NCBI GenBank assembly: GCA_002280515.1
Contig: NCEA01000013.1
Span: 14,789 to 69,168, forward strand
Reading direction: 5' to 3'
Length of the DNA stretch: 54,380 nt
Source: Rhodobacterales bacterium 32-67-9
Lineage (GTDB): Bacteria > Pseudomonadota > Alphaproteobacteria > Rhodobacterales > Rhodobacteraceae
A model generated the notes under the pieces. That model searched no databases. It worked only from the letters and a program-made list of their open reading frames with translations, and had not been told where the DNA came from. The position numbers and the translations under genes were made by a program. Positions 1 through 54,380 of the stretch are shown one piece after another (within the stretch, counting starts at the first letter, position 1; each line of letters begins with the position of its first letter).

Positions 1-207
1 GCAGGGCCGGCGTTTTCCCGATGGTCAGGTCTCCGCTTTGTCGCTCTGCCGCAGGCATGATGAACCGGACCCGCCTTCACTACCATCCCCGACGCCGCCG
101 CACCAGCGCCTGACGTCCGTCTCCCGTGGCCCCGCCACACCTCTCCCCATCGTTGACACTGCCAGCCCCTTGAGGCACCCCTTGGCCTTCCCTATCGGAG
201 TTCACGC
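1..207. other. Upstream region of argD, no gene recognised
   Basis: I see no recognisable gene here. A short minus-strand reading frame opens at an ATG near position 59 and runs off the window edge, but it has no Shine-Dalgarno sequence and no familiar residues. A TTGACA hexamer at 153-158 resembles a -35 box, but no convincing -10 follows at 16-18 bp, so I do not call a promoter. Confidence 0.4.
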
Positions 208-1395
208 ATGATCCCGACCGTCTTGCCGACCTACAACCGCGCCCCGCTGTCCTTCGAGAAGGGCGAGGGCTCCTGGCTCATCGCGGCGGACGGGACCCGA
301 TATCTCGACCTCGGCGCCGGGATCGCGGTCAATGCGCTTGGACATGCCAACCCCGATCTCGTCGCGGCCCTGACCAAACAGGCCGGTCGGCTCTGGCATG
401 TCTCGAACCTCTACCAGATCCCAGAACAGCAACGGCTGGCCGACATGATGGTCGAAAAGACCTTCGCCGACACCGTGTTCTTCACCAATTCGGGGACCGA
501 GACGGCCGAACTTGCGATCAAGATGGCGCGGAAATACTGGTACGAGAAGGGCGCGCCGGAGCGGATCGAGATCCTGGCCTTCGAGGGTGCCTTCCACGGG
601 CGGTCCACCGGCGCCATCGCGGCGGCGGGATCGGAGAAGATGGTCAAGGGCTACGGCCCGCTGATGCCCGGCTTCCGGCAGTTGCCCTGGGCCGACATGG
701 CGGCGCTGAAGGCGGCGATCTCGGACAAGACCTGTGCCGTCATGGTGGAAACCATCCAGGGCGAGGGCGGCATCAGGCCCTTGTCGGATGGCGACCTGAA
801 GATGATCCGCGCGCTCTGCGACGAGACCGGCGCGCTCCTGATCCTCGACGAGGTGCAATGCGGCGTCGGCCGCACGGGGCGGCTTTTCGCGCATGAATGG
901 GCCGGTATCACCCCTGACATCATGATGGTCGCCAAGGGCATCGGCGGCGGCTTTCCGCTTGGCGCCGTCCTTGCCACAGAACGCGCCGCCTCCGGCATGG
1001 TCGCCGGCACCCACGGGTCGACCTACGGCGGCAATCCCCTCGGCTGCGCGATCGGCGCGCGGGTGCTGGAGATCGTCTCCGATCCCGCCTTCCTCGCCGA
1101 AGTGAACCGCAAGGCGGCGCTCTTCCGGCAAAGGCTCGAAGGGCTCGTCGCGGCACATCCGGACGTGTTCGAAGGGGTCCGCGGCCAGGGGTTGATGCTC
1201 GGCCTCGTCTGCAAGGTCGCGCCGGCGGATCTCGTCAAGGCAGGCTATGCCCAGCACATCCTGACGGTCCCGGCCGCCCACGAGGCGCTGCGCCTCCTGC
1301 CGCCCCTGACCATCACCGACGACGAGATCGCCGAGGCGGTCCGCCGCCTCGACGCCGCCGCGACGGCGCTCGCCCCCGCCTCTTCTTCTGTTTGA
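208..1395 (+). CDS. argD: Acetylornithine aminotransferase (class III, PLP)
   Basis: A 395-aa class III pyridoxal-phosphate aminotransferase that makes N-acetylornithine from N-acetylglutamate semialdehyde in arginine synthesis; family members may also act on succinyl-diaminopimelate. Visible marks are the PLP-phosphate contact NSGTE (about residues 94-98), the DEVQ motif (214-217) and the Schiff-base lysine in VAKGIGGG (Lys243). Length is normal for the family. argF follows 64 bp downstream, which supports the arginine assignment over other class III enzymes. The last codons and the stop lie inside a repeat-like hairpin element (1385-1434), so transcription may be partly terminated or the mRNA processed between argD and argF. 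Function is inferred from family and context. Confidence 0.93.
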
Positions 1396-1434
1396 AATAC
1401 CTTCGGGGGGTCCGGGGGGCAGACGGCCCCCCGG
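1385..1434 (+). repeat. Stop-codon-linked GC hairpin repeat, copy 1
   Basis: The element begins in the last codons of argD, contains GAAATACCTTCGGGGGG (1394-1410), and carries a perfect 9-bp hairpin CCGGGGGGC (1412-1420), loop AGACG, GCCCCCCGG (1426-1434). The same arrangement recurs on the minus strand behind the MAPEG gene (31520-31586), and a related one follows dprA (14041-14067). It has no T-run, so it looks like a REP-type or weak terminator element. Confidence 0.6.
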
Positions 1435-1459
1435 CTCCGGCCCCAGAAAGACCTGTGAG

Positions 1460-2386
1460 ATGACCCACTTTCTCGACATCAACAAGACCGACCCGGCCGC
1501 ACTTCGCGCCATGATCGACACGGCCCATGCGATGAAGACGGCGCGGAACGGCCGGCCCAAGGGCACGCCCGACGACGACCAGCCGCTCGCAGGCCGCATG
1601 GTCGCGCTGATCTTCGAAAAACCCTCGACCCGGACCCGGATTTCCTTCGACGTCGGCGTCCGGCAGATGGGCGGGCAGACCATGGTGCTTTCCGGCGCCG
1701 ACATGCAGCTTGGTCACGGCGAGACCATCGCCGACACCGCGCGGGTGCTCTCGCGCTACGTCGACCTCATCATGATCCGCACCTTCGAGGAGGCGACGCT
1801 TCTCGAGATGGCCGAATATTCCGACGTGCCGGTGATCAACGGGCTCACCAACCGCAGCCATCCCTGCCAGATCATGGCCGACGTGATGACCTTCGAGGAG
1901 CATCGGGGGCCGATCGCCGGCCGCAAGGTCGTGTGGTCGGGTGACGGCAACAACGTCTGCGCCTCGTTCCTCCATGCCGCCGGGCAGTTCGGCTTCGACC
2001 TGACCTTCACCGGGCCCGAAACGCTCGATCCCGAACCGGGCTTCGTCGCCGAGGCGCGCGCCAAGGGCGCGACGATCACCATCGAGCGTGACCCGATGAA
2101 AGCGGTGCAGGGCGCTGACCTCGTCGTCACCGACACCTGGGTCTCGATGCACGACCCGCAATCGGCGCGGGAACGGCGGCACAACCAGTTGCGCGGCTAC
2201 CAGGTCAACGAACGCCTGATGGCCGAGGCGAAGCCCGACGCGCTCTTCATGCACTGCCTGCCGGCGCATCGCGACGACGAGGCGACGAGCGCGGTGATGG
2301 ACGGGCCGCATTCGGTGATCTGGGACGAGGCGGAAAACCGGCTGCACGCGCAGAAGGCGGTGATGCGCTGGTGTCTCGGCGTCTGA
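1460..2386 (+). CDS. argF: Ornithine carbamoyltransferase
   Basis: A 308-aa cytosolic transcarbamylase that joins carbamoyl phosphate and ornithine to citrulline, the step after ornithine formation in arginine synthesis. The carbamoyl-phosphate loop STRTR sits at residues 56-60, HPCQ near residue 134, and the ornithine-binding HCLPAHR motif near 264-270. These distinguish it from aspartate transcarbamylase. It is co-directional with argD and convergent with hrpB; the gap of about 25 bp to hrpB holds a hairpin. No ArgR-type operator was recognised. Confidence 0.95.
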
Positions 2387-2393
2387 CCGCTCG

Positions 2394-2412
2394 GGGCGCG
2401 GGCAGCGCGCCC
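2394..2412. terminator. Hairpin between convergent argF and hrpB
   Basis: GGGCGCG (2394-2400), loop GGCAG, CGCGCCC (2406-2412): a perfect 7-bp GC stem in the gap between two converging genes, touching the hrpB stop codon. There is no T-run. A bidirectional terminator role is inferred from its position. Confidence 0.45.
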
Positions 2413-4865
2413 TAAGTACCGCGCGGCTTGGCCCGAAGGGTGGGGGCATGCGCCGTCGGGTCCTCGGGCCATGGATGCCTGGGATATTGCCCGCGCATGT
2501 CCTTCCTCACGTCCGCATAGCTCGTGGCCCAGAAGCCGGGCAGGTCGAGCGTGGTCTGCACCGGGCGCTGGCCGGGTGAAAGCAGCGTGATCCGGAGCGG
2601 CAGGCGCTTCGGCCCGACGGTCGGGTGCTCGGTCACGCCGAACATTTCCTGGAGCCTCAGCGTGATCGACGGGTGGTCGCCTTCGTAGTCGATGGCGACA
2701 TGGCGGCCGAGCGGGGTTTCGAAGCTTGCCGGCGCGAGTCGGTCGAGGAGCCGGAGATCCTCCCACGAGAGCCGCGCCTTCAACGCCTCGGTGAGATCGA
2801 GCGCCCTGAGCTCCGCCTCGGTCCGCCCGCCGGCGAGATGCGGCAGGATCCAGTCCACGGCGCTGTCGAGGAGAGCTTCGTCGCCGCAGTCGGGCAGAGC
2901 GGCGCCTTCGCGGCGGAGAAGCTCGATCCGCGCTCTAAGCCGCCTCGCCGGCGCGGACCACGGCAGACCGATCTGGCGGAGCCCGTCGAGCGCGGCGCGC
3001 GCCAGCGCCGCGGGCGGCGCATCGAACCAGGGCCGGTCGCCGAGGACGAGCGCGCCGAACCGCTCCTGCCGTCGGGCAATCACCTTGCCCTCGCGCCGCG
3101 ACCATTCGGCGACGTCCTGCCAGCGAATACGGTCGGCGAAGAGCCGGCGCAGCGCGGCCTCGCTGAACACGGTGCCCTGCCGGACCCGCGCCTCGCGTGG
3201 ATCGCCGTCGAGTTCGGTCGCGACGATCAGCCGCGCGGTGCCGAGCGGGTCGCCCTCGTCAGTCACCGCGCCCTTGCCGCCCGAGAGCACGTAGCGCGGC
3301 GCCTCGCCCTTGCGGCGAAGGCCGATCCGGTCGGGATAGGCGAGGGCGGCCATTTCTGCCGGCCCGTGGTCCTCCGCCACCGGGCGCACCATCCGCGCAA
3401 GCCGCCGCGCCTCGGTGCGGATGCGTTCGACGCTGCCGCGATCCACCCGGTGCGGGTGGTCGGCCTCATAACCGTTCGGATCGCGGATCGCCGCGAGCCG
3501 CAGCGCGAGGTCGGCCGGCGCCCCGCGCAAGGGATCGCGGTCGGCGAGCAGGGCGGCAAGGGTCGCGGCCCCCGGCCCCGCCGTCACCAGCATGTGCCCG
3601 AGCCGGGGATGGAGCGGCAGGGCGGCGAGCGCGCGGCCATGGGCGGTGATCCGTCCGTCCGCGTCAAGCGCGCCGAGGTCCGCCAGAAGCACCCGCGCCT
3701 CGGCGAGGGCCGGGTCAGGGGGCGGCGTGAGGAAGGCGAGATCGCCGCCCTCCGAGCCCCAGAGCGCCAGTTCCAGCGCAAGGCCGGCGAGGTCGGAGGC
3801 GGCGATCTCCGGCGGCGGGAAGGGCGCGAGGCCGCCCTCCTCTCCCTTGGTCCAGAGCCGGTAGCAGGTTCCCGGCGCCACCCGCCCGGCGCGGCCCCTG
3901 CGCTGTTCGGCCTCGGCCTTGGTCACCCGCTCGGTCACCAGCCGGGCCATGCCGGAGGCCGGATCGAAGCGGGCGCGGCGCGAGCGGCCAGCGTCGACGA
4001 CGACGCGGACATCCTCGATCGTCAGCGAGGTTTCGGCGATCGCGGTGGCAAGGACGACCTTGCGGCCGGATCGCGCCGGCGCGATGGCGGCGCGCTGGGC
4101 GGCGAAGTCCATCGCGCCGAAGAGCGGCCGGACGGCGCAATCGGCGGGCAGCCGGCCCTTCAGCAGGTTTTCGACGCGGCGGATCTCGCCTTCGCCGGGC
4201 AGGAAGACGAGAACGCCGCCTTCGGTCTCCTCGACTGCCTGCGCCACCAGCCCCGCGACGGCCGCCTCGAAGCGGAGCGAGGCGTCGGGCGGGCGGGCAA
4301 GCCAGCGCGTCTCGACCGGGTAGGCGCGGCCTTCGGAGGTGATCACCGGCGCCGCATCGAGCATCGCGGCGACCGGTTCGGCATCGAGCGTCGCCGACAT
4401 CACGACGATCGCGAGATCGGGGCGGAGCGCCTGGCGCACCTCCCAGGCAAGCGCAAGGCCGAGATCGGCGTTGAGGGAGCGTTCGTGAAACTCGTCGAAG
4501 ATCAGCGCGCCGATCCCGGTGAGTTCGGGATCGGACTGCAACATCCGCGTGAGGATACCTTCGGTCACCACCTCGATCCGTGTCTCCCGCGAGACCTTCG
4601 CCTCGCCGCGAATCCGGTAGCCGACGGTCTGGCCCACCGCTTCGCCCAGCGTCTCGGCCATGCGTTCCGCGGCGGCGCGGGCGGCAAGCCGGCGCGGTTC
4701 GAGCATGACGATACGGCCCGTGACGATCCCGGCGTCGAGAAGTGCCAACGGCACCCGCGTGGTCTTGCCGGCCCCCGGTGGGGCTTGCAGCACGGCGCGC
4801 CCCTCGGCGCGCAGGGCGGCGATCAGCCCCGGCAAGGCCTCGTCTATGGGAAGGCGGTCATGCAC
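2412..4865 (-). CDS. hrpB: ATP-dependent helicase HrpB
   Basis: An 817-aa DExH-box helicase of the HrpB family, of full family length; the cellular substrate is poorly defined. In order: Walker A APPGAGKTT (about residues 28-36), the DEFH box in IFDEFHERSL (near 121-130), motif III SAT, and motif VI QRRGRAGR (near residue 325), followed by the HrpB-specific C-terminal half. It lies 7 bp downstream of the DUF3108 gene on the same strand, so the two are probably co-transcribed. The start follows a weak ribosome site. A long open frame on the opposite strand (2625-4970) is a GC-rich shadow. Confidence 0.93.
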   Translation of the reverse strand: MHDRLPIDEALPGLIAALRAEGRAVLQAPPGAGKTTRVPLALLDAGIVTGRIVMLEPRRLAARAAAERMAETLGEAVGQTVGYRIRGEAKVSRETRIEVVTEGILTRMLQSDPELTGIGALIFDEFHERSLNADLGLALAWEVRQALRPDLAIVVMSATLDAEPVAAMLDAAPVITSEGRAYPVETRWLARPPDASLRFEAAVAGLVAQAVEETEGGVLVFLPGEGEIRRVENLLKGRLPADCAVRPLFGAMDFAAQRAAIAPARSGRKVVLATAIAETSLTIEDVRVVVDAGRSRRARFDPASGMARLVTERVTKAEAEQRRGRAGRVAPGTCYRLWTKGEEGGLAPFPPPEIAASDLAGLALELALWGSEGGDLAFLTPPPDPALAEARVLLADLGALDADGRITAHGRALAALPLHPRLGHMLVTAGPGAATLAALLADRDPLRGAPADLALRLAAIRDPNGYEADHPHRVDRGSVERIRTEARRLARMVRPVAEDHGPAEMAALAYPDRIGLRRKGEAPRYVLSGGKGAVTDEGDPLGTARLIVATELDGDPREARVRQGTVFSEAALRRLFADRIRWQDVAEWSRREGKVIARRQERFGALVLGDRPWFDAPPAALARAALDGLRQIGLPWSAPARRLRARIELLRREGAALPDCGDEALLDSAVDWILPHLAGGRTEAELRALDLTEALKARLSWEDLRLLDRLAPASFETPLGRHVAIDYEGDHPSITLRLQEMFGVTEHPTVGPKRLPLRITLLSPGQRPVQTTLDLPGFWATSYADVRKDMRGQYPRHPWPEDPTAHAPTLRAKPRGT

Positions 4866-4872
4866 ATCGGGG

Positions 4873-5622
4873 TTATCGCCGTTTCAGCCGGCCTTTGCCA
4901 TAGATCGTATCCATCGAAATCTCCGTCACGCGCATCCGGCCGTCGCCGATGGGGGCGAGCGTCATGGTGAAGGGAAAGCGGCTCTTCTCGGCCATTTCCT
5001 TTTCCGAGAACCCTTCGATCCGTCGGTATTCCCCGACGCAGGCAAGCCCGCCGTTCACGGGATTCGGATCGCTCAGCACCACCTGGCTGCGGCGGCGACC
5101 GTCGAAGAGGGCGAGTTTCTGGTTGCAGGCCTCGGCCTTTGGCACATCGCGGAGGGCCGCGTAGAGGGCCGTCAGCGGATCGACCGTGCCACCCTGCGTC
5201 GCCGGATCGACATCGCCGGGGCGGGGCGACTTCGGCGGGTTGTAGACCTTCACCTGCGGCACGCCGGCCCTGTAGTCCATCACCGATTGCGACTGGCGCT
5301 TGCCGGTATCGGCGTCCTCCTCGTAGCGCGCGGGGGTGAAGCGGCCGTCGGAGACCGTGCCCACTGCGCGGGCGTCGTAGCGGACCTTCCGCACCAGCGC
5401 CACGAGGCCGCCGCTTTTCAGGACGCCCGAGACGGCATAGGAATGCCCCTCGATCGCGCCGCTGATCGAGAGGGTTCCGGCATGGATCCCCTTCAGCGTC
5501 AGGTCGAAGACGGCGCCGTCCTTCTGGTCGGCACCGGCGGAACCCGCGGCAAGGATCAGGGATATCGCCAGCGGGGCGAGGAAACGCAGGGTGATCGTCA
5601 TGGCACTGCTCGCTTTTTTCAT
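4873..5622 (-). CDS. DUF3108 domain protein, secreted
   Basis: A 249-aa protein with an N-terminal signal peptide (basic MKK start, hydrophobic LAISLILAAGSAGA) followed by a beta-rich domain that I recognise as DUF3108 (periplasmic, function unknown). I chose the ATG at 5622; an in-frame ATG at 5601 (MTITLRF) would also leave a complete signal peptide. The gene ends with TAA 7 bp before hrpB, suggesting a two-gene unit, but no functional link is known to me. The assignment rests on overall pattern, without a catalytic motif. Confidence 0.75.
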   Translation of the reverse strand: MKKASSAMTITLRFLAPLAISLILAAGSAGADQKDGAVFDLTLKGIHAGTLSISGAIEGHSYAVSGVLKSGGLVALVRKVRYDARAVGTVSDGRFTPARYEEDADTGKRQSQSVMDYRAGVPQVKVYNPPKSPRPGDVDPATQGGTVDPLTALYAALRDVPKAEACNQKLALFDGRRRSQVVLSDPNPVNGGLACVGEYRRIEGFSEKEMAEKSRFPFTMTLAPIGDGRMRVTEISMDTIYGKGRLKRR

Positions 5623-5723
5623 GCCTCTGCTCTGGACATAGGCTGGCCGGAACAGGCAAGAAAACCGGGCGGAGGTCAACACACAACCCCGTTTGATCAG
5701 CGAAAGGCTGCCGGTTGCGTAAC

Positions 5724-6701
5724 ATGGAGATGAGCGAGCTTGCAGAGCGTGTTGCGCGGGCCGACCGGCGGGCACTGGCGCGGGCGATCACGCTGGTCGA
5801 GAGCGGCCGGGCCGATCACCGGGCTGCGGCCACGGCCCTGCTGGAGGCGCTCGGCACCCGCCGGCAGGCCCTGCGGATCGGCCTGTCCGGCACGCCCGGC
5901 GTCGGCAAGTCGAGCTTCATCGAGGCATTCGGGACGATGCTGACCGGGCAGGGGCTGCGCGTCGCGGTGCTGGCGGTCGATCCTTCGTCCGCGCGGTCGG
6001 GCGGCTCGATCCTCGGCGACAAGACGCGGATGGAGCGGCTGGCCCGCGATCCGATGGCCTTCATCCGGCCGTCGCCGAGCCAGACCCACCTCGGCGGCGT
6101 GGCGCGCCACACCCGCGAGGCGGTGGCCTTGTGCGAGGCGGCGGGGTTCGACGTGGTGCTGGTCGAGACGGTCGGCGTCGGCCAGTCCGAGACGCTGGTT
6201 GCCGAGATGACCGACATCTTCGTGCTGCTGCTTGCCCCGGCGGGCGGCGACGAGTTGCAGGGTGTCAAGCGCGGCATCATGGAGATGGCGGACCTCATCC
6301 TCGTCAACAAGGCGGATGGCGAGCTGAAATCGACGGCGATGCGAACCTGCGCGGACTACGCCGGGGCGCTGCGGCTGCTTCGGAAGCGGCCGCAGGACCC
6401 GGCGGGGTTCCCGAAGGCGATGTGCGTCTCGGCCGTCGAGGCGACCGGCATCGAAACCGCCTGGGCCGAGATTGGATCGCTGGCCGACTGGCGCCGTGAG
6501 TCCGGGCATTTCGCCGCACGGCGCGCGGAACAGGCGCGGCACTGGTTCGAGGAGGAGGTGCGGCAGGGCCTTCTGGCCCGCCTGAACGCCGACCCGGCGA
6601 TCCGGGCGCGGGTCGAGGCGCTGGGCACGGCAGTCGCCGAGGGGCGCACGGCGCCCGGCAAGGCGGCGGCCGAGGTGCTGGCAGAGATCAACGGGACGTA
6701 A
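5724..6701 (+). CDS. meaB: MeaB GTPase, methylmalonyl-CoA mutase chaperone
   Basis: A G3E-family P-loop GTPase of about 325 aa that gates B12 cofactor loading and protects methylmalonyl-CoA mutase. Visible motifs are Walker A GTPGVGKSS (residues 56-64), ETVGVGQSE, and the guanine-specificity motif NKADG. The start is uncertain: a TTG at 5715 has an AAAGG at 5703-5707 in good position, while the ATG at 5724 is the conventional start. No mutase gene is in the window, but mcl2-like and mch genes of the ethylmalonyl-CoA pathway lie at 43-45.5 kb. It converges on the SDR gene with a 6-bp gap. Confidence 0.9.
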   Translation: MEMSELAERVARADRRALARAITLVESGRADHRAAATALLEALGTRRQALRIGLSGTPGVGKSSFIEAFGTMLTGQGLRVAVLAVDPSSARSGGSILGDKTRMERLARDPMAFIRPSPSQTHLGGVARHTREAVALCEAAGFDVVLVETVGVGQSETLVAEMTDIFVLLLAPAGGDELQGVKRGIMEMADLILVNKADGELKSTAMRTCADYAGALRLLRKRPQDPAGFPKAMCVSAVEATGIETAWAEIGSLADWRRESGHFAARRAEQARHWFEEEVRQGLLARLNADPAIRARVEALGTAVAEGRTAPGKAAAEVLAEINGT

Positions 6702-6707
6702 GGGGCT

Positions 6708-7445
6708 TTAGATCTTCATCTTCTTGAAGATCGGTTCCGGGATATGGCGGATGATCAGCATGATGTAGCGCCAGAAGAACGGCGTGTAGATCGTGTTCCG
6801 CTTCTTCCTGACCGCGTTGAGGATGTCGGACGCCACGGCATCGGGCGCCGCCACCAGGAACATGCCCGGCAGCCCCCAGGTCATTGCGGTATCGACGAAG
6901 CCCGGCTTCACCGTCACGACGTGCCCGCCGGCCCGTGTCAGCCGGTTCCTGAGCCCGGAGAGATAGGTCGCGAAACCGGCCTTGGCCGAGCCGTAGACAT
7001 AGTTGCCGATCCGCCCCCGGTCGCCGGCGACCGAGGCGACACCAACCACCGTGCCGCCGCCGCGCGCCTCCATCACGGGCGCGAGCATCTGCAGGAACCG
7101 GGCGGGGCCGGTATGGCTGTCGGTCACGACGCCGTCGATCAGCGATGGGTCGGCGTCGATCGCCGCCTGTTCGGGCATCGAGCCGACGAAGACGGCGGCG
7201 TTCAACTCACCCTCCTCCGCTTCCATCCGGGCGATGAGGGCGGCGAAACCCTTGGGCTTGCGCGCGTCGAACTCCACCGCTTCGGCAAGACGCGCGCCGC
7301 GCAGGCGGCAATCGGCGGCCAGCGCCGCGAGGTCGTCCTTGTCGCGCCCGGCAAGCAGCACCGCCGCGCCATTGGCGGAAACCGCGCGGGCAAAGGCGCG
7401 CGCCATCGCCGAGGTGGCGCCGAGAATGATCCATGTCGAATTCAT
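6708..7445 (-). CDS. SDR oxidoreductase, DprE2-like
   Basis: A 245-aa short-chain dehydrogenase. It has the nucleotide-binding loop LGATSAMA (residues 8-15), Ser138 and the catalytic YGSAK (Tyr151, Lys155). The C-terminal part (WRYIMLIIRHIPEPIFKKM) resembles that of DprE2, the NADH-dependent 2'-keto reductase that completes epimerisation of decaprenyl-phospho-ribose to arabinose in mycobacteria. The start overlaps the stop of the DprE1-like gene by ATGA (7442-7445), so the two are translationally coupled, as expected for a two-step epimerase. An upstream in-frame ATG (7829) lies inside that gene and is rejected. The actual sugar-lipid substrate here is unknown. Confidence 0.85.
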   Translation of the reverse strand: MNSTWIILGATSAMARAFARAVSANGAAVLLAGRDKDDLAALAADCRLRGARLAEAVEFDARKPKGFAALIARMEAEEGELNAAVFVGSMPEQAAIDADPSLIDGVVTDSHTGPARFLQMLAPVMEARGGGTVVGVASVAGDRGRIGNYVYGSAKAGFATYLSGLRNRLTRAGGHVVTVKPGFVDTAMTWGLPGMFLVAAPDAVASDILNAVRKKRNTIYTPFFWRYIMLIIRHIPEPIFKKMKI

Positions 7446-8755
7446 GCGACGCTCCTGAGGCTGAGGCGGCGGACGAGGTCGGTGATCAGCGCACCGTCCG
7501 GGTCGGCCTTGGCGACCTCCGCCTGCCAGGCGGCAAGATCGGGATACATCGCCGGAATATCGGTGCCGCGCGCAAGGCTGTCCTTGGCGAAATAGATCCG
7601 CCCGCCGGCATCGACGCATAGCGACTTGAGCCGGCGGATCAGTTCGCGCGCCTCGGCACGGTTGGGAAAATCGACGGCGAGCGTATAGCCCTCCATCGGG
7701 AAGCTCAGGAAGCCGGCGCGCCCCGGCCCCATGCGTTTCAGGACGGCGAGCGGCGAGGCGAGGCCGGAGCTTGCGATCTCGTCCAGCATGTCGCGCAGGG
7801 CGGGGGCGGAGGATAGCGGCACGACGCACTGGAACTGATGAAAACCGCGCTTGCCGTAAAGCCGGTTCCAGTCGTGGATCTTGTCGAGCGGGAAGAAGAA
7901 GTCCGAGATCGGCTTCACCACCGTCCGGCCGCTCGCCGGAACCCGGCGGTAATAGGCGGCGTTGAAGGCGCGGACGATGGGCCCCGCAAGCGCGAATTTC
8001 GGCGCGTCGAACGGCACCTTGCGATACCGGACCCGCTTGGGGACAAGGCCGGAGCCGGTCTCTCCCTCTTCCAGGATGCCGCGGCCAAGGGCGGCGCCGG
8101 TCGCGGTCGCGTCGATCCAGCCGACGGTATAGGTCGCCTCGGAGGCGTCAAGAAGGGCGATGTGCTCGTCCCAGTCCTCCACCCGGCGCTCGGTCACGAC
8201 CATCACGTCGCCCTTGCAGGGCAGAAGCCTCAGCCGCGCCGACACGATCACCCCGGTCTGACCGAGCCCGCCGGCGGTGGCACGGAACAGCTCGGGCGTT
8301 TTCTCGCGCGAAACCTCGACCGCGCCTTTAGCGGTCAGGAGCGTCAGCGAGACGACGTGCTCGCAGAACGACCCCGCATGGTGGTGGTTCTTGCCGTGGA
8401 CATCCTGGCCGATGCAGCCGCCGACGGTGGCAAAGCCGGTGCCGGGCATCACCGCCGGAAGCCAGCCTTTCGGCGCGAAAGCGGCGGCGATCTCGCCCAC
8501 GCGGGCGCCGGCCTCGACATCGAGAATGCCGGTCGCCGGGTCGAAGCCGAGCATCCGGTCGAGCCGGGTCATGTCAATGACCCGGCCGCCATCGTTCAGC
8601 GCGGCGTCGCCGTAGCTGCGGCGCATGCCGATGGCGGGCACCAGCCCGTCCTGCAACAGCGCGTCGAGGGCGCTGCGCCGTTCCGGGCGGGCAAGCTCGC
8701 CCGTCGCGGTCAGCGCGCGGCCCCAGCCGGCATAATCAGCGGTCTTCCAGAGCAT
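7442..8755 (-). CDS. FAD-binding oxidoreductase, DprE1-like
   Basis: A 437-aa VAO-type flavoprotein resembling DprE1, the oxidase half of decaprenyl-phospho-ribose 2'-epimerase. The FAD-binding region includes RRSYGD (residues 45-50) and the strongly conserved HGKNHHHAGSF (120-130). The substrate-site lysine of FAKDS is Lys391 (mycobacterial Lys418). The position 31 residues before it, Cys387 in mycobacteria and the covalent target of benzothiazinones, is Ala360 here (TLAVDFP). It overlaps the flippase gene by 20 bp and the SDR gene by 4 bp. Family membership is clear; the acceptor pathway is inferred, and no arabinosyl- or prenyltransferase is seen nearby. Confidence 0.85.
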   Translation of the reverse strand: MLWKTADYAGWGRALTATGELARPERRSALDALLQDGLVPAIGMRRSYGDAALNDGGRVIDMTRLDRMLGFDPATGILDVEAGARVGEIAAAFAPKGWLPAVMPGTGFATVGGCIGQDVHGKNHHHAGSFCEHVVSLTLLTAKGAVEVSREKTPELFRATAGGLGQTGVIVSARLRLLPCKGDVMVVTERRVEDWDEHIALLDASEATYTVGWIDATATGAALGRGILEEGETGSGLVPKRVRYRKVPFDAPKFALAGPIVRAFNAAYYRRVPASGRTVVKPISDFFFPLDKIHDWNRLYGKRGFHQFQCVVPLSSAPALRDMLDEIASSGLASPLAVLKRMGPGRAGFLSFPMEGYTLAVDFPNRAEARELIRRLKSLCVDAGGRIYFAKDSLARGTDIPAMYPDLAAWQAEVAKADPDGALITDLVRRLSLRSVA

Positions 8756-9749
8756 CTTGCCCCCTGAGAGAATGGCGTTCCGCGAAGGGGAAGACGGCCA
8801 TGCCGATCCCCAGCGCGAACCAGAGTGTGGTGACGCGGATGATCGCAGTGGCGGGCACCGAGACCTCCATGGGTATGCCGTCGAGCGAGAGAAGCGCGAT
8901 CATCGCCGCCTCGGCCCCGCCGACACCGCCCGGGGCACCGGTCAGGCCGCCCGCGAGGGTGGAGAAGACGAAGATCGCAATGGCCTTCGCAAGGCCGATG
9001 TCCGCGCCCATCCAGCCAAGAAGCAGGTGAAAGGCGTAGCCTTCGGCGAACCAGCCGGCGATGCCGAGGCCAAGCGCCGGCAGCATCGCCCCGGCCCCGG
9101 AGAAGCGGTCGAGCGAGCGGGCGGCGGCGCGGAGCCGGCCGAAAAGCCTTGGCATACGCCCGGTAAGGCGGTGCACCAGCGTGATCAGCGCGGTCAGGAT
9201 CGCCGGCCGCGTCGCGACGACCGCGGCGGCAAGCGCCAGCAGCGTCACGGGAACCGCGCCCCGGACCCCGGTCGCGGCGAGCGAGATGGCGCCGCCGAGC
9301 AGGAGCGCCATCGCCGCAAGATCGGAGGCGCGGTCGACCAGCGCGAGCGGGGCCGTGCGTTCGAAACTCCACCCGGTCTCGCGCTTCAGCCAGCGCATTC
9401 GGACAAGCTCGCCCACCCGGCCCGGCGTCACCACCATCGCGAAACCGCCAAGGAAGTGGCGCAAGTTCTGCGGAAGGCTGGTGTCAAGGCCGAGCCGGCG
9501 CGCGAAGAAGTGCCAGCGGAGCCCGCGCAGAAGGTAGTTGGCAAGCGACAGGGCCAGAAGGACCGCCCCTTGCCAGAGCGCCAGCCGGGCGATCTGGGCG
9601 CGGGTCTCTTCCCAGCCGGTGGCGGCGGCAAGGCCGAAGAGGCCGGCCACGAACAGCGCCAGAAGTCCGACGATCACGGCCATGTCGCGCACCCGGCGCG
9701 ACGGCGTCGGGGGAGGGGTCTTCGGAAGGGGCAGGTCTGCACTCATCAT
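8736..9749 (-). CDS. Flippase-like LPG synthase TM-domain protein
   Basis: An integral membrane protein of about 337 aa with roughly eight hydrophobic segments, of the UPF0104/AglD-like family related to the membrane domain of lysylphosphatidylglycerol synthase; the catalytic cytosolic domain of MprF is absent. Relatives are proposed to move lipid-linked intermediates. It is first in the transcription unit with the DprE1/DprE2-like genes, so it may handle the prenyl-phosphate-sugar they make; that is inference. Two adjacent ATGs (9749, 9746) are both plausible; a TTG at 9767 would add six residues. Confidence 0.75.
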   Translation of the reverse strand: MMSADLPLPKTPPPTPSRRVRDMAVIVGLLALFVAGLFGLAAATGWEETRAQIARLALWQGAVLLALSLANYLLRGLRWHFFARRLGLDTSLPQNLRHFLGGFAMVVTPGRVGELVRMRWLKRETGWSFERTAPLALVDRASDLAAMALLLGGAISLAATGVRGAVPVTLLALAAAVVATRPAILTALITLVHRLTGRMPRLFGRLRAAARSLDRFSGAGAMLPALGLGIAGWFAEGYAFHLLLGWMGADIGLAKAIAIFVFSTLAGGLTGAPGGVGGAEAAMIALLSLDGIPMEVSVPATAIIRVTTLWFALGIGMAVFPFAERHSLRGQDALEDR

Positions 9750-9812
9750 TGCCCCGGTCGCTAGCAACGGATTGGGGCAGGAATATGGATTTGTTTCGGA
9801 AAAGTCGACAGT

Positions 9813-9852
9813 CCGGTGTGGCCGGAAAGGGGCAATTCCCCGGCCACACCGG
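9813..9852 (-). terminator. 13-bp inverted repeat downstream of scoB
   Basis: CCGGTGTGGCCGG (9813-9825) and CCGGCCACACCGG (9840-9852) form a perfect 13-bp stem with a 14-nt loop in the gap after the scoB stop and before the flippase gene. A short T-rich tract (ACTTTTCC) follows on the minus strand some 9 nt away. It probably terminates scoAB transcription. Confidence 0.65.
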
Positions 9853-9868
9853 TCTTTTCAGCGCACGC

Positions 9869-10510
9869 TCAGACGATGGTCGCCTCGGTGGCGGCGCGCA
9901 GTTCGGCCTCGGTGACACCCGGGGCGAGATCGACGATGTGGAGGCCCTTGTGACCAACGTCGAGGACGCCGAGATTGGTGATGATCCGGTCGACCACGCC
10001 CTTGCCGGTCAAGGGCAGGGTGCAGTCGCGCAACACCTTCGATTCGCCGTGCTTCGATGTGTGGTCCATCACCACCACGACCCGGCCGACGCCGGCGACG
10101 AGGTCCATGGCACCCCCCATGCCCTTGACGAGCTTGCCGGGGATCATCCAGTTGGCGAGGTCGCCCTTCTCTGAGACCTCCATCGCGCCGAGGATCGCCA
10201 TGGCGATCTTGCCGCCGCGGATCATGCCGAAGCTGGTGGAACTGTCGAAATAGGCCGAATGTGGCAGTTCGGTGATCGTCTGCTTGCCGGCGTTGATCAG
10301 GTCGGCATCCTCCTCGCCCTCATAGGGGAAGGGGCCCATGCCGAGCATGCCGTTTTCCGATTGCAGCGTCACATGGACGCCCTTGGGGATGTAGTTCGAC
10401 ACCAGCGTCGGAATGCCGATGCCGAGGTTCACATACATCCCGTCCTTCAGTTCCTCGGCCGCACGGGCGGCCATCTGGTTGCGATCCCAGCCCTTCTGTT
10501 CTCCGGCCAT
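9869..10510 (-). CDS. scoB: 3-oxoacid CoA-transferase subunit B
   Basis: A 213-aa beta subunit of succinyl-CoA:3-oxoacid (acetoacetate) CoA-transferase. The catalytic glutamate that forms the glutamyl-CoA thioester lies in the signature QSENGMLGM near residues 50-58. The start codon overlaps the scoA stop by one base (TGATG at 10508-10512), indicating translational coupling and equal subunit supply. The heterodimer activates acetoacetate with succinyl-CoA and so links ketone or polyhydroxybutyrate turnover to the TCA cycle. Other subfamilies (for example 3-oxoadipate-specific) cannot be excluded. Confidence 0.9.
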
Positions 10511-11214
10511 CACGCATCCTCCCGCTTGCGCACGGTGCGCTGTTCGATCCGCTTTTCGTGTTCGCCCTGGATGATCCGGTGCACGTAGATGCCGGGCAGG
10601 TGGATATGGTCGGGATCGAGGCTGCCGGTGGGCACGATCTCCTCGACCTCGACGACGCAGGTGCGCCCGCACATCGCCGCCGGCGGGTTGAAGTTGCGCG
10701 CCGTCTTGCGGAAGACGAGGTTTCCGGTCTCGTCCGCCTTCCACGCCTTGACGATGGAAAGATCGGCGAAGATGCCGCGTTCGAGGATATAGGTCTCTCC
10801 GTCGAACTCCTTGTGCTCCTTGCCCTCGGCGATAACCGTGCCGACGCCGGTCTTGGTGTAGAAGCCGGGAATGCCGCAGCCACCGGCGCGCATCCGCTCG
10901 GCCAGGGTGCCTTGCGGGTTGAATTCCAGCTCCAGCTCGCCTGACAGGTATTGGCGCATGAATTCGGCATTCTCGCCGACATAGGACGACATCATCTTCT
11001 TGATCTGACGGGTATCGAGAAGCTTGCCGAGGCCGAACCCGTCCACCCCGCAGTTGTTCGAGGCGATGGTGATGTCCTTCACCCCGCTCTCGACCAGTGC
11101 GTCGATCAAAAGCTCCGGAATGCCGCAAAGGCCGAAGCCCCCGGCCGCGATGAACATGCCGTCATGAAGAAGGCCGTCGAGAGCCTCCTTCGCCGAGCCG
11201 AATACCTTCTTCAT
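10510..11214 (-). CDS. scoA: 3-oxoacid CoA-transferase subunit A
   Basis: A 234-aa alpha subunit of the CoA-transferase. It carries the family-I glycine-rich CoA-binding signature [16 protein letters not shown] near residues 19-34. I chose the ATG at 11214 (MKKVFGSA) because a GGGGAGAG sequence precedes it; an in-frame start five codons earlier is less likely. scoB follows with a one-base overlap, so the two subunits form a coupled pair. The topA gene lies upstream on the same strand, 78 bp away. Confidence 0.9.
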
Positions 11215-11292
11215 GGTCTCTCCCCACAAAATCTGAGCGATTTGTGGCGCGGGGGCGAGGCGGAGTCAATCGCCGCAGTGCAGCAGAAGGCG

Positions 11293-13893
11293 TCAGGCCG
11301 ATTTCTTCGCGGCCGCAGGTTTGGTGGCGGATTTCCGGGCGGCCGGTTTTTTCGCCGCCGGTTTCTTGGTGGCCGCCGTCTTGGCCGCCGGCTTTTTCGC
11401 GGCGGATTTCTTCGCCGGCTTGCGTCCACCGCCCTTCTTCGCGGCCTTCTCCGCGATCAGCGCCAGCGCCGCGTCGAGCGTTACCGCCTCCGGGGTCAAC
11501 TCCTTCGGGAGCGTCGCATTGACCTTGTCCCACTTGACATAAGGCCCGTAGCGGCCGGCCATGACCTGGACCGGGCCGCCATCGGGATGGTCGCCAAGTT
11601 CACGCAGCGGGGCGGTCGCCGCAGGGCGGCCGCGCTTGGCCTTTTCGGCCAGCACCTCGACCGCGCGGTTCATGCCGACGGTGAAGACTTCGTCGACATC
11701 GGGCAGGTTGGCATAGACCCGGCCATGCTTGATGAAGGGCCCGTAGCGGCCGATCCCGGCCTCGACAGTCTCGCCGTCCTCGGGATGGGGTCCGATCTCG
11801 CGCGGCAGGTTCAGGAGCATGAGCGCCTTTTCAAGGTCCATCGTGTCCGGCGCCCAGCCTTTCGGAAGGCTCGCGCGCGGCGGCTTGGGGGTGTCCCCGG
11901 TCGCCTCGCCGCGCTGGACGTAAGGCCCGAACCGGCCGGATTTCAACGAGATCTCCTCGCCGCCATCCTCGCCCAGAACCCGGTCAGACGTGCTGGGGTC
12001 GTCGCCGTTCATCGCGGAAATGGCGCGCGTGTAGCGGCAATTGGGATAGTTCGAGCAGCCGATGAAGGCGCCGCCCGAGCGCGCGGTCTTGAGGTTCAGC
12101 CGTCCCTCGCCGCAGGTCGGACAGACGCGCGGGTCGCTGCCGTCCTCGCGCGGCGGATAGAGATGGGGGGCGAGGAAGTCGTCGATCTTTTCCAGCACTT
12201 CGCCGATCCTGAGATCGGCGGTTTCGGCAATCGCGGCGGTGAAGTCGCGCCAGAACCGCGCCAGCACGTCCTTGTAGTTCCGGTCGCCGGCGGAAATCTC
12301 GTCCAGCTCGTTCTCGAGATCGGCGGTAAAGTCGTATTCGACGTAGCGGCGGAAGAAGTTCGTCAGGAACGCGGTGACGAGCCGGCCCTTGTCCTCGGGG
12401 ATCAGGCGGTTCTTGTCCTTCCGGACATAGTCGCGGTCCTGGATCGTGGTGACGATCGAGGCATAGGTGGAGGGGCGGCCGATGCCAAGCTCTTCCATCC
12501 GCTTGACCAGAGTCGCCTCGGTGTAGCGCGGGGGTGGTTGGGTGAAATGCTGCTCGGGCGTGATCGTCCGCTTGCCGGCCTTCTCACCTTGCATGATCTG
12601 CGGCAGGCGGGCGCCGTCCTCCTCGCCATCATCATCGCGGCTCTCGTCATAGACCTTGAGGAAGCCGTCGAAGAGCACGACCTGGCCGGTGGCGCGAAGC
12701 TCCACCTCGCCATCGGCGCTACCAATATCCACGGTGGTGCGTTCGAGCCGCGCGGCCTCCATCTGGCTGGCGATGGTGCGCTTCCAGATCAGGTCGTAAA
12801 GCTTCTTCTGCTCGCCCTCGGCACGGAGCTTGTCGGGCGAGAGCGACATGTCGGTCGGCCGGATGCATTCATGCGCTTCCTGCGCGTTCTTGGCCTTGTT
12901 CTTGTACATGCGGGGGGAGTCGGGAACATAAGCCGCACCGAAGCGGCGCTTGATCTCGTCGCGCGCGGCCATCACCGCCTCCGGCGCCATGTCGATGCCG
13001 TCGGTCCGCATGTAGGTGATGTGGCCGGCCTCGTAGAGACGCTGGGCGGCGGACATCGTCGCCTTCGCGCCCATGCCGAACTTGCGACTCGCCTCCTGCT
13101 GGAGGGTCGAGGTCATGAAGGGCGCATAGGGCTTGCGGCTGGCGGGCTTGGCCTCGACCGACTTGACGGTGAGGTCGCGCGAGGTGATGGCCTGCACCGC
13201 CAGTTCGGCCGCCGTCTGGTTGGCGAGGTCGAACTTGTCGAGCTTCTTGCCGCCGAGGACGGTCAGCCGCGCCTCGAACTCCTGCCCGCGCGGCGTGACG
13301 AGCGTAGCGGTGACGGTCCAGTATTCGCGGGCACGGAAGGCCTCGATCTCCATCTCGCGCTCGACGATGAGCCGCAGGCAGACGGACTGGACCCGGCCCG
13401 CCGACTTCGCGCCGGGGAGCTTGCGCCAGAGGACAGGCGAGAGGTTGAAGCCGACGAGGTAGTCGAGCGCGCGGCGGGCGAGATAGGCTTCGACCAGCGC
13501 GGTGTCGACATCGCGGGGATGCGCCATCGCCTCGGTCACCGCGGATTTGGTGATCGCGTTGAAGGTGACGCGGCGGACGGTCTTGCCCTTTTTCAGGCTT
13601 GCGGCGAGCGCCTCCTGCAGGTGCCAGGAAATCGCCTCGCCCTCGCGGTCGGGGTCGGTGGCGAGAATCAGTGTGTCGTCGGTTTTCAACGCCTCGGTGA
13701 TGGCGCGGATGTGCTTCCTGCTGTCTGCCGCGACCTCCCATTTCATCTCGAATCCATTGTCGGTATCGACCGATCCGTCTTTCGGCGGCAGGTCGCGAAC
13801 ATGGCCGTAGGAGGCGAGAACGGTGAAGTCGGATCCCAGATACTTGTTGATTGTCTTGGCCTTGGCGGGGGATTCTACAACGACGACGGCCAT
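11293..13893 (-). CDS. topA: DNA topoisomerase I
   Basis: An 866-aa type IA topoisomerase that relaxes negative supercoils. The TOPRIM domain shows ESPAKA (residues 7-12) and DPDREGE (80-86); the DNA-cleaving tyrosine is Tyr294 in HITYMRTDG. One Cys4 zinc module (CPTCG ... CSNYPNC) follows the core, then three C-terminal repeats of the form GRYGPYVK. The protein ends in a Lys/Ala/Pro-rich basic tail of about 45 residues. The start at 13893 is set by GAGGAAG just upstream; a longer frame to 13962 is rejected. dprA lies 184 bp upstream on the same strand. A 1004-codon frame on the opposite strand is a shadow. Confidence 0.96.
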   Translation of the reverse strand: MAVVVVESPAKAKTINKYLGSDFTVLASYGHVRDLPPKDGSVDTDNGFEMKWEVAADSRKHIRAITEALKTDDTLILATDPDREGEAISWHLQEALAASLKKGKTVRRVTFNAITKSAVTEAMAHPRDVDTALVEAYLARRALDYLVGFNLSPVLWRKLPGAKSAGRVQSVCLRLIVEREMEIEAFRAREYWTVTATLVTPRGQEFEARLTVLGGKKLDKFDLANQTAAELAVQAITSRDLTVKSVEAKPASRKPYAPFMTSTLQQEASRKFGMGAKATMSAAQRLYEAGHITYMRTDGIDMAPEAVMAARDEIKRRFGAAYVPDSPRMYKNKAKNAQEAHECIRPTDMSLSPDKLRAEGEQKKLYDLIWKRTIASQMEAARLERTTVDIGSADGEVELRATGQVVLFDGFLKVYDESRDDDGEEDGARLPQIMQGEKAGKRTITPEQHFTQPPPRYTEATLVKRMEELGIGRPSTYASIVTTIQDRDYVRKDKNRLIPEDKGRLVTAFLTNFFRRYVEYDFTADLENELDEISAGDRNYKDVLARFWRDFTAAIAETADLRIGEVLEKIDDFLAPHLYPPREDGSDPRVCPTCGEGRLNLKTARSGGAFIGCSNYPNCRYTRAISAMNGDDPSTSDRVLGEDGGEEISLKSGRFGPYVQRGEATGDTPKPPRASLPKGWAPDTMDLEKALMLLNLPREIGPHPEDGETVEAGIGRYGPFIKHGRVYANLPDVDEVFTVGMNRAVEVLAEKAKRGRPAATAPLRELGDHPDGGPVQVMAGRYGPYVKWDKVNATLPKELTPEAVTLDAALALIAEKAAKKGGGRKPAKKSAAKKPAAKTAATKKPAAKKPAARKSATKPAAAKKSA

Positions 13894-14040
13894 GACTTCC
13901 TCTTGAAAACGGGTCTTTTGCTCTGGGCGCGGAACATGTGGGGCAAGGGCGGCGAATGTCAATGACCGGTCCCGACGCCGGTCGTCAGGGTGCCTGAGCG
14001 CCCTGGGGGCGCCGCTGCCCGTGTCCGTTCCGGACGCGTC

Positions 14041-14067
14041 CCCCGGGATATTTTTAGCAAGATGAAG
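14041..14067 (-). repeat. Stop-codon-linked element after dprA
   Basis: On the minus strand, 10 bp after the dprA stop, comes CTTCATCTTGCTAAAAATAT followed by CCCGGGG. It sits at the same place relative to a stop codon, and has the same pattern of an AT-rich core then a G-run, as the elements at 1385-1434 and 31520-31586. I take it as a diverged member of that family, possibly a terminator. Confidence 0.4.
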
Positions 14068-14077
14068 TGGAAACGGG

Positions 14078-15226
14078 TCAGCCGGCGCGGGTCAGGAGGC
14101 CGCCGGCCTGACGCTCGATCCGGCCGTCGAGTTCGAGGGCGACGAGTTCGGGGGCGATCGCGGCGGCGGGCAGGGCGAGGTCGCGGATCAGCTGATCCTC
14201 GGCGACCGGGCTTGGGCCGAGCCGCTCGAGGATTTGGCGGTGGAGAGCCGCCATTTCGCGCCAGTCGCGCGCCGGCGCGGATGCAGTCGGTGGCGGCGCG
14301 GCGAGAGGCGGGGCCGGAGCCTTGGCCTCCAGGTCGGCGGCGGCGACCGGGGACAGCGCGGCGAGGACGTCATCAACCCCGCGCACCAGGGTGGCACCGT
14401 CGCGGATCAGCATGTTGCAGCCCGCGGCGCGGCCGTCGAACGGGTGGCCGGGGACCGCCAGCACCTCACGCCCCTGATCGAGGGCGGTGCGCGCGGTGAT
14501 CAGGCTGCCGGAGCGCGCCGCGGCCTCCACCACGACGACGGCGCGGGAAAGACCGGAGATGATCCGGTTGCGCAAGGGAAAGTGTCGGGCGAGCGGGCCA
14601 AGGCCCATCGGCTGTTCCGAGAGCCGGAGCCCCTTCACGGCGATTTCGCCGGCGAGGACGGCGTTCTCGGCCGGATAGATCACGTCGACGCCGCCGGCCA
14701 TCACCGCGACCGTGCCGGTCGGCAGCGCCGCCGCATGGGCGGCAGCATCGACGCCGCGTGCGAGGCCTGAGACGACGGTGATCCCGGCCGCGCCGAGCCC
14801 CTCGGCCAGTTTCCGTGCCATGCGGGTGCCAAGCGAGGACGCGCTGCGTGCGCCGACGAGCGCAACCGTCGGCCGCGCGAGGAGCGCGGGCTCCCCGATC
14901 GCCCAGAGCACCGGTGGCGCGTCGGAGAGGTCGGCAAGCGGGCGGGGATAGCCGGGTTCCCCCCGGCAGAGAAGCCGCGCGCCTGCGGCTTTGCCCGCCT
15001 TGAGTTCCGCGCGCGCCACGCCCTCGGGGCAGGGTTCGTAGGCTTGAACACCGGCGGCCCTCGCGATTTCCGGCAGTGCCTGAAGCGCTGAGCGGGCAGA
15101 GCCGTATTCCTCGATGAGCCGGTAGAAGGTCGCAATGCCGACGCGTCGGGAGCGAATGAGGCGGAGCCACGACAGTCTGTCGTCTTCCGTGGTGGGTGGG
15201 GTGAAGGGGGTGGGGTAAGAAAACAA
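14078..15226 (-). CDS. dprA: DNA-processing protein DprA
   Basis: A 382-aa DprA/Smf protein that binds incoming single-stranded DNA and loads RecA during natural transformation. An N-terminal helix-hairpin-like part precedes the Rossmann-like core with VGARSASSLGTRMA and VVSGLARGVDAAAHAAAL (about residues 125-170). A winged-helix-type C-terminal segment (LERLGPSPVAEDQLIRDL) follows a Pro/Ala-rich linker. It precedes topA on the same strand, a common alphaproteobacterial order. Competence in this organism is not shown by its presence, since dprA is widespread in non-transformable species. Confidence 0.93.
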   Translation of the reverse strand: MFSYPTPFTPPTTEDDRLSWLRLIRSRRVGIATFYRLIEEYGSARSALQALPEIARAAGVQAYEPCPEGVARAELKAGKAAGARLLCRGEPGYPRPLADLSDAPPVLWAIGEPALLARPTVALVGARSASSLGTRMARKLAEGLGAAGITVVSGLARGVDAAAHAAALPTGTVAVMAGGVDVIYPAENAVLAGEIAVKGLRLSEQPMGLGPLARHFPLRNRIISGLSRAVVVVEAAARSGSLITARTALDQGREVLAVPGHPFDGRAAGCNMLIRDGATLVRGVDDVLAALSPVAAADLEAKAPAPPLAAPPPTASAPARDWREMAALHRQILERLGPSPVAEDQLIRDLALPAAAIAPELVALELDGRIERQAGGLLTRAG

Positions 15227-15293
15227 ACCTTGATCCCTCGTGCCTTCGCCTCATTCGCAAGACTGACATTGCAACCTTAAGGTTAATCAATGG

Positions 15294-15611
15294 TTACGAT
15301 TCGCGTCCCGTTGATCTTTTCTCTTCCTTCTCCTGAAGGTGTCCGAGGCGCCGCTTTACCGCAGCCTCGCCGATCTGGCCCGCGAGCAGGGCGAAGACGC
15401 CGATTCCCATGAAGATCAGGATCGTCGTGCCGATCTTTCCGATCGCCGTCGCCGGGACCAGATTTCCGTAACCGACCGTCGACACCGTCACCACTGTGAA
15501 GAACCAGGCGTCGAGCCAGGCCCATTTCTCGACGAAATGAAAGAAGACGGTGCCGCCGGCAAGGATCGTGACCGCAAGGCCAAGCACGGCCGAGAGCGGC
15601 GGTGACTTCAC
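15294..15611 (-). CDS. Small two-TM potassium channel-like protein
   Basis: A 105-aa membrane protein with two hydrophobic segments flanking a pore loop that carries the K+ selectivity filter TVSTVGYGN, i.e. the ion-channel-2 fold in minimal form, with no ligand-binding (RCK) domain. The start is a GTG whose codon overlaps the tldD stop by GTGA (15608-15611), with GGAG about 10 bases upstream; no in-frame ATG gives a sensible N-terminus. Translation should therefore be coupled to tldD. The C-terminus is charged (EKEEKRSTGRES). Ion selectivity is inferred from the filter. Confidence 0.8.
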   Translation of the reverse strand: MKSPPLSAVLGLAVTILAGGTVFFHFVEKWAWLDAWFFTVVTVSTVGYGNLVPATAIGKIGTTILIFMGIGVFALLAGQIGEAAVKRRLGHLQEKEEKRSTGRES

Positions 15612-17035
15612 AGTCCGGCTCCACCCACCGTCAGCCCGCCGATCAGCAGCGTCGGCTGGCCGACGCCGACCGGCACCCATTGCCCGGCCTTGCCGCAATT
15701 GCCGATGCCGGGGTCGAGCGTCATGTCGTTGCCGATGCTGCGGATGTTCCTGAGCGCCGTCGCCCCGTCGCCAATCAGCGTGGCGCCCTTCACCGGATCG
15801 CCGACGACCCCGTTCTTGACCCGGTAGGCTTCGGTGCAACTGAACACGAACTTGCCGTTGGTGATGTCGACCTGCCCGCCGCCGAAGCCGACGGCGTATA
15901 TCCCGTCCTTCAGGTCGGCCACGATGTCGCCGGGCCGGGCGTCACCCGACAGCATATAGGTGTTGGTCATCCGTGGCATCGGGATATGTGCGAAGCTTTC
16001 GCGCCGTCCGTTGCCGGTGGGTTTCACCCCCATCAGGCGGGCGTTCTGCCGGTCCTGCATGAAGCCGACGAGGACCCCGTCCTCGATCAGCACGTTCCGG
16101 CCCGAAGGCGTGCCCTCGTCATCGACGGTGATGGAGCCGCGCCGGTCGGGGAGGGTGCCGTCGTCGAGGACGGTCACGCCTTTCGCCGCCACCTGCTGGC
16201 CCATGAGGCCGGCGAAGGCGGAGGTCTTCTTGCGGTTGAAGTCGCCTTCAAGCCCGTGGCCGACCGCCTCGTGCAAGAGGATGCCGGGCCAGCCGGCGCC
16301 GAGCGCCACGTCCATCACGCCGGCCGGGGCGGCGACGGCGCGCAGGTTGACGAGCGCGACGCGCAACGCCTCCCGCGTCGTTGCCTGCCAGTGGTCGGCG
16401 GTCATCAGGCCGGCAAGCCCGGTGCGGCCACCGCCGCCGTGGCCGCCCGACTCGCGCCGGCCGTTCTCCTCGACGATCACCGAGACGTTGAGCCGGGCCA
16501 TCGGGCGGATGTCGGAGACGAGGCCGCCTTCGGGGCGCAGGATGAAGACCTCCTGGAGCGAGGCAGCGATGGTGGCGGAGACCTGCACGACGCGGGGGTC
16601 GAGGGCGCGGGCGAAGGCGTCGATCTCGCGCAGGGTCTCGACCTTCACGCCGAAGGCGGCGTCGGTCATCGGGTCGGCGTCGGTATAGAGCTTTACGTTG
16701 GTGCCGGACGGCGCCGGCGCCATCGTGCCGCCGCCGGCACCGACGGCGAGACGCGTGGTCTCGGCGGCGCGCCTCAGCGCCGCCTCGGAAATCTCGGTCG
16801 AATGGGCGTAGCCGGCGACCTCACCGCGGATCGCGCGCAGGCCGAACCCTTCGGATGCGTCGTAGCTTGCGTTCCTGAGGCGACCGTCATCGAAGACCAG
16901 CGCCTCTGACCGGCGGCGTTCGAGGAAAAGCTCCCCGTCGTCGGCGCCCGACACCGCCTCGCGCAGAATCGAGAGTGCGCCTTCGGGGTCGAGATGCGTC
17001 TCGAACGGAGAAAACCGGCCATCTGTCATCGTCAT
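15608..17035 (-). CDS. tldD: Metalloprotease TldD
   Basis: A 475-aa TldD, partner of PmbA/TldE in an unfolded-peptide protease that also processes some modified peptides. The zinc motif HEAVGHGLEGDF, with the HExxxH arrangement, lies near residues 255-266. Length is typical. A GGGGGC precedes the start; an ATG two codons in is equally possible. No pmbA is seen in the window. The gene is divergent from coxB, and an FnrL-type box lies only 15 bp upstream of its start codon. Confidence 0.93.
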   Translation of the reverse strand: MTMTDGRFSPFETHLDPEGALSILREAVSGADDGELFLERRRSEALVFDDGRLRNASYDASEGFGLRAIRGEVAGYAHSTEISEAALRRAAETTRLAVGAGGGTMAPAPSGTNVKLYTDADPMTDAAFGVKVETLREIDAFARALDPRVVQVSATIAASLQEVFILRPEGGLVSDIRPMARLNVSVIVEENGRRESGGHGGGGRTGLAGLMTADHWQATTREALRVALVNLRAVAAPAGVMDVALGAGWPGILLHEAVGHGLEGDFNRKKTSAFAGLMGQQVAAKGVTVLDDGTLPDRRGSITVDDEGTPSGRNVLIEDGVLVGFMQDRQNARLMGVKPTGNGRRESFAHIPMPRMTNTYMLSGDARPGDIVADLKDGIYAVGFGGGQVDITNGKFVFSCTEAYRVKNGVVGDPVKGATLIGDGATALRNIRSIGNDMTLDPGIGNCGKAGQWVPVGVGQPTLLIGGLTVGGAGL

Positions 17036-17049
17036 CGCCCCCAGGGTCC

Positions 17050-17063
17050 TTGATTTGGATCAA
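17050..17063. promoter_or_regulatory. FnrL/FNR-type box, tldD-coxB intergenic
   Basis: TTGATTTGGATCAA is a perfect match to the FNR/FnrL consensus TTGAT-N4-ATCAA. It lies in the 181-bp divergent region, 15 bp upstream of tldD and 153 bp upstream of coxB. A weak promoter candidate for coxB (TTTCGC 17087-17092, TATGAT 17110-17115) would place the box near -65, compatible with either direction of control. Oxygen-dependent control of cytochrome aa3 is the natural reading; it is inference. Confidence 0.7.
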
Positions 17064-17216
17064 AAGCGGCTCTTTGCCGCAATGGTTTCGCTTGTCGCAT
17101 TCCCTCTAATATGATTTTAGAGTTCCCGGATACAACCGTCCGGCCCGAGGGAGTTTTCCGGGGCGGACGAGACTGAAAGCGGCGGGAAGAAGCCGCGGCA
17201 GGAACGGGAACACGAT

Positions 17217-18080
17217 ATGCGCTTTGCGACCATTCTTTCCGGCCTCGGGGCCACCTTCACCTCCAGCCTCATCGCCGGCGCCGTCTGGGCGCAGGATGGA
17301 ATCAGCGGGCTCGAAATCGTTGGCGCGCCGAAAGCCGAGGGCGTCGGTTTCCAGCCGGCGGCAACCAATCTGGCGCATGAACAGCAATGGCTTGACCATA
17401 TGCTGCTCTATATCGGCATCGGCGTGGTCCTGCTTGTCGTGACACTTCTCGCAATCGTCATCCTGCGCTTCAACAGCCGGGCCAACCCGACGCCGGCGAA
17501 GTTCACCCACAACACGCCCGTGGAAATCATGTGGACGCTGATCCCGGTGCTGATCCTCGTGGTGCTCGGCTCATTCTCGCTGCCGATCCTTTTCAATCAG
17601 CAGGAGATTCCGAAAGGCGACGTGGTGATCAAGGCCACCGGCAACCAGTGGTTCTGGTCCTATGAATACCCCGACGAGGGGATCTCGTTCGATGCCTTCA
17701 TGCTGGGGCGCGAGGGGCTGGAGGCGGCGGGCTACAGCCAGGACGAATACCTTCTGGCCACAGACAACGCGGTCGTCGTGCCGGTCGGCAAGGATATCGT
17801 CGTGCAGGTCACCGGCGCGGACGTGATCCATTCCTGGGCCATTCCGGCCTTCGCCGTGAAGCAGGACGCGGTGCCGGGCCGGATCGCCGAACTGTGGTTC
17901 AACGCCGAGCGCGAGGGCATCTACTTCGGCCAGTGCTCGGAGCTCTGCGGCAAGGATCACTCCTACATGCCGATCACCGTGAAGGTGGTCAGCCAGGAGG
18001 TCTATGACGACTGGCTCGCGCGGACCAAGACGGCCGGTCTCGGCACGTCGGCGCCGGTTCGGGTGGCGTCGGCCGACTGA
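17217..18080 (+). CDS. coxB: Cytochrome c oxidase subunit II (aa3)
   Basis: A 287-aa subunit II of the aa3-type oxidase carrying the periplasmic CuA centre that accepts electrons from cytochrome c. A signal peptide (cleavage probably after AVWAQ, near residue 26) is followed by two membrane helices (near 62-84 and 103-123) and the cupredoxin domain. CuA ligands are visible in DVIHSW and [12 protein letters not shown]. It starts the coxB-ctaB-coxF-ctaG-coxC-SURF1 run; subunit I is not in the window. An FnrL-type box lies upstream. Confidence 0.96.
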
Positions 18081-18133
18081 CGGCGGTCGGGCGGGCGCGG
18101 ATTGCTGCGCCTGCCTGTGAGGGAGGGAAATCC

Positions 18134-19066
18134 ATGAGCGATCTGAGCGCCATCGACCACGGGCAGGAGGCGGGCTTCGGCGATTACGTCCAGCTCCTCA
18201 AGCCGCGTGTCATGTCGCTCGTGGTCTTTACCGCGATGGTCGGGCTCATCGTCGCACCGGTTCCGGTCCATCCCTTCGTCGCCTTCACCGCGATCCTCTT
18301 CATCGCCCTCGGTGGCGGGGCGTCGGGCGCGCTGAACATGTGGTACGATGCCGATATCGACCGGGTGATGCGGCGGACCGCGTCGCGGCCGATCCCGGCG
18401 GGCCGGATCAGCGAAGGGGAGGCCCTTGGCCTCGGTCTGGCGCTCTCGGTTCTCTCCTGTCTGATGCTGGGACTGGCGTCCAACTGGTTCGCCGGGGCGT
18501 TCCTCGGCTTCACCATCTTCTTCTATGTCGTCGTTTACACGATGTGGCTGAAGCGTTCGACGCCTCAGAACATCGTCATCGGCGGCGCTGCCGGGGCCTT
18601 CCCGCCGATGATCGGCTGGGCGGTGGCGACCGGCGGCGTCGCGCCCGAATCGCTTCTCATGTTCGCGCTCATCTTCATGTGGACGCCGCCGCATTTCTGG
18701 GCGCTCGCGCTCTTCATGAAGGACGACTATTCCAAGGCCGGCGTACCGATGCTGACCGTCACCCACGGTCGGGCGGCGACGCGCAAGCATATCCTCGTCT
18801 ACACGATCCTTCTCGCGCCGGTCGCGGTCGCGCTCAGCCTGACCTCGATCGGCGGGCCTGTGACCCTGGTGGCGGCCATCGTGCTCAACGCGCTTTTCAT
18901 CGCCGGCGCCGTCCGCATCGCCCGCCGCGAAGAGACGGCTGCGGAGGCCGATCATTACAAGGCCGAGAAGGCGTTCTTCCGCTTCTCGCTCGCCTACCTT
19001 TTCCTGCATTTCGGCGCGCTTCTGGTCGAGACGAGCTTGGCGCCATTCGGGTTGGGAGGCTGGTAA
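18134..19066 (+). CDS. ctaB: Protoheme IX farnesyltransferase
   Basis: A 310-aa polytopic UbiA-family prenyltransferase that converts heme B to heme O for the aa3 oxidase. The Mg-diphosphate motif [12 protein letters not shown], followed by TASRPIPAG, lies near residues 70-93, and a second acidic site ([11 protein letters not shown]) lies in the second half. It ends in TAATG, overlapping the start of the next small gene by one base. GGGAGGGAAA upstream of 18134 is a strong ribosome site. Confidence 0.95.
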
Positions 19067-19230
19067 TGGCCATTCACCGCGATCACGAGCTTCACGGTCG
19101 CCGCTTCGGTCGCAACCTCGGCCTCGGGCTCGTCCTGGGCGCCTTCGTCGCGTTGATCTTCGGGCTGACGGTCGTCAAGATCTCGCACCTGAAGGAAGGC
19201 AAGCTTCCGCAGGCGGAGGCGACGCAATGA
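19066..19230 (+). CDS. Small one-TM protein, CoxF-like
   Basis: A 54-aa protein with a basic N-terminus ([14 protein letters not shown]), one membrane helix (about residues 18-38) and a short charged tail. Its position between ctaB and ctaG matches the small CoxF/CtaF-type proteins of alphaproteobacterial aa3 operons. It is coupled on both sides: one-base overlap with ctaB (TAATG) and four-base overlap with ctaG (ATGA, 19227-19230). Conserved location and coupling point to a role in oxidase assembly or stability, but no motif fixes a function. Confidence 0.75.
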
Positions 19231-19805
19231 AGCGCCTGGACGGCAACAACCGCATCGCCGCAATGCTTGTCGGCATCGTCGTGACCATGGGCGCGCTCGC
19301 CTGGGCGGCGGTGCCGTTCTATTCCTGGTTCTGCCGGGTGACAGGCTATGGCGGCACGCCGAGCGTTCGCACCGAAGCCGCGACGGAAATCCTTGATGAA
19401 CTGGTCACGATCCGGTTCGACGCGAATACCGAACCCGGCATGCCGTGGGAATTCCACCCCGTGCAGCGCGAGATGACGCTGAAGATCGGCGAGACCGGGA
19501 TGGCCTTCTACGAGGCCTACAATCCGACGGATCATGTCGTCGCTGGGACGGCGAGCTACAATGTCGCCCCCGACCTCGCCGGCTACTACTTCACCAAGAT
19601 CCAGTGCTTCTGCTTCACCGAACAGGTTCTTCAACCCGGTGAGCGGGTCGAGATGCCGGTCGTCTTCTATGTCGATCCGGAACTGGTGAAGGATCGCGAT
19701 GCCGGGCGTATCCGCAATATCACGCTCTCCTACACATTCTACGAGACCGAACTGCCGAAAGAGCAGGCGAGCCTTTCGCCGGCAAAGACGGCCGACTATA
19801 ACTGA
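19227..19805 (+). CDS. ctaG: Cytochrome c oxidase assembly protein CtaG/Cox11
   Basis: A 192-aa Cox11 family copper chaperone that delivers copper to the CuB site of subunit I. One N-terminal membrane anchor (about residues 9-28, with [15 protein letters not shown] just after it) precedes the periplasmic domain, which contains the copper-binding CFCF motif in [12 protein letters not shown] near residue 131. Length is normal. The ATGA overlap with the preceding gene implies coupled translation. Confidence 0.95.
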
Positions 19806-19826
19806 GGCCAAATCAGGGAAACCGAC

Positions 19827-20630
19827 ATGGCGCACGCAAAGAACCACGACTACCACATCCTCCCGCCCTCGCTCTGGCCGTTCCTGGGTGCGCTCGGCGG
19901 CTTCACGATGCTCTTCGGCGCCGTCCTGTGGATGAAGTCGATCACGCCCTTCATCTTCCTGATCGGCCTCGCGCTGGTGCTGTACGTCATGTACGGCTGG
20001 TGGTCGGACGTGGTGCACGAGGGCAATACCGGAGATCATACCCCGGTGGTGCGGATCGGCCTGCGCTACGGCTTCATCCTCTTCATCATGTCCGAGGTGA
20101 TGTTCTTCTCGGCCTGGTTCTGGACCTTCTTCAAGCACGCGCTTTACCCGATGGGACCCGATAGCCCGGCCGTCGACGGCGTCTGGCCGCCGGCGGGGAT
20201 CGAGACCTTCGATCCCTGGCACCTGCCGCTGATCAACACACTGATCCTTCTCTGCTCGGGCGCCGCCGCGACCTGGGCGCACCATGCCATCGCGCATGAG
20301 AACAACCGCAAGGACATGATCAACGGCCTCGCGCTGGCGGTTTTCCTCGGCGTCTGCTTCACAGTGCTGCAGGCCATTGAATACAGCGATGCCGGCTTCG
20401 GTTTCGCCGGCAACATCTACGGTGCGTCGTTCTTCATGGCGACCGGGTTCCACGGCGCCCATGTGATCATCGGGACGATCTTCCTTCTGGTCTGCATGAT
20501 CCGGGCGATGAAGGGCGACTTCACGCCCGAACAGCACGTCGGCTTCGAGGCGGCGGCCTGGTACTGGCACTTCGTCGACGTGGTCTGGCTCTTCCTCTTC
20601 GCCGCGATCTATATCTGGGGCAGTGCCTGA
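19827..20630 (+). CDS. coxC: Cytochrome c oxidase subunit III
   Basis: A 267-aa integral membrane subunit III with the expected seven helices. Family residues visible are [15 protein letters not shown] (near 90-104), THH-like [11 protein letters not shown], and the C-terminal [14 protein letters not shown]. Subunit III stabilises the catalytic core and supports proton uptake. AGGGAAA precedes the start. A hairpin with a T-rich tail follows the gene (20654-20686), so SURF1 may be expressed at a lower level. Confidence 0.96.
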
Positions 20631-20653
20631 GGCCGAACCCGGAGCGAACCTGG

Positions 20654-20686
20654 AAGCGCGGGGGGAGACCTCCGCGCTTTCTCTTT
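20654..20686 (+). terminator. Hairpin with T-rich tail after coxC
   Basis: AAGCGCGG (20654-20661) pairs with CCGCGCTT (20672-20679), and the tract TTTCTCTTT follows (20678-20686). The layout fits a partial intrinsic terminator between coxC and the SURF1 gene, which are only 67 bp apart. Confidence 0.6.
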
Positions 20687-20697
20687 GAGGTCATTCG

Positions 20698-21372
20698 ATG
20701 CGCCGATACTTGTCCGCCCTGATCCTCGGTGCCGGAGGCATCGCGATTCTGGTCTCTCTCGGGGTCTGGCAGGTGCGGCGGCTGGCCTGGAAGGAAGGTA
20801 TCATCGCCGCGATCGAGGCGAAGATCGGCGACGTGCCGGTCACGTTCGAAAGCCTTGGCAAGCCCGATCCGGTTCGCGATCAGTATCTGCCGGTGACAGT
20901 GACGGGACGGATCGGGCAGGATTATCTGCGTGTGCTGTCGGGCCGGCAATTTATCGGCAGCGGCTTTCGGATCATTTCCCCACTGGATACCGGCACTGGC
21001 ATCGTGCTGATCGACCGGGGCTTCGTCGCCGAGGACGAGGGGCCGCCCCCCTTGCACGACGAGGTGGTGACGGTGACCGGGAACCTGCTCTGGCCCCAGG
21101 ATGCCGACAGCTACACGCCGCCCCCCGATCTTGGGAAGAACATCTGGTTCGCGCGTGACGTTCCGGCGATGGCGGCGGCTTTGGGCACCGATCCGGTGCT
21201 GATCGTGGTGCGCGACGGGCCGAATGACACCCCGATCACCCCGGTGCCCGTCGATACCGCGTCGATTCCGAACGACCACCGCAACTACGCGATCACCTGG
21301 TTTTCGCTCGCTGCCGTCTGGGCGGGGATGACAGGGTTTCTTCTCTGGCGTATCAGGCAGCGGACGAACTGA
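20698..21372 (+). CDS. SURF1 family oxidase assembly protein
   Basis: A 224-aa SURF1 protein, which helps insert heme a into subunit I. An N-terminal helix with GVWQVRRLAWKEG (near residues 22-34) and a C-terminal helix (YAITWFSLAAVWAGMTGFLLW) flank a periplasmic domain with GRQFIGSGFRIISPL and VLIDRGFV, all typical of the family. GAGG lies upstream of the ATG. thrC follows 8 bp later, so the two may share a transcript. Confidence 0.92.
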   Translation: MRRYLSALILGAGGIAILVSLGVWQVRRLAWKEGIIAAIEAKIGDVPVTFESLGKPDPVRDQYLPVTVTGRIGQDYLRVLSGRQFIGSGFRIISPLDTGTGIVLIDRGFVAEDEGPPPLHDEVVTVTGNLLWPQDADSYTPPPDLGKNIWFARDVPAMAAALGTDPVLIVVRDGPNDTPITPVPVDTASIPNDHRNYAITWFSLAAVWAGMTGFLLWRIRQRTN

Positions 21373-21380
21373 GGAAGCAC

Positions 21381-22772
21381 ATGCGTTATGTATCCACCCG
21401 GGGGCGGGCCCCGACCTTGAGCTTCGGCGAGACGATGCTGACCGGCCTTGCCCGTGACGGCGGGCTTTATGTTCCCGAAACCGTGCCGGTGATGGCGCCC
21501 GACGAGATCGCGGCACTCGCCGGCCTGCCTTACGAGGAGGCAGCCTTCCGGGTGATGCGCCCCTTCGTCGGCGATGCCTTCACCGATGCCGAGTTCCGAA
21601 AAGCCATCGACGCGGCATATACCGGCTTCGGCCACACCGCCCGCGCGCCGCTGGTGCAGCTTCAGCCGAACCATTTCCTGCTGGAGCTTTTCCACGGCCC
21701 GACGCTCGCCTTCAAGGACTTCGCGATGCAGCTCATCGGCCAGCTTTTCCAGATCGCGCTGGCGCGTGACGGAAAGCGGGTAACGATCGTCGGCGCCACC
21801 TCCGGCGACACCGGATCGGCGGCGATCGAGGCTTTCCGCGGCCTTGCCAATGTCGATGTCTTCATCCTCTTTCCTCATGGCCGCGTCTCCGACGTCCAGC
21901 GCCGGCAGATGACGACGCCGACCGAGGGCAATGTCCACGCGCTGGCGCTCGACGGCGATTTCGACGATTGCCAGGCCCGGCTGAAGGACATGTTCAACCA
22001 TTTCGAATTCCGCGACGCGGTGGGCCTTGCCGGGGTCAACTCGATCAACTGGGCGCGGGTTCTGGCGCAGGTGGTCTATTACTTCACCTCGGCCGCATCG
22101 CTTGGCGCGCCAGCGCGGGAGGTGAGCTTCACCGTGCCGACCGGCAATTTCGGCGACATTTTCGCCGGCACCATCGCGAAACGCATGGGCCTGCCGGTCG
22201 ACAGGCTGGTGATCGCGACGAACCAGAACGACATCCTGCACCGTTGCCTGACCACCGGGCGCTACGAAATGGACGGCGTCAAGCCGTCGATCTCGCCGTC
22301 GATGGACATCCAGGTCTCGTCCAACTTCGAACGCGCGCTCTTCGATGCCTATGGCCGCGACGGCAAGGCAGTGGCGCAGCTGATGGACGAGATGAAGACG
22401 GAAGGCGGGTTCAGCGTCAGCCAGGGCGCGCTCGGGACGCTGCGCGATCTCTACGCATCGGGCCGGGTTTCGGAGGAGGCGACGCTCGCGACCATCGCGC
22501 GGCTGCGCAAGACGACGGGGGAGCTTCTCTGCCCGCATTCGGCGGTCGCCGTCGCGGTGGCGGAGGCGCAGCGCGATCCGGCTGTGCCGATGATCACGCT
22601 CGCCACCGCGCATCCGGCGAAATTCCCCGACGCGGTCGAGACGGCGAGCGGTCACAGGCCGCCCTTGCCCGATCGCATGGCCGATCTTTTCTCGCGCCCC
22701 GAACGTGTTACACGTGTTCCGAACGACCTCGCGGCGCTTGAGGCGCTGGTTCATGAAAGGCGCAGCCGTTGA
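21381..22772 (+). CDS. thrC: Threonine synthase
   Basis: A 463-aa PLP enzyme converting O-phosphohomoserine to threonine. The PLP lysine is in LAFKDFAMQ (near residue 113); the phosphate-binding GATSGDTGSAA (about 138-148) and SINWARV support the longer, proteobacterial-type threonine synthase. GAGGAAG precedes the ATG. The stop codon overlaps the start of the M16 protease gene (TTGA, 22769-22772). Confidence 0.95.
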   Translation: MRYVSTRGRAPTLSFGETMLTGLARDGGLYVPETVPVMAPDEIAALAGLPYEEAAFRVMRPFVGDAFTDAEFRKAIDAAYTGFGHTARAPLVQLQPNHFLLELFHGPTLAFKDFAMQLIGQLFQIALARDGKRVTIVGATSGDTGSAAIEAFRGLANVDVFILFPHGRVSDVQRRQMTTPTEGNVHALALDGDFDDCQARLKDMFNHFEFRDAVGLAGVNSINWARVLAQVVYYFTSAASLGAPAREVSFTVPTGNFGDIFAGTIAKRMGLPVDRLVIATNQNDILHRCLTTGRYEMDGVKPSISPSMDIQVSSNFERALFDAYGRDGKAVAQLMDEMKTEGGFSVSQGALGTLRDLYASGRVSEEATLATIARLRKTTGELLCPHSAVAVAVAEAQRDPAVPMITLATAHPAKFPDAVETASGHRPPLPDRMADLFSRPERVTRVPNDLAALEALVHERRSR

Positions 22773-24031
22773 CCACGCAACTGACCACGCTTCCGAACGG
22801 GCTCAGGATCGTGACCGAGCGGATGCCGGGCCTTGCCTCGGCCTCCATCGGCGTCTGGCTGACCGCCGGCGGCCGGCATGAGCGGCCCGAGCAGAACGGC
22901 ATTGCGCATTTCCTCGAACACATGGCGTTCAAGGGTACGGCGCGGCGCTCGGCGCTTCAGATCGCCGAGGAGATCGAGGATGTCGGCGGCTACATCAACG
23001 CCTATACTTCGCGCGAGATGACGGCCTATTACGCAAGGGTGCTGGAGGCCGACGTGCCGCTCGCGCTCGACGTGATCGCCGACATCGTCCTCAATCCAGC
23101 CTTCGACCCGAAGGAGATCGAGACCGAGCGTCACGTGATCCTTCAGGAGATCGGCCAGGCGCTCGACACGCCCGACGACATCATCTTCGACTGGTTGCAG
23201 GAAGCGGCCTTTCCCGACCAGGCGCTCGGCCGCACGATCCTCGGACCGGCCGAGCGGGTCTCGACCTTCGGGCGGCAGGACCTGACCAAATTCGTCGGCG
23301 AGCACTACGGGCCCGACCAGATGATCCTGTCCGCCGCCGGCGCGGTCGATCACGACGCCATCGTCCGCGCGGCAGAGGCGACCTTCGGCCATCTGAAGCC
23401 GGTCGGACGCGGCCCGCTTCAGCCGGCGCGCTGGTCCGGCGGCGAACGGCGCGAGGTGAAGGACCTTGAACAGGTCCATTTCGCCCTCGGTTTTAAGGGG
23501 CCGGGGGTGCGGGATGCCGATTTCTTCACGGCGCAGGTCTATACGACTGCGCTGGGCGGCGGCATGTCCTCGCGCCTCTTCCAGAAGCTTCGCGAGGAGC
23601 GTGGGCTCTGCTATTCGATCTACGCCCAGTCCGGCAGCTATGATGACACCGGCATGATCACCATCTATGCCGGCACCTCGGCGGACGAGATCGGCGATCT
23701 CTGCGGGCTGACCATCGACGAGATGAAGCGCGCGGCCGCGGACATGACCGAGGCCGAGATCGCGCGGGCGCGGGCACAGATGAAGGCGGGGCTGCTGATG
23801 GGGCTTGAAAGTCCGTCGGGCAGGGCCGAACGCATGGCGCGCCATATCGCGATCTGGGGCCGGGTGCAGTCGGCCGAGGAAACCACCGCCGAAATCGAGG
23901 CGGTCGGCCGCGCGGCAGTCCTCGGCTTTGCCGAACGGCTGGTCGGCGGGGCGACAACTGCGCTCGCGCTTTACGGCCCGGTCGGGGGGGCGCCGGCGCT
24001 GGACACCCTGCGCGACAGGCTCGCCGCCTGA
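22769..24031 (+). CDS. M16 family zinc protease (processing-peptidase type)
   Basis: A 420-aa M16B peptidase related to the mitochondrial processing peptidase beta subunit. The inverted zinc motif HFLEH lies near residues 49-53 with the distal glutamate further on (ETERHVILQEIG), so the enzyme should be active. The start is a TTG overlapping the thrC stop; the following TTQLTTLPNGLRIVTE is the normal N-terminus of the family. The pair thrC-M16 is common in Alphaproteobacteria. The substrate is unknown. A one-base TGATG overlap couples it to the GNAT gene. Confidence 0.92.
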   Translation: MTTQLTTLPNGLRIVTERMPGLASASIGVWLTAGGRHERPEQNGIAHFLEHMAFKGTARRSALQIAEEIEDVGGYINAYTSREMTAYYARVLEADVPLALDVIADIVLNPAFDPKEIETERHVILQEIGQALDTPDDIIFDWLQEAAFPDQALGRTILGPAERVSTFGRQDLTKFVGEHYGPDQMILSAAGAVDHDAIVRAAEATFGHLKPVGRGPLQPARWSGGERREVKDLEQVHFALGFKGPGVRDADFFTAQVYTTALGGGMSSRLFQKLREERGLCYSIYAQSGSYDDTGMITIYAGTSADEIGDLCGLTIDEMKRAAADMTEAEIARARAQMKAGLLMGLESPSGRAERMARHIAIWGRVQSAEETTAEIEAVGRAAVLGFAERLVGGATTALALYGPVGGAPALDTLRDRLAA

Positions 24032-24615
24032 TGCTCATCGGCCGGCGCAAGGTCCGGATCGAGACGGAGCGGATGACGCTGCGTCTGCCGCAGCATTCCG
24101 ATTTTCGGGCCTGGTCGTCGCTCCGCGCCGAAAGCCGCGCCTTTCTGGAGCCGTGGGAGCCGGTCTGGTCGGCCGACCACCTGAGCCGCAAGGCCTTCAC
24201 CAACCGGGTCTACTGGGCGGCGCGGGCCCATTCCGGGGGCACGGCTCTGCCGCTCTTTCTGATCCGGCGGTCGGATGACAGCCTGCTCGGCGCGGTCACG
24301 GTCGACAATATCCGCCGCGGGCCGGCGCAAGCGGCGACGATCGGCTACTGGATCGGCGCGCCCTTCGCCCGGCAGGGCTACATGGCGGAGGCATTGCGCG
24401 CCGTCATCCACCATTGCTTCACCACGCTTGACCTTTCCCGGATCGAAAGCGCCTGCCTGCCGGAAAACGCCGCCTCGCGCGGGGTTCTTGAAAAGAGCGG
24501 CTACAAGTACGAAGGCGTGGCGCAGAGCTATCTCCAGATCAACGGCCGCTGGCGCAACCACGTGCTTTACGCCAACCTGAGGAGCGACCGGCGCGGGCGG
24601 ACCGGGGCCGGATGA
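24031..24615 (+). CDS. GNAT N-acetyltransferase, RimJ-like
   Basis: A 194-aa GNAT with RimJ/RimL features: an N-terminal strand ETERMTLRLPQ, the acetyl-CoA pyrophosphate loop region APFARQGYMAEAL (about residues 111-123) and the C-terminal CLPENAASRGVLEKSGY. RimJ acetylates the N-terminus of ribosomal protein S5, but this subfamily also acts on small substrates, so the target is unsure. It overlaps the M16 gene by one base, suggesting a thrC-M16-GNAT operon. Confidence 0.88.
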   Translation: MLIGRRKVRIETERMTLRLPQHSDFRAWSSLRAESRAFLEPWEPVWSADHLSRKAFTNRVYWAARAHSGGTALPLFLIRRSDDSLLGAVTVDNIRRGPAQAATIGYWIGAPFARQGYMAEALRAVIHHCFTTLDLSRIESACLPENAASRGVLEKSGYKYEGVAQSYLQINGRWRNHVLYANLRSDRRGRTGAG

Positions 24616-24631
24616 TCACGTAAGCGTGATC
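24614..24631. repeat. GATCACG palindrome at the GNAT stop codon
   Basis: GATCACG (24614-24620), TAAG, CGTGATC (24625-24631) is a perfect 7-bp inverted repeat that includes the GNAT stop codon. No T-run follows. It may be a weak terminator or a protein site. It is not a match to the TTGTGATCACAA operators elsewhere because of its 4-nt centre. Confidence 0.35.
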
Positions 24632-24702
24632 CCGCGCCGGCGCGGATTCCGGTGGGGCAGGCGGCACGGCACGGGTTACGCTTTGGGGCGGAGGTGCCGC
24701 CG

Positions 24703-25515
24703 ATGATGACCCGTGTTCTGACCGTCGCGCTGCTCATAGCATTCGCTGTGCCGCTACAGGCCCAGACCCGTACGCCAAGCCACTGCATCGCGATCGCCGG
24801 GGCGGCGCCCGGGTTGATCTGGCAGGCGGCATGGGGCGATCCGCTGCCAGCCGAAACGGTGCGCCTCTCCTATGTCGGGCATTCGACCTATTTCATCGAG
24901 ACGGCGGGCGGCCTTTCCGTCGCGACCGATTACACCGGCATTCTCGGTGTGGCCGACCTGGTGCCGGATGTCGTCACGATGAACCACGCCCATTCCTCGC
25001 ACTGGACGTCGGAGCCTGACGACCGCATCCCGCATGTCCTGCAAGGCTGGGACTATACCGGGGAACCCGCCGATCATTACCTCGACCTCCGTGAGATGCT
25101 GATCCGCAATGTGCCGACCGATATTCGCGGGTTCGGCGGAACGGTCGAACCGGCCGGCAATTCGATCTTCGTCTTCGAGGTCGCCGGTCTCTGCATCGGC
25201 CATCTTGGCCATCTGCACCACGAACCGACGCCGGAACAATATGCCGCCCTCGGTCGGCTCGACGTGGTCATGGCGCCGGTCGACGGCGGCATGACGCTGG
25301 ACTTGCCGACGATGATCCGGGTGCTGAAGCGGCTGCGGTCGTCCATCGTGTTGCCGATGCACTGGTTCGGCCCCTCCGGCCTCGCCCGGTTCCTGTCCGG
25401 TATGGAGGCGGACTTCGTGATCGACCTGCGCGAGGAGAGCGAGGTCGAAGTCTCGCTGCGGACCTTGCCGGCGCGGCCCACGGTGATCGCGCTTTTGCCC
25501 CGACCGCTCGACTGA
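24703..25515 (+). CDS. Secreted MBL-fold hydrolase-like protein
   Basis: A 270-aa protein with a signal peptide (VLTVALLIAFAVPLQAQ) and a metallo-beta-lactamase-like fold. The metal motif is present as NHAHSSHW: the two histidines of HxH and the later one are there, but the Asp of the usual HxHxDH is a serine. Further candidate ligands are GHLGHLHH and PMHWFGPSG. GGAGGTG upstream of the double ATG at 24703/24706 sets the start, and the longer frame from 24652 is rejected. The nearest family is UlaG-like; substrate and activity are unknown. Confidence 0.75.
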   Translation: MMTRVLTVALLIAFAVPLQAQTRTPSHCIAIAGAAPGLIWQAAWGDPLPAETVRLSYVGHSTYFIETAGGLSVATDYTGILGVADLVPDVVTMNHAHSSHWTSEPDDRIPHVLQGWDYTGEPADHYLDLREMLIRNVPTDIRGFGGTVEPAGNSIFVFEVAGLCIGHLGHLHHEPTPEQYAALGRLDVVMAPVDGGMTLDLPTMIRVLKRLRSSIVLPMHWFGPSGLARFLSGMEADFVIDLREESEVEVSLRTLPARPTVIALLPRPLD

Positions 25516-25539
25516 AGCCTTGCGGCCGGCAGGGTTCCC

Positions 25540-26967
25540 ATGCTTCATCGGGGCATGCTGAACCCTGCCGATACCGCCTTCGCCGAAAACCTCTCCGCTT
25601 GCCTGCCCGACGGCGTGATCGGCCTCGCCGAACCGCGCTACCTTGAGGAGCCGCGCGGCCGGGTGGAAACCCCGTCCGCTTTGCTCGCGCGCCCCCGTTC
25701 GACCGGTGAGGTGGTGCGGATCGTGCGCGCCTGCGCCGAAGCGCGGGTCGGCCTCGTACCCTGGGGCGGCGGCACCGGGCTGGTGCTTGGCCAGATCGTG
25801 CCGGAGGGGCCCACGCCGCTGATCCTGTCGCTGGAGCGGATGGCCGCGCTGCGCGGAGTCTGGCCCGAGGAAGGGCTGATGGTGGTCGAATCCGGCATGA
25901 CCCTGGCCGAGGTGCAGGCGGCGGCCGAGGTGGCGGGGCGGCTCTTCCCGCTGTCGATCGGTTCGGAAGGTACGGCGCGGATCGGCGGCAACCTTGCCAC
26001 CAACGCGGGCGGCACGGCGGTCCTGCGTTACGGCAATGCCCGCGACCTTTGCCTCGGGGTCGAGGCGGTGCTGGCCGACGGGTCGGTATTCAACGGGCTG
26101 AAGCGGCTCAGGAAGGACAATACCGGCTACGACCTGAAGGACCTCCTGATCGGCTCGGAAGGCACGCTTGGCGTGATTACCGCCGCGACCCTGAGGCTGT
26201 TCCCGCAACCGGCAAGCGTGGCAACGGCGATGCTGGCAGTCGCCAGCCCCGAGGCGGCGCTGCGGCTCCTGTCCCTGGCGCAGGAGCAGACCGGCGGCGC
26301 GGTCACGAGCTTCGAGCTGATGCACCGGCAGGGGATGCTCTTTCTCGACGAGGTGATGCCAGAACGGCGCCAGCCCTTCGCCGAGGCCCCGGAATGGTCG
26401 GTGCTGGCCGAGATTGGCCTGCCGCCCGGCCTCGACCCCGAAACGGTTCTGGCCGAGATCTACGAGGCGGGCGAAGCCGAGGCGCTCATCGCTGACGCGG
26501 TGGTGGCCTCGGGCGAGGGCCAGCGCCAGGCGCTCTGGGATCTGCGCGAGAACCTGCCGGAGGCGAACCGGCGCATTGGCGCGATCGTTTCGCACGACAT
26601 CTCGCTGCCCCTGGGCGAGATCGCGCGGTTCCTCGACCGCGCCGGGCCGGCGATTGCCGCGCTCGGGCCGTTCCGGATCAACTGCTTCGGCCATCTCGGC
26701 GACGGCAACCTGCATTACAACGTCTTTCCGCCCAAGGGCGGGCGGGCCGCCGACCATGCCGGTAAGGCCGGCGCAATCAAGCGGACGGTGCACGATCTGG
26801 TGCATGAATTCGGCGGGTCGGTCAGCGCCGAACACGGGATCGGCAGGGCCAAGGTCGACGACCTTGAGCGCTATGGCGATCCGGGCAAGCTGGCCGCGAT
26901 GCGGGCGGTGAAGGCGGCGCTCGACCCCTTGGGCATTCTCAATCCCGGCGCGGTTCTCCGCGCTTGA
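25540..26967 (+). CDS. FAD-linked oxidase (D-2-hydroxyacid dehydrogenase type)
   Basis: A 475-aa GlcD/D-lactate dehydrogenase-like flavoprotein. The FAD-binding-4 domain shows PWGGGTGLVLGQ (near residue 74-85) and GSEGTARIGGNLATNAGG; the C-terminal FAD-oxidase domain carries CFGHLGDGNLHYN and SAEHGIG. These fit D-lactate or D-2-hydroxyglutarate dehydrogenases; the exact substrate cannot be read. AGGG lies five bases before the ATG at 25540; an ATG at 25555 is less well spaced. A strong hairpin follows. Confidence 0.88.
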   Translation: MLHRGMLNPADTAFAENLSACLPDGVIGLAEPRYLEEPRGRVETPSALLARPRSTGEVVRIVRACAEARVGLVPWGGGTGLVLGQIVPEGPTPLILSLERMAALRGVWPEEGLMVVESGMTLAEVQAAAEVAGRLFPLSIGSEGTARIGGNLATNAGGTAVLRYGNARDLCLGVEAVLADGSVFNGLKRLRKDNTGYDLKDLLIGSEGTLGVITAATLRLFPQPASVATAMLAVASPEAALRLLSLAQEQTGGAVTSFELMHRQGMLFLDEVMPERRQPFAEAPEWSVLAEIGLPPGLDPETVLAEIYEAGEAEALIADAVVASGEGQRQALWDLRENLPEANRRIGAIVSHDISLPLGEIARFLDRAGPAIAALGPFRINCFGHLGDGNLHYNVFPPKGGRAADHAGKAGAIKRTVHDLVHEFGGSVSAEHGIGRAKVDDLERYGDPGKLAAMRAVKAALDPLGILNPGAVLRA

Positions 26968-26975
26968 ACGGGAGA

Positions 26976-27001
26976 CCCCGCCGGTGGAGCGACCGGCGGG
27001 G
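26976..27001 (+). terminator. 10-bp hairpin after the FAD oxidase gene
   Basis: CCCCGCCGGT (26976-26985), loop GGAGCG, ACCGGCGGGG (26992-27001): a perfect 10-bp stem 8 bp after the stop codon, in the gap between convergent genes (the FAD oxidase and apt). No T-run is present, but GC-rich stems of this kind commonly close operons in such genomes. Confidence 0.6.
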
Positions 27002-27100
27002 CTGGAGCAATGAACCGTCATGTGGTGCAAGCAAGGTCCGGTCGAACCGGACAGCTATTGATCTAGCGGCGAATCTTTACCGCTTCGTTAAGCCCGCGCC

Positions 27101-27634
27101 TCACGCGCCCTCGAATTCGCAAAGAACGTGAACATTCATGCCGAGCGATTCCAGCAGCTTGCGCCCGCCAAGCTCCGGCAGGTCGATGACAAAGGCGCAG
27201 CCGACGACCTCGGCGCCAAGACGTTCGCAGAGCCGGATGCCCGCCTCGCAGGTGCCCCCGGTCGCCAGGAGGTCGTCGACGATCAGCACCTTCTCTGCCG
27301 GTTGAAGCGCATCTTCGTGGATCTCCATGATCGCCTCACCGTATTCGAGCTTGTAGCCCTGCGAAATCGTCTGGCCGGGCAGCTTGCCCTTCTTCCGGAT
27401 CGGGACGAACCCCTTGGTCAACTGATGCGCGATCGCCCCACCAAGGATGAACCCGCGCGCCTCGAGCCCGACGACCTTGTCGATCCGCTCGCCGGCATAG
27501 GGATGCAGGAGCTGGTCGATCGCCATCCGGAACCCGCGCGCATCGGCGAAAAGCGTGGTCACGTCGCGAAAGAGTATTCCCTCGTGCGGGAAGTCGGCGA
27601 TGGTGCGGATATAGTCCTTGACGGTCTTCTTCAT
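27101..27634 (-). CDS. apt: Adenine phosphoribosyltransferase
   Basis: A 177-aa type I phosphoribosyltransferase that salvages adenine to AMP with PRPP. The PRPP motif [13 protein letters not shown] is near residues 116-128; the N-terminal [15 protein letters not shown] is typical of Apt. GGGAGCC precedes the start. It is a single-gene unit, convergent with the FAD oxidase. The 262 bp between its start and the tRNA holds no gene that I can recognise. Confidence 0.95.
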
Positions 27635-27896
27635 GGCTCCCCCGGGACGGTCCCGAACATGCCCTTCCTAGCACGCCCGGGCGCACCCCGGAAGCGGCGG
27701 GGCGGCACCGGGCAGCGGGGCGGTCGCCCGGACCGACAGGCACAGGCCGCGCGCCTCGTCCGAAGCGGGCCCGGAGGCGCCCTTCGATTCTACAGTCCCG
27801 TTTCTTGGAAGAACTCGCAGCGATCCGTCGAGGCCGCGAACGCACATCAAAACCCTTGCGGGGTTCGCGCTATCTGCCAGATATTTTTTGTAAATT

Positions 27897-27972
<76 letters not shown>

Positions 27973-28088
27973 ACCGGAGGTCCGGGCGCAGGGCCCGTGT
28001 GACGGGCGATATAGGCAAGCGGGAAGGGGGGCGCAAGCGAAAAGTGGGGGGCGCGGAAAGATCGGGACCAGCGGGAGCACCGGCTTGA

Positions 28089-28119
28089 AACCAAACGGGC
28101 GCGGCATGAACCGCGCCCG
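28089..28119 (-). terminator. Terminator of the FYDLN-acid gene
   Basis: On the minus strand, CGGGCGCGG and CCGCGCCCG form a perfect 9-bp stem with a 6-nt loop (28096-28119), followed by TTTGGTTT. It lies about 35 bp after the stop of the TIGR02300 gene. Confidence 0.7.
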
Positions 28120-28154
28120 CTGATGGCTTGGGTCGAGGTCGGCGCTGCGGCCGC

Positions 28155-28484
28155 TCAGACTTCGTCTTCGCCGGTTGCGACGTCGGCGATCTCGTCGAGC
28201 GAGACGTCGTCGTCGTCGTCATCCTCGAGCAGATCATCGTCGAGGTCGTCGTCGCCGGTATCGCCGTCGAGATCCTCGTCATCGGTCAGATCGTCGGCAT
28301 CCACCACAATGTCCTTCGCAGGCGACTTTTCGGCGATCATCGTCCGTCCGCGCCCGGCGACGAGGCTTTCGGCGGTGAATGTATGACCGCATTCGGGGCA
28401 GGTCATCGGGTCGCGCTGCAGGTCGTAGAACCGGCTGGCGCAATGCGGGCAAAGGCGCTTGACGCCCCATTCGTCCTTGGGCAT
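28155..28484 (-). CDS. TIGR02300 family protein (FYDLN acid)
   Basis: A 109-aa protein with two zinc-ribbon-like CxxC pairs, CPHCASRFYDL and CPECGHTF, in the first 35 residues, and a very acidic C-terminal half with long runs of Asp and Glu. The FYDL motif and acidic tail are the signature of the alphaproteobacterial FYDLN-acid family, whose function is unknown; zinc binding is inferred from the cysteines. AAGGAGTG upstream fixes the start at 28484. It is divergent from the metallopeptidase gene. Confidence 0.9.
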   Translation of the reverse strand: MPKDEWGVKRLCPHCASRFYDLQRDPMTCPECGHTFTAESLVAGRGRTMIAEKSPAKDIVVDADDLTDDEDLDGDTGDDDLDDDLLEDDDDDDVSLDEIADVATGEDEV

Positions 28485-28644
28485 GGGACACTCCTTCCGT
28501 GCACGTCTATTCGAGAGTCGCAGCCAACTGCCACAAGAGGGCGGGGCTGTCAAAGGCTTTCGGCCGCATTTCGCGCGGGGGCTCGTTTCGGGCTTTTCGC
28601 GGCCGGCGGGGCGGGTATTCTGGCCCCTGTCGGAAGGAGGTTCC

Positions 28645-29364
28645 ATGACCCGGCACATGCTTCCGGGCGAACCGCCCGTCGAGATCACCTTGCGCCGCTC
28701 GGCTCGGGCGCGGCGGTTCTCGCTGCGCGTCTCGCGGCTGGATGGCCGGGTGACGCTGTCGATGCCGGCGCGGGCGCGCGAAGCGGAGGCGCTGAGCTTC
28801 GCCGAGGCCAAGGCCGGTTGGCTGCGCGCGGTCCTGAGCGGCACCGCGGTGCGGCAGGGCGTGGATTTCGGGGCGACGATTGCCTTCGAGGGCCAGGCGC
28901 TGGTCGTCACGCCGGCGCCGGTGCGTGCGGTCCGGATATCAGGGGCTGCGCTCCTCGTGCCGGCGGACCCCGAGCGGCTGGGCGCCCGGGTCTCGGCCTT
29001 CCTGAAGCTTGCCGCCCGGCAGCGGTTGCAGGCGGCCTGCGAGACCCACGCGACTGCGCTCGGCCGCCGCTTCACCCGGATCACGCTCCGCGATACCCGC
29101 TCGCGCTGGGGGTCGTGCACGGCGGACGGCGGGCTGATGTTCTCGTGGCGACTGATCATGGCGCCACCGGAGGTTCTCGACTACGTCGCCGCGCACGAGG
29201 TCGCGCATCTGGCCGAGATGAACCACTCGCCGGCGTTCTGGGCCATCGTGGCGCGGCTGATGCCGGGGTATCAGCGGCACCGGCGCTGGCTGCGCGAACA
29301 TGGCGGCGGGTTGCACCGGCTGGACTTCGCCGCCGAACCGATTGGCGCGCTTGCGGGAGATTGA
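28645..29364 (+). CDS. DUF45/YgjP-like zinc metallopeptidase
   Basis: A 239-aa protein of the M48-related YgjP/WLM group. It has the zinc motif HEVAHLAEMNHSPAFW (HExxH near residues 189-193, with the third ligand in NHS) and the preceding SRWGSC typical of DUF45. It probably cleaves or binds protein in the cytosol; no signal peptide is seen. GGAAGGAGGT before the ATG at 28645 is an excellent ribosome site and excludes the longer frame from 28459. The TGA stop lies inside TTGACG, a -35-like box for the following gntR gene. Confidence 0.88.
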   Translation: MTRHMLPGEPPVEITLRRSARARRFSLRVSRLDGRVTLSMPARAREAEALSFAEAKAGWLRAVLSGTAVRQGVDFGATIAFEGQALVVTPAPVRAVRISGAALLVPADPERLGARVSAFLKLAARQRLQAACETHATALGRRFTRITLRDTRSRWGSCTADGGLMFSWRLIMAPPEVLDYVAAHEVAHLAEMNHSPAFWAIVARLMPGYQRHRRWLREHGGGLHRLDFAAEPIGALAGD

Positions 29365-29378
29365 CGGCGGCGGTGATT

Positions 29379-29390
29379 TTGTGATCACAT
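29379..29390. promoter_or_regulatory. Candidate GntR operator in front of gntR
   Basis: TTGTGATCACAT contains the perfect palindrome TGTGATCACA (29380-29389), ending 7 bp before the gntR ATG. It matches 11 of 12 bases of TTGTGATCACAA, the sequence found in tandem before sucC and sdhC. With TTGACG (29361-29366) as -35, the operator covers the -10 position, which suits autorepression. No Shine-Dalgarno sequence lies between operator and ATG. Confidence 0.6.
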
Positions 29391-29396
29391 TCCGCC

Positions 29397-30047
29397 ATGC
29401 TGAGCCAGACCCGCCCTTCCGACCCCGGAATCGCGGCGCATGACCGGATCTACCGGTCGTTGCGCCAGCAGATCATGCATGGTGAATTGGCACCGGGACA
29501 GGCGCTGACCCTGCGGGGGCTGGCCAAGAGCTACGGCGTGTCGATGACGCCGGCGCGCGAGGCGTTGCGGCGGCTGGCGGCCGAAGGGGCGCTGACACTC
29601 TCGTCCTCGGGCCGGGTGGCGACGCCCGACCTCTCGAACGACCGGATCGAGGAATTGGCGACGCTCCGGGCGCTGATCGAGACGGAGCTAGCCAGCCGGG
29701 CGCTGCCGCGGGCGCATCTGGCGCTGATCGAACGCTTGCAGGCGATCAACATGGCCAATGCCGAGGCGGCGGTGAAGCGCGACGCGGTGGCGTATATCCG
29801 CACCAACCTAGAGTTCCACCGCACACTTTACCTGCGCGCCCAGGCGCCGGCGATGCTGGCGATGGCCGAGACGGTTTGGCTGCAACTCGGCCCGACGATG
29901 CGGGCGCTTTACGGCCGCCTCTCGCGGTCAGAGCCGCCGCAGCATCACCGCATGATCATCGCCGCGCTGAAGGCCGGCGACGAGCCCGCGCTGCGGCTCG
30001 CGGTGCGCACCGACGTGACGCAGGGCCTGCGCCACATCGCCGGCTGA
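29397..30047 (+). CDS. GntR family regulator with FCD domain
   Basis: A 216-aa transcription factor with an N-terminal winged helix (YRSLRQQIMHGELAPGQALT, then SYGVSMTPAREALRRLAAEG; residues about 18-65) and an all-alpha FCD ligand domain, whose likely metal ligands include His residues in FHRTLY and HHRM. FCD regulators sense organic acids. The gene is convergent with lpd (11-bp gap) at the end of the suc operon, and a matching palindrome lies before it, before sucC and before sdhC, so a TCA-cycle regulator is the best guess. No ribosome site is visible before the ATG, so the mRNA may be leaderless. Confidence 0.9.
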   Translation: MLSQTRPSDPGIAAHDRIYRSLRQQIMHGELAPGQALTLRGLAKSYGVSMTPAREALRRLAAEGALTLSSSGRVATPDLSNDRIEELATLRALIETELASRALPRAHLALIERLQAINMANAEAAVKRDAVAYIRTNLEFHRTLYLRAQAPAMLAMAETVWLQLGPTMRALYGRLSRSEPPQHHRMIIAALKAGDEPALRLAVRTDVTQGLRHIAG

Positions 30048-30058
30048 CGCGGCCCCGG

Positions 30059-31447
30059 TCAGGCGTGGATCGGCCCGTCGCCGCAGGCGAGCGCCGCCTC
30101 GCGCACCGCTTCCGAGAAGGTCGGGTGGGCGTGGCATGTCAGCGCGATGTCCTCGGCCGAGGCCCCGAATTCCATACCGACGCAGATCTCGTGGATCAGC
30201 TCGCCCGCCGAGGGGCCGATGATATGGGCGCCGAGGATGCGGTCGGTCTCCTTGTCGGCGAGGAGCTTGACGAAACCCTCGCCCTGGAACACCGCCTTGG
30301 CCCGGCCGTTGCCCATGAAGGCGAACTTGCCGATCTTGTAGGCGCGGCCCTCTTCCTTCAACTGCTCCTCGGTCTTGCCGACCGAGGCGACTTCGGGCGT
30401 GGTGTAGATCACGCCGGGGATCACGCCGTAGTTCACATGGCCCACCTTGCCGGCGAGGATTTCGGCCAGCGCCATGCCCTCGTCCTCGGCCTTGTGGGCC
30501 AGCATCGGGCCGGTGATCGCGTCGCCGATCGCGTAGATGCCCTTGATATTCGTGGCGAAATGGCCGTCGGTCTTGACCTGCCCGCGCTTTTCCATCGCGA
30601 TGCCGAGCGCCTCGAGCCCGAGACCCTCGGTATAGGGTTTGCGCCCGGTCGCGACGAGGACGACCTCCGCCTCGAGGCTCGCCTCGCTGTCGTCCTTGCG
30701 CAGTTTGTAGCTGACCGTCGCCTTGCCGCGCTTGACCTCGGCGCCCTGCACGGCGGCGCCAAGAATGAACTTGAGGCCCTGGCGGGAGAGGATCCGCTGG
30801 AAGGTCTTGGCGGTGTCGCCGTCCATGCCGGGGGTGATCGCGTCGAGATACTCGACCACCGTCACCGCGGTTCCGAGCCGGGCATAGACCGATCCCATCT
30901 CGAGCCCAATGACGCCGGCGCCGATCACTACCATCGACTTCGGCACCTTGGGCAGCGTCAGTGCCCCGGTCGAGGTGACGATGGTCTTCTCGTCCACCGT
31001 CACGCCAGGCAGGCTGGACGGTTCGGAGCCTGTGGCGATGACGATGTTCTTCGCGGAATGGACCTCGTCCCCGACCTTGACCTTGCCGGGTTCCGGGATC
31101 GTGCCCCAGCCCTTCAGCCAGGTGATCTTGTTCTTCTTGAAGAGGAACTCGATGCCCTTGGTGTTCTGGCCGATGACATCGTCCTTGTAGGCGAGCATCG
31201 CTGGCCAGTCGACGGAAGGGGATTTGCCCTTCAGCCCCATCTTGGCGAAGTTGTGCTCGGCCTCATGCAGCATGTGGCTCGCGTGGAGAAGCGCCTTCGA
31301 GGGGATGCAGCCGACGTTGAGGCAGGTGCCGCCAAGCGTATCGCGGCCCTCGACCACGGCGGTCTTGAGCCCGAGCTGGGCGCAGCGGATGGCAGAGACA
31401 TAGCCGCCGGGACCGGCACCGATGAGGATCACGTCGAACTCAGCCAT
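30059..31447 (-). CDS. lpd: Dihydrolipoyl dehydrogenase (E3)
   Basis: A 462-aa flavoprotein that reoxidises dihydrolipoamide of the 2-oxoglutarate dehydrogenase complex, and possibly of other lipoyl systems, with NAD+. The FAD fold GAGPGGY (residues 8-14), the redox disulfide [13 protein letters not shown] (about 36-48), the NAD fold [11 protein letters not shown] and the C-terminal HAHPTFSE (His-Glu pair) are all present. AAAGGAG sets the start at 31447. It is the last gene of the sucC-to-lpd block, after a MAPEG gene and a GC hairpin repeat. Confidence 0.96.
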
Positions 31448-31519
31448 TGGGTACTCCTTTGATGGTCGGTGTCTGCCATGTGTCGGCAAACCGGATGGCT
31501 CGGGGTGGCTGGCGTCGGA

Positions 31520-31586
31520 CGGGGGGCTGTCTGCCCCCCGCCGCGGCCCGGGGGCCGCGCCCCCCGAAGGTATTTCGGAACAGAAG
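31520..31586 (-). repeat. Stop-codon-linked GC hairpin repeat, copy 2
   Basis: Read on the minus strand, this starts 3 bp after the MAPEG stop with CTTCTGTTCCGAAATACC and TTCGGGGGG, then a GCGGCC/GGCCGC hairpin, then CGGGGGGC-AGACA-GCCCCCCG (31540-31520). It is the same order and nearly the same sequence as behind argD (1385-1434). It probably reduces read-through from MAPEG into lpd. Confidence 0.6.
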
Positions 31587-31589
31587 AGG

Positions 31590-31985
31590 TCATGAGGCCA
31601 TCAGCGCCATGAGGTAGAGGATCACCGTCGCCGCGAAGCCTACGAGCCAGAGCAAAGTGCGGATGCCGGTGATGCCGAGCCCGTAGGCCGGGACGTAGAG
31701 CACCCTGGCGACGAGGAACGCCTGGGCGGCGGTGAGGGTCGTGCCGCTGAAGCCATCCTTCAGGGCAAGAATCAGGATCGCGGGGGCGAAGAGCGCCATG
31801 GCGGTGACCGAGTTCGAGAGCGCCCGGTCGAGGCGGGCGGTGATGCCGGTGAGCGTGCGCTGCTCGTCGCGGGAAGACAGGAGGTAGCCCATGCCGAGCT
31901 GGCCGGTGGCGCCCGTCACCTTCAGGATCAGGATGAGGGCGGTGTAGAGCCCGTAAAGCGCGAGGATATTCAGTTCACTGGACAT
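31590..31985 (-). CDS. MAPEG family membrane protein
   Basis: A 131-aa protein with four hydrophobic helices and the MAPEG pattern ([13 protein letters not shown] at the N-terminus; [20 protein letters not shown] near the C-terminus). Eukaryotic relatives are membrane glutathione transferases and eicosanoid enzymes; bacterial roles are mostly undefined. GGGGAGAG upstream fixes the ATG at 31985. It sits between sucB and lpd on the same strand, with an inverted-repeat element between it and sucB. Confidence 0.88.
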
Positions 31986-32013
31986 TGTTCTCTCCCCGTT
32001 GCCGCGTCTGGAT

Positions 32014-32112
32014 AAGGTGGGGTCGACCCACCTCATCGGATTGCACGGAATCTGCCGGTTGCCGGCTGTCGCCCACTCTAGCCTGAATCACGAGGTGGGT
32101 TTCAACCCACGT
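32014..32112. repeat. MITE-like element with terminal inverted repeats
   Basis: About 100 bp. The left end has AGGTGGG-GTCGA-CCCACCT (32015-32033) and the right end AGGTGGGT-TTCA-ACCCAC (32093-32110). Read inward, the two ends align over about 25 bp (AAsGTGGG...CCCACCTC...GATT), so they are imperfect terminal inverted repeats, each also a small hairpin. The sucB stop codon (32113-32115) abuts the right end. No coding capacity. It may act as a terminator. Confidence 0.5.
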
Positions 32113-33650
<1,538 letters not shown>

Positions 33651-33654
<4 letters not shown>

Positions 33655-36620
33655 CGGGCGGGTTCTCCAAGTGTCAGGGCTTCGTTCACAAGCGCCTCCT
33701 GCTCGGCCTTGTGACGCGAGGCGAGGCCGGTCGCGGGCGAGGCGGAGGCGGCGCGGCCGACATAGCGCGGCCGCTGGGTCTTGGCGCCGATCCGGCCGAG
33801 CACCCATTCGAGGTTGGGTTCGACAAAGGTCCAGCCACCCTGGTTTTTCGGCTCTTCCTGGCACCAGATGACCTCGGCCCCCTTGAAGCGCTCCAGTTCC
33901 TGCACCAGTGACTGGGCAGGGAACGGATAGAACTGTTCGAGCCTGAGGAGATAGACATCGTCGATGCCGCGCGCGTCGCGTTCGGCCAGAAGGTCGAAAT
34001 AGACCTTTCCCGACGAGATCACCACGCGCTTGATCTTCTTGTCGGCCACCAGCCTGGTGTCGGAATGGCCCTTCTGCGCGTCGTCCCAGAGGACGCGGTG
34101 GAAGGTCGATCCGGTGGTGAAATCCTCAGCGTCCGAAACGCACATCGGGTGACGCAGAAGCGATTTCGGCGTCATCAGGATCAGCGGCTTGCGGAACGAA
34201 CGGTGCACCTGCCGGCGCAGGATGTGGAAGTAGTTCGCCGGCGTCGAGCAGTTGGCGACGATCCAGTTGTCCTGCGCGCATTGCTGGAGGAAGCGTTCCA
34301 GCCGGCCGGACGAGTGTTCGGGCCCCTGGCCTTCGAAGCCGTGCGGCAGGAGACAGACGAGGCCCGACATGCGCAGCCACTTGGATTCACCCGAGGAGAT
34401 GAACTGGTCGAACATGATCTGGGCGCCGTTGGCGAAGTCACCGAACTGGGCTTCCCACATGACGAGCGCGTTCGGTTCGGCCAGCGAATAGCCGTATTCG
34501 AAGCCGAGCACCGCGTATTCGGAGAGCATCGAGTCGATGACCTCATAGCGTGCCTGACCGGCCCTGACGTGGTTCAGCGGATAGTAGCGTTCCTCGGTCA
34601 TCTGGTCGATGAAGGCGGAATGGCGCTGCGAGAAGGTGCCACGGGTGCAGTCCTGCCCGGCGAGCCGGACCGGGAAGCCCTCGGTCACGAGGCTGCCAAA
34701 GGCGAGCGCCTCGGCGGTGGCCCAGTCGAAGCCCTGTCCCGACTTGAACATCTGCGCCTTGGTCTCGAGTTGACGCGCGACGGTCTTGTGGATGTCGAAG
34801 CCTTCGGGCGCGCGGGTCAGTGCGGTGCCGATCTCGGTCATCGTCTTCTTGGTGATCGCGGTCTTGCCGGGCGTGTATTCGCCATCCTCGCGGCTCATGT
34901 GCGACCAGCGTCCGTCGAGCCAGTCGGCCTTGTTGGGCTTGTAGGTCTTGCCGGTCTCGAATTCCTCGTTCAGATGGGCCTGGAAGGCGGCCTTCATATC
35001 CTCGATCTCGCCTTCCGGGATCAGGCCGTCGCGGACGAGGCGCTCGGTGTAAAGCTGGAGCGTGGTCTTGTGGGTTTTGATGGTCTTGTACATCGCCGGG
35101 TTGGTGAACATCGGCTCGTCGCCTTCGTTGTGACCGAAGCGGCGGTAGCAGAACATGTCGATGACCACGTCCTTGTGGAACTTCTGCCGGAACTCGGTCG
35201 CGACCTTGGCGGCGTGGACCACGGCCTCCGGATCGTCACCGTTGACGTGGAAGATCGGCGCCTCGACCATCAGCGCGATATCGGTCGGATAGGGCGAGGA
35301 GCGCGAGAAATGTGGCGCGGTGGTGAAACCGATCTGGTTGTTGACGACGATGTGCATCGTCCCGCCCGTGCGATGGCCGACGAGGCCGGAAAGGCCGAAG
35401 CATTCGGCCACTACGCCCTGGCCGGCAAAGGCGGCATCGCCGTGCAGAAGGATCGGAAGCACCATGGTGCGGTCGGTGTCGTTCAACTGTGCCTGCTTGG
35501 CGCGCACCTTGCCGAGCACCACCGGGTTCACCGCCTCGAGGTGCGAGGGATTGGCGGTCAGGCTGAGGTGCACGGTATTGCCGTCGAAGGTCCGGTCGGA
35601 CGAGGCGCCGAGGTGGTATTTCACGTCACCCGAACCATCCACGTCCTCGGGCTTGAAGCTGCCGCCCTGGAATTCATTGAAGATCGCCCGGTAGGGCTTG
35701 GCCATCACGTTGGCGAGCACGCTGAGCCGGCCGCGATGCGGCATGCCGATCACGATGTCGCGCACGCCGAGGTTGCCACCGCGCTTGACGATCTGTTCCA
35801 TCGCCGGGATCAGCGCTTCGCCGCCGTCAAGGCCGAAGCGCTTGGTGCCCATGTATTTCACATGCAGGAACTTCTCGAACCCCTCGGCCTCCACGAGCTT
35901 GTTGAGGATCGCCTTGCGGCCCTCGCGGGTGAACTGGATTTCCTTGCCGAAGCCTTCGATCCGCTCCTTCAGCCAGCCGGCCTGTTCGGGATCGGAGATG
36001 TGCATGTATTGAAGCGCGAAGGTGCCGCAATAGGTCCGCTTCACGATGTCGAGGATCTGCCGCATCGACGCGTGTTCGAGGCCGAGCACCTTGTCGATGA
36101 AGATCGGCCGGTCCATGTCGGCCTCGGAAAAACCGTAGGAACGGGGATCAAGCTCCGGATGCGGCTTTTCGGCATTCATGCCGAGCGGGTCGAGGTCGGC
36201 GACGAGGTGGCCGCGGATCCGGTAGGCGCGAATGATCATCAGCGCGCGGATACTGTCGAGGACCGCCCGCTTGATCTGGTCGTCGGTGACGGCGACGCCC
36301 GCCTCGGCAGCCTTCGCCTTGATCTTGTCGCCTGCCCCGTTCATCTCCTTCGCCGCGATCGGCCATTCGCCGGTCAGCGCGGCAGTCAGGTCGTCGGCAG
36401 GCACCGGCGGCCAGTCGGGCCGTTCCCACGAGGCGCCCTGCGCTTCGCGGCGGACATCCGTCTCGGTATCGCCGAGCGAGCGGAAGAAGGCGGCCCAGGT
36501 CGCATCCACCGCGGCCGGGTCATTGGCGAACCGCGCGTAAAGCTGTTCGACATATTCGGCATTCGCGCCTTGCAGGAAGGAAGAGGCGTGGAACTGGTCG
36601 TTGGGGGATTGCTCTGTCAT
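33651..36620 (-). CDS. sucA: 2-oxoglutarate dehydrogenase E1
   Basis: A 989-aa thiamine-diphosphate decarboxylase, first component of the 2-oxoglutarate dehydrogenase complex. The N-terminal E2-binding segment ([17 protein letters not shown]), the SRYG-like active-site region [12 protein letters not shown], the TPP motif [11 protein letters not shown] ... NNQIGFTT and the transketolase-like half ([14 protein letters not shown]) are all in place. Full length for the family. It is coupled to sucB by ATGA. A frame of more than 900 codons on the other strand is a shadow. Confidence 0.97.
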
Positions 36621-36712
36621 GATCTCTCTCGGCGGGGTTCAGACCCGGCCGCTCCTGTCATCATGGTTAAGACCGCGCGGCGTCCGCATGGTCGGGCGAA
36701 GGCGGGGGGCTT

Positions 36713-37429
36713 TCATGCGCGCCTCCCGGAAAGGGCGCCGGTGAGGCGGCCGACAAGGCTTTTCGGTTTTACTGCCTTGGCTTTCGGCGGGGTGGCCTTG
36801 TCGTAGCCGAAGCGGGCGAAATCCTCGGCATAGAACTCGGCGATGCGGGCGAGGGTTTCCACCGAAGGCTTCAGCCGCTCGGCATCGGGCGACATGCCCT
36901 TCTTGCGGACGTTCTCGGCCGGGATCGCGCGCGGCCCGTCCGCGTTGCCGGCAAGCGCGTCGAGATGGGGCACGATGGCGTCAAGCCCGTCTTCGAGCCG
37001 GAAGACAGTGGCACCCGCCGGCACGATGGCCGATTGCGGGCACAGGTGGTTGTCGTAGAGGAACGGCTCCCCCTCAGCCCGCTTCAGCCAGTCGTCGAAC
37101 CATTCGTCGATCGACCAGAGCGGCGCCACCGTGCCCTCGACCTCCACCTGATACTGGAAGGCGCTGACCAGCCGCTTGACCGGATGGCGGACGACAGCGA
37201 AGGAGGAGGCGATCCAGTCCTCCGGGATCAGCCGGGAGAAGGCCGCATGAGGCAGGTGCTGCGGCGAGGACTTGGTCCAGCGAAACGCCTCGGGCGTATC
37301 GAGGAACCGGGTGTCGAGAAAACCGAGGGTGCCGAAGCGGGCCTTCAGATAGGCCTCGACCGACGAGCCGCCGCATTTCGGCACATGCGCGTAGTAGTGG
37401 AGTGTGTCACTGATACGAAAAACCGGCAT
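36713..37429 (-). CDS. Sulfotransferase-family protein
   Basis: A 238-aa protein with the PAPS sulfotransferase signatures: the 5'-phosphosulfate loop HVPKCGGSS (residues 15-23) and the 3'-phosphate motif VRHPVKRLVSAF (about 80-91). The C-terminus is basic (KAKAVKPKSLVGRLTGALSGRRA). No signal peptide. The start at 37429 is preceded by GGGAGGGTAGG. It lies between sucD and sucA on the same strand, with an 11-bp hairpin before it. The acceptor is unknown; a link to TCA enzymes is not obvious. Confidence 0.8.
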   Translation of the reverse strand: MPVFRISDTLHYYAHVPKCGGSSVEAYLKARFGTLGFLDTRFLDTPEAFRWTKSSPQHLPHAAFSRLIPEDWIASSFAVVRHPVKRLVSAFQYQVEVEGTVAPLWSIDEWFDDWLKRAEGEPFLYDNHLCPQSAIVPAGATVFRLEDGLDAIVPHLDALAGNADGPRAIPAENVRKKGMSPDAERLKPSVETLARIAEFYAEDFARFGYDKATPPKAKAVKPKSLVGRLTGALSGRRA

Positions 37430-37444
37430 TCCTACCCTCCCAGG

Positions 37445-37471
37445 TTTCGCCCCGGTCCGGCCGGGGCGAAA
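37445..37471 (-). terminator. 11-bp hairpin between sucD and the sulfotransferase gene
   Basis: TTTCGCCCCGG (37445-37455), loop TCCGG, CCGGGGCGAAA (37461-37471): a perfect 11-bp stem seven bases after the sucD stop. On the minus strand it is followed by the ribosome site of the next gene, with no T-run. It could be an attenuator or an mRNA-stabilising hairpin that sets unequal levels of sucCD and sucAB. Confidence 0.55.
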
Positions 37472-37477
37472 TGATGA

Positions 37478-38359
37478 TCAGCCGATCGCCTTCAATACCG
37501 CCTCGCCGAGCGTTGCCGGGCTGTCGGCGACGACGATGCCGGCGCGCTTCATCGCTTCGATCTTCGATTCCGCATCGCCCTTGCCACCGGCGACGATGGC
37601 GCCGGCATGGCCCATGCGGCGGCCCTTCGGCGCGGTGCGACCGGCGATGAAGCCTGCGACCGGCTTCCAGCGGCCCTTCTTCTTCTGCGCGGCGAGGAAT
37701 TCCGCCGCCTCTTCCTCGGCGCTGCCGCCAATCTCGCCGATCATGATGATCGACTGCGTTTCGGGATCGTCGAGGAACATGGCGAGGACGTCGATATGCT
37801 CGGTGCCCTTGATCGGGTCGCCGCCGATGCCGACGGCCGAGGACTGGCCGAGGCCGAGGTCGGTCGTCTGCTTCACCGCCTCGTAGGTCAGCGTGCCCGA
37901 GCGCGAGACGACGCCGCAGGAGCCCTTCATGTGGATATGGCCAGGCATGATGCCGATCTTGCATTCGCCGGGGGTGATGACACCGGGGCAGTTCGGCCCG
38001 ACGAGGCGGCTTTTCGTGCCTTCGATGGCGCGCTTGACCTTCATCATGTCGAGAACCGGGATGCCCTCGGTGATGCAGACGATCAGCTCCATTTCAGCGT
38101 CGATCGCCTCGAGGATGCTGTCGGCCGCGAAGGGCGGCGGCACATAGATGACCGACGCATTCGCCTCGGTCGCGCGCTTCGCCTCGTGGACCGAGTTGAA
38201 GACCGGCAGGCCGATATGGGTCTGCCCGCCCTTTCCCGGCGTCACGCCGCCGACCATCTTGGTGCCGTAGGCGATGGCCTGTTCGGTGTGGAACGTGCCT
38301 TGGCTGCCGGTGAGACCCTGGCAGATGACGCGGGTGTTGGTGTTGACGAGTACGGCCAT
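37478..38359 (-). CDS. sucD: Succinate-CoA ligase alpha subunit
   Basis: A 293-aa subunit of succinyl-CoA synthetase. The N-terminal CoA-binding domain shows [15 protein letters not shown] (residues 15-29). The phosphohistidine is in [18 protein letters not shown] near residue 245-262, and [13 protein letters not shown] supports the assignment. Length is normal. It is separated from sucC by about 620 bp holding an orphan gene and a gene remnant, an unusual split since sucC and sucD are generally adjacent. Confidence 0.96.
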
Positions 38360-38377
38360 GAATGCGGTCCTTTTCGT

Positions 38378-38530
38378 TCAGGCTTTGGTCAGCAGGGCTA
38401 GGATGTTGTCGTCGAACCAGAGGTTCGCGCGGTTGATCAGGCGCATCGAGAACCCTGCGCGTTCGCTCATGTGCCGCAACGAGGCGGCGGTGAAGTAGTT
38501 GACGTGGTCGGGGTGGCGGAACTTCGCTTC
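38378..38530 (-). pseudogene. 3' remnant of a SAM-dependent methyltransferase
   Basis: Fifty sense codons followed by TGA on the minus strand, beginning EAKFRHPDHVNYFTAASLRH and containing SERAGFSMRLI. The HVNYFT...SLRxxxERAGF pattern is typical of the end of class I SAM methyltransferases. There is no start codon with a ribosome site and no Rossmann core, and the orphan gene at 38537-38977 lies where the 5' part should be; its TAA is in the same frame, six bases before the remnant. I infer that the orphan replaced the front of a methyltransferase gene. Confidence 0.6.
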
Positions 38531-38536
38531 ACCGAT

Positions 38537-38977
38537 TTATTCCTCGTCGTCGCACGCGCGCACGCGCGCATCGGCCGCTTCCAGCGCGCGATCGAAACCG
38601 ACTTGACGGACTAGCTTGATGAATTCTGCGATGGAGCGATCCAGCGTGCCTTGGAGCCAATTTGCAAACTCCGCCCGTTGCGTTTCTGGCAGTTCGAGGT
38701 AGTGCTGATGCAAGCTCGCAATAAAGTGTGCCCGAATCTTGTCATAACGCTCCTTACTATCCCCGGGATAGTCGATTCCCCTCTTGGCTTGAGTCTCTAT
38801 GAGACTGCTGGCATTCATCGCTTGGGCAGCGCATTCGGCAGATTTCTCGACGGTGGTAGCGCTGGCTGACGAAGCCGTTGCAATGCCGCCGATACCAGCA
38901 AAACAGCAACCAAGCGCAAAGGCTGCAAAGCGCCCTACTCCAGCCGGCTCCGACCTGATGCAGCGCAAGCGCAACAC
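38537..38977 (-). CDS. Orphan secreted protein of atypical composition
   Basis: A 146-aa hypothetical protein. The start is probably the GTG at 38977, two bases after the sucC stop. A basic n-region (LRLRCIR), a hydrophobic stretch (FAAFALGCCFAGIGGIA) and SASA form a plausible signal peptide of about 40 residues. The mature part has four helical-looking segments with no motif that I recognise. Codon use differs from the neighbours: one 60-base line (38701-38760) counts 45% G+C against 67% for 38101-38160 in sucD. This and the adjacent methyltransferase remnant point to acquired DNA. Confidence 0.6.
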   Translation of the reverse strand: MLRLRCIRSEPAGVGRFAAFALGCCFAGIGGIATASSASATTVEKSAECAAQAMNASSLIETQAKRGIDYPGDSKERYDKIRAHFIASLHQHYLELPETQRAEFANWLQGTLDRSIAEFIKLVRQVGFDRALEAADARVRACDDEE

Positions 38978-38979
38978 GT

Positions 38980-40173
38980 CTACCCCTTCACCGCCTTCAC
39001 GATCTTCTGCGCGCCGTCCTTCAGGTCGTCCGCCGCAATCACGTCGAGGCCGGAATTCTGGATGATCTCCTTGCCCTTCTCGACATTGGTGCCTTCGAGC
39101 CGCACCACCAGCGGCACCTGAAGGCCCACTTCCTTCACCGCGGCGATGATGCCCTCGGCGATGATGTCGCAGCGCATGATGCCGCCGAAGATGTTGACGA
39201 GGATGCCTTTGACGTTGGGGTCGGAGGTGATGATCTTGAAGGCTTCCGTCACCTTCTCTTTCGTCGCCCCGCCGCCGACGTCGAGGAAGTTGGCAGGTTC
39301 CGCCCCGTAAAGCTTGATGATGTCCATCGTCGCCATGGCAAGGCCGGCGCCGTTGACCATGCAGCCGATCTCGCCGTCGAGCGCGATGTAGTTGAGGTCG
39401 AACTTCGAGGCGGCAAGCTCCTTCGGGTCTTCCTCGGTCTCGTCGCGCAGCGCGGCGATGTCGGGGTGGCGGTAGATCGCGTTGCCGTCGAAGCCCATCT
39501 TGGCGTCGAGGCATTTGAGGTTGCCGTCGGTGCCGACGATCAGGGGGTTGATCTCAAGCATCTCCATGTCCTTCTCGACGAAGAGCTTGTAGAGCGTCTT
39601 GATCAGGCCGACGCATTGCTTGACCTGATTGCCTTCGAGGCCAAGCGCGAAGGCGATGCGGCGGCCGTGGAAATCGGAAAGGCCCGAGGCCGGATCGACG
39701 GAGAAGGAGAGGATTTTTTCCGGCCGATTCGCCGCGACTTCCTCGATATCCATGCCGCCTTCGGTCGAGCAGACGAAGGAGATGCGGCTGGTCTGGCGGT
39801 CGACCAGCACCGCAAGGTAAAGCTCGCGCGCGATGTCGGAACCGTCCTCGATATAGATGCGGTTGACCTGCTTGCCGGCGGGGCCGGTCTGGTGCGTGAC
39901 GAGGGTGCGGCCCAGCATCTGCTTGGCGAGCGACGCAGCCTCCTCGACCGACTTCGCCAGCCGGACGCCGCCCTTTTCGCCGGCCTCGGCCTCCTTGAAG
40001 TGGCCCTTGCCGCGGCCGCCGGCATGGATCTGCGCCTTCACGACCCAGAGCGGGCCGTCCATCTCGCCCGCCGCAGTCTTGGCCTCTTCGGCCCTGAGGA
40101 CGGGGCGGCCGTCGGAAACCGGAGCGCCATAGCTGCGCAGGAGGGCCTTGGCCTGGTATTCATGGATGTTCAT
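38980..40173 (-). CDS. sucC: Succinate-CoA ligase beta subunit
   Basis: A 397-aa ADP/GDP-forming beta subunit with an ATP-grasp domain. The N-terminus [19 protein letters not shown] is diagnostic; [12 protein letters not shown] (residues 45-56) and the C-terminal [11 protein letters not shown] and [12 protein letters not shown] are family marks. GGGGA precedes the start at 40173; a longer frame to 40458 is rejected. A tandem GntR-type operator lies 108-140 bp upstream, so this is the first gene of its own transcription unit, separate from mdh. Confidence 0.96.
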
Positions 40174-40280
40174 CGCTTGTCCCCGTGTCCGTTCGGTTTG
40201 GAGCAGGTGATGGCACAAGCGGAGCGGGCAGCGAAATGATAATTGCGCGAAATGCACAGGATCGGCAGAAAACCGTAAAT

Positions 40281-40313
40281 TTGTGATCACGGCAAGATTT
40301 TGTGTGATCACAA
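40281..40313 (-). promoter_or_regulatory. Tandem GntR-type operator upstream of sucC
   Basis: Two palindromes: TTGTGATCACGG (40281-40292) and GTGTGATCACAA (40302-40313). Their centres (40286.5 and 40307.5) are exactly 21 bp apart, two turns of helix. Read toward sucC, the sequence aligns with the module before sdhC (46289-46321): the distal site is followed by an A/T-rich spacer and then CCGTGATCACAAA in both. The same palindrome precedes the gntR gene next to lpd. Confidence 0.65.
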
Positions 40314-40388
40314 AGTCCGGCAGCCTGGCGGGACTGGCTGTGGAACGGGGGATTCGGGACGGCGGGAACCGGACGTCCGCGCGGGGAC

Positions 40389-40410
40389 GGGGGCGCCGCT
40401 GGGCGCCCCC
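40389..40410 (-). terminator. Hairpin after mdh
   Basis: GGGGGCGCC (40389-40397), loop GCTG, GGCGCCCCC (40402-40410): a 9-bp stem 7 bp after the mdh stop codon (minus strand). No T-run. It probably separates mdh from sucC transcription. Confidence 0.55.
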
Positions 40411-40417
40411 GAAAGGG

Positions 40418-41697
<1,280 letters not shown>

Positions 41698-42447
41698 ATG
41701 ATCGGAGGGGCGGACTTCTGGACCCTTGCCGTCATCGCGGCGATTTTTGTCGGCCTGTCGAAGGGCGGGCTGCCGGTCATCGGCATGCTTGCCGTGCCTG
41801 TCCTGGCGCTGGCGATGTCGCCGGTCGCGGCGGCCGGGCTTTTGCTGCCTGTCTATGTCGCCTCCGACATGGTCGGGCTTTACGCCTATCGGCGGGCCTA
41901 TGACCGGCGGGTGCTGGCGATCCTCGCGCCGGCCGCGTTGATCGGCATCGGTCTCGGTTGGCTGACGGCGGCGATTGTGCCGGAGTGGCTGGTGACCGGC
42001 ATCGTCGGCGCGATCGGCGTGGCCTTCGCGCTGACGCTGCTCTTGCGGCTTCGGCCGGAAGGCGCGGGACGGACGGCGCGGCTGGGGCCGGGTCTTTTCT
42101 GGGGCGCGGTCACCGGCTACACGAGCTTTGTCAGCCATGCCGGAGCGCCACCCTATCAGGTCTACGTCCTGCCGCTCCGCCTCGAAAAGACCGTCTATGC
42201 CGGGACGACGACGGTGCTCTTCGCCTTCGTGAACGCCGTGAAGCTCGTCCCCTATTGGGCGCTGGGACAATTGTCGGCATCGAATCTGAAGGCCGCCGCG
42301 ATTCTCGGCTTGCCGGCAATCCTCGCGGTTCTGGCGGGGGTGCGGCTGGTGCGGATATTGCCAGAGGCGCTCTTCTTCCGGCTGGTGACCTGGGCGCTGT
42401 TCCTGGTCTCGGCCAAGCATCTTTGGGACGCGGCGGCGGGGGCATAA
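41698..42447 (+). CDS. TSUP (DUF81) family membrane permease
   Basis: A 249-aa membrane protein with seven to eight hydrophobic helices and the TSUP repeat (FVGLSKGGLPVIGMLAVPVLALAM at the N-terminus; SFVSHAGAPPYQVYVLP near residue 145). Family members export sulfite, sulfonates or related anions; the substrate here is unknown. The ATG at 41698 is preceded by GAGG; upstream in-frame starts lie in hydrophilic sequence and are rejected. It converges with the small secreted protein gene. Confidence 0.88.
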   Translation: MIGGADFWTLAVIAAIFVGLSKGGLPVIGMLAVPVLALAMSPVAAAGLLLPVYVASDMVGLYAYRRAYDRRVLAILAPAALIGIGLGWLTAAIVPEWLVTGIVGAIGVAFALTLLLRLRPEGAGRTARLGPGLFWGAVTGYTSFVSHAGAPPYQVYVLPLRLEKTVYAGTTTVLFAFVNAVKLVPYWALGQLSASNLKAAAILGLPAILAVLAGVRLVRILPEALFFRLVTWALFLVSAKHLWDAAAGA

Positions 42448-42474
42448 GGGCCGTACCGCGCGTCGCCGTTTCGG

Positions 42475-42792
42475 TCAGGCCCCTTTGCCGGCGGCCGGAA
42501 GATCATCCGCGAGAAGTTCGAAATTCTCACCCGAGGCGATGAGGCAGGTCATGCCGCTGGCGAGCGTGATGGTGATCGTCCAGGTCCCGGTCGTGTCCGA
42601 GGCGAAGAGTTCCATCACCGCATTGTTCGCGGCAAGGCCGATCCCATGCCGGCTTTCGCCGTAGCGGGAGGCGAGCTCTTCGATCACCGTGTCGCGCGCC
42701 GCGCATTGCGGCGGGGTATCGGCAAAGGCGTGGTGCGTGGCGAGAATCACCCCGCCGAATCCGAGCGACAAGGCGAAAAGCTGGTGTTTCAT
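42475..42792 (-). CDS. Small secreted hypothetical protein
   Basis: A 105-aa protein with a clear signal peptide (MKHQLFALSLGFGGVILATHHAFA, cut probably before DTPPQ) and a mature part of about 80 residues with two cysteines (PQCAARD and MTCLIASG) that could form a disulfide. WTITITLASGMTCLIASGE resembles small periplasmic proteins common in Rhodobacterales, of unknown role. The start at 42792 is the only one giving a signal peptide. Confidence 0.75.
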   Translation of the reverse strand: MKHQLFALSLGFGGVILATHHAFADTPPQCAARDTVIEELASRYGESRHGIGLAANNAVMELFASDTTGTWTITITLASGMTCLIASGENFELLADDLPAAGKGA

Positions 42793-42978
42793 GGTTGAGA
42801 TCCACTGAAGGCCGGAGATGGGCCAATGCTGCGCCCTGATCGGCAAAAACCGGTTAACCGAGGGTGCGCGCACCCGGTGACCGACGCTTGGGGCCGGCTC
42901 CGGGCGCTGGTCACGGTCGGTTTTTCTGCAATGCGGCATTTTCGGACTTGCCGAATGTGCCGAGGGTGTGGTCTTTGA

Positions 42979-42993
42979 CGCAATAATATTGCG
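42979..42993. promoter_or_regulatory. Palindrome CGCAATAATATTGCG before the malyl-CoA gene
   Basis: A perfect 7-bp inverted repeat around a single A, AT-rich in a GC-rich genome, directly upstream of the ribosome site GAGGAG and 11 bp before the ATG. Its position fits an operator overlapping the transcription start or leader. The factor is unknown. It is a single copy in the window. Confidence 0.45.
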
Positions 42994-43004
42994 AGGAGAC
43001 TCCC

Positions 43005-43883
43005 ATGCCCCTGGCTGACGACCGCCCGCGCCCGTATCGTTCGGTGCTCTACATCCCCGGCTCGAAGGAGCGGGCGCTGGAAAAGGCGCAAGGACTGGAC
43101 TGTGACGCGATCATCTTCGATCTCGAGGATGCCGTCGCGGCCGAGGAGAAGGCCGCCGCCCGCGCCTTGCTGACGCGGGTGCTGGCCGAGGCCGATTTCG
43201 GCGGCCGTGCGCGCATCGTCCGGGCGAACGGGCTGGATACGGCATGGGGACGCGACGACGTGCTGGCATTCGCCAAGGCGATCGCCGCCGGGGCGAAGGT
43301 CGACGCGATCCTGATCCCCAAGGTCTCGTCGCCGGCCGATCTCGACGCGGTGGCGGCCCTGATCGCCGGAGTTCCGCTCTGGGCGATGATGGAGACGGCG
43401 GCGGGCATGCTGAACGCCGCCGCCATTGCCGCGCATCCCCGGCTTCAGGGCATGGTCATGGGCACCAACGATCTCGCCAAGGAACTCGGGAGCCGGTTCC
43501 GGCCCGACCGCTTGCCGATGCAGGCGGGGCTTGGTCTGTGCCTGCTGGCGGCGAAGGCCCATGGCCGGATCATCGTCGACGGTGTCTACAACGCCTTCAA
43601 GGACGACGAAGGGCTTCGTGCCGAATGCGCGCAAGGCCGTGACATGGGCTTTGACGGCAAGACCCTGATCCACCCGGCCCAGCTTGCGGTCGCCAACGAG
43701 GCCTTCGCCCCCTCGGAGGCCGAGATCGACCTCGCCCGCCGCCAGATCGCCGCCTTCGATGACGCCGCGCGGGCCGGGCAGGGTGTTGCCGTCGTCGACG
43801 GAAAGATCGTCGAGAACCTCCATGTCGTTACGGCAAGGCAGATCCTCGCGCGCGCGGAGGCTATTGCGGAGCGCGCGAATTAG
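43005..43883 (+). CDS. mcl2: HpcH/HpaI (CitE-like) malyl-CoA thioesterase/lyase
   Basis: A 292-aa HpcH/HpaI aldolase-family protein. Visible are RSVLYIPGSKERALEKA (residues 12-28), FDLEDAV with the Mg ligand acids, and the C-terminal GFDGKTLIHPAQ. In Rhodobacter sphaeroides a protein of this size, Mcl2, hydrolyses (3S)-malyl-CoA in acetate assimilation. The nearby mch gene supports membership of the ethylmalonyl-CoA pathway. CitE-type lyase or malyl-CoA lyase activity remains possible, as the families are close. GAGGAG precedes the ATG. Confidence 0.8.
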   Translation: MPLADDRPRPYRSVLYIPGSKERALEKAQGLDCDAIIFDLEDAVAAEEKAAARALLTRVLAEADFGGRARIVRANGLDTAWGRDDVLAFAKAIAAGAKVDAILIPKVSSPADLDAVAALIAGVPLWAMMETAAGMLNAAAIAAHPRLQGMVMGTNDLAKELGSRFRPDRLPMQAGLGLCLLAAKAHGRIIVDGVYNAFKDDEGLRAECAQGRDMGFDGKTLIHPAQLAVANEAFAPSEAEIDLARRQIAAFDDAARAGQGVAVVDGKIVENLHVVTARQILARAEAIAERAN

Positions 43884-43922
43884 GGAAAGTCTGGCGCGTC
43901 GTTAAAAGTCAGGAGGTTTGAT

Positions 43923-44480
43923 ATGCAGGTGATGGTCCTCGGGCTGGTGCTTTGGATCGTGTCGCATCTGTTCAAGCGGGTGCTGCCGGGGCCGCGCGCG
44001 AAACTGGGCGAACTGCCGGGAAAGATGGTGGTCACGGTGCTGTCTCTGGCCGCTGTCGTGCTGATGGTGATCGGCTACCGGCGGGCGGAGATCGAGCCGG
44101 TCTATACGCCGCTGCCGGGAATGGGGCATCTGACCGACCTCCTGATGCTGATCGCGGTCTTTTTGCTCGGCGTGCCGCATACAAAGGGGCTGGTGAAGGC
44201 GCGGCTCCGTCATCCGATGCTGCTCGGCGTCATCCTCTGGGCTTTCGCGCACCTTCTGGTCAATGGCGACCTCGCCTCCATCGTCCTCTTCGGCGGGCTT
44301 GGCGTCTGGGCCGTCGTCTCGATCCTTCTCATCAATGCGCAGGAGCGGTGGGAGCGGCCGGCGCCGGGGGGCCTCCGCAGCGACGCGATCGGCGTGGTGA
44401 TCGCGCTGGTTCTCTATGGGCTGATCGCCGGCGTCCATATCTGGCTTGGCCACAACCCGTTCCTCGGGACCTACGGCTAG
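43923..44480 (+). CDS. NnrU family membrane protein
   Basis: A 185-aa protein with five to six membrane helices and the NnrU hallmarks SHLFKR, GVPHTKGLVKARLRHP and the C-terminal HIWLGHNPFLG. NnrU was first linked to nitrite/nitric-oxide metabolism, but a related protein (15-cis-zeta-carotene isomerase) shows that the fold can bind heme; the histidines here would allow that. AGGAGGT lies upstream. It is placed between two ethylmalonyl-CoA pathway genes and no denitrification gene is in the window, so its role here is open. Confidence 0.88.
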   Translation: MQVMVLGLVLWIVSHLFKRVLPGPRAKLGELPGKMVVTVLSLAAVVLMVIGYRRAEIEPVYTPLPGMGHLTDLLMLIAVFLLGVPHTKGLVKARLRHPMLLGVILWAFAHLLVNGDLASIVLFGGLGVWAVVSILLINAQERWERPAPGGLRSDAIGVVIALVLYGLIAGVHIWLGHNPFLGTYG

Positions 44481-44508
44481 GGCCGCACGATGTGCTGAAA
44501 GGACCAAG

Positions 44509-45540
44509 ATGAAGACCAATCCGGGCCGTTTCTTCGAGGATTACCGGCTGGGCGACGTGATTGCCCACGCCGTGCCCCGTACGCTTTCGGGGGGGGAACG
44601 TGCGCTCTATCACGCGCTCTATCCCGCCCGCCATGCGCTTTGTTCTTCCGACGCCTTTGCCCGCGCCTGCGGCTTGCCCGCCGCGCCGATGGACGACCTG
44701 ATTGCCTTCCACACGGTCTTCGGCAAGACCGTGCCCGACATCTCGCTCAATGCCATCGCCAATCTCGGCTATGCCGAGGGGCGCTGGCACCGGCCGGTCT
44801 GGGCGGGCGACACGTTGCGGTCGGAAAGCCAGGTCATCGGGTTGAAGGAAAACTCCAACGGCACGTCGGGTGTCGTCTGGGTCCGCACGCGCGGCCTGAA
44901 CCAGAGGGACGAGGTCGTTCTGGAATATGTACGCTGGGTCATGGTCCGCAAGCGGGACGTATCGCTACCAGCGCCGAAGACGGTTGTGCCGGATCTGGTC
45001 GGAGCGGTGGCCGCCACCGACCTGATCGTGCCGGAAGGGCTCGATTTCAGCCGCTACGACTTCACGCTCGCCGGAGAGCCGCACCGCTGGGGCGACTACG
45101 CCGTTGGAGAGACGATCGACCATGTCGACGGGGTGACGGTCGAGGAGGCGGAGCACATGCTCGCCACGCGCCTCTGGCAGAATACCGCCAAGGTGCATTT
45201 CGACGCCACCAACCGCGAGGACGGGCGGCGGCTGATCTATGGTGGCCACGTCATCTCGCTCGCCCGCGCGCTCAGCTTCAACGGATTGGCCAATGCGCAG
45301 TTGATCGTGGCGCTGAACGCCGGTGCTCATGCCAACCCCTGCTTCTCGGGCGATACGGTGCGGGCCTGGTCGGAAGTGCTCGACAAGGCCGAGACCACGG
45401 CACCTGGCGTCGGCGCGATCCGGCTGAGGCTGGCGGCGGTGAAACACGGCGCCGAGCCCTTCGCGCTGAAGGGCGCAGACGGGAAATACCTGCCCGATGT
45501 GCTTCTGGACCTCGATTACTGGGCGCTGATGCCTTTGTGA
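44509..45540 (+). CDS. mch: Mesaconyl-CoA hydratase (MaoC family)
   Basis: A 343-aa double-hotdog MaoC-type hydratase. The N-terminal half has GRFFEDYRLGDVIAHAVPRT and the second half the hydratase region WGDYAVGETIDHVDGVTVEEAEHM followed by WQNTAKVHFD. The length matches, to my recollection, Rhodobacter Mch, which interconverts beta-methylmalyl-CoA and mesaconyl-CoA in the ethylmalonyl-CoA pathway. AAAGGAC sets the start at 44509. The neighbouring mcl2-like gene agrees with the pathway. Confidence 0.88.
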   Translation: MKTNPGRFFEDYRLGDVIAHAVPRTLSGGERALYHALYPARHALCSSDAFARACGLPAAPMDDLIAFHTVFGKTVPDISLNAIANLGYAEGRWHRPVWAGDTLRSESQVIGLKENSNGTSGVVWVRTRGLNQRDEVVLEYVRWVMVRKRDVSLPAPKTVVPDLVGAVAATDLIVPEGLDFSRYDFTLAGEPHRWGDYAVGETIDHVDGVTVEEAEHMLATRLWQNTAKVHFDATNREDGRRLIYGGHVISLARALSFNGLANAQLIVALNAGAHANPCFSGDTVRAWSEVLDKAETTAPGVGAIRLRLAAVKHGAEPFALKGADGKYLPDVLLDLDYWALMPL

Positions 45541-45576
45541 TCGCGCGGCGGGGCGCGAGGCGCTAATCTTTGTCCC

Positions 45577-46263
45577 ATGCGTGGGATCGCCGCCGCATCG
45601 CTTCTGGTATCCACCCTCGCCGTTCCCGCGGCGGGGTGCGAGCTTGCGCTTCTTTTCGCGGTCGATGTCTCTGGCTCGGTCGACCGGGGGGAATACGAGG
45701 TACAGATGCGGGGGCTGTCCGAGGGCCTGCGCGACGGGGTCGTGGCCGAGGCGCTGGTGCGGGGCGAGGCGGCGCTGGCGCTGATGCAATGGACCGGATC
45801 ATCGCGGCAGGACCTCTCGGTGCCCTGGACCCGGATCGGCAGTGCCGCCGATCTGGAGGCTTTCGCCGCGCGGATCGAGACGCTGCCAAGGGTCTGGACC
45901 GAATATTCCACCGCCATCGGGCAGGCGATGACTTTCGGTCTCGGTGTGTTCGACGCGGCCCCGGCCTGCCGGCGCCGGGTAATGGATATCTCGTCGGACG
46001 GCAGGAACAACGAAGGGTCGGAGCCCGCTGACCTCAAGGCCGAGATGGACAGCCTGGCCATCACCGTCAACGCTCTGGTGATCCGCGGCGATGACGACGG
46101 GTTGCCGCAGTATTTCGCCGAGAACGTGATGACCGGGGGTAATGCCTTCGTGGTGACTGCCGAGGACTACGGCCAATACCCCGACCGGATGCGGCGCAAG
46201 CTTCGCCGCGAGACGGAGCGGCAGATTTCGGCCCTGACGGAACAGGCGATTCTCAGGCGTTGA
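45577..46263 (+). CDS. DUF1194 von Willebrand A-like secreted protein
   Basis: A 228-aa protein with a signal peptide (MRGIAAASLLVSTLAVPAAG) and a vWA-like domain: the MIDAS motif DVSGSVD (residues 30-36), a conserved threonine region TEYSTAIGQAM and ISSDGRNNEG. DUF1194 proteins are common in Rhodobacterales and of unknown role, probably metal-dependent adhesion or binding in the periplasm. No ribosome site is obvious. The sdh regulatory region follows. Confidence 0.85.
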   Translation: MRGIAAASLLVSTLAVPAAGCELALLFAVDVSGSVDRGEYEVQMRGLSEGLRDGVVAEALVRGEAALALMQWTGSSRQDLSVPWTRIGSAADLEAFAARIETLPRVWTEYSTAIGQAMTFGLGVFDAAPACRRRVMDISSDGRNNEGSEPADLKAEMDSLAITVNALVIRGDDDGLPQYFAENVMTGGNAFVVTAEDYGQYPDRMRRKLRRETERQISALTEQAILRR

Positions 46264-46288
46264 CCGGGGCGGTCCGGGTGGCGGGGAT

Positions 46289-46321
46289 TTGCGATCACAA
46301 AAATTTTCCCCGTGATCACAA
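46289..46321 (+). promoter_or_regulatory. Tandem GntR-type operator upstream of sdhC
   Basis: Two palindromes: TTGCGATCACAA (46289-46300) and CCGTGATCACAA (46310-46321), centres 46294.5 and 46315.5, 21 bp apart, 141 bp before the sdhC ATG. Spacing, order and flanks (a T-run before the distal site, an A/T-rich spacer, AAATT after the proximal one) match the module before sucC in the direction of transcription. The AT-rich stretch after it may hold the promoter. Confidence 0.65.
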
Positions 46322-46461
46322 AATTGAAGTTTATCGCTAACGACGGCGGATTCTACAGATTTTGGCCACTGGTAGCGTGACATGAGCGAGATTTGCGCTA
46401 TTGAGGGTGGCGAAAGCGCCTCGCCGCCCTCCGGCCGGGCGCGGCAAGAGAGGGACCGAAC

Positions 46462-46851
46462 ATGGCTGACGTGAACCGGGGCAAGCGCCCGTTATCGCCC
46501 TTTATGATCGGGCCGTACTACCGGCCGCAGTTGACCTCCATCACCTCGATCCTGACGCGGATCACCGGCAATGCGCTGATCGTGGCGGCGTTCCTGATTG
46601 TCTGGTGGCTTCTGGCCGCGTCGACCAGCGCGGAGTATTTCGCCGTCGCCGACGGCGTTGTGCGGTCGTGGTTCGGCAAGCTGATCTTCACCGGCTCGAT
46701 CTGGGCGGTTTGGTATCACTTCCTCGCCGGCCTGCGGCACCTCTACTTCGACAGCGGGCGCGGGCTCGACATTCCGACGGCCGAGAAGCTGGGCTGGGGG
46801 ATCATCTTCGGGTCGGTTGTTCTGACCCTCTTCACCATCACAATTCTCTGA
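46462..46851 (+). CDS. sdhC: Succinate dehydrogenase cytochrome b556 subunit
   Basis: A 129-aa membrane anchor with three helices. RPLSPFM at the N-terminus, SILTRITGNAL (residues 29-39) and the heme-ligand motif HFLAGLRHLYFD (near 86-97) identify SdhC. In E. coli the equivalent of SILT is SILH; the histidine is a threonine here, while the quinone-site Ser and Arg remain. GAGAGGGA precedes the ATG. First gene of the sdh operon. Confidence 0.94.
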   Translation: MADVNRGKRPLSPFMIGPYYRPQLTSITSILTRITGNALIVAAFLIVWWLLAASTSAEYFAVADGVVRSWFGKLIFTGSIWAVWYHFLAGLRHLYFDSGRGLDIPTAEKLGWGIIFGSVVLTLFTITIL

Positions 46852-46863
46852 GAGGGGGCGGGC

Positions 46864-47235
46864 ATGAGATATCTGACCGACCGCAAGCGCGCCGAGGGCC
46901 TTGGCTCCGCCAAGTCCGGAACCGAGCATTTCTGGCACATGCAGGTGAGTGCCGTGGGCCTCGCCATTCTGGTGCCGGTCTTCATTCTGACCTTCGGCCG
47001 CATCGTCGGCGCGCCCTACGAGGATGTCGTCGCCTATTACGGCCGGCCGTTCCCCGCCATCGTCGCGGGTCTGACGCTGGTCGTCGCCATGACCCATTTC
47101 AAGAACGGCGCGCAGGTGATGATCGAGGATTACGCCCACGGATTCACCCGCAAGGCGCTGATCATCAGCACCGTCTGCCTGTCCTACGCGCTGATCGCCA
47201 CCGGGCTTTACGCGTTGATCCGGCTCGCGCTTTGA
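46864..47235 (+). CDS. sdhD: Succinate dehydrogenase hydrophobic anchor subunit
   Basis: A 123-aa three-helix anchor protein. GLGSAKSGTEHFWHMQVSAVGL at the N-terminus and HFKNGAQVMIEDY (about 78-90) are the SdhD signatures, the latter containing the quinone-site tyrosine/aspartate region. GAGGGGGC precedes the ATG. With SdhC it binds heme b and ubiquinone. Confidence 0.94.
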   Translation: MRYLTDRKRAEGLGSAKSGTEHFWHMQVSAVGLAILVPVFILTFGRIVGAPYEDVVAYYGRPFPAIVAGLTLVVAMTHFKNGAQVMIEDYAHGFTRKALIISTVCLSYALIATGLYALIRLAL

Positions 47236-47247
47236 AGGACTGACACC

Positions 47248-49050
47248 ATGACCGCTTATCCATATGAGATCCACGAATACGATGTGGTGGTCGTCGGTGC
47301 CGGCGGCGCCGGCCTGCGCGCCACGCTCGGCATGGCCGAACAGGGGTTGCGCACCGCCTGCGTGACCAAGGTCTTCCCGACCCGCAGCCACACCGTCGCG
47401 GCGCAGGGCGGCATCGCCGCGTCGCTCTCGAACATGGGCCCCGACCACTGGCAGTGGCACATGTACGACACCGTCAAGGGCTCCGACTGGCTCGGCGATA
47501 CCGACGCGATGGAATACCTCGCCCGCGAGGCGCCGAAGGCGGTCTACGAGCTGGAGCATTACGGCGTGCCCTTCAGCCGCACCGAGGAGGGCATGATCTA
47601 TCAGCGCCCGTTCGGCGGCCATACGACCGAGTTCGGCGAAGGCCCCCCGGTGCAGCGCACCTGTGCCGCCGCCGACCGCACCGGCCACGCGATCCTGCAC
47701 ACGCTCTACGGCCAGTCGCTGAAGCACAATGCCGAGTTCTACATCGAGTATTTCGCCATCGACCTGATCATGACCGACGGCGCCTGCACCGGCGTCGTGG
47801 CGTGGAAGCTCGATGACGGCACGATCCATGTTTTCAACGCCAAGATGGTGGTGCTGGCGACCGGCGGCTACGGCCGGGCCTTCTTCAGCGCGACAGGCGC
47901 CCATACCTGTACCGGCGACGGCGGCGGCATGGTGGCGCGCGCCGGGCTGCCGCTTCAGGACATGGAGTTCGTGCAGTTCCACCCGACCGGGGTCTACGGC
48001 GCCGGGGTGCTGATCACCGAGGGCGCACGCGGCGAGGGTGGATATCTCACCAATTCCGAGGGCGAGCGCTTCATGGAGCGTTACGCGCCGACCTACAAGG
48101 ATCTGGCGAGCCGCGACGTGGTGTCGCGCTGCATGACGATCGAGATCCGCGAAGGTCGTGGCGTCGGCCCGAACAAGGACCACATCCACCTGCATCTCAA
48201 CCACCTGCCGCCCGAGACGCTGGCCCTGCGCCTGCCTGGCATCTCTGAAAGCGCCCGCATCTTCGCCGGTGTCGACCTGACCAAGGAACCGATCCCGGTG
48301 CTGCCGACCGTGCATTACAACATGGGCGGCATTCCGACCAACTATAAGGGCGAGGTGCTGAACCCGACCAAGGCCAACCCGGATGCGATCGTTCCGGGCC
48401 TGATGGCGGTGGGCGAGGCCGGCTGCGCATCGGTTCACGGCGCCAACCGGCTCGGTTCAAACTCGCTGATCGACCTCGTGGTCTTCGGCCGGGCAGCGGC
48501 CATCCGCGCCGGAGAGATCGTCGATCCGAAGGAGCGCAACCAGCCGGTGAACACGGTGTCGGTCGATGCCGCACTCGACCGGTTCGACAGGCTCCGCTAC
48601 GCCAAGGGCAGCATCTCCACCGCCGATCTCAGGCTTGAGATGCAAAAGACCATGCAGTCCGACGCCGCCGTCTTCCGCACCGACAAGACGCTGGCCGAAG
48701 GGGTCGAGAAGATGAAGGCCGTGGCGGCGAAGATGGACGACCTCAAGGTCACCGACCGCAGCCTCGTCTGGAACTCCGACCTGATGGAGACGCTGGAACT
48801 GACCAACCTCATGCCGAACGCGCTTGCCACCATCGTCGCCGCCGAGGCGCGCAAGGAAAGCCGCGGCGCCCATGCGCACGAGGATTACCCGAACCGTGAC
48901 GACAAGAACTGGCGGGTGCATTCGCTGGCGACGGTCGATGGCAACAAGGTGACGTTGACCACCCGGCCGGTGCATCTCGACCCCCTGACGCCGCAGGCGG
49001 AGGGCGGGATCGACCTGAAGAAGATCGCGCCGAAGGCAAGGGTCTACTGA
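47248..49050 (+). CDS. sdhA: Succinate dehydrogenase flavoprotein subunit
   Basis: A 600-aa catalytic subunit with covalently bound FAD. The FAD fold [11 protein letters not shown] (residues 14-24), the FAD-linking histidine in [11 protein letters not shown] (near 49-59), the substrate region [21 protein letters not shown] with the catalytic arginine, and [11 protein letters not shown] are all present. It ends in TGATG, overlapping the first lipoprotein gene by one base rather than running into sdhB. Confidence 0.97.
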
Positions 49051-49589
49051 TGCTGCGCGGCCCGGTCCTTTGTGTCGCGGCGACGGCCGTGCTGGCCGGC
49101 TGTTCGGCGGGCGCCGGTGTCGGGCACCGCTCGGTCAAGGACTGCAGCGACCGGGTCGGTTTCAATCAGCGCGCCGCCGCGGCGCGGGCTGCCGGCGTGA
49201 CCGGCAACATCCATGCGACGCCCGAGGAACTGGCGGCAATCAACGCCTGCGTGGCTGGTGGCCGGGGGACGGCCGCCGCGCCGGTTAGCGCCCGGACGCC
49301 TGTCGTGGCCGTGTCAACGCCGTCGTCGACCTTGGCAAGGCCGGTCCCAACCGTCGCAAAACCTGCCCCGGCTACCGCGCAACCGGCTCCACCTGTCGCG
49401 CAACCGGTCCCGGTCACACCGGCGCCCCGGCAGCAAACTGTTCGCGGCAATCTGCCACTGCCCACCCAATACCCGCTCATGCCGGGGGATGCGGACCTCT
49501 GGCCGACGCTGACACTCGCCGAGCAGCAACGGGCGCTCCTCTACCTCAAGGACGGATCCACCATCCGGTCGTCGCTGGGGGCAAACTGA
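49050..49589 (+). CDS. Putative lipoprotein 1 in the sdh operon
   Basis: A 179-aa predicted lipoprotein: signal sequence with lipobox LAGC (Cys18), then a small domain with two cysteines (VKDCSDR and AINACVAG), a long Ala/Pro/Val-rich linker (about residues 75-130) and a C-terminal segment ending in LYLKDGSTIRSSLGAN. The linker suggests an extended or wall-spanning protein. It overlaps sdhA by TGATG and the next gene by TGATG, so it is translated with them. No homologue is recognised, and no role in succinate oxidation can be read from the sequence. Confidence 0.75.
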   Translation: MLRGPVLCVAATAVLAGCSAGAGVGHRSVKDCSDRVGFNQRAAAARAAGVTGNIHATPEELAAINACVAGGRGTAAAPVSARTPVVAVSTPSSTLARPVPTVAKPAPATAQPAPPVAQPVPVTPAPRQQTVRGNLPLPTQYPLMPGDADLWPTLTLAEQQRALLYLKDGSTIRSSLGAN

Positions 49590-49885
49590 TGCGGTTCGCG
49601 CTTCCCGCACTTGTCGTCCTGCCGCTTGTGGCCGCCTGCGGCCCGATGAGCATCGAGCGGGCGGAGCGCGAATGCTTCCAGCGCGCGCGCCTCGCCGAAC
49701 ATCCGCGCGGCATGGTCGCGGTCGGTACCGGTTCCGGTGGTCCGAAGGTGAAGGGGGAAATCGCCATCTCCTCCGACTTCCTCCAGGGCAAGGACCCCTC
49801 GGCCCTCTATGATGCCTGCGTCTACCAGAAATCCGGCCAGCCGCCACGGCGGCCGCTTTACACCCGCTCCGATTGGACGGGGTGA
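49589..49885 (+). CDS. Putative lipoprotein 2 in the sdh operon
   Basis: A 98-aa predicted lipoprotein with lipobox VAAC (Cys17). The mature part has ERAERECFQRARLAEHPRG, a Gly-rich strand-like middle (AVGTGSGGPKVKGEIAIS) and a second cysteine pair partner in YDACVYQKSG. Coupled to the preceding gene by a one-base overlap. Function unknown; the two Cys residues of the mature domain could form a disulfide in the periplasm. Confidence 0.72.
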   Translation: MRFALPALVVLPLVAACGPMSIERAERECFQRARLAEHPRGMVAVGTGSGGPKVKGEIAISSDFLQGKDPSALYDACVYQKSGQPPRRPLYTRSDWTG

Positions 49886-49909
49886 TGTTGTCGCGAAAGG
49901 AAGAGTGAA

Positions 49910-50227
49910 TTGAAAATGCGTCTTGCCCCGACCCTTCTGGCCCTGACCTTCCTGCCGGGTTGCGCCGGCGTCGTGGCCATCGATGCGACGCGCAAGGAAT
50001 CGCGCGCCGCGATCCTCAAGACGCTGACCGCCGAGCGTCCTGGCCTGCCCGAAGCGGCGGCCGACTGCGTTCTTAGGGCGATGACCGTCGGTGAGACGCT
50101 AAAACTCGGCCTTGCGGACAACAGCCACGCAATTACCGCCGAAAACCGCGCAAGCATCCTGACCTATGCCGACCGTCCGGAGGCCGCCGACTGCATCGGA
50201 GCGCTCAGCACCGGGTCTGCCGGATGA
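49910..50227 (+). CDS. Putative lipoprotein 3 in the sdh operon
   Basis: A 105-aa predicted lipoprotein with lipobox LPGC (Cys18) and a helical mature domain containing two cysteines (AADCVLRAM and AADCIGAL). The start is either the TTG at 49910, which has AAGGAAGAG well placed, or the ATG at 49916. It lies 24 bp after lipoprotein 2 and 35 bp before sdhB, so it belongs to the operon. No homologue recognised. Confidence 0.7.
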   Translation: MKMRLAPTLLALTFLPGCAGVVAIDATRKESRAAILKTLTAERPGLPEAAADCVLRAMTVGETLKLGLADNSHAITAENRASILTYADRPEAADCIGALSTGSAG

Positions 50228-50262
50228 GCCCTGCCCACACCCGCGAGAAAAGGGGATAAATC

Positions 50263-51039
50263 ATGGTCCAGTTCACGCTTCCCAAGAATTCGAAGATCCG
50301 CGTCGGCAAGACCTGGCCGAAACCCGAGGGCAGGAATGTCCGCAAGTTCCAGATCTACCGCTGGAACCCCGACGACGGCGAAAACCCGCGGGTCGACACC
50401 TATTTCATCGACATGGACCAGTGCGGCCCGATGGTTCTGGATGCGCTGATCAAGATCAAGAACGAGATCGACCCGACGCTGACCTTCCGCCGGTCGTGCC
50501 GCGAGGGCATCTGCGGCTCCTGCGCGATGAACATCGACGGGATCAACACGCTGGCCTGCATCTACGGGTTGGATGAAATCAAGGGCGACGTGAAGATCTA
50601 TCCGCTGCCGCACATGCCGGTGGTGAAGGACCTGATCCCCGACCTCACGCATTTCTACGCCCAGCACGCGAGCATCATGCCGTGGCTTGAGACCAAGACG
50701 AACCGCCCCGCGAAGGAATGGCGCCAGTCGATCGAGGATCGCAGCAAGCTCGACGGGCTTTACGAATGCGTCATGTGCGCCTCGTGCTCCACCTCCTGCC
50801 CGAGCTACTGGTGGAACGGTGACCGCTACCTTGGCCCGGCCGCGCTTCTGCATGCCTACCGCTGGATCATCGACAGCCGCGACGAGGCGACGGGCGAGCG
50901 GCTGGACCAGCTTGAGGACCCGTTCAAGCTGTATCGCTGCCATACGATCATGAACTGCGCGAAGACCTGTCCGAAGGGGCTGAACCCGGCGAAGGCGATC
51001 GCCGAGATCAAGAAGATGATGGTCGAGCGGGTGGTCTAG
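50263..51039 (+). CDS. sdhB: Succinate dehydrogenase iron-sulfur subunit
   Basis: A 258-aa iron-sulfur protein carrying electrons from FAD to quinone. The 2Fe-2S cluster motif [15 protein letters not shown] is near residues 79-93; the 4Fe-4S motif [12 protein letters not shown] and the 3Fe-4S motif [14 protein letters not shown] lie in the C-terminal half. AAAAGGGGAT precedes the ATG. It closes the sdh operon, directly followed by an intrinsic terminator. Confidence 0.97.
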
Positions 51040-51065
51040 GCGTCCCGGTCCCGGAACCGATGACA

Positions 51066-51093
51066 GGCGGGCCGGCGGCCCGCCTTTTCATTT
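51066..51093 (+). terminator. Intrinsic terminator of the sdh operon
   Basis: GGCGGGCC (51066-51073), loop GGC, GGCCCGCC (51077-51084), then TTTTCATTT. A perfect 8-bp GC stem with a T-run 26 bp after the sdhB stop: the clearest rho-independent terminator in the window. Confidence 0.9.
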
Positions 51094-51294
51094 CCCTGAC
51101 CGACGCCATCGCTTCGCCGTCGGCGCGGGGAACGCCCGGCCCGGATCTCCTCTCTGCCCAAGGATTGAGCGAGGCGCCCGTCCATTGTGCGCCTCATCGG
51201 GTTCCGGGTCCTGACACGCGCCAGCCGCGGGCGCTCCGGTTGCCTTCCCGCCGCGCCGCGCCGGACAGTGCCCCGAACCATCCCGGGGATCAGC

Positions 51295-52113
51295 GTGTCG
51301 ACAGAAGTTCGCCAGATCGTCCACCAGCGCAGCCACGGCGCCGCCGCGGCGGGGCTCGTCCTCGTGGACGGGCGGGCCCGGCTGAAGGAGTTGCGCCAGG
51401 AAGGCTCGGCGAAGGTGTTGCTGCCGCATGTCGGCGGCGCCGTGCCAGAGATGGTGTTTCTCAACACGTCGGGCGGGCTCGCTTCGGGCGACCGGCTGTC
51501 CTACCGGCTCGACCTCGGCCCGGGTGTGCGCGCGGTGGCGACGACCCAGACCGCCGAGCGCGCCTACCGCGCGACGGGTTCCCCGGCCGAGGTCGCGGCC
51601 GAGGTCAGGGTCGGCGCGGGCGGCTGGCTCGACTGGTTGCCGCAGGAGACGATCCTCTTCGACGGCGCGCGGCTAGACCGGCGGACGCGGATCGAGCTGG
51701 GTGAAGGCGCCGGCTGCCTTTTGCTCGAAACCGTAATTCTCGGCCGCGCGGCGATGGGCGAGACGGTGGCGAGGGTGGCGCTGAGCGATCTGCGCCTCAT
51801 TTCACGCGCTGGCCGCCCGGTCTTCATGGAGCGGCTCAGGCTCGATGACGCGACGCTCGGCCGCGGCGCGGCGGTTCTCGGTACTGCGCGCGCTTTCGCC
51901 TCCGTCGTGCTGGTCGATGCGCGGGCCGAGGACCGGCTTGGTGCTGTCCGGGCCGTGGCTGGGGAACCGGGGGTCGACTGGGCGGCCTCGGCCTTTTCCG
52001 GGAAACTCGTTGTCCGGGCGATGGCTGCGGATGCGTTTCATCTCCGCCGGCAGGTCATGCGGCTTCTCGTCGCGCTGCGCGACGGGCCGTTGCCCCGCGT
52101 CTGGCAGAACTGA
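51295..52113 (+). CDS. ureD: Urease accessory protein UreD
   Basis: A 272-aa UreD/UreH, the scaffold that with UreF and UreG loads nickel into urease. Family marks are [10 protein letters not shown] near the N-terminus, [16 protein letters not shown] (about residues 54-69), [11 protein letters not shown] and [16 protein letters not shown] chose the GTG at 51295, preceded by GGGGA, which gives the usual length; a GTG at 51187 would add 36 unconserved residues. First gene of the urease operon; ureA follows 10 bp later. Confidence 0.9.
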
Positions 52114-52123
52114 CGAGGACGGC

Positions 52124-52426
52124 ATGAACCTTACCCCGCGTGAAAAGGACAAACTCTTGATCAGCCTCGCCGCCATGGTGGCACGGGCGCGGCTGACGCG
52201 CGGGGTCAAGCTCAACCATCCCGAAGCGGTGGCGCTCATCACCGATTTCGTCGTCGAGGGCGCGCGCGATGGCCGTTCGGTCGCCGACCTGATGGAAGCG
52301 GGCGCCCACGTCATCACCGCAGAGCAGTGCATGGACGGCGTGCCCGAGATGATCAACGCGATCCAGGCCGAGGCGACCTTTCCCGACGGCACCAAGCTCG
52401 TCACCGTCCACCATCCGATCCGATAG
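52124..52426 (+). CDS. ureA: Urease gamma subunit
   Basis: A 100-aa urease structural subunit. [20 protein letters not shown] at the N-terminus, [11 protein letters not shown] and the C-terminal [14 protein letters not shown] are diagnostic. Length is exactly typical. It is separated from ureB by a small gene, an arrangement seen in some Rhodobacterales. Confidence 0.97.
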
Positions 52427-52435
52427 GAGACCGCC

Positions 52436-52627
52436 ATGAGACACGCACTGACCGCTGCCGCGCTGCTGATGCCGACGCTTGCCCTTGCCCATGCCGGCGA
52501 TCACGGCGCGCCGGGCATCGGCAGCCTCATCACCCATGCGCTCTCCGAACCCGACCATGCGCTGACCCTCGCGGTCGTCGTCGGCGTGCCATGCGCGATC
52601 TGGGCCGTCTCAAGGCGGCGCGGATGA
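52436..52627 (+). CDS. Small His-rich secreted/membrane protein in ure operon
   Basis: A 63-aa protein with a signal peptide ([20 protein letters not shown]), a His-containing stretch [25 protein letters not shown] and one hydrophobic helix ending in RRRG. The AHAGDH...H...PDH pattern recalls the beginning of HupE/UreJ nickel permeases, so it may be a shortened relative or a metal-binding peptide; this is inference. It overlaps ureB by ATGA (52624-52627). Confidence 0.65.
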
Positions 52628-52929
52628 TCCCCGGAGAGGTCATCCCCGCGCCGGGCGAGATCGTGCTGAACGCTGGCGCCGAGGTCACGGTGCTGACCGT
52701 CGCCAATACCGGCGACCGGCCGGTGCAGGTCGGCAGCCACTATCACTTCGCCGAGGCCAACCCCGGCCTTGCCTTCGACCGCGCCGCCGCGCGCGGCAGA
52801 CGGCTGGATATTCCCGCCGGCACCGCGATCCGGTTCGAACCGGGCCAGAGCCGCGAGGTGCGGCTGGTGCCACTGAGTGGCGCGCGGGCGGTTTTCGGGT
52901 TCAATGCCAAGGTGATGGGAACGCTCTGA
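52624..52929 (+). CDS. ureB: Urease beta subunit
   Basis: A 101-aa urease structural subunit: [18 protein letters not shown], then [38 protein letters not shown] and FGFNAKVMG, all standard. It is coupled to the small genes on both sides by ATGA upstream and TGATG downstream. Confidence 0.97.
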
Positions 52930-53258
52930 TGCGACGCCACGGTCCGATCCAGGTTTCGATGGAGATGGCCCAGCTCATGGGTCAGTGGTGGATGACCCTG
53001 GCCGAGGCGCAGATGGTTATCTCGGTCCGGCTTTGCGGGCTGGCGGGCGTCTGGAACGTGGCCCCGTTAGAGAACCAGCGCATCATGCGCGAAAAGGCTG
53101 CTACGGCGCAGGCGGCCGTCCTATCCGCCGGACGGGCCGCTATGACTGGCGCCTCCCCCGCCGCCGTCACCCACGCGGCGCTGAAGCCGGTCGACCACTT
53201 CACCACGTCCAACGTCCGTCGCCCGTCGCGGCGCGGCCCCGGCCCCAACCAGAGATAA
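52929..53258 (+). CDS. Hypothetical protein between ureB and ureC
   Basis: A 109-aa protein overlapping ureB by one base and ending 4 bp before ureC. Residues 5-55 look like amphipathic helix ([25 protein letters not shown] is the hydrophobic side), and the C-terminus is basic ([13 protein letters not shown]). The helical, Met/Ala-rich character is reminiscent of phasin-like proteins, but I do not recognise a family. Tight coupling suggests a urease-related role. Confidence 0.65.
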
Positions 53259-53262
53259 GCCC

Positions 53263-54380
<1,118 letters not shown>

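Follow-up and report, generated by a model that had tools for sequence, protein, structure and literature searches.

Are the succinate dehydrogenase genes and the genes for the 2-oxoglutarate to succinate steps under one regulator in Rhodobacterales bacterium 32-67-9, and if so, in which direction does it act? The question is raised by a window of 54,380 nucleotides (the whole stretch of DNA analysed here, part of a draft assembly of 3.72 Mb in 60 contigs), in which mdh, sucC, sucD, sucA, sucB and lpd follow one another on the minus strand and sdhC, sdhD, sdhA and sdhB on the plus strand. A preliminary description of this DNA had noted the same tandem module before sdhC and before sucC and had attributed the likeness to a shared regulator. 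The features on which the analysis is built are collected in Table 1. Genes for a CitE-like lyase and a MaoC-like hydratase lie at 43005-45540, between the suc and sdh operons.

Table 1. Operators, promoter elements and genes in the window
Feature	Sequence	Position	Strand	Remarks
Distal operator, sdh module	GCGATCAC (1 mismatch)	46291-46298	.	
Proximal operator, sdh module	GTGATCAC	46312-46319	.	21 bp centre-to-centre to distal
Distal operator, suc module	GTGATCAC	40304-40311	.	
Proximal operator, suc module	GTGATCAC	40283-40290	.	21 bp centre-to-centre to distal
CceR-like element	GTTTATCGCTAAC	46329-46341	.	resembles predicted RSP_1663 motif [A/G/T]GTT N6-8 AAC[A/C/T]; at sdh, not suc
Single operator, akgR	GTGATCAC (within TTTGTGATCACA)	29381-29388	.	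directly before akgR
Predicted -35, akgR	TTGACG	29361-29366	+	20 bp before operator
Predicted -35, sdhC	GTGACA	46377-46382	+	+61 bp from proximal operator centre; conserved GTGAC
Predicted -10, sdhC	TATTGA	46399-46404	+	spacer 16; predicted transcription start near 46411
Predicted extended -10, suc	TGTGCCATCAC	40207-40217	-	conserved element; predicted start near 40200
GntR/FCD regulator, AkgR by motif and targets		29397-30047	+	216 aa; behind lpd, convergent
lpd		30059-31489	-	
sucB		32113-33651	-	
sucA (2-oxoglutarate dehydrogenase E1)		33651-36620	-	ORF, read from sequence
sucD		37478-38359	-	
sucC		38980-40173	-	
sdhC		46462-46851	+	TIGR02970
sdhD		46864-47235	+	ORF; by position and size only
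sdhA		47248-49050	+	ORF, read from sequence
sdhB		50263-51039	+	

Operator pairs upstream of sdhC and sucC

The 21-bp centre spacing reported for the two pairs was borne out at both places, and alignment of the sdh module with the reverse complement of the suc module showed identity in 29 of 35 ungapped columns (46288-46322). Both half-modules described before sdhC were present, the distal one being one mismatch away from the operator sequence. The order of elements held at both operons, in that TTT and a distal site were followed by an A/T-rich spacer and CCGTGATCACAAA, although the T-run of the earlier account amounted to TTT only. The argument drawn from a common orientation to transcription proved weak. 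Because the module is almost palindromic, that is, nearly its own reverse complement, "same orientation" carries little weight; the information content of 50 modules (first sample, see below) was 44.38 bits as oriented versus 44.02 bits with random flips (sd 0.16, maximum 44.67). The ATG of sdhC lies 142 bp past the end of the proximal sdh operator.

The sites are not a product of chance. Single sites with at most one mismatch numbered 44 in the window, a good part of them within coding sequence, versus 19.9 in shuffles, with 44 reached in 0 of 100 shuffles. Longer forms of the site were found at few places in the 3.72-Mb assembly: TGTGATCACA occurred only twice, once at akgR and once in the distal operator of suc, and a search for TTTGTGATCACA with at most one mismatch returned nine rows, made up of the sites of akgR, suc and sdh plus two coding-like places. 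The latter two, each with one mismatch, were rejected as targets on reading, C5:31908 being inside a long repeat-rich reading frame and C11:19341 apparently within the start of a plsY-like gene. Judged by the extended motif, the regulon in this genome is simple, with one regulator, two target promoters and the regulator itself. A TTGATCAC-N13-GTGATCAC arrangement at C11:172541 has a GC-rich spacer.

No Rfam family matched at gathering scores as an RNA element at the sdh or suc promoter. Elsewhere, in the presumed urease region, 5_ureB_sRNA matched at 105.7 bits (53451-53735, minus strand), which may be a mere reflection of conserved coding sequence.

Conservation of the pairs

Pairs were searched with the pattern GTGATCAC N3-33 GTGATCAC, by which centre spacings of 11-41 bp were permitted. 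Of the 292 genomes of the order, 287 contained an exact pair, usually two of them; none was present in G110, G141, G227, G231 and G232; the reversed-pattern control, as read from the table of 292 genomes, was nonzero only in G097. Class-wide, the pair occurred in 29 of 385 genomes, which included all 5 members of the same family and 24 of the other 380. Beside those 24, neither sdhC nor sucC was detected by tblastn with the window proteins (first place in each genome, up to 1.5 kb per side). At L117:992-1020 and L139:1501-1532, in other families of the class, GTGATCAC pairs (21 and 24 bp) have AkgR-like genes (28-38% identity) as neighbours, and neither suc nor sdh genes were seen in the vicinity.

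The spacing was read from two samples, in both of which only pairs with sdhC or sucC close behind were kept. The first consisted of the listed places of 34 genomes, including the window's own with its one-mismatch sdh pair, and the second of 36 of 40 other genomes (G005, G011, G015 and G088 were left out). In the first sample, sdhC pairs were spaced by 21 bp (24 cases), 20 bp (6) or 19 bp (1) and sucC pairs by 21 bp (28) or 20 bp (4); the corresponding counts in the second were 27 at 21 bp and 6 at 20 bp for sdhC, and 36 and 1 for sucC. Pooling gave 125 deduplicated promoters from 70 genomes, of which 108 had a spacing of 21 bp, 16 of 20 bp and 1 of 19 bp (sdhC, n=61: 49, 11 and 1; sucC, n=64: 59 at 21 bp and 5 at 20 bp). 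Near-identical promoters and the 130-bp row of triple array L304 are excluded from these pooled counts.

Places without sdhC or sucC close behind were dropped from the first sample (L020, L021, L038, L057, L064, L065, L072 and L084, with L064 located before sucA and L072 before akgR) and from the second (L253, L257 and L273). Further listed places outside the counts are G261:C1:2970615, both G157 places, G057:C12:36654, G265:C57:99915, G058:C28, G058:C31, G046:C1:373011 and G046:C7:579640. Among the fetched pairs, those spaced otherwise were closely followed by neither gene (the akgR promoter of G147, at 13 bp, is an example), and three at 20-21 bp (L064, L065 and L084) were not directly before sdhC or sucC. 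At L065 (G272:C4:456158), an additional pair spaced by 21 bp lies roughly 470 bp away from a second gene resembling sucC. Triple operator arrays with steps of 21 + 21 bp were found before sucC at L217 (a Gemmobacter nectariphilus MAG), L230 (Pseudotabrizicola sediminis), L241 (one site with one mismatch) and L304, and a third site after another 21 bp was also present in G046.

The likeness of the two modules could also be a functionless relic of an old promoter duplication, as the 29 identical columns in this genome would allow. However, the spacing, which the search left free, is kept within 19-21 bp even though the bases of spacer and flanks differ among genomes, and exact pairs persist in 287 of the 292 genomes, even if the fixed site bases are uninformative, being required by the search. 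We consider such a relic extremely improbable. The conservation suggests that nearly all sampled genomes of the order control suc and sdh jointly, and do so with a strict geometry.

AkgR as the candidate regulator

The regulator encoded behind lpd matched PF00392 (GntR winged helix) and PF07729 (FCD) above gathering scores. It passed no curated cut-off of the named GntR equivalogs in NCBIfam, the best being NF008504 with 85.9 bits versus 225. Its nearest named relatives, from the Rhodobacteraceae, were proteins of Defluviimonas sediminis (89% identity) and Albidovulum inexpectatum (86%). A protein of Cereibacter ovatus was 81% identical; the regulator of the window is a putative orthologue of RSP_0981 of R. 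sphaeroides 2.4.1, which we take to be AkgR. The AlphaFold model had a mean pLDDT of 87.2, and its closest solved fold was that of E. coli McbR/YncC (4p9f; TM-score 0.85, 25% identity). Residues N137, H141, H184 and D206, presumably the FCD metal site, were invariant across 27 orthologues, and the name AkgR, as we understand it, hints at 2-oxoglutarate as the signal. Further traits of the AkgR family were present here, namely GTGATCAC at akgR, suc and sdh (motif as given in the excerpt of PMC6365646), and for the targets predicted in the excerpt of PMC4344238 (sucCD, sucAB-lpd and sdh) sites were found before sucC and sdhC both here and in relatives.

An AkgR orthologue at E <= 1e-70, as read from the table, was present in 287 of 292 genomes. 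At 1e-40, none was found in G023, G141 and G232, and G110 and G227, which belong to one genus, had only matches of 47-50% identity. AkgR and the pairs occurred together in 286 genomes and were both missing from 4, with AkgR only in G231 and pairs only in G023 (Fisher p 8e-8, kinship ignored). G231 carries near-matches before sucC (1 mismatch) and sdhC (2 mismatches). In G023 both modules are intact (L018 and L047) and the best AkgR match has 29% identity, so that this genome is either a true exception or an assembly gap.

The proposal of a regulator common to sdh and suc was thus supported, the pair being mostly lost together with the GntR/FCD orthologue. A shared regulator is the best explanation because the same pair precedes the same two operons, pair and orthologue are mostly lost together, and in this genome the akgR promoter carries the site as well. 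Whether that regulator is AkgR itself has a competing answer, in which a different GntR protein, such as the paralogue G000:C39:585-1196 (40% identity), binds the pairs, or both proteins do. This answer could draw on the AkgR-like proteins beside GTGATCAC pairs in other families (L117 and L139), on the same palindrome having been proposed for a 32%-identical regulator (PMC6365646, excerpt), and on G023, where pairs are present without AkgR. The paralogue (L170), however, sits on another contig and has no exact GTGATCAC within the 4 kb examined, with GTGATCAG 192 bp upstream; moreover, many module-bearing genomes have one match only at the 1e-40 cut-off, whereas the AkgR orthologue itself tracks the modules. 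Binding by another GntR protein is therefore quite unlikely in our judgement.

Promoter geometry

The sdhC modules are followed by a conserved GTGAC(A/T) and then, at 16 bp, by a TATTAA-like -10. GTGAC was in range in 56 of 61 sdhC promoters, with none in the remaining five, and its distance to the proximal centre was 41 (one promoter), 51 (two), 52 (one), 54 (one), 61-64 (42), 73-75 (eight) or 84 bp (one). The 14 occurrences outside 60-65 bp were on average 0.70 bp off whole turns of 10.6 bp versus 2.65 bp expected (Rayleigh R 0.86 at 10.7 bp, p 3e-5, kinship ignored). The period is poorly fixed, as R was 0.84-0.86 from 10.5 to 11 bp, 0.70 at 10 bp and 0.67 at 12 bp, and p values over all 56 occurrences hold little information on it because the main cluster dominates. 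The distance from the sdhC module to the ATG showed no helical period (R 0.11).

At sucC, a TGTGCCATCA-like extended -10 scored in 53 of 64 promoters, mainly at 68-70 bp (28) and 59 bp (8), with R 0.67. This element is less specific, since on average 30.6 of 64 shuffled promoters also passed its score; their mean R was 0.16 and the maximum 0.40. The controls were not clean either: the pentamer GTGCC gave p 0.04 (7 places), and the sucC module-to-ATG distance gave R 0.26 (p 0.013). The first sample gave rise to the geometric scheme and the second reproduced it, although related genomes are not independent.

CGTGAC and TGTGCCATCA were obtained by a Gibbs motif search limited to the region. Unlimited Gibbs searches were discarded, having settled on a T-rich tract rather than on the promoter. 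Many promoters of both operons have this TTTTCTGC-like tract 13-15 bp past the proximal operator. A candidate sdhC promoter directly adjoining the module, with TTGAAG at 46324-46329 as -35, was dropped by eye on the promoter sequences.

The distances of the sdhC -35 from the module are set apart from one another by whole helical turns, a pattern suggestive of RNA polymerase contact and so of activation, and pairs that lie clear of the promoter and tolerate whole-turn shifts fit an activator touching RNA polymerase. Most known FadR-type regulators are repressors, and the site in the akgR promoter looks repressive; on this ground AkgR might be a repressor of both operons that acts from the upstream pair, either through looping or through exclusion of an activator such as NtrC. 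Such repression is unlikely, in that the predicted -35 of sdh follows the proximal centre at 41-84 bp (61 in the window) and the predicted -10 of suc mostly at 59-70 bp, with no overlap of the core promoter at either operon, while whole-turn spacing to a weak promoter suits activation and the excerpt of PMC6365646 names AkgR a transcriptional activator.

The site in the akgR promoter

Exact GTGATCAC was present upstream of akgR in 24 of 30 loci (best AkgR matches from 38 genomes). TTGA begins 18 bp ahead of the site in 20 of these 24, and the ATG is 15-18 bp past the first base of the exact site. From these two distances, the site would occupy the gap between -35 and -10, and akgR transcription would start near the ATG. 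Among 79 named akgR loci with sufficient sequence, the 60 bp upstream contained the site exactly in 38 and with at most one mismatch in 43; in the other 36, no site within one mismatch was found there. A single site placed inside the akgR promoter suggests autorepression, which is not general because these 36 loci lack the site in the 60 bp upstream.

A second element at sdh

Beyond the module, the sdh promoter of the window contains GTT N7 AAC: positions 46328-46341 fit the predicted motif [A/G/T]GTT N6-8 AAC[A/C/T] except for the G after AAC. The LacI-type regulator RSP_1663, which we assume to be CceR, might accordingly exert the main shared control, with the GTGATCAC pair secondary. RSP_1663 is indeed predicted for sdh and mdh in the excerpt of PMC4344238, and the window's sdh element differs from its motif in the last base only. 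However, the half-site (CGCTAAC, GTTAGCG or CGATAAC) was found in 12 of 28 sdhC promoters versus 2 of 28 sucC promoters (0.8 and 0.7 expected), and it therefore fails to link the two operons. Full CceR-like palindromes were not enriched in the 28 sdhC and 28 sucC promoters, GTT N6-8 AAC being near expectation with 3 of 28 at each (2.3 and 2.1 expected). Control of both operons mainly through RSP_1663 is very unlikely. The half-sites of the sdhC promoters are situated between the module and the -35. Their presence is in line with the RSP_1663 (LacI) control of sdh predicted in the same excerpt, and, being specific to sdh, they make the operons seem common in one control and apparently different in another.

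Proposed mechanism

Taken from sequence comparison, our reading is that the 21-bp pairs are very probably AkgR operators, from which AkgR would help polymerase at weak promoters and so co-activate sucCD-sucAB-lpd and sdhCDAB. Two AkgR dimers would sit two helical turns apart on one DNA face, and their binding would probably be cooperative; counted from the predicted start, they would be about 96 and 117 bp upstream at sdh and 86 and 107 bp upstream at suc. From there AkgR would assist RNA polymerase at the weak promoters, so that both operons would be turned on together, and it would repress its own gene through the one site that the akgR promoter contains.

A more detailed version has, in our estimate, an even chance of being right. 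It describes a phase-locked activation cassette preserved across the order, in which dimers would be set at two-turn steps and act on RNA polymerase about 75-140 bp ahead of the start, the promoter could slide during evolution by whole turns only and akgR would have a self-brake. Equally balanced is its further detail that two, sometimes three, dimers would be stacked and that the akgR site, lying between -35 and -10, would reverse the sign of the effect. The natural series from 41 to 84 bp offers a handle on how a FadR-type activator contacts RNA polymerase.

Comparison with known systems

The nearest fold to the AkgR model belongs to E. coli McbR/YncC, the targets and function of which are presumably unlike those of AkgR. 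AkgR bears an FCD domain although GTGATCAC departs from the site rule of the FadR subfamily. As given in the excerpt of PMC4494728, FadR-type sites follow NyGTM-N0-1-KACNy, with GT and AC usually 2-3 nt apart; in GTGATCAC they are 4 nt apart, a point against the AkgR reading. The same excerpt calls double and triple sites quite common in the FadR subfamily and reads constant divergon spacing as cooperative; its double sites lie between divergent operons, whereas each pair here serves one operon. PS417_07240 of Pseudomonas simiae (PMC6365646, excerpt) is AkgR-like, with 32% identity, and was proposed to use GTGATCAC; it differs in belonging to a deoxyribose catabolism cluster and in having one palindrome described. 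PdhR of Shewanellaceae (PMC5343134, excerpt) is likewise a GntR protein with a predicted regulon that contains sdhCDAB and other citric acid cycle genes, but it belongs to another orthologous group and another class and responds to pyruvate.

The closest system is the AkgR/RSP_0981 regulon of R. sphaeroides. RSP_0981 (GntR) was predicted to control sucCD, sucAB-lpd and sdh (PMC4344238, excerpt), and AkgR was described as a transcriptional activator whose sites include GTGATCAC (PMC6365646, excerpt). Both systems have a GntR-type regulator, the same targets and GTGATCAC, with no difference found in those excerpts. The partial texts on AkgR contained neither tandem 21-bp pairs nor whole-turn promoter spacing, and the listings of literature searches gave no paper on either for this regulator; those of PMC4344238 and PMC6365646 mentioned no site in the akgR promoter; the primary AkgR paper may have all of these. 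That succinyl-CoA formation and succinate oxidation are controlled together had thus been predicted earlier for one species, and the idea of a shared regulator is already in print, whereas its strict geometry across the order may be newly documented here.
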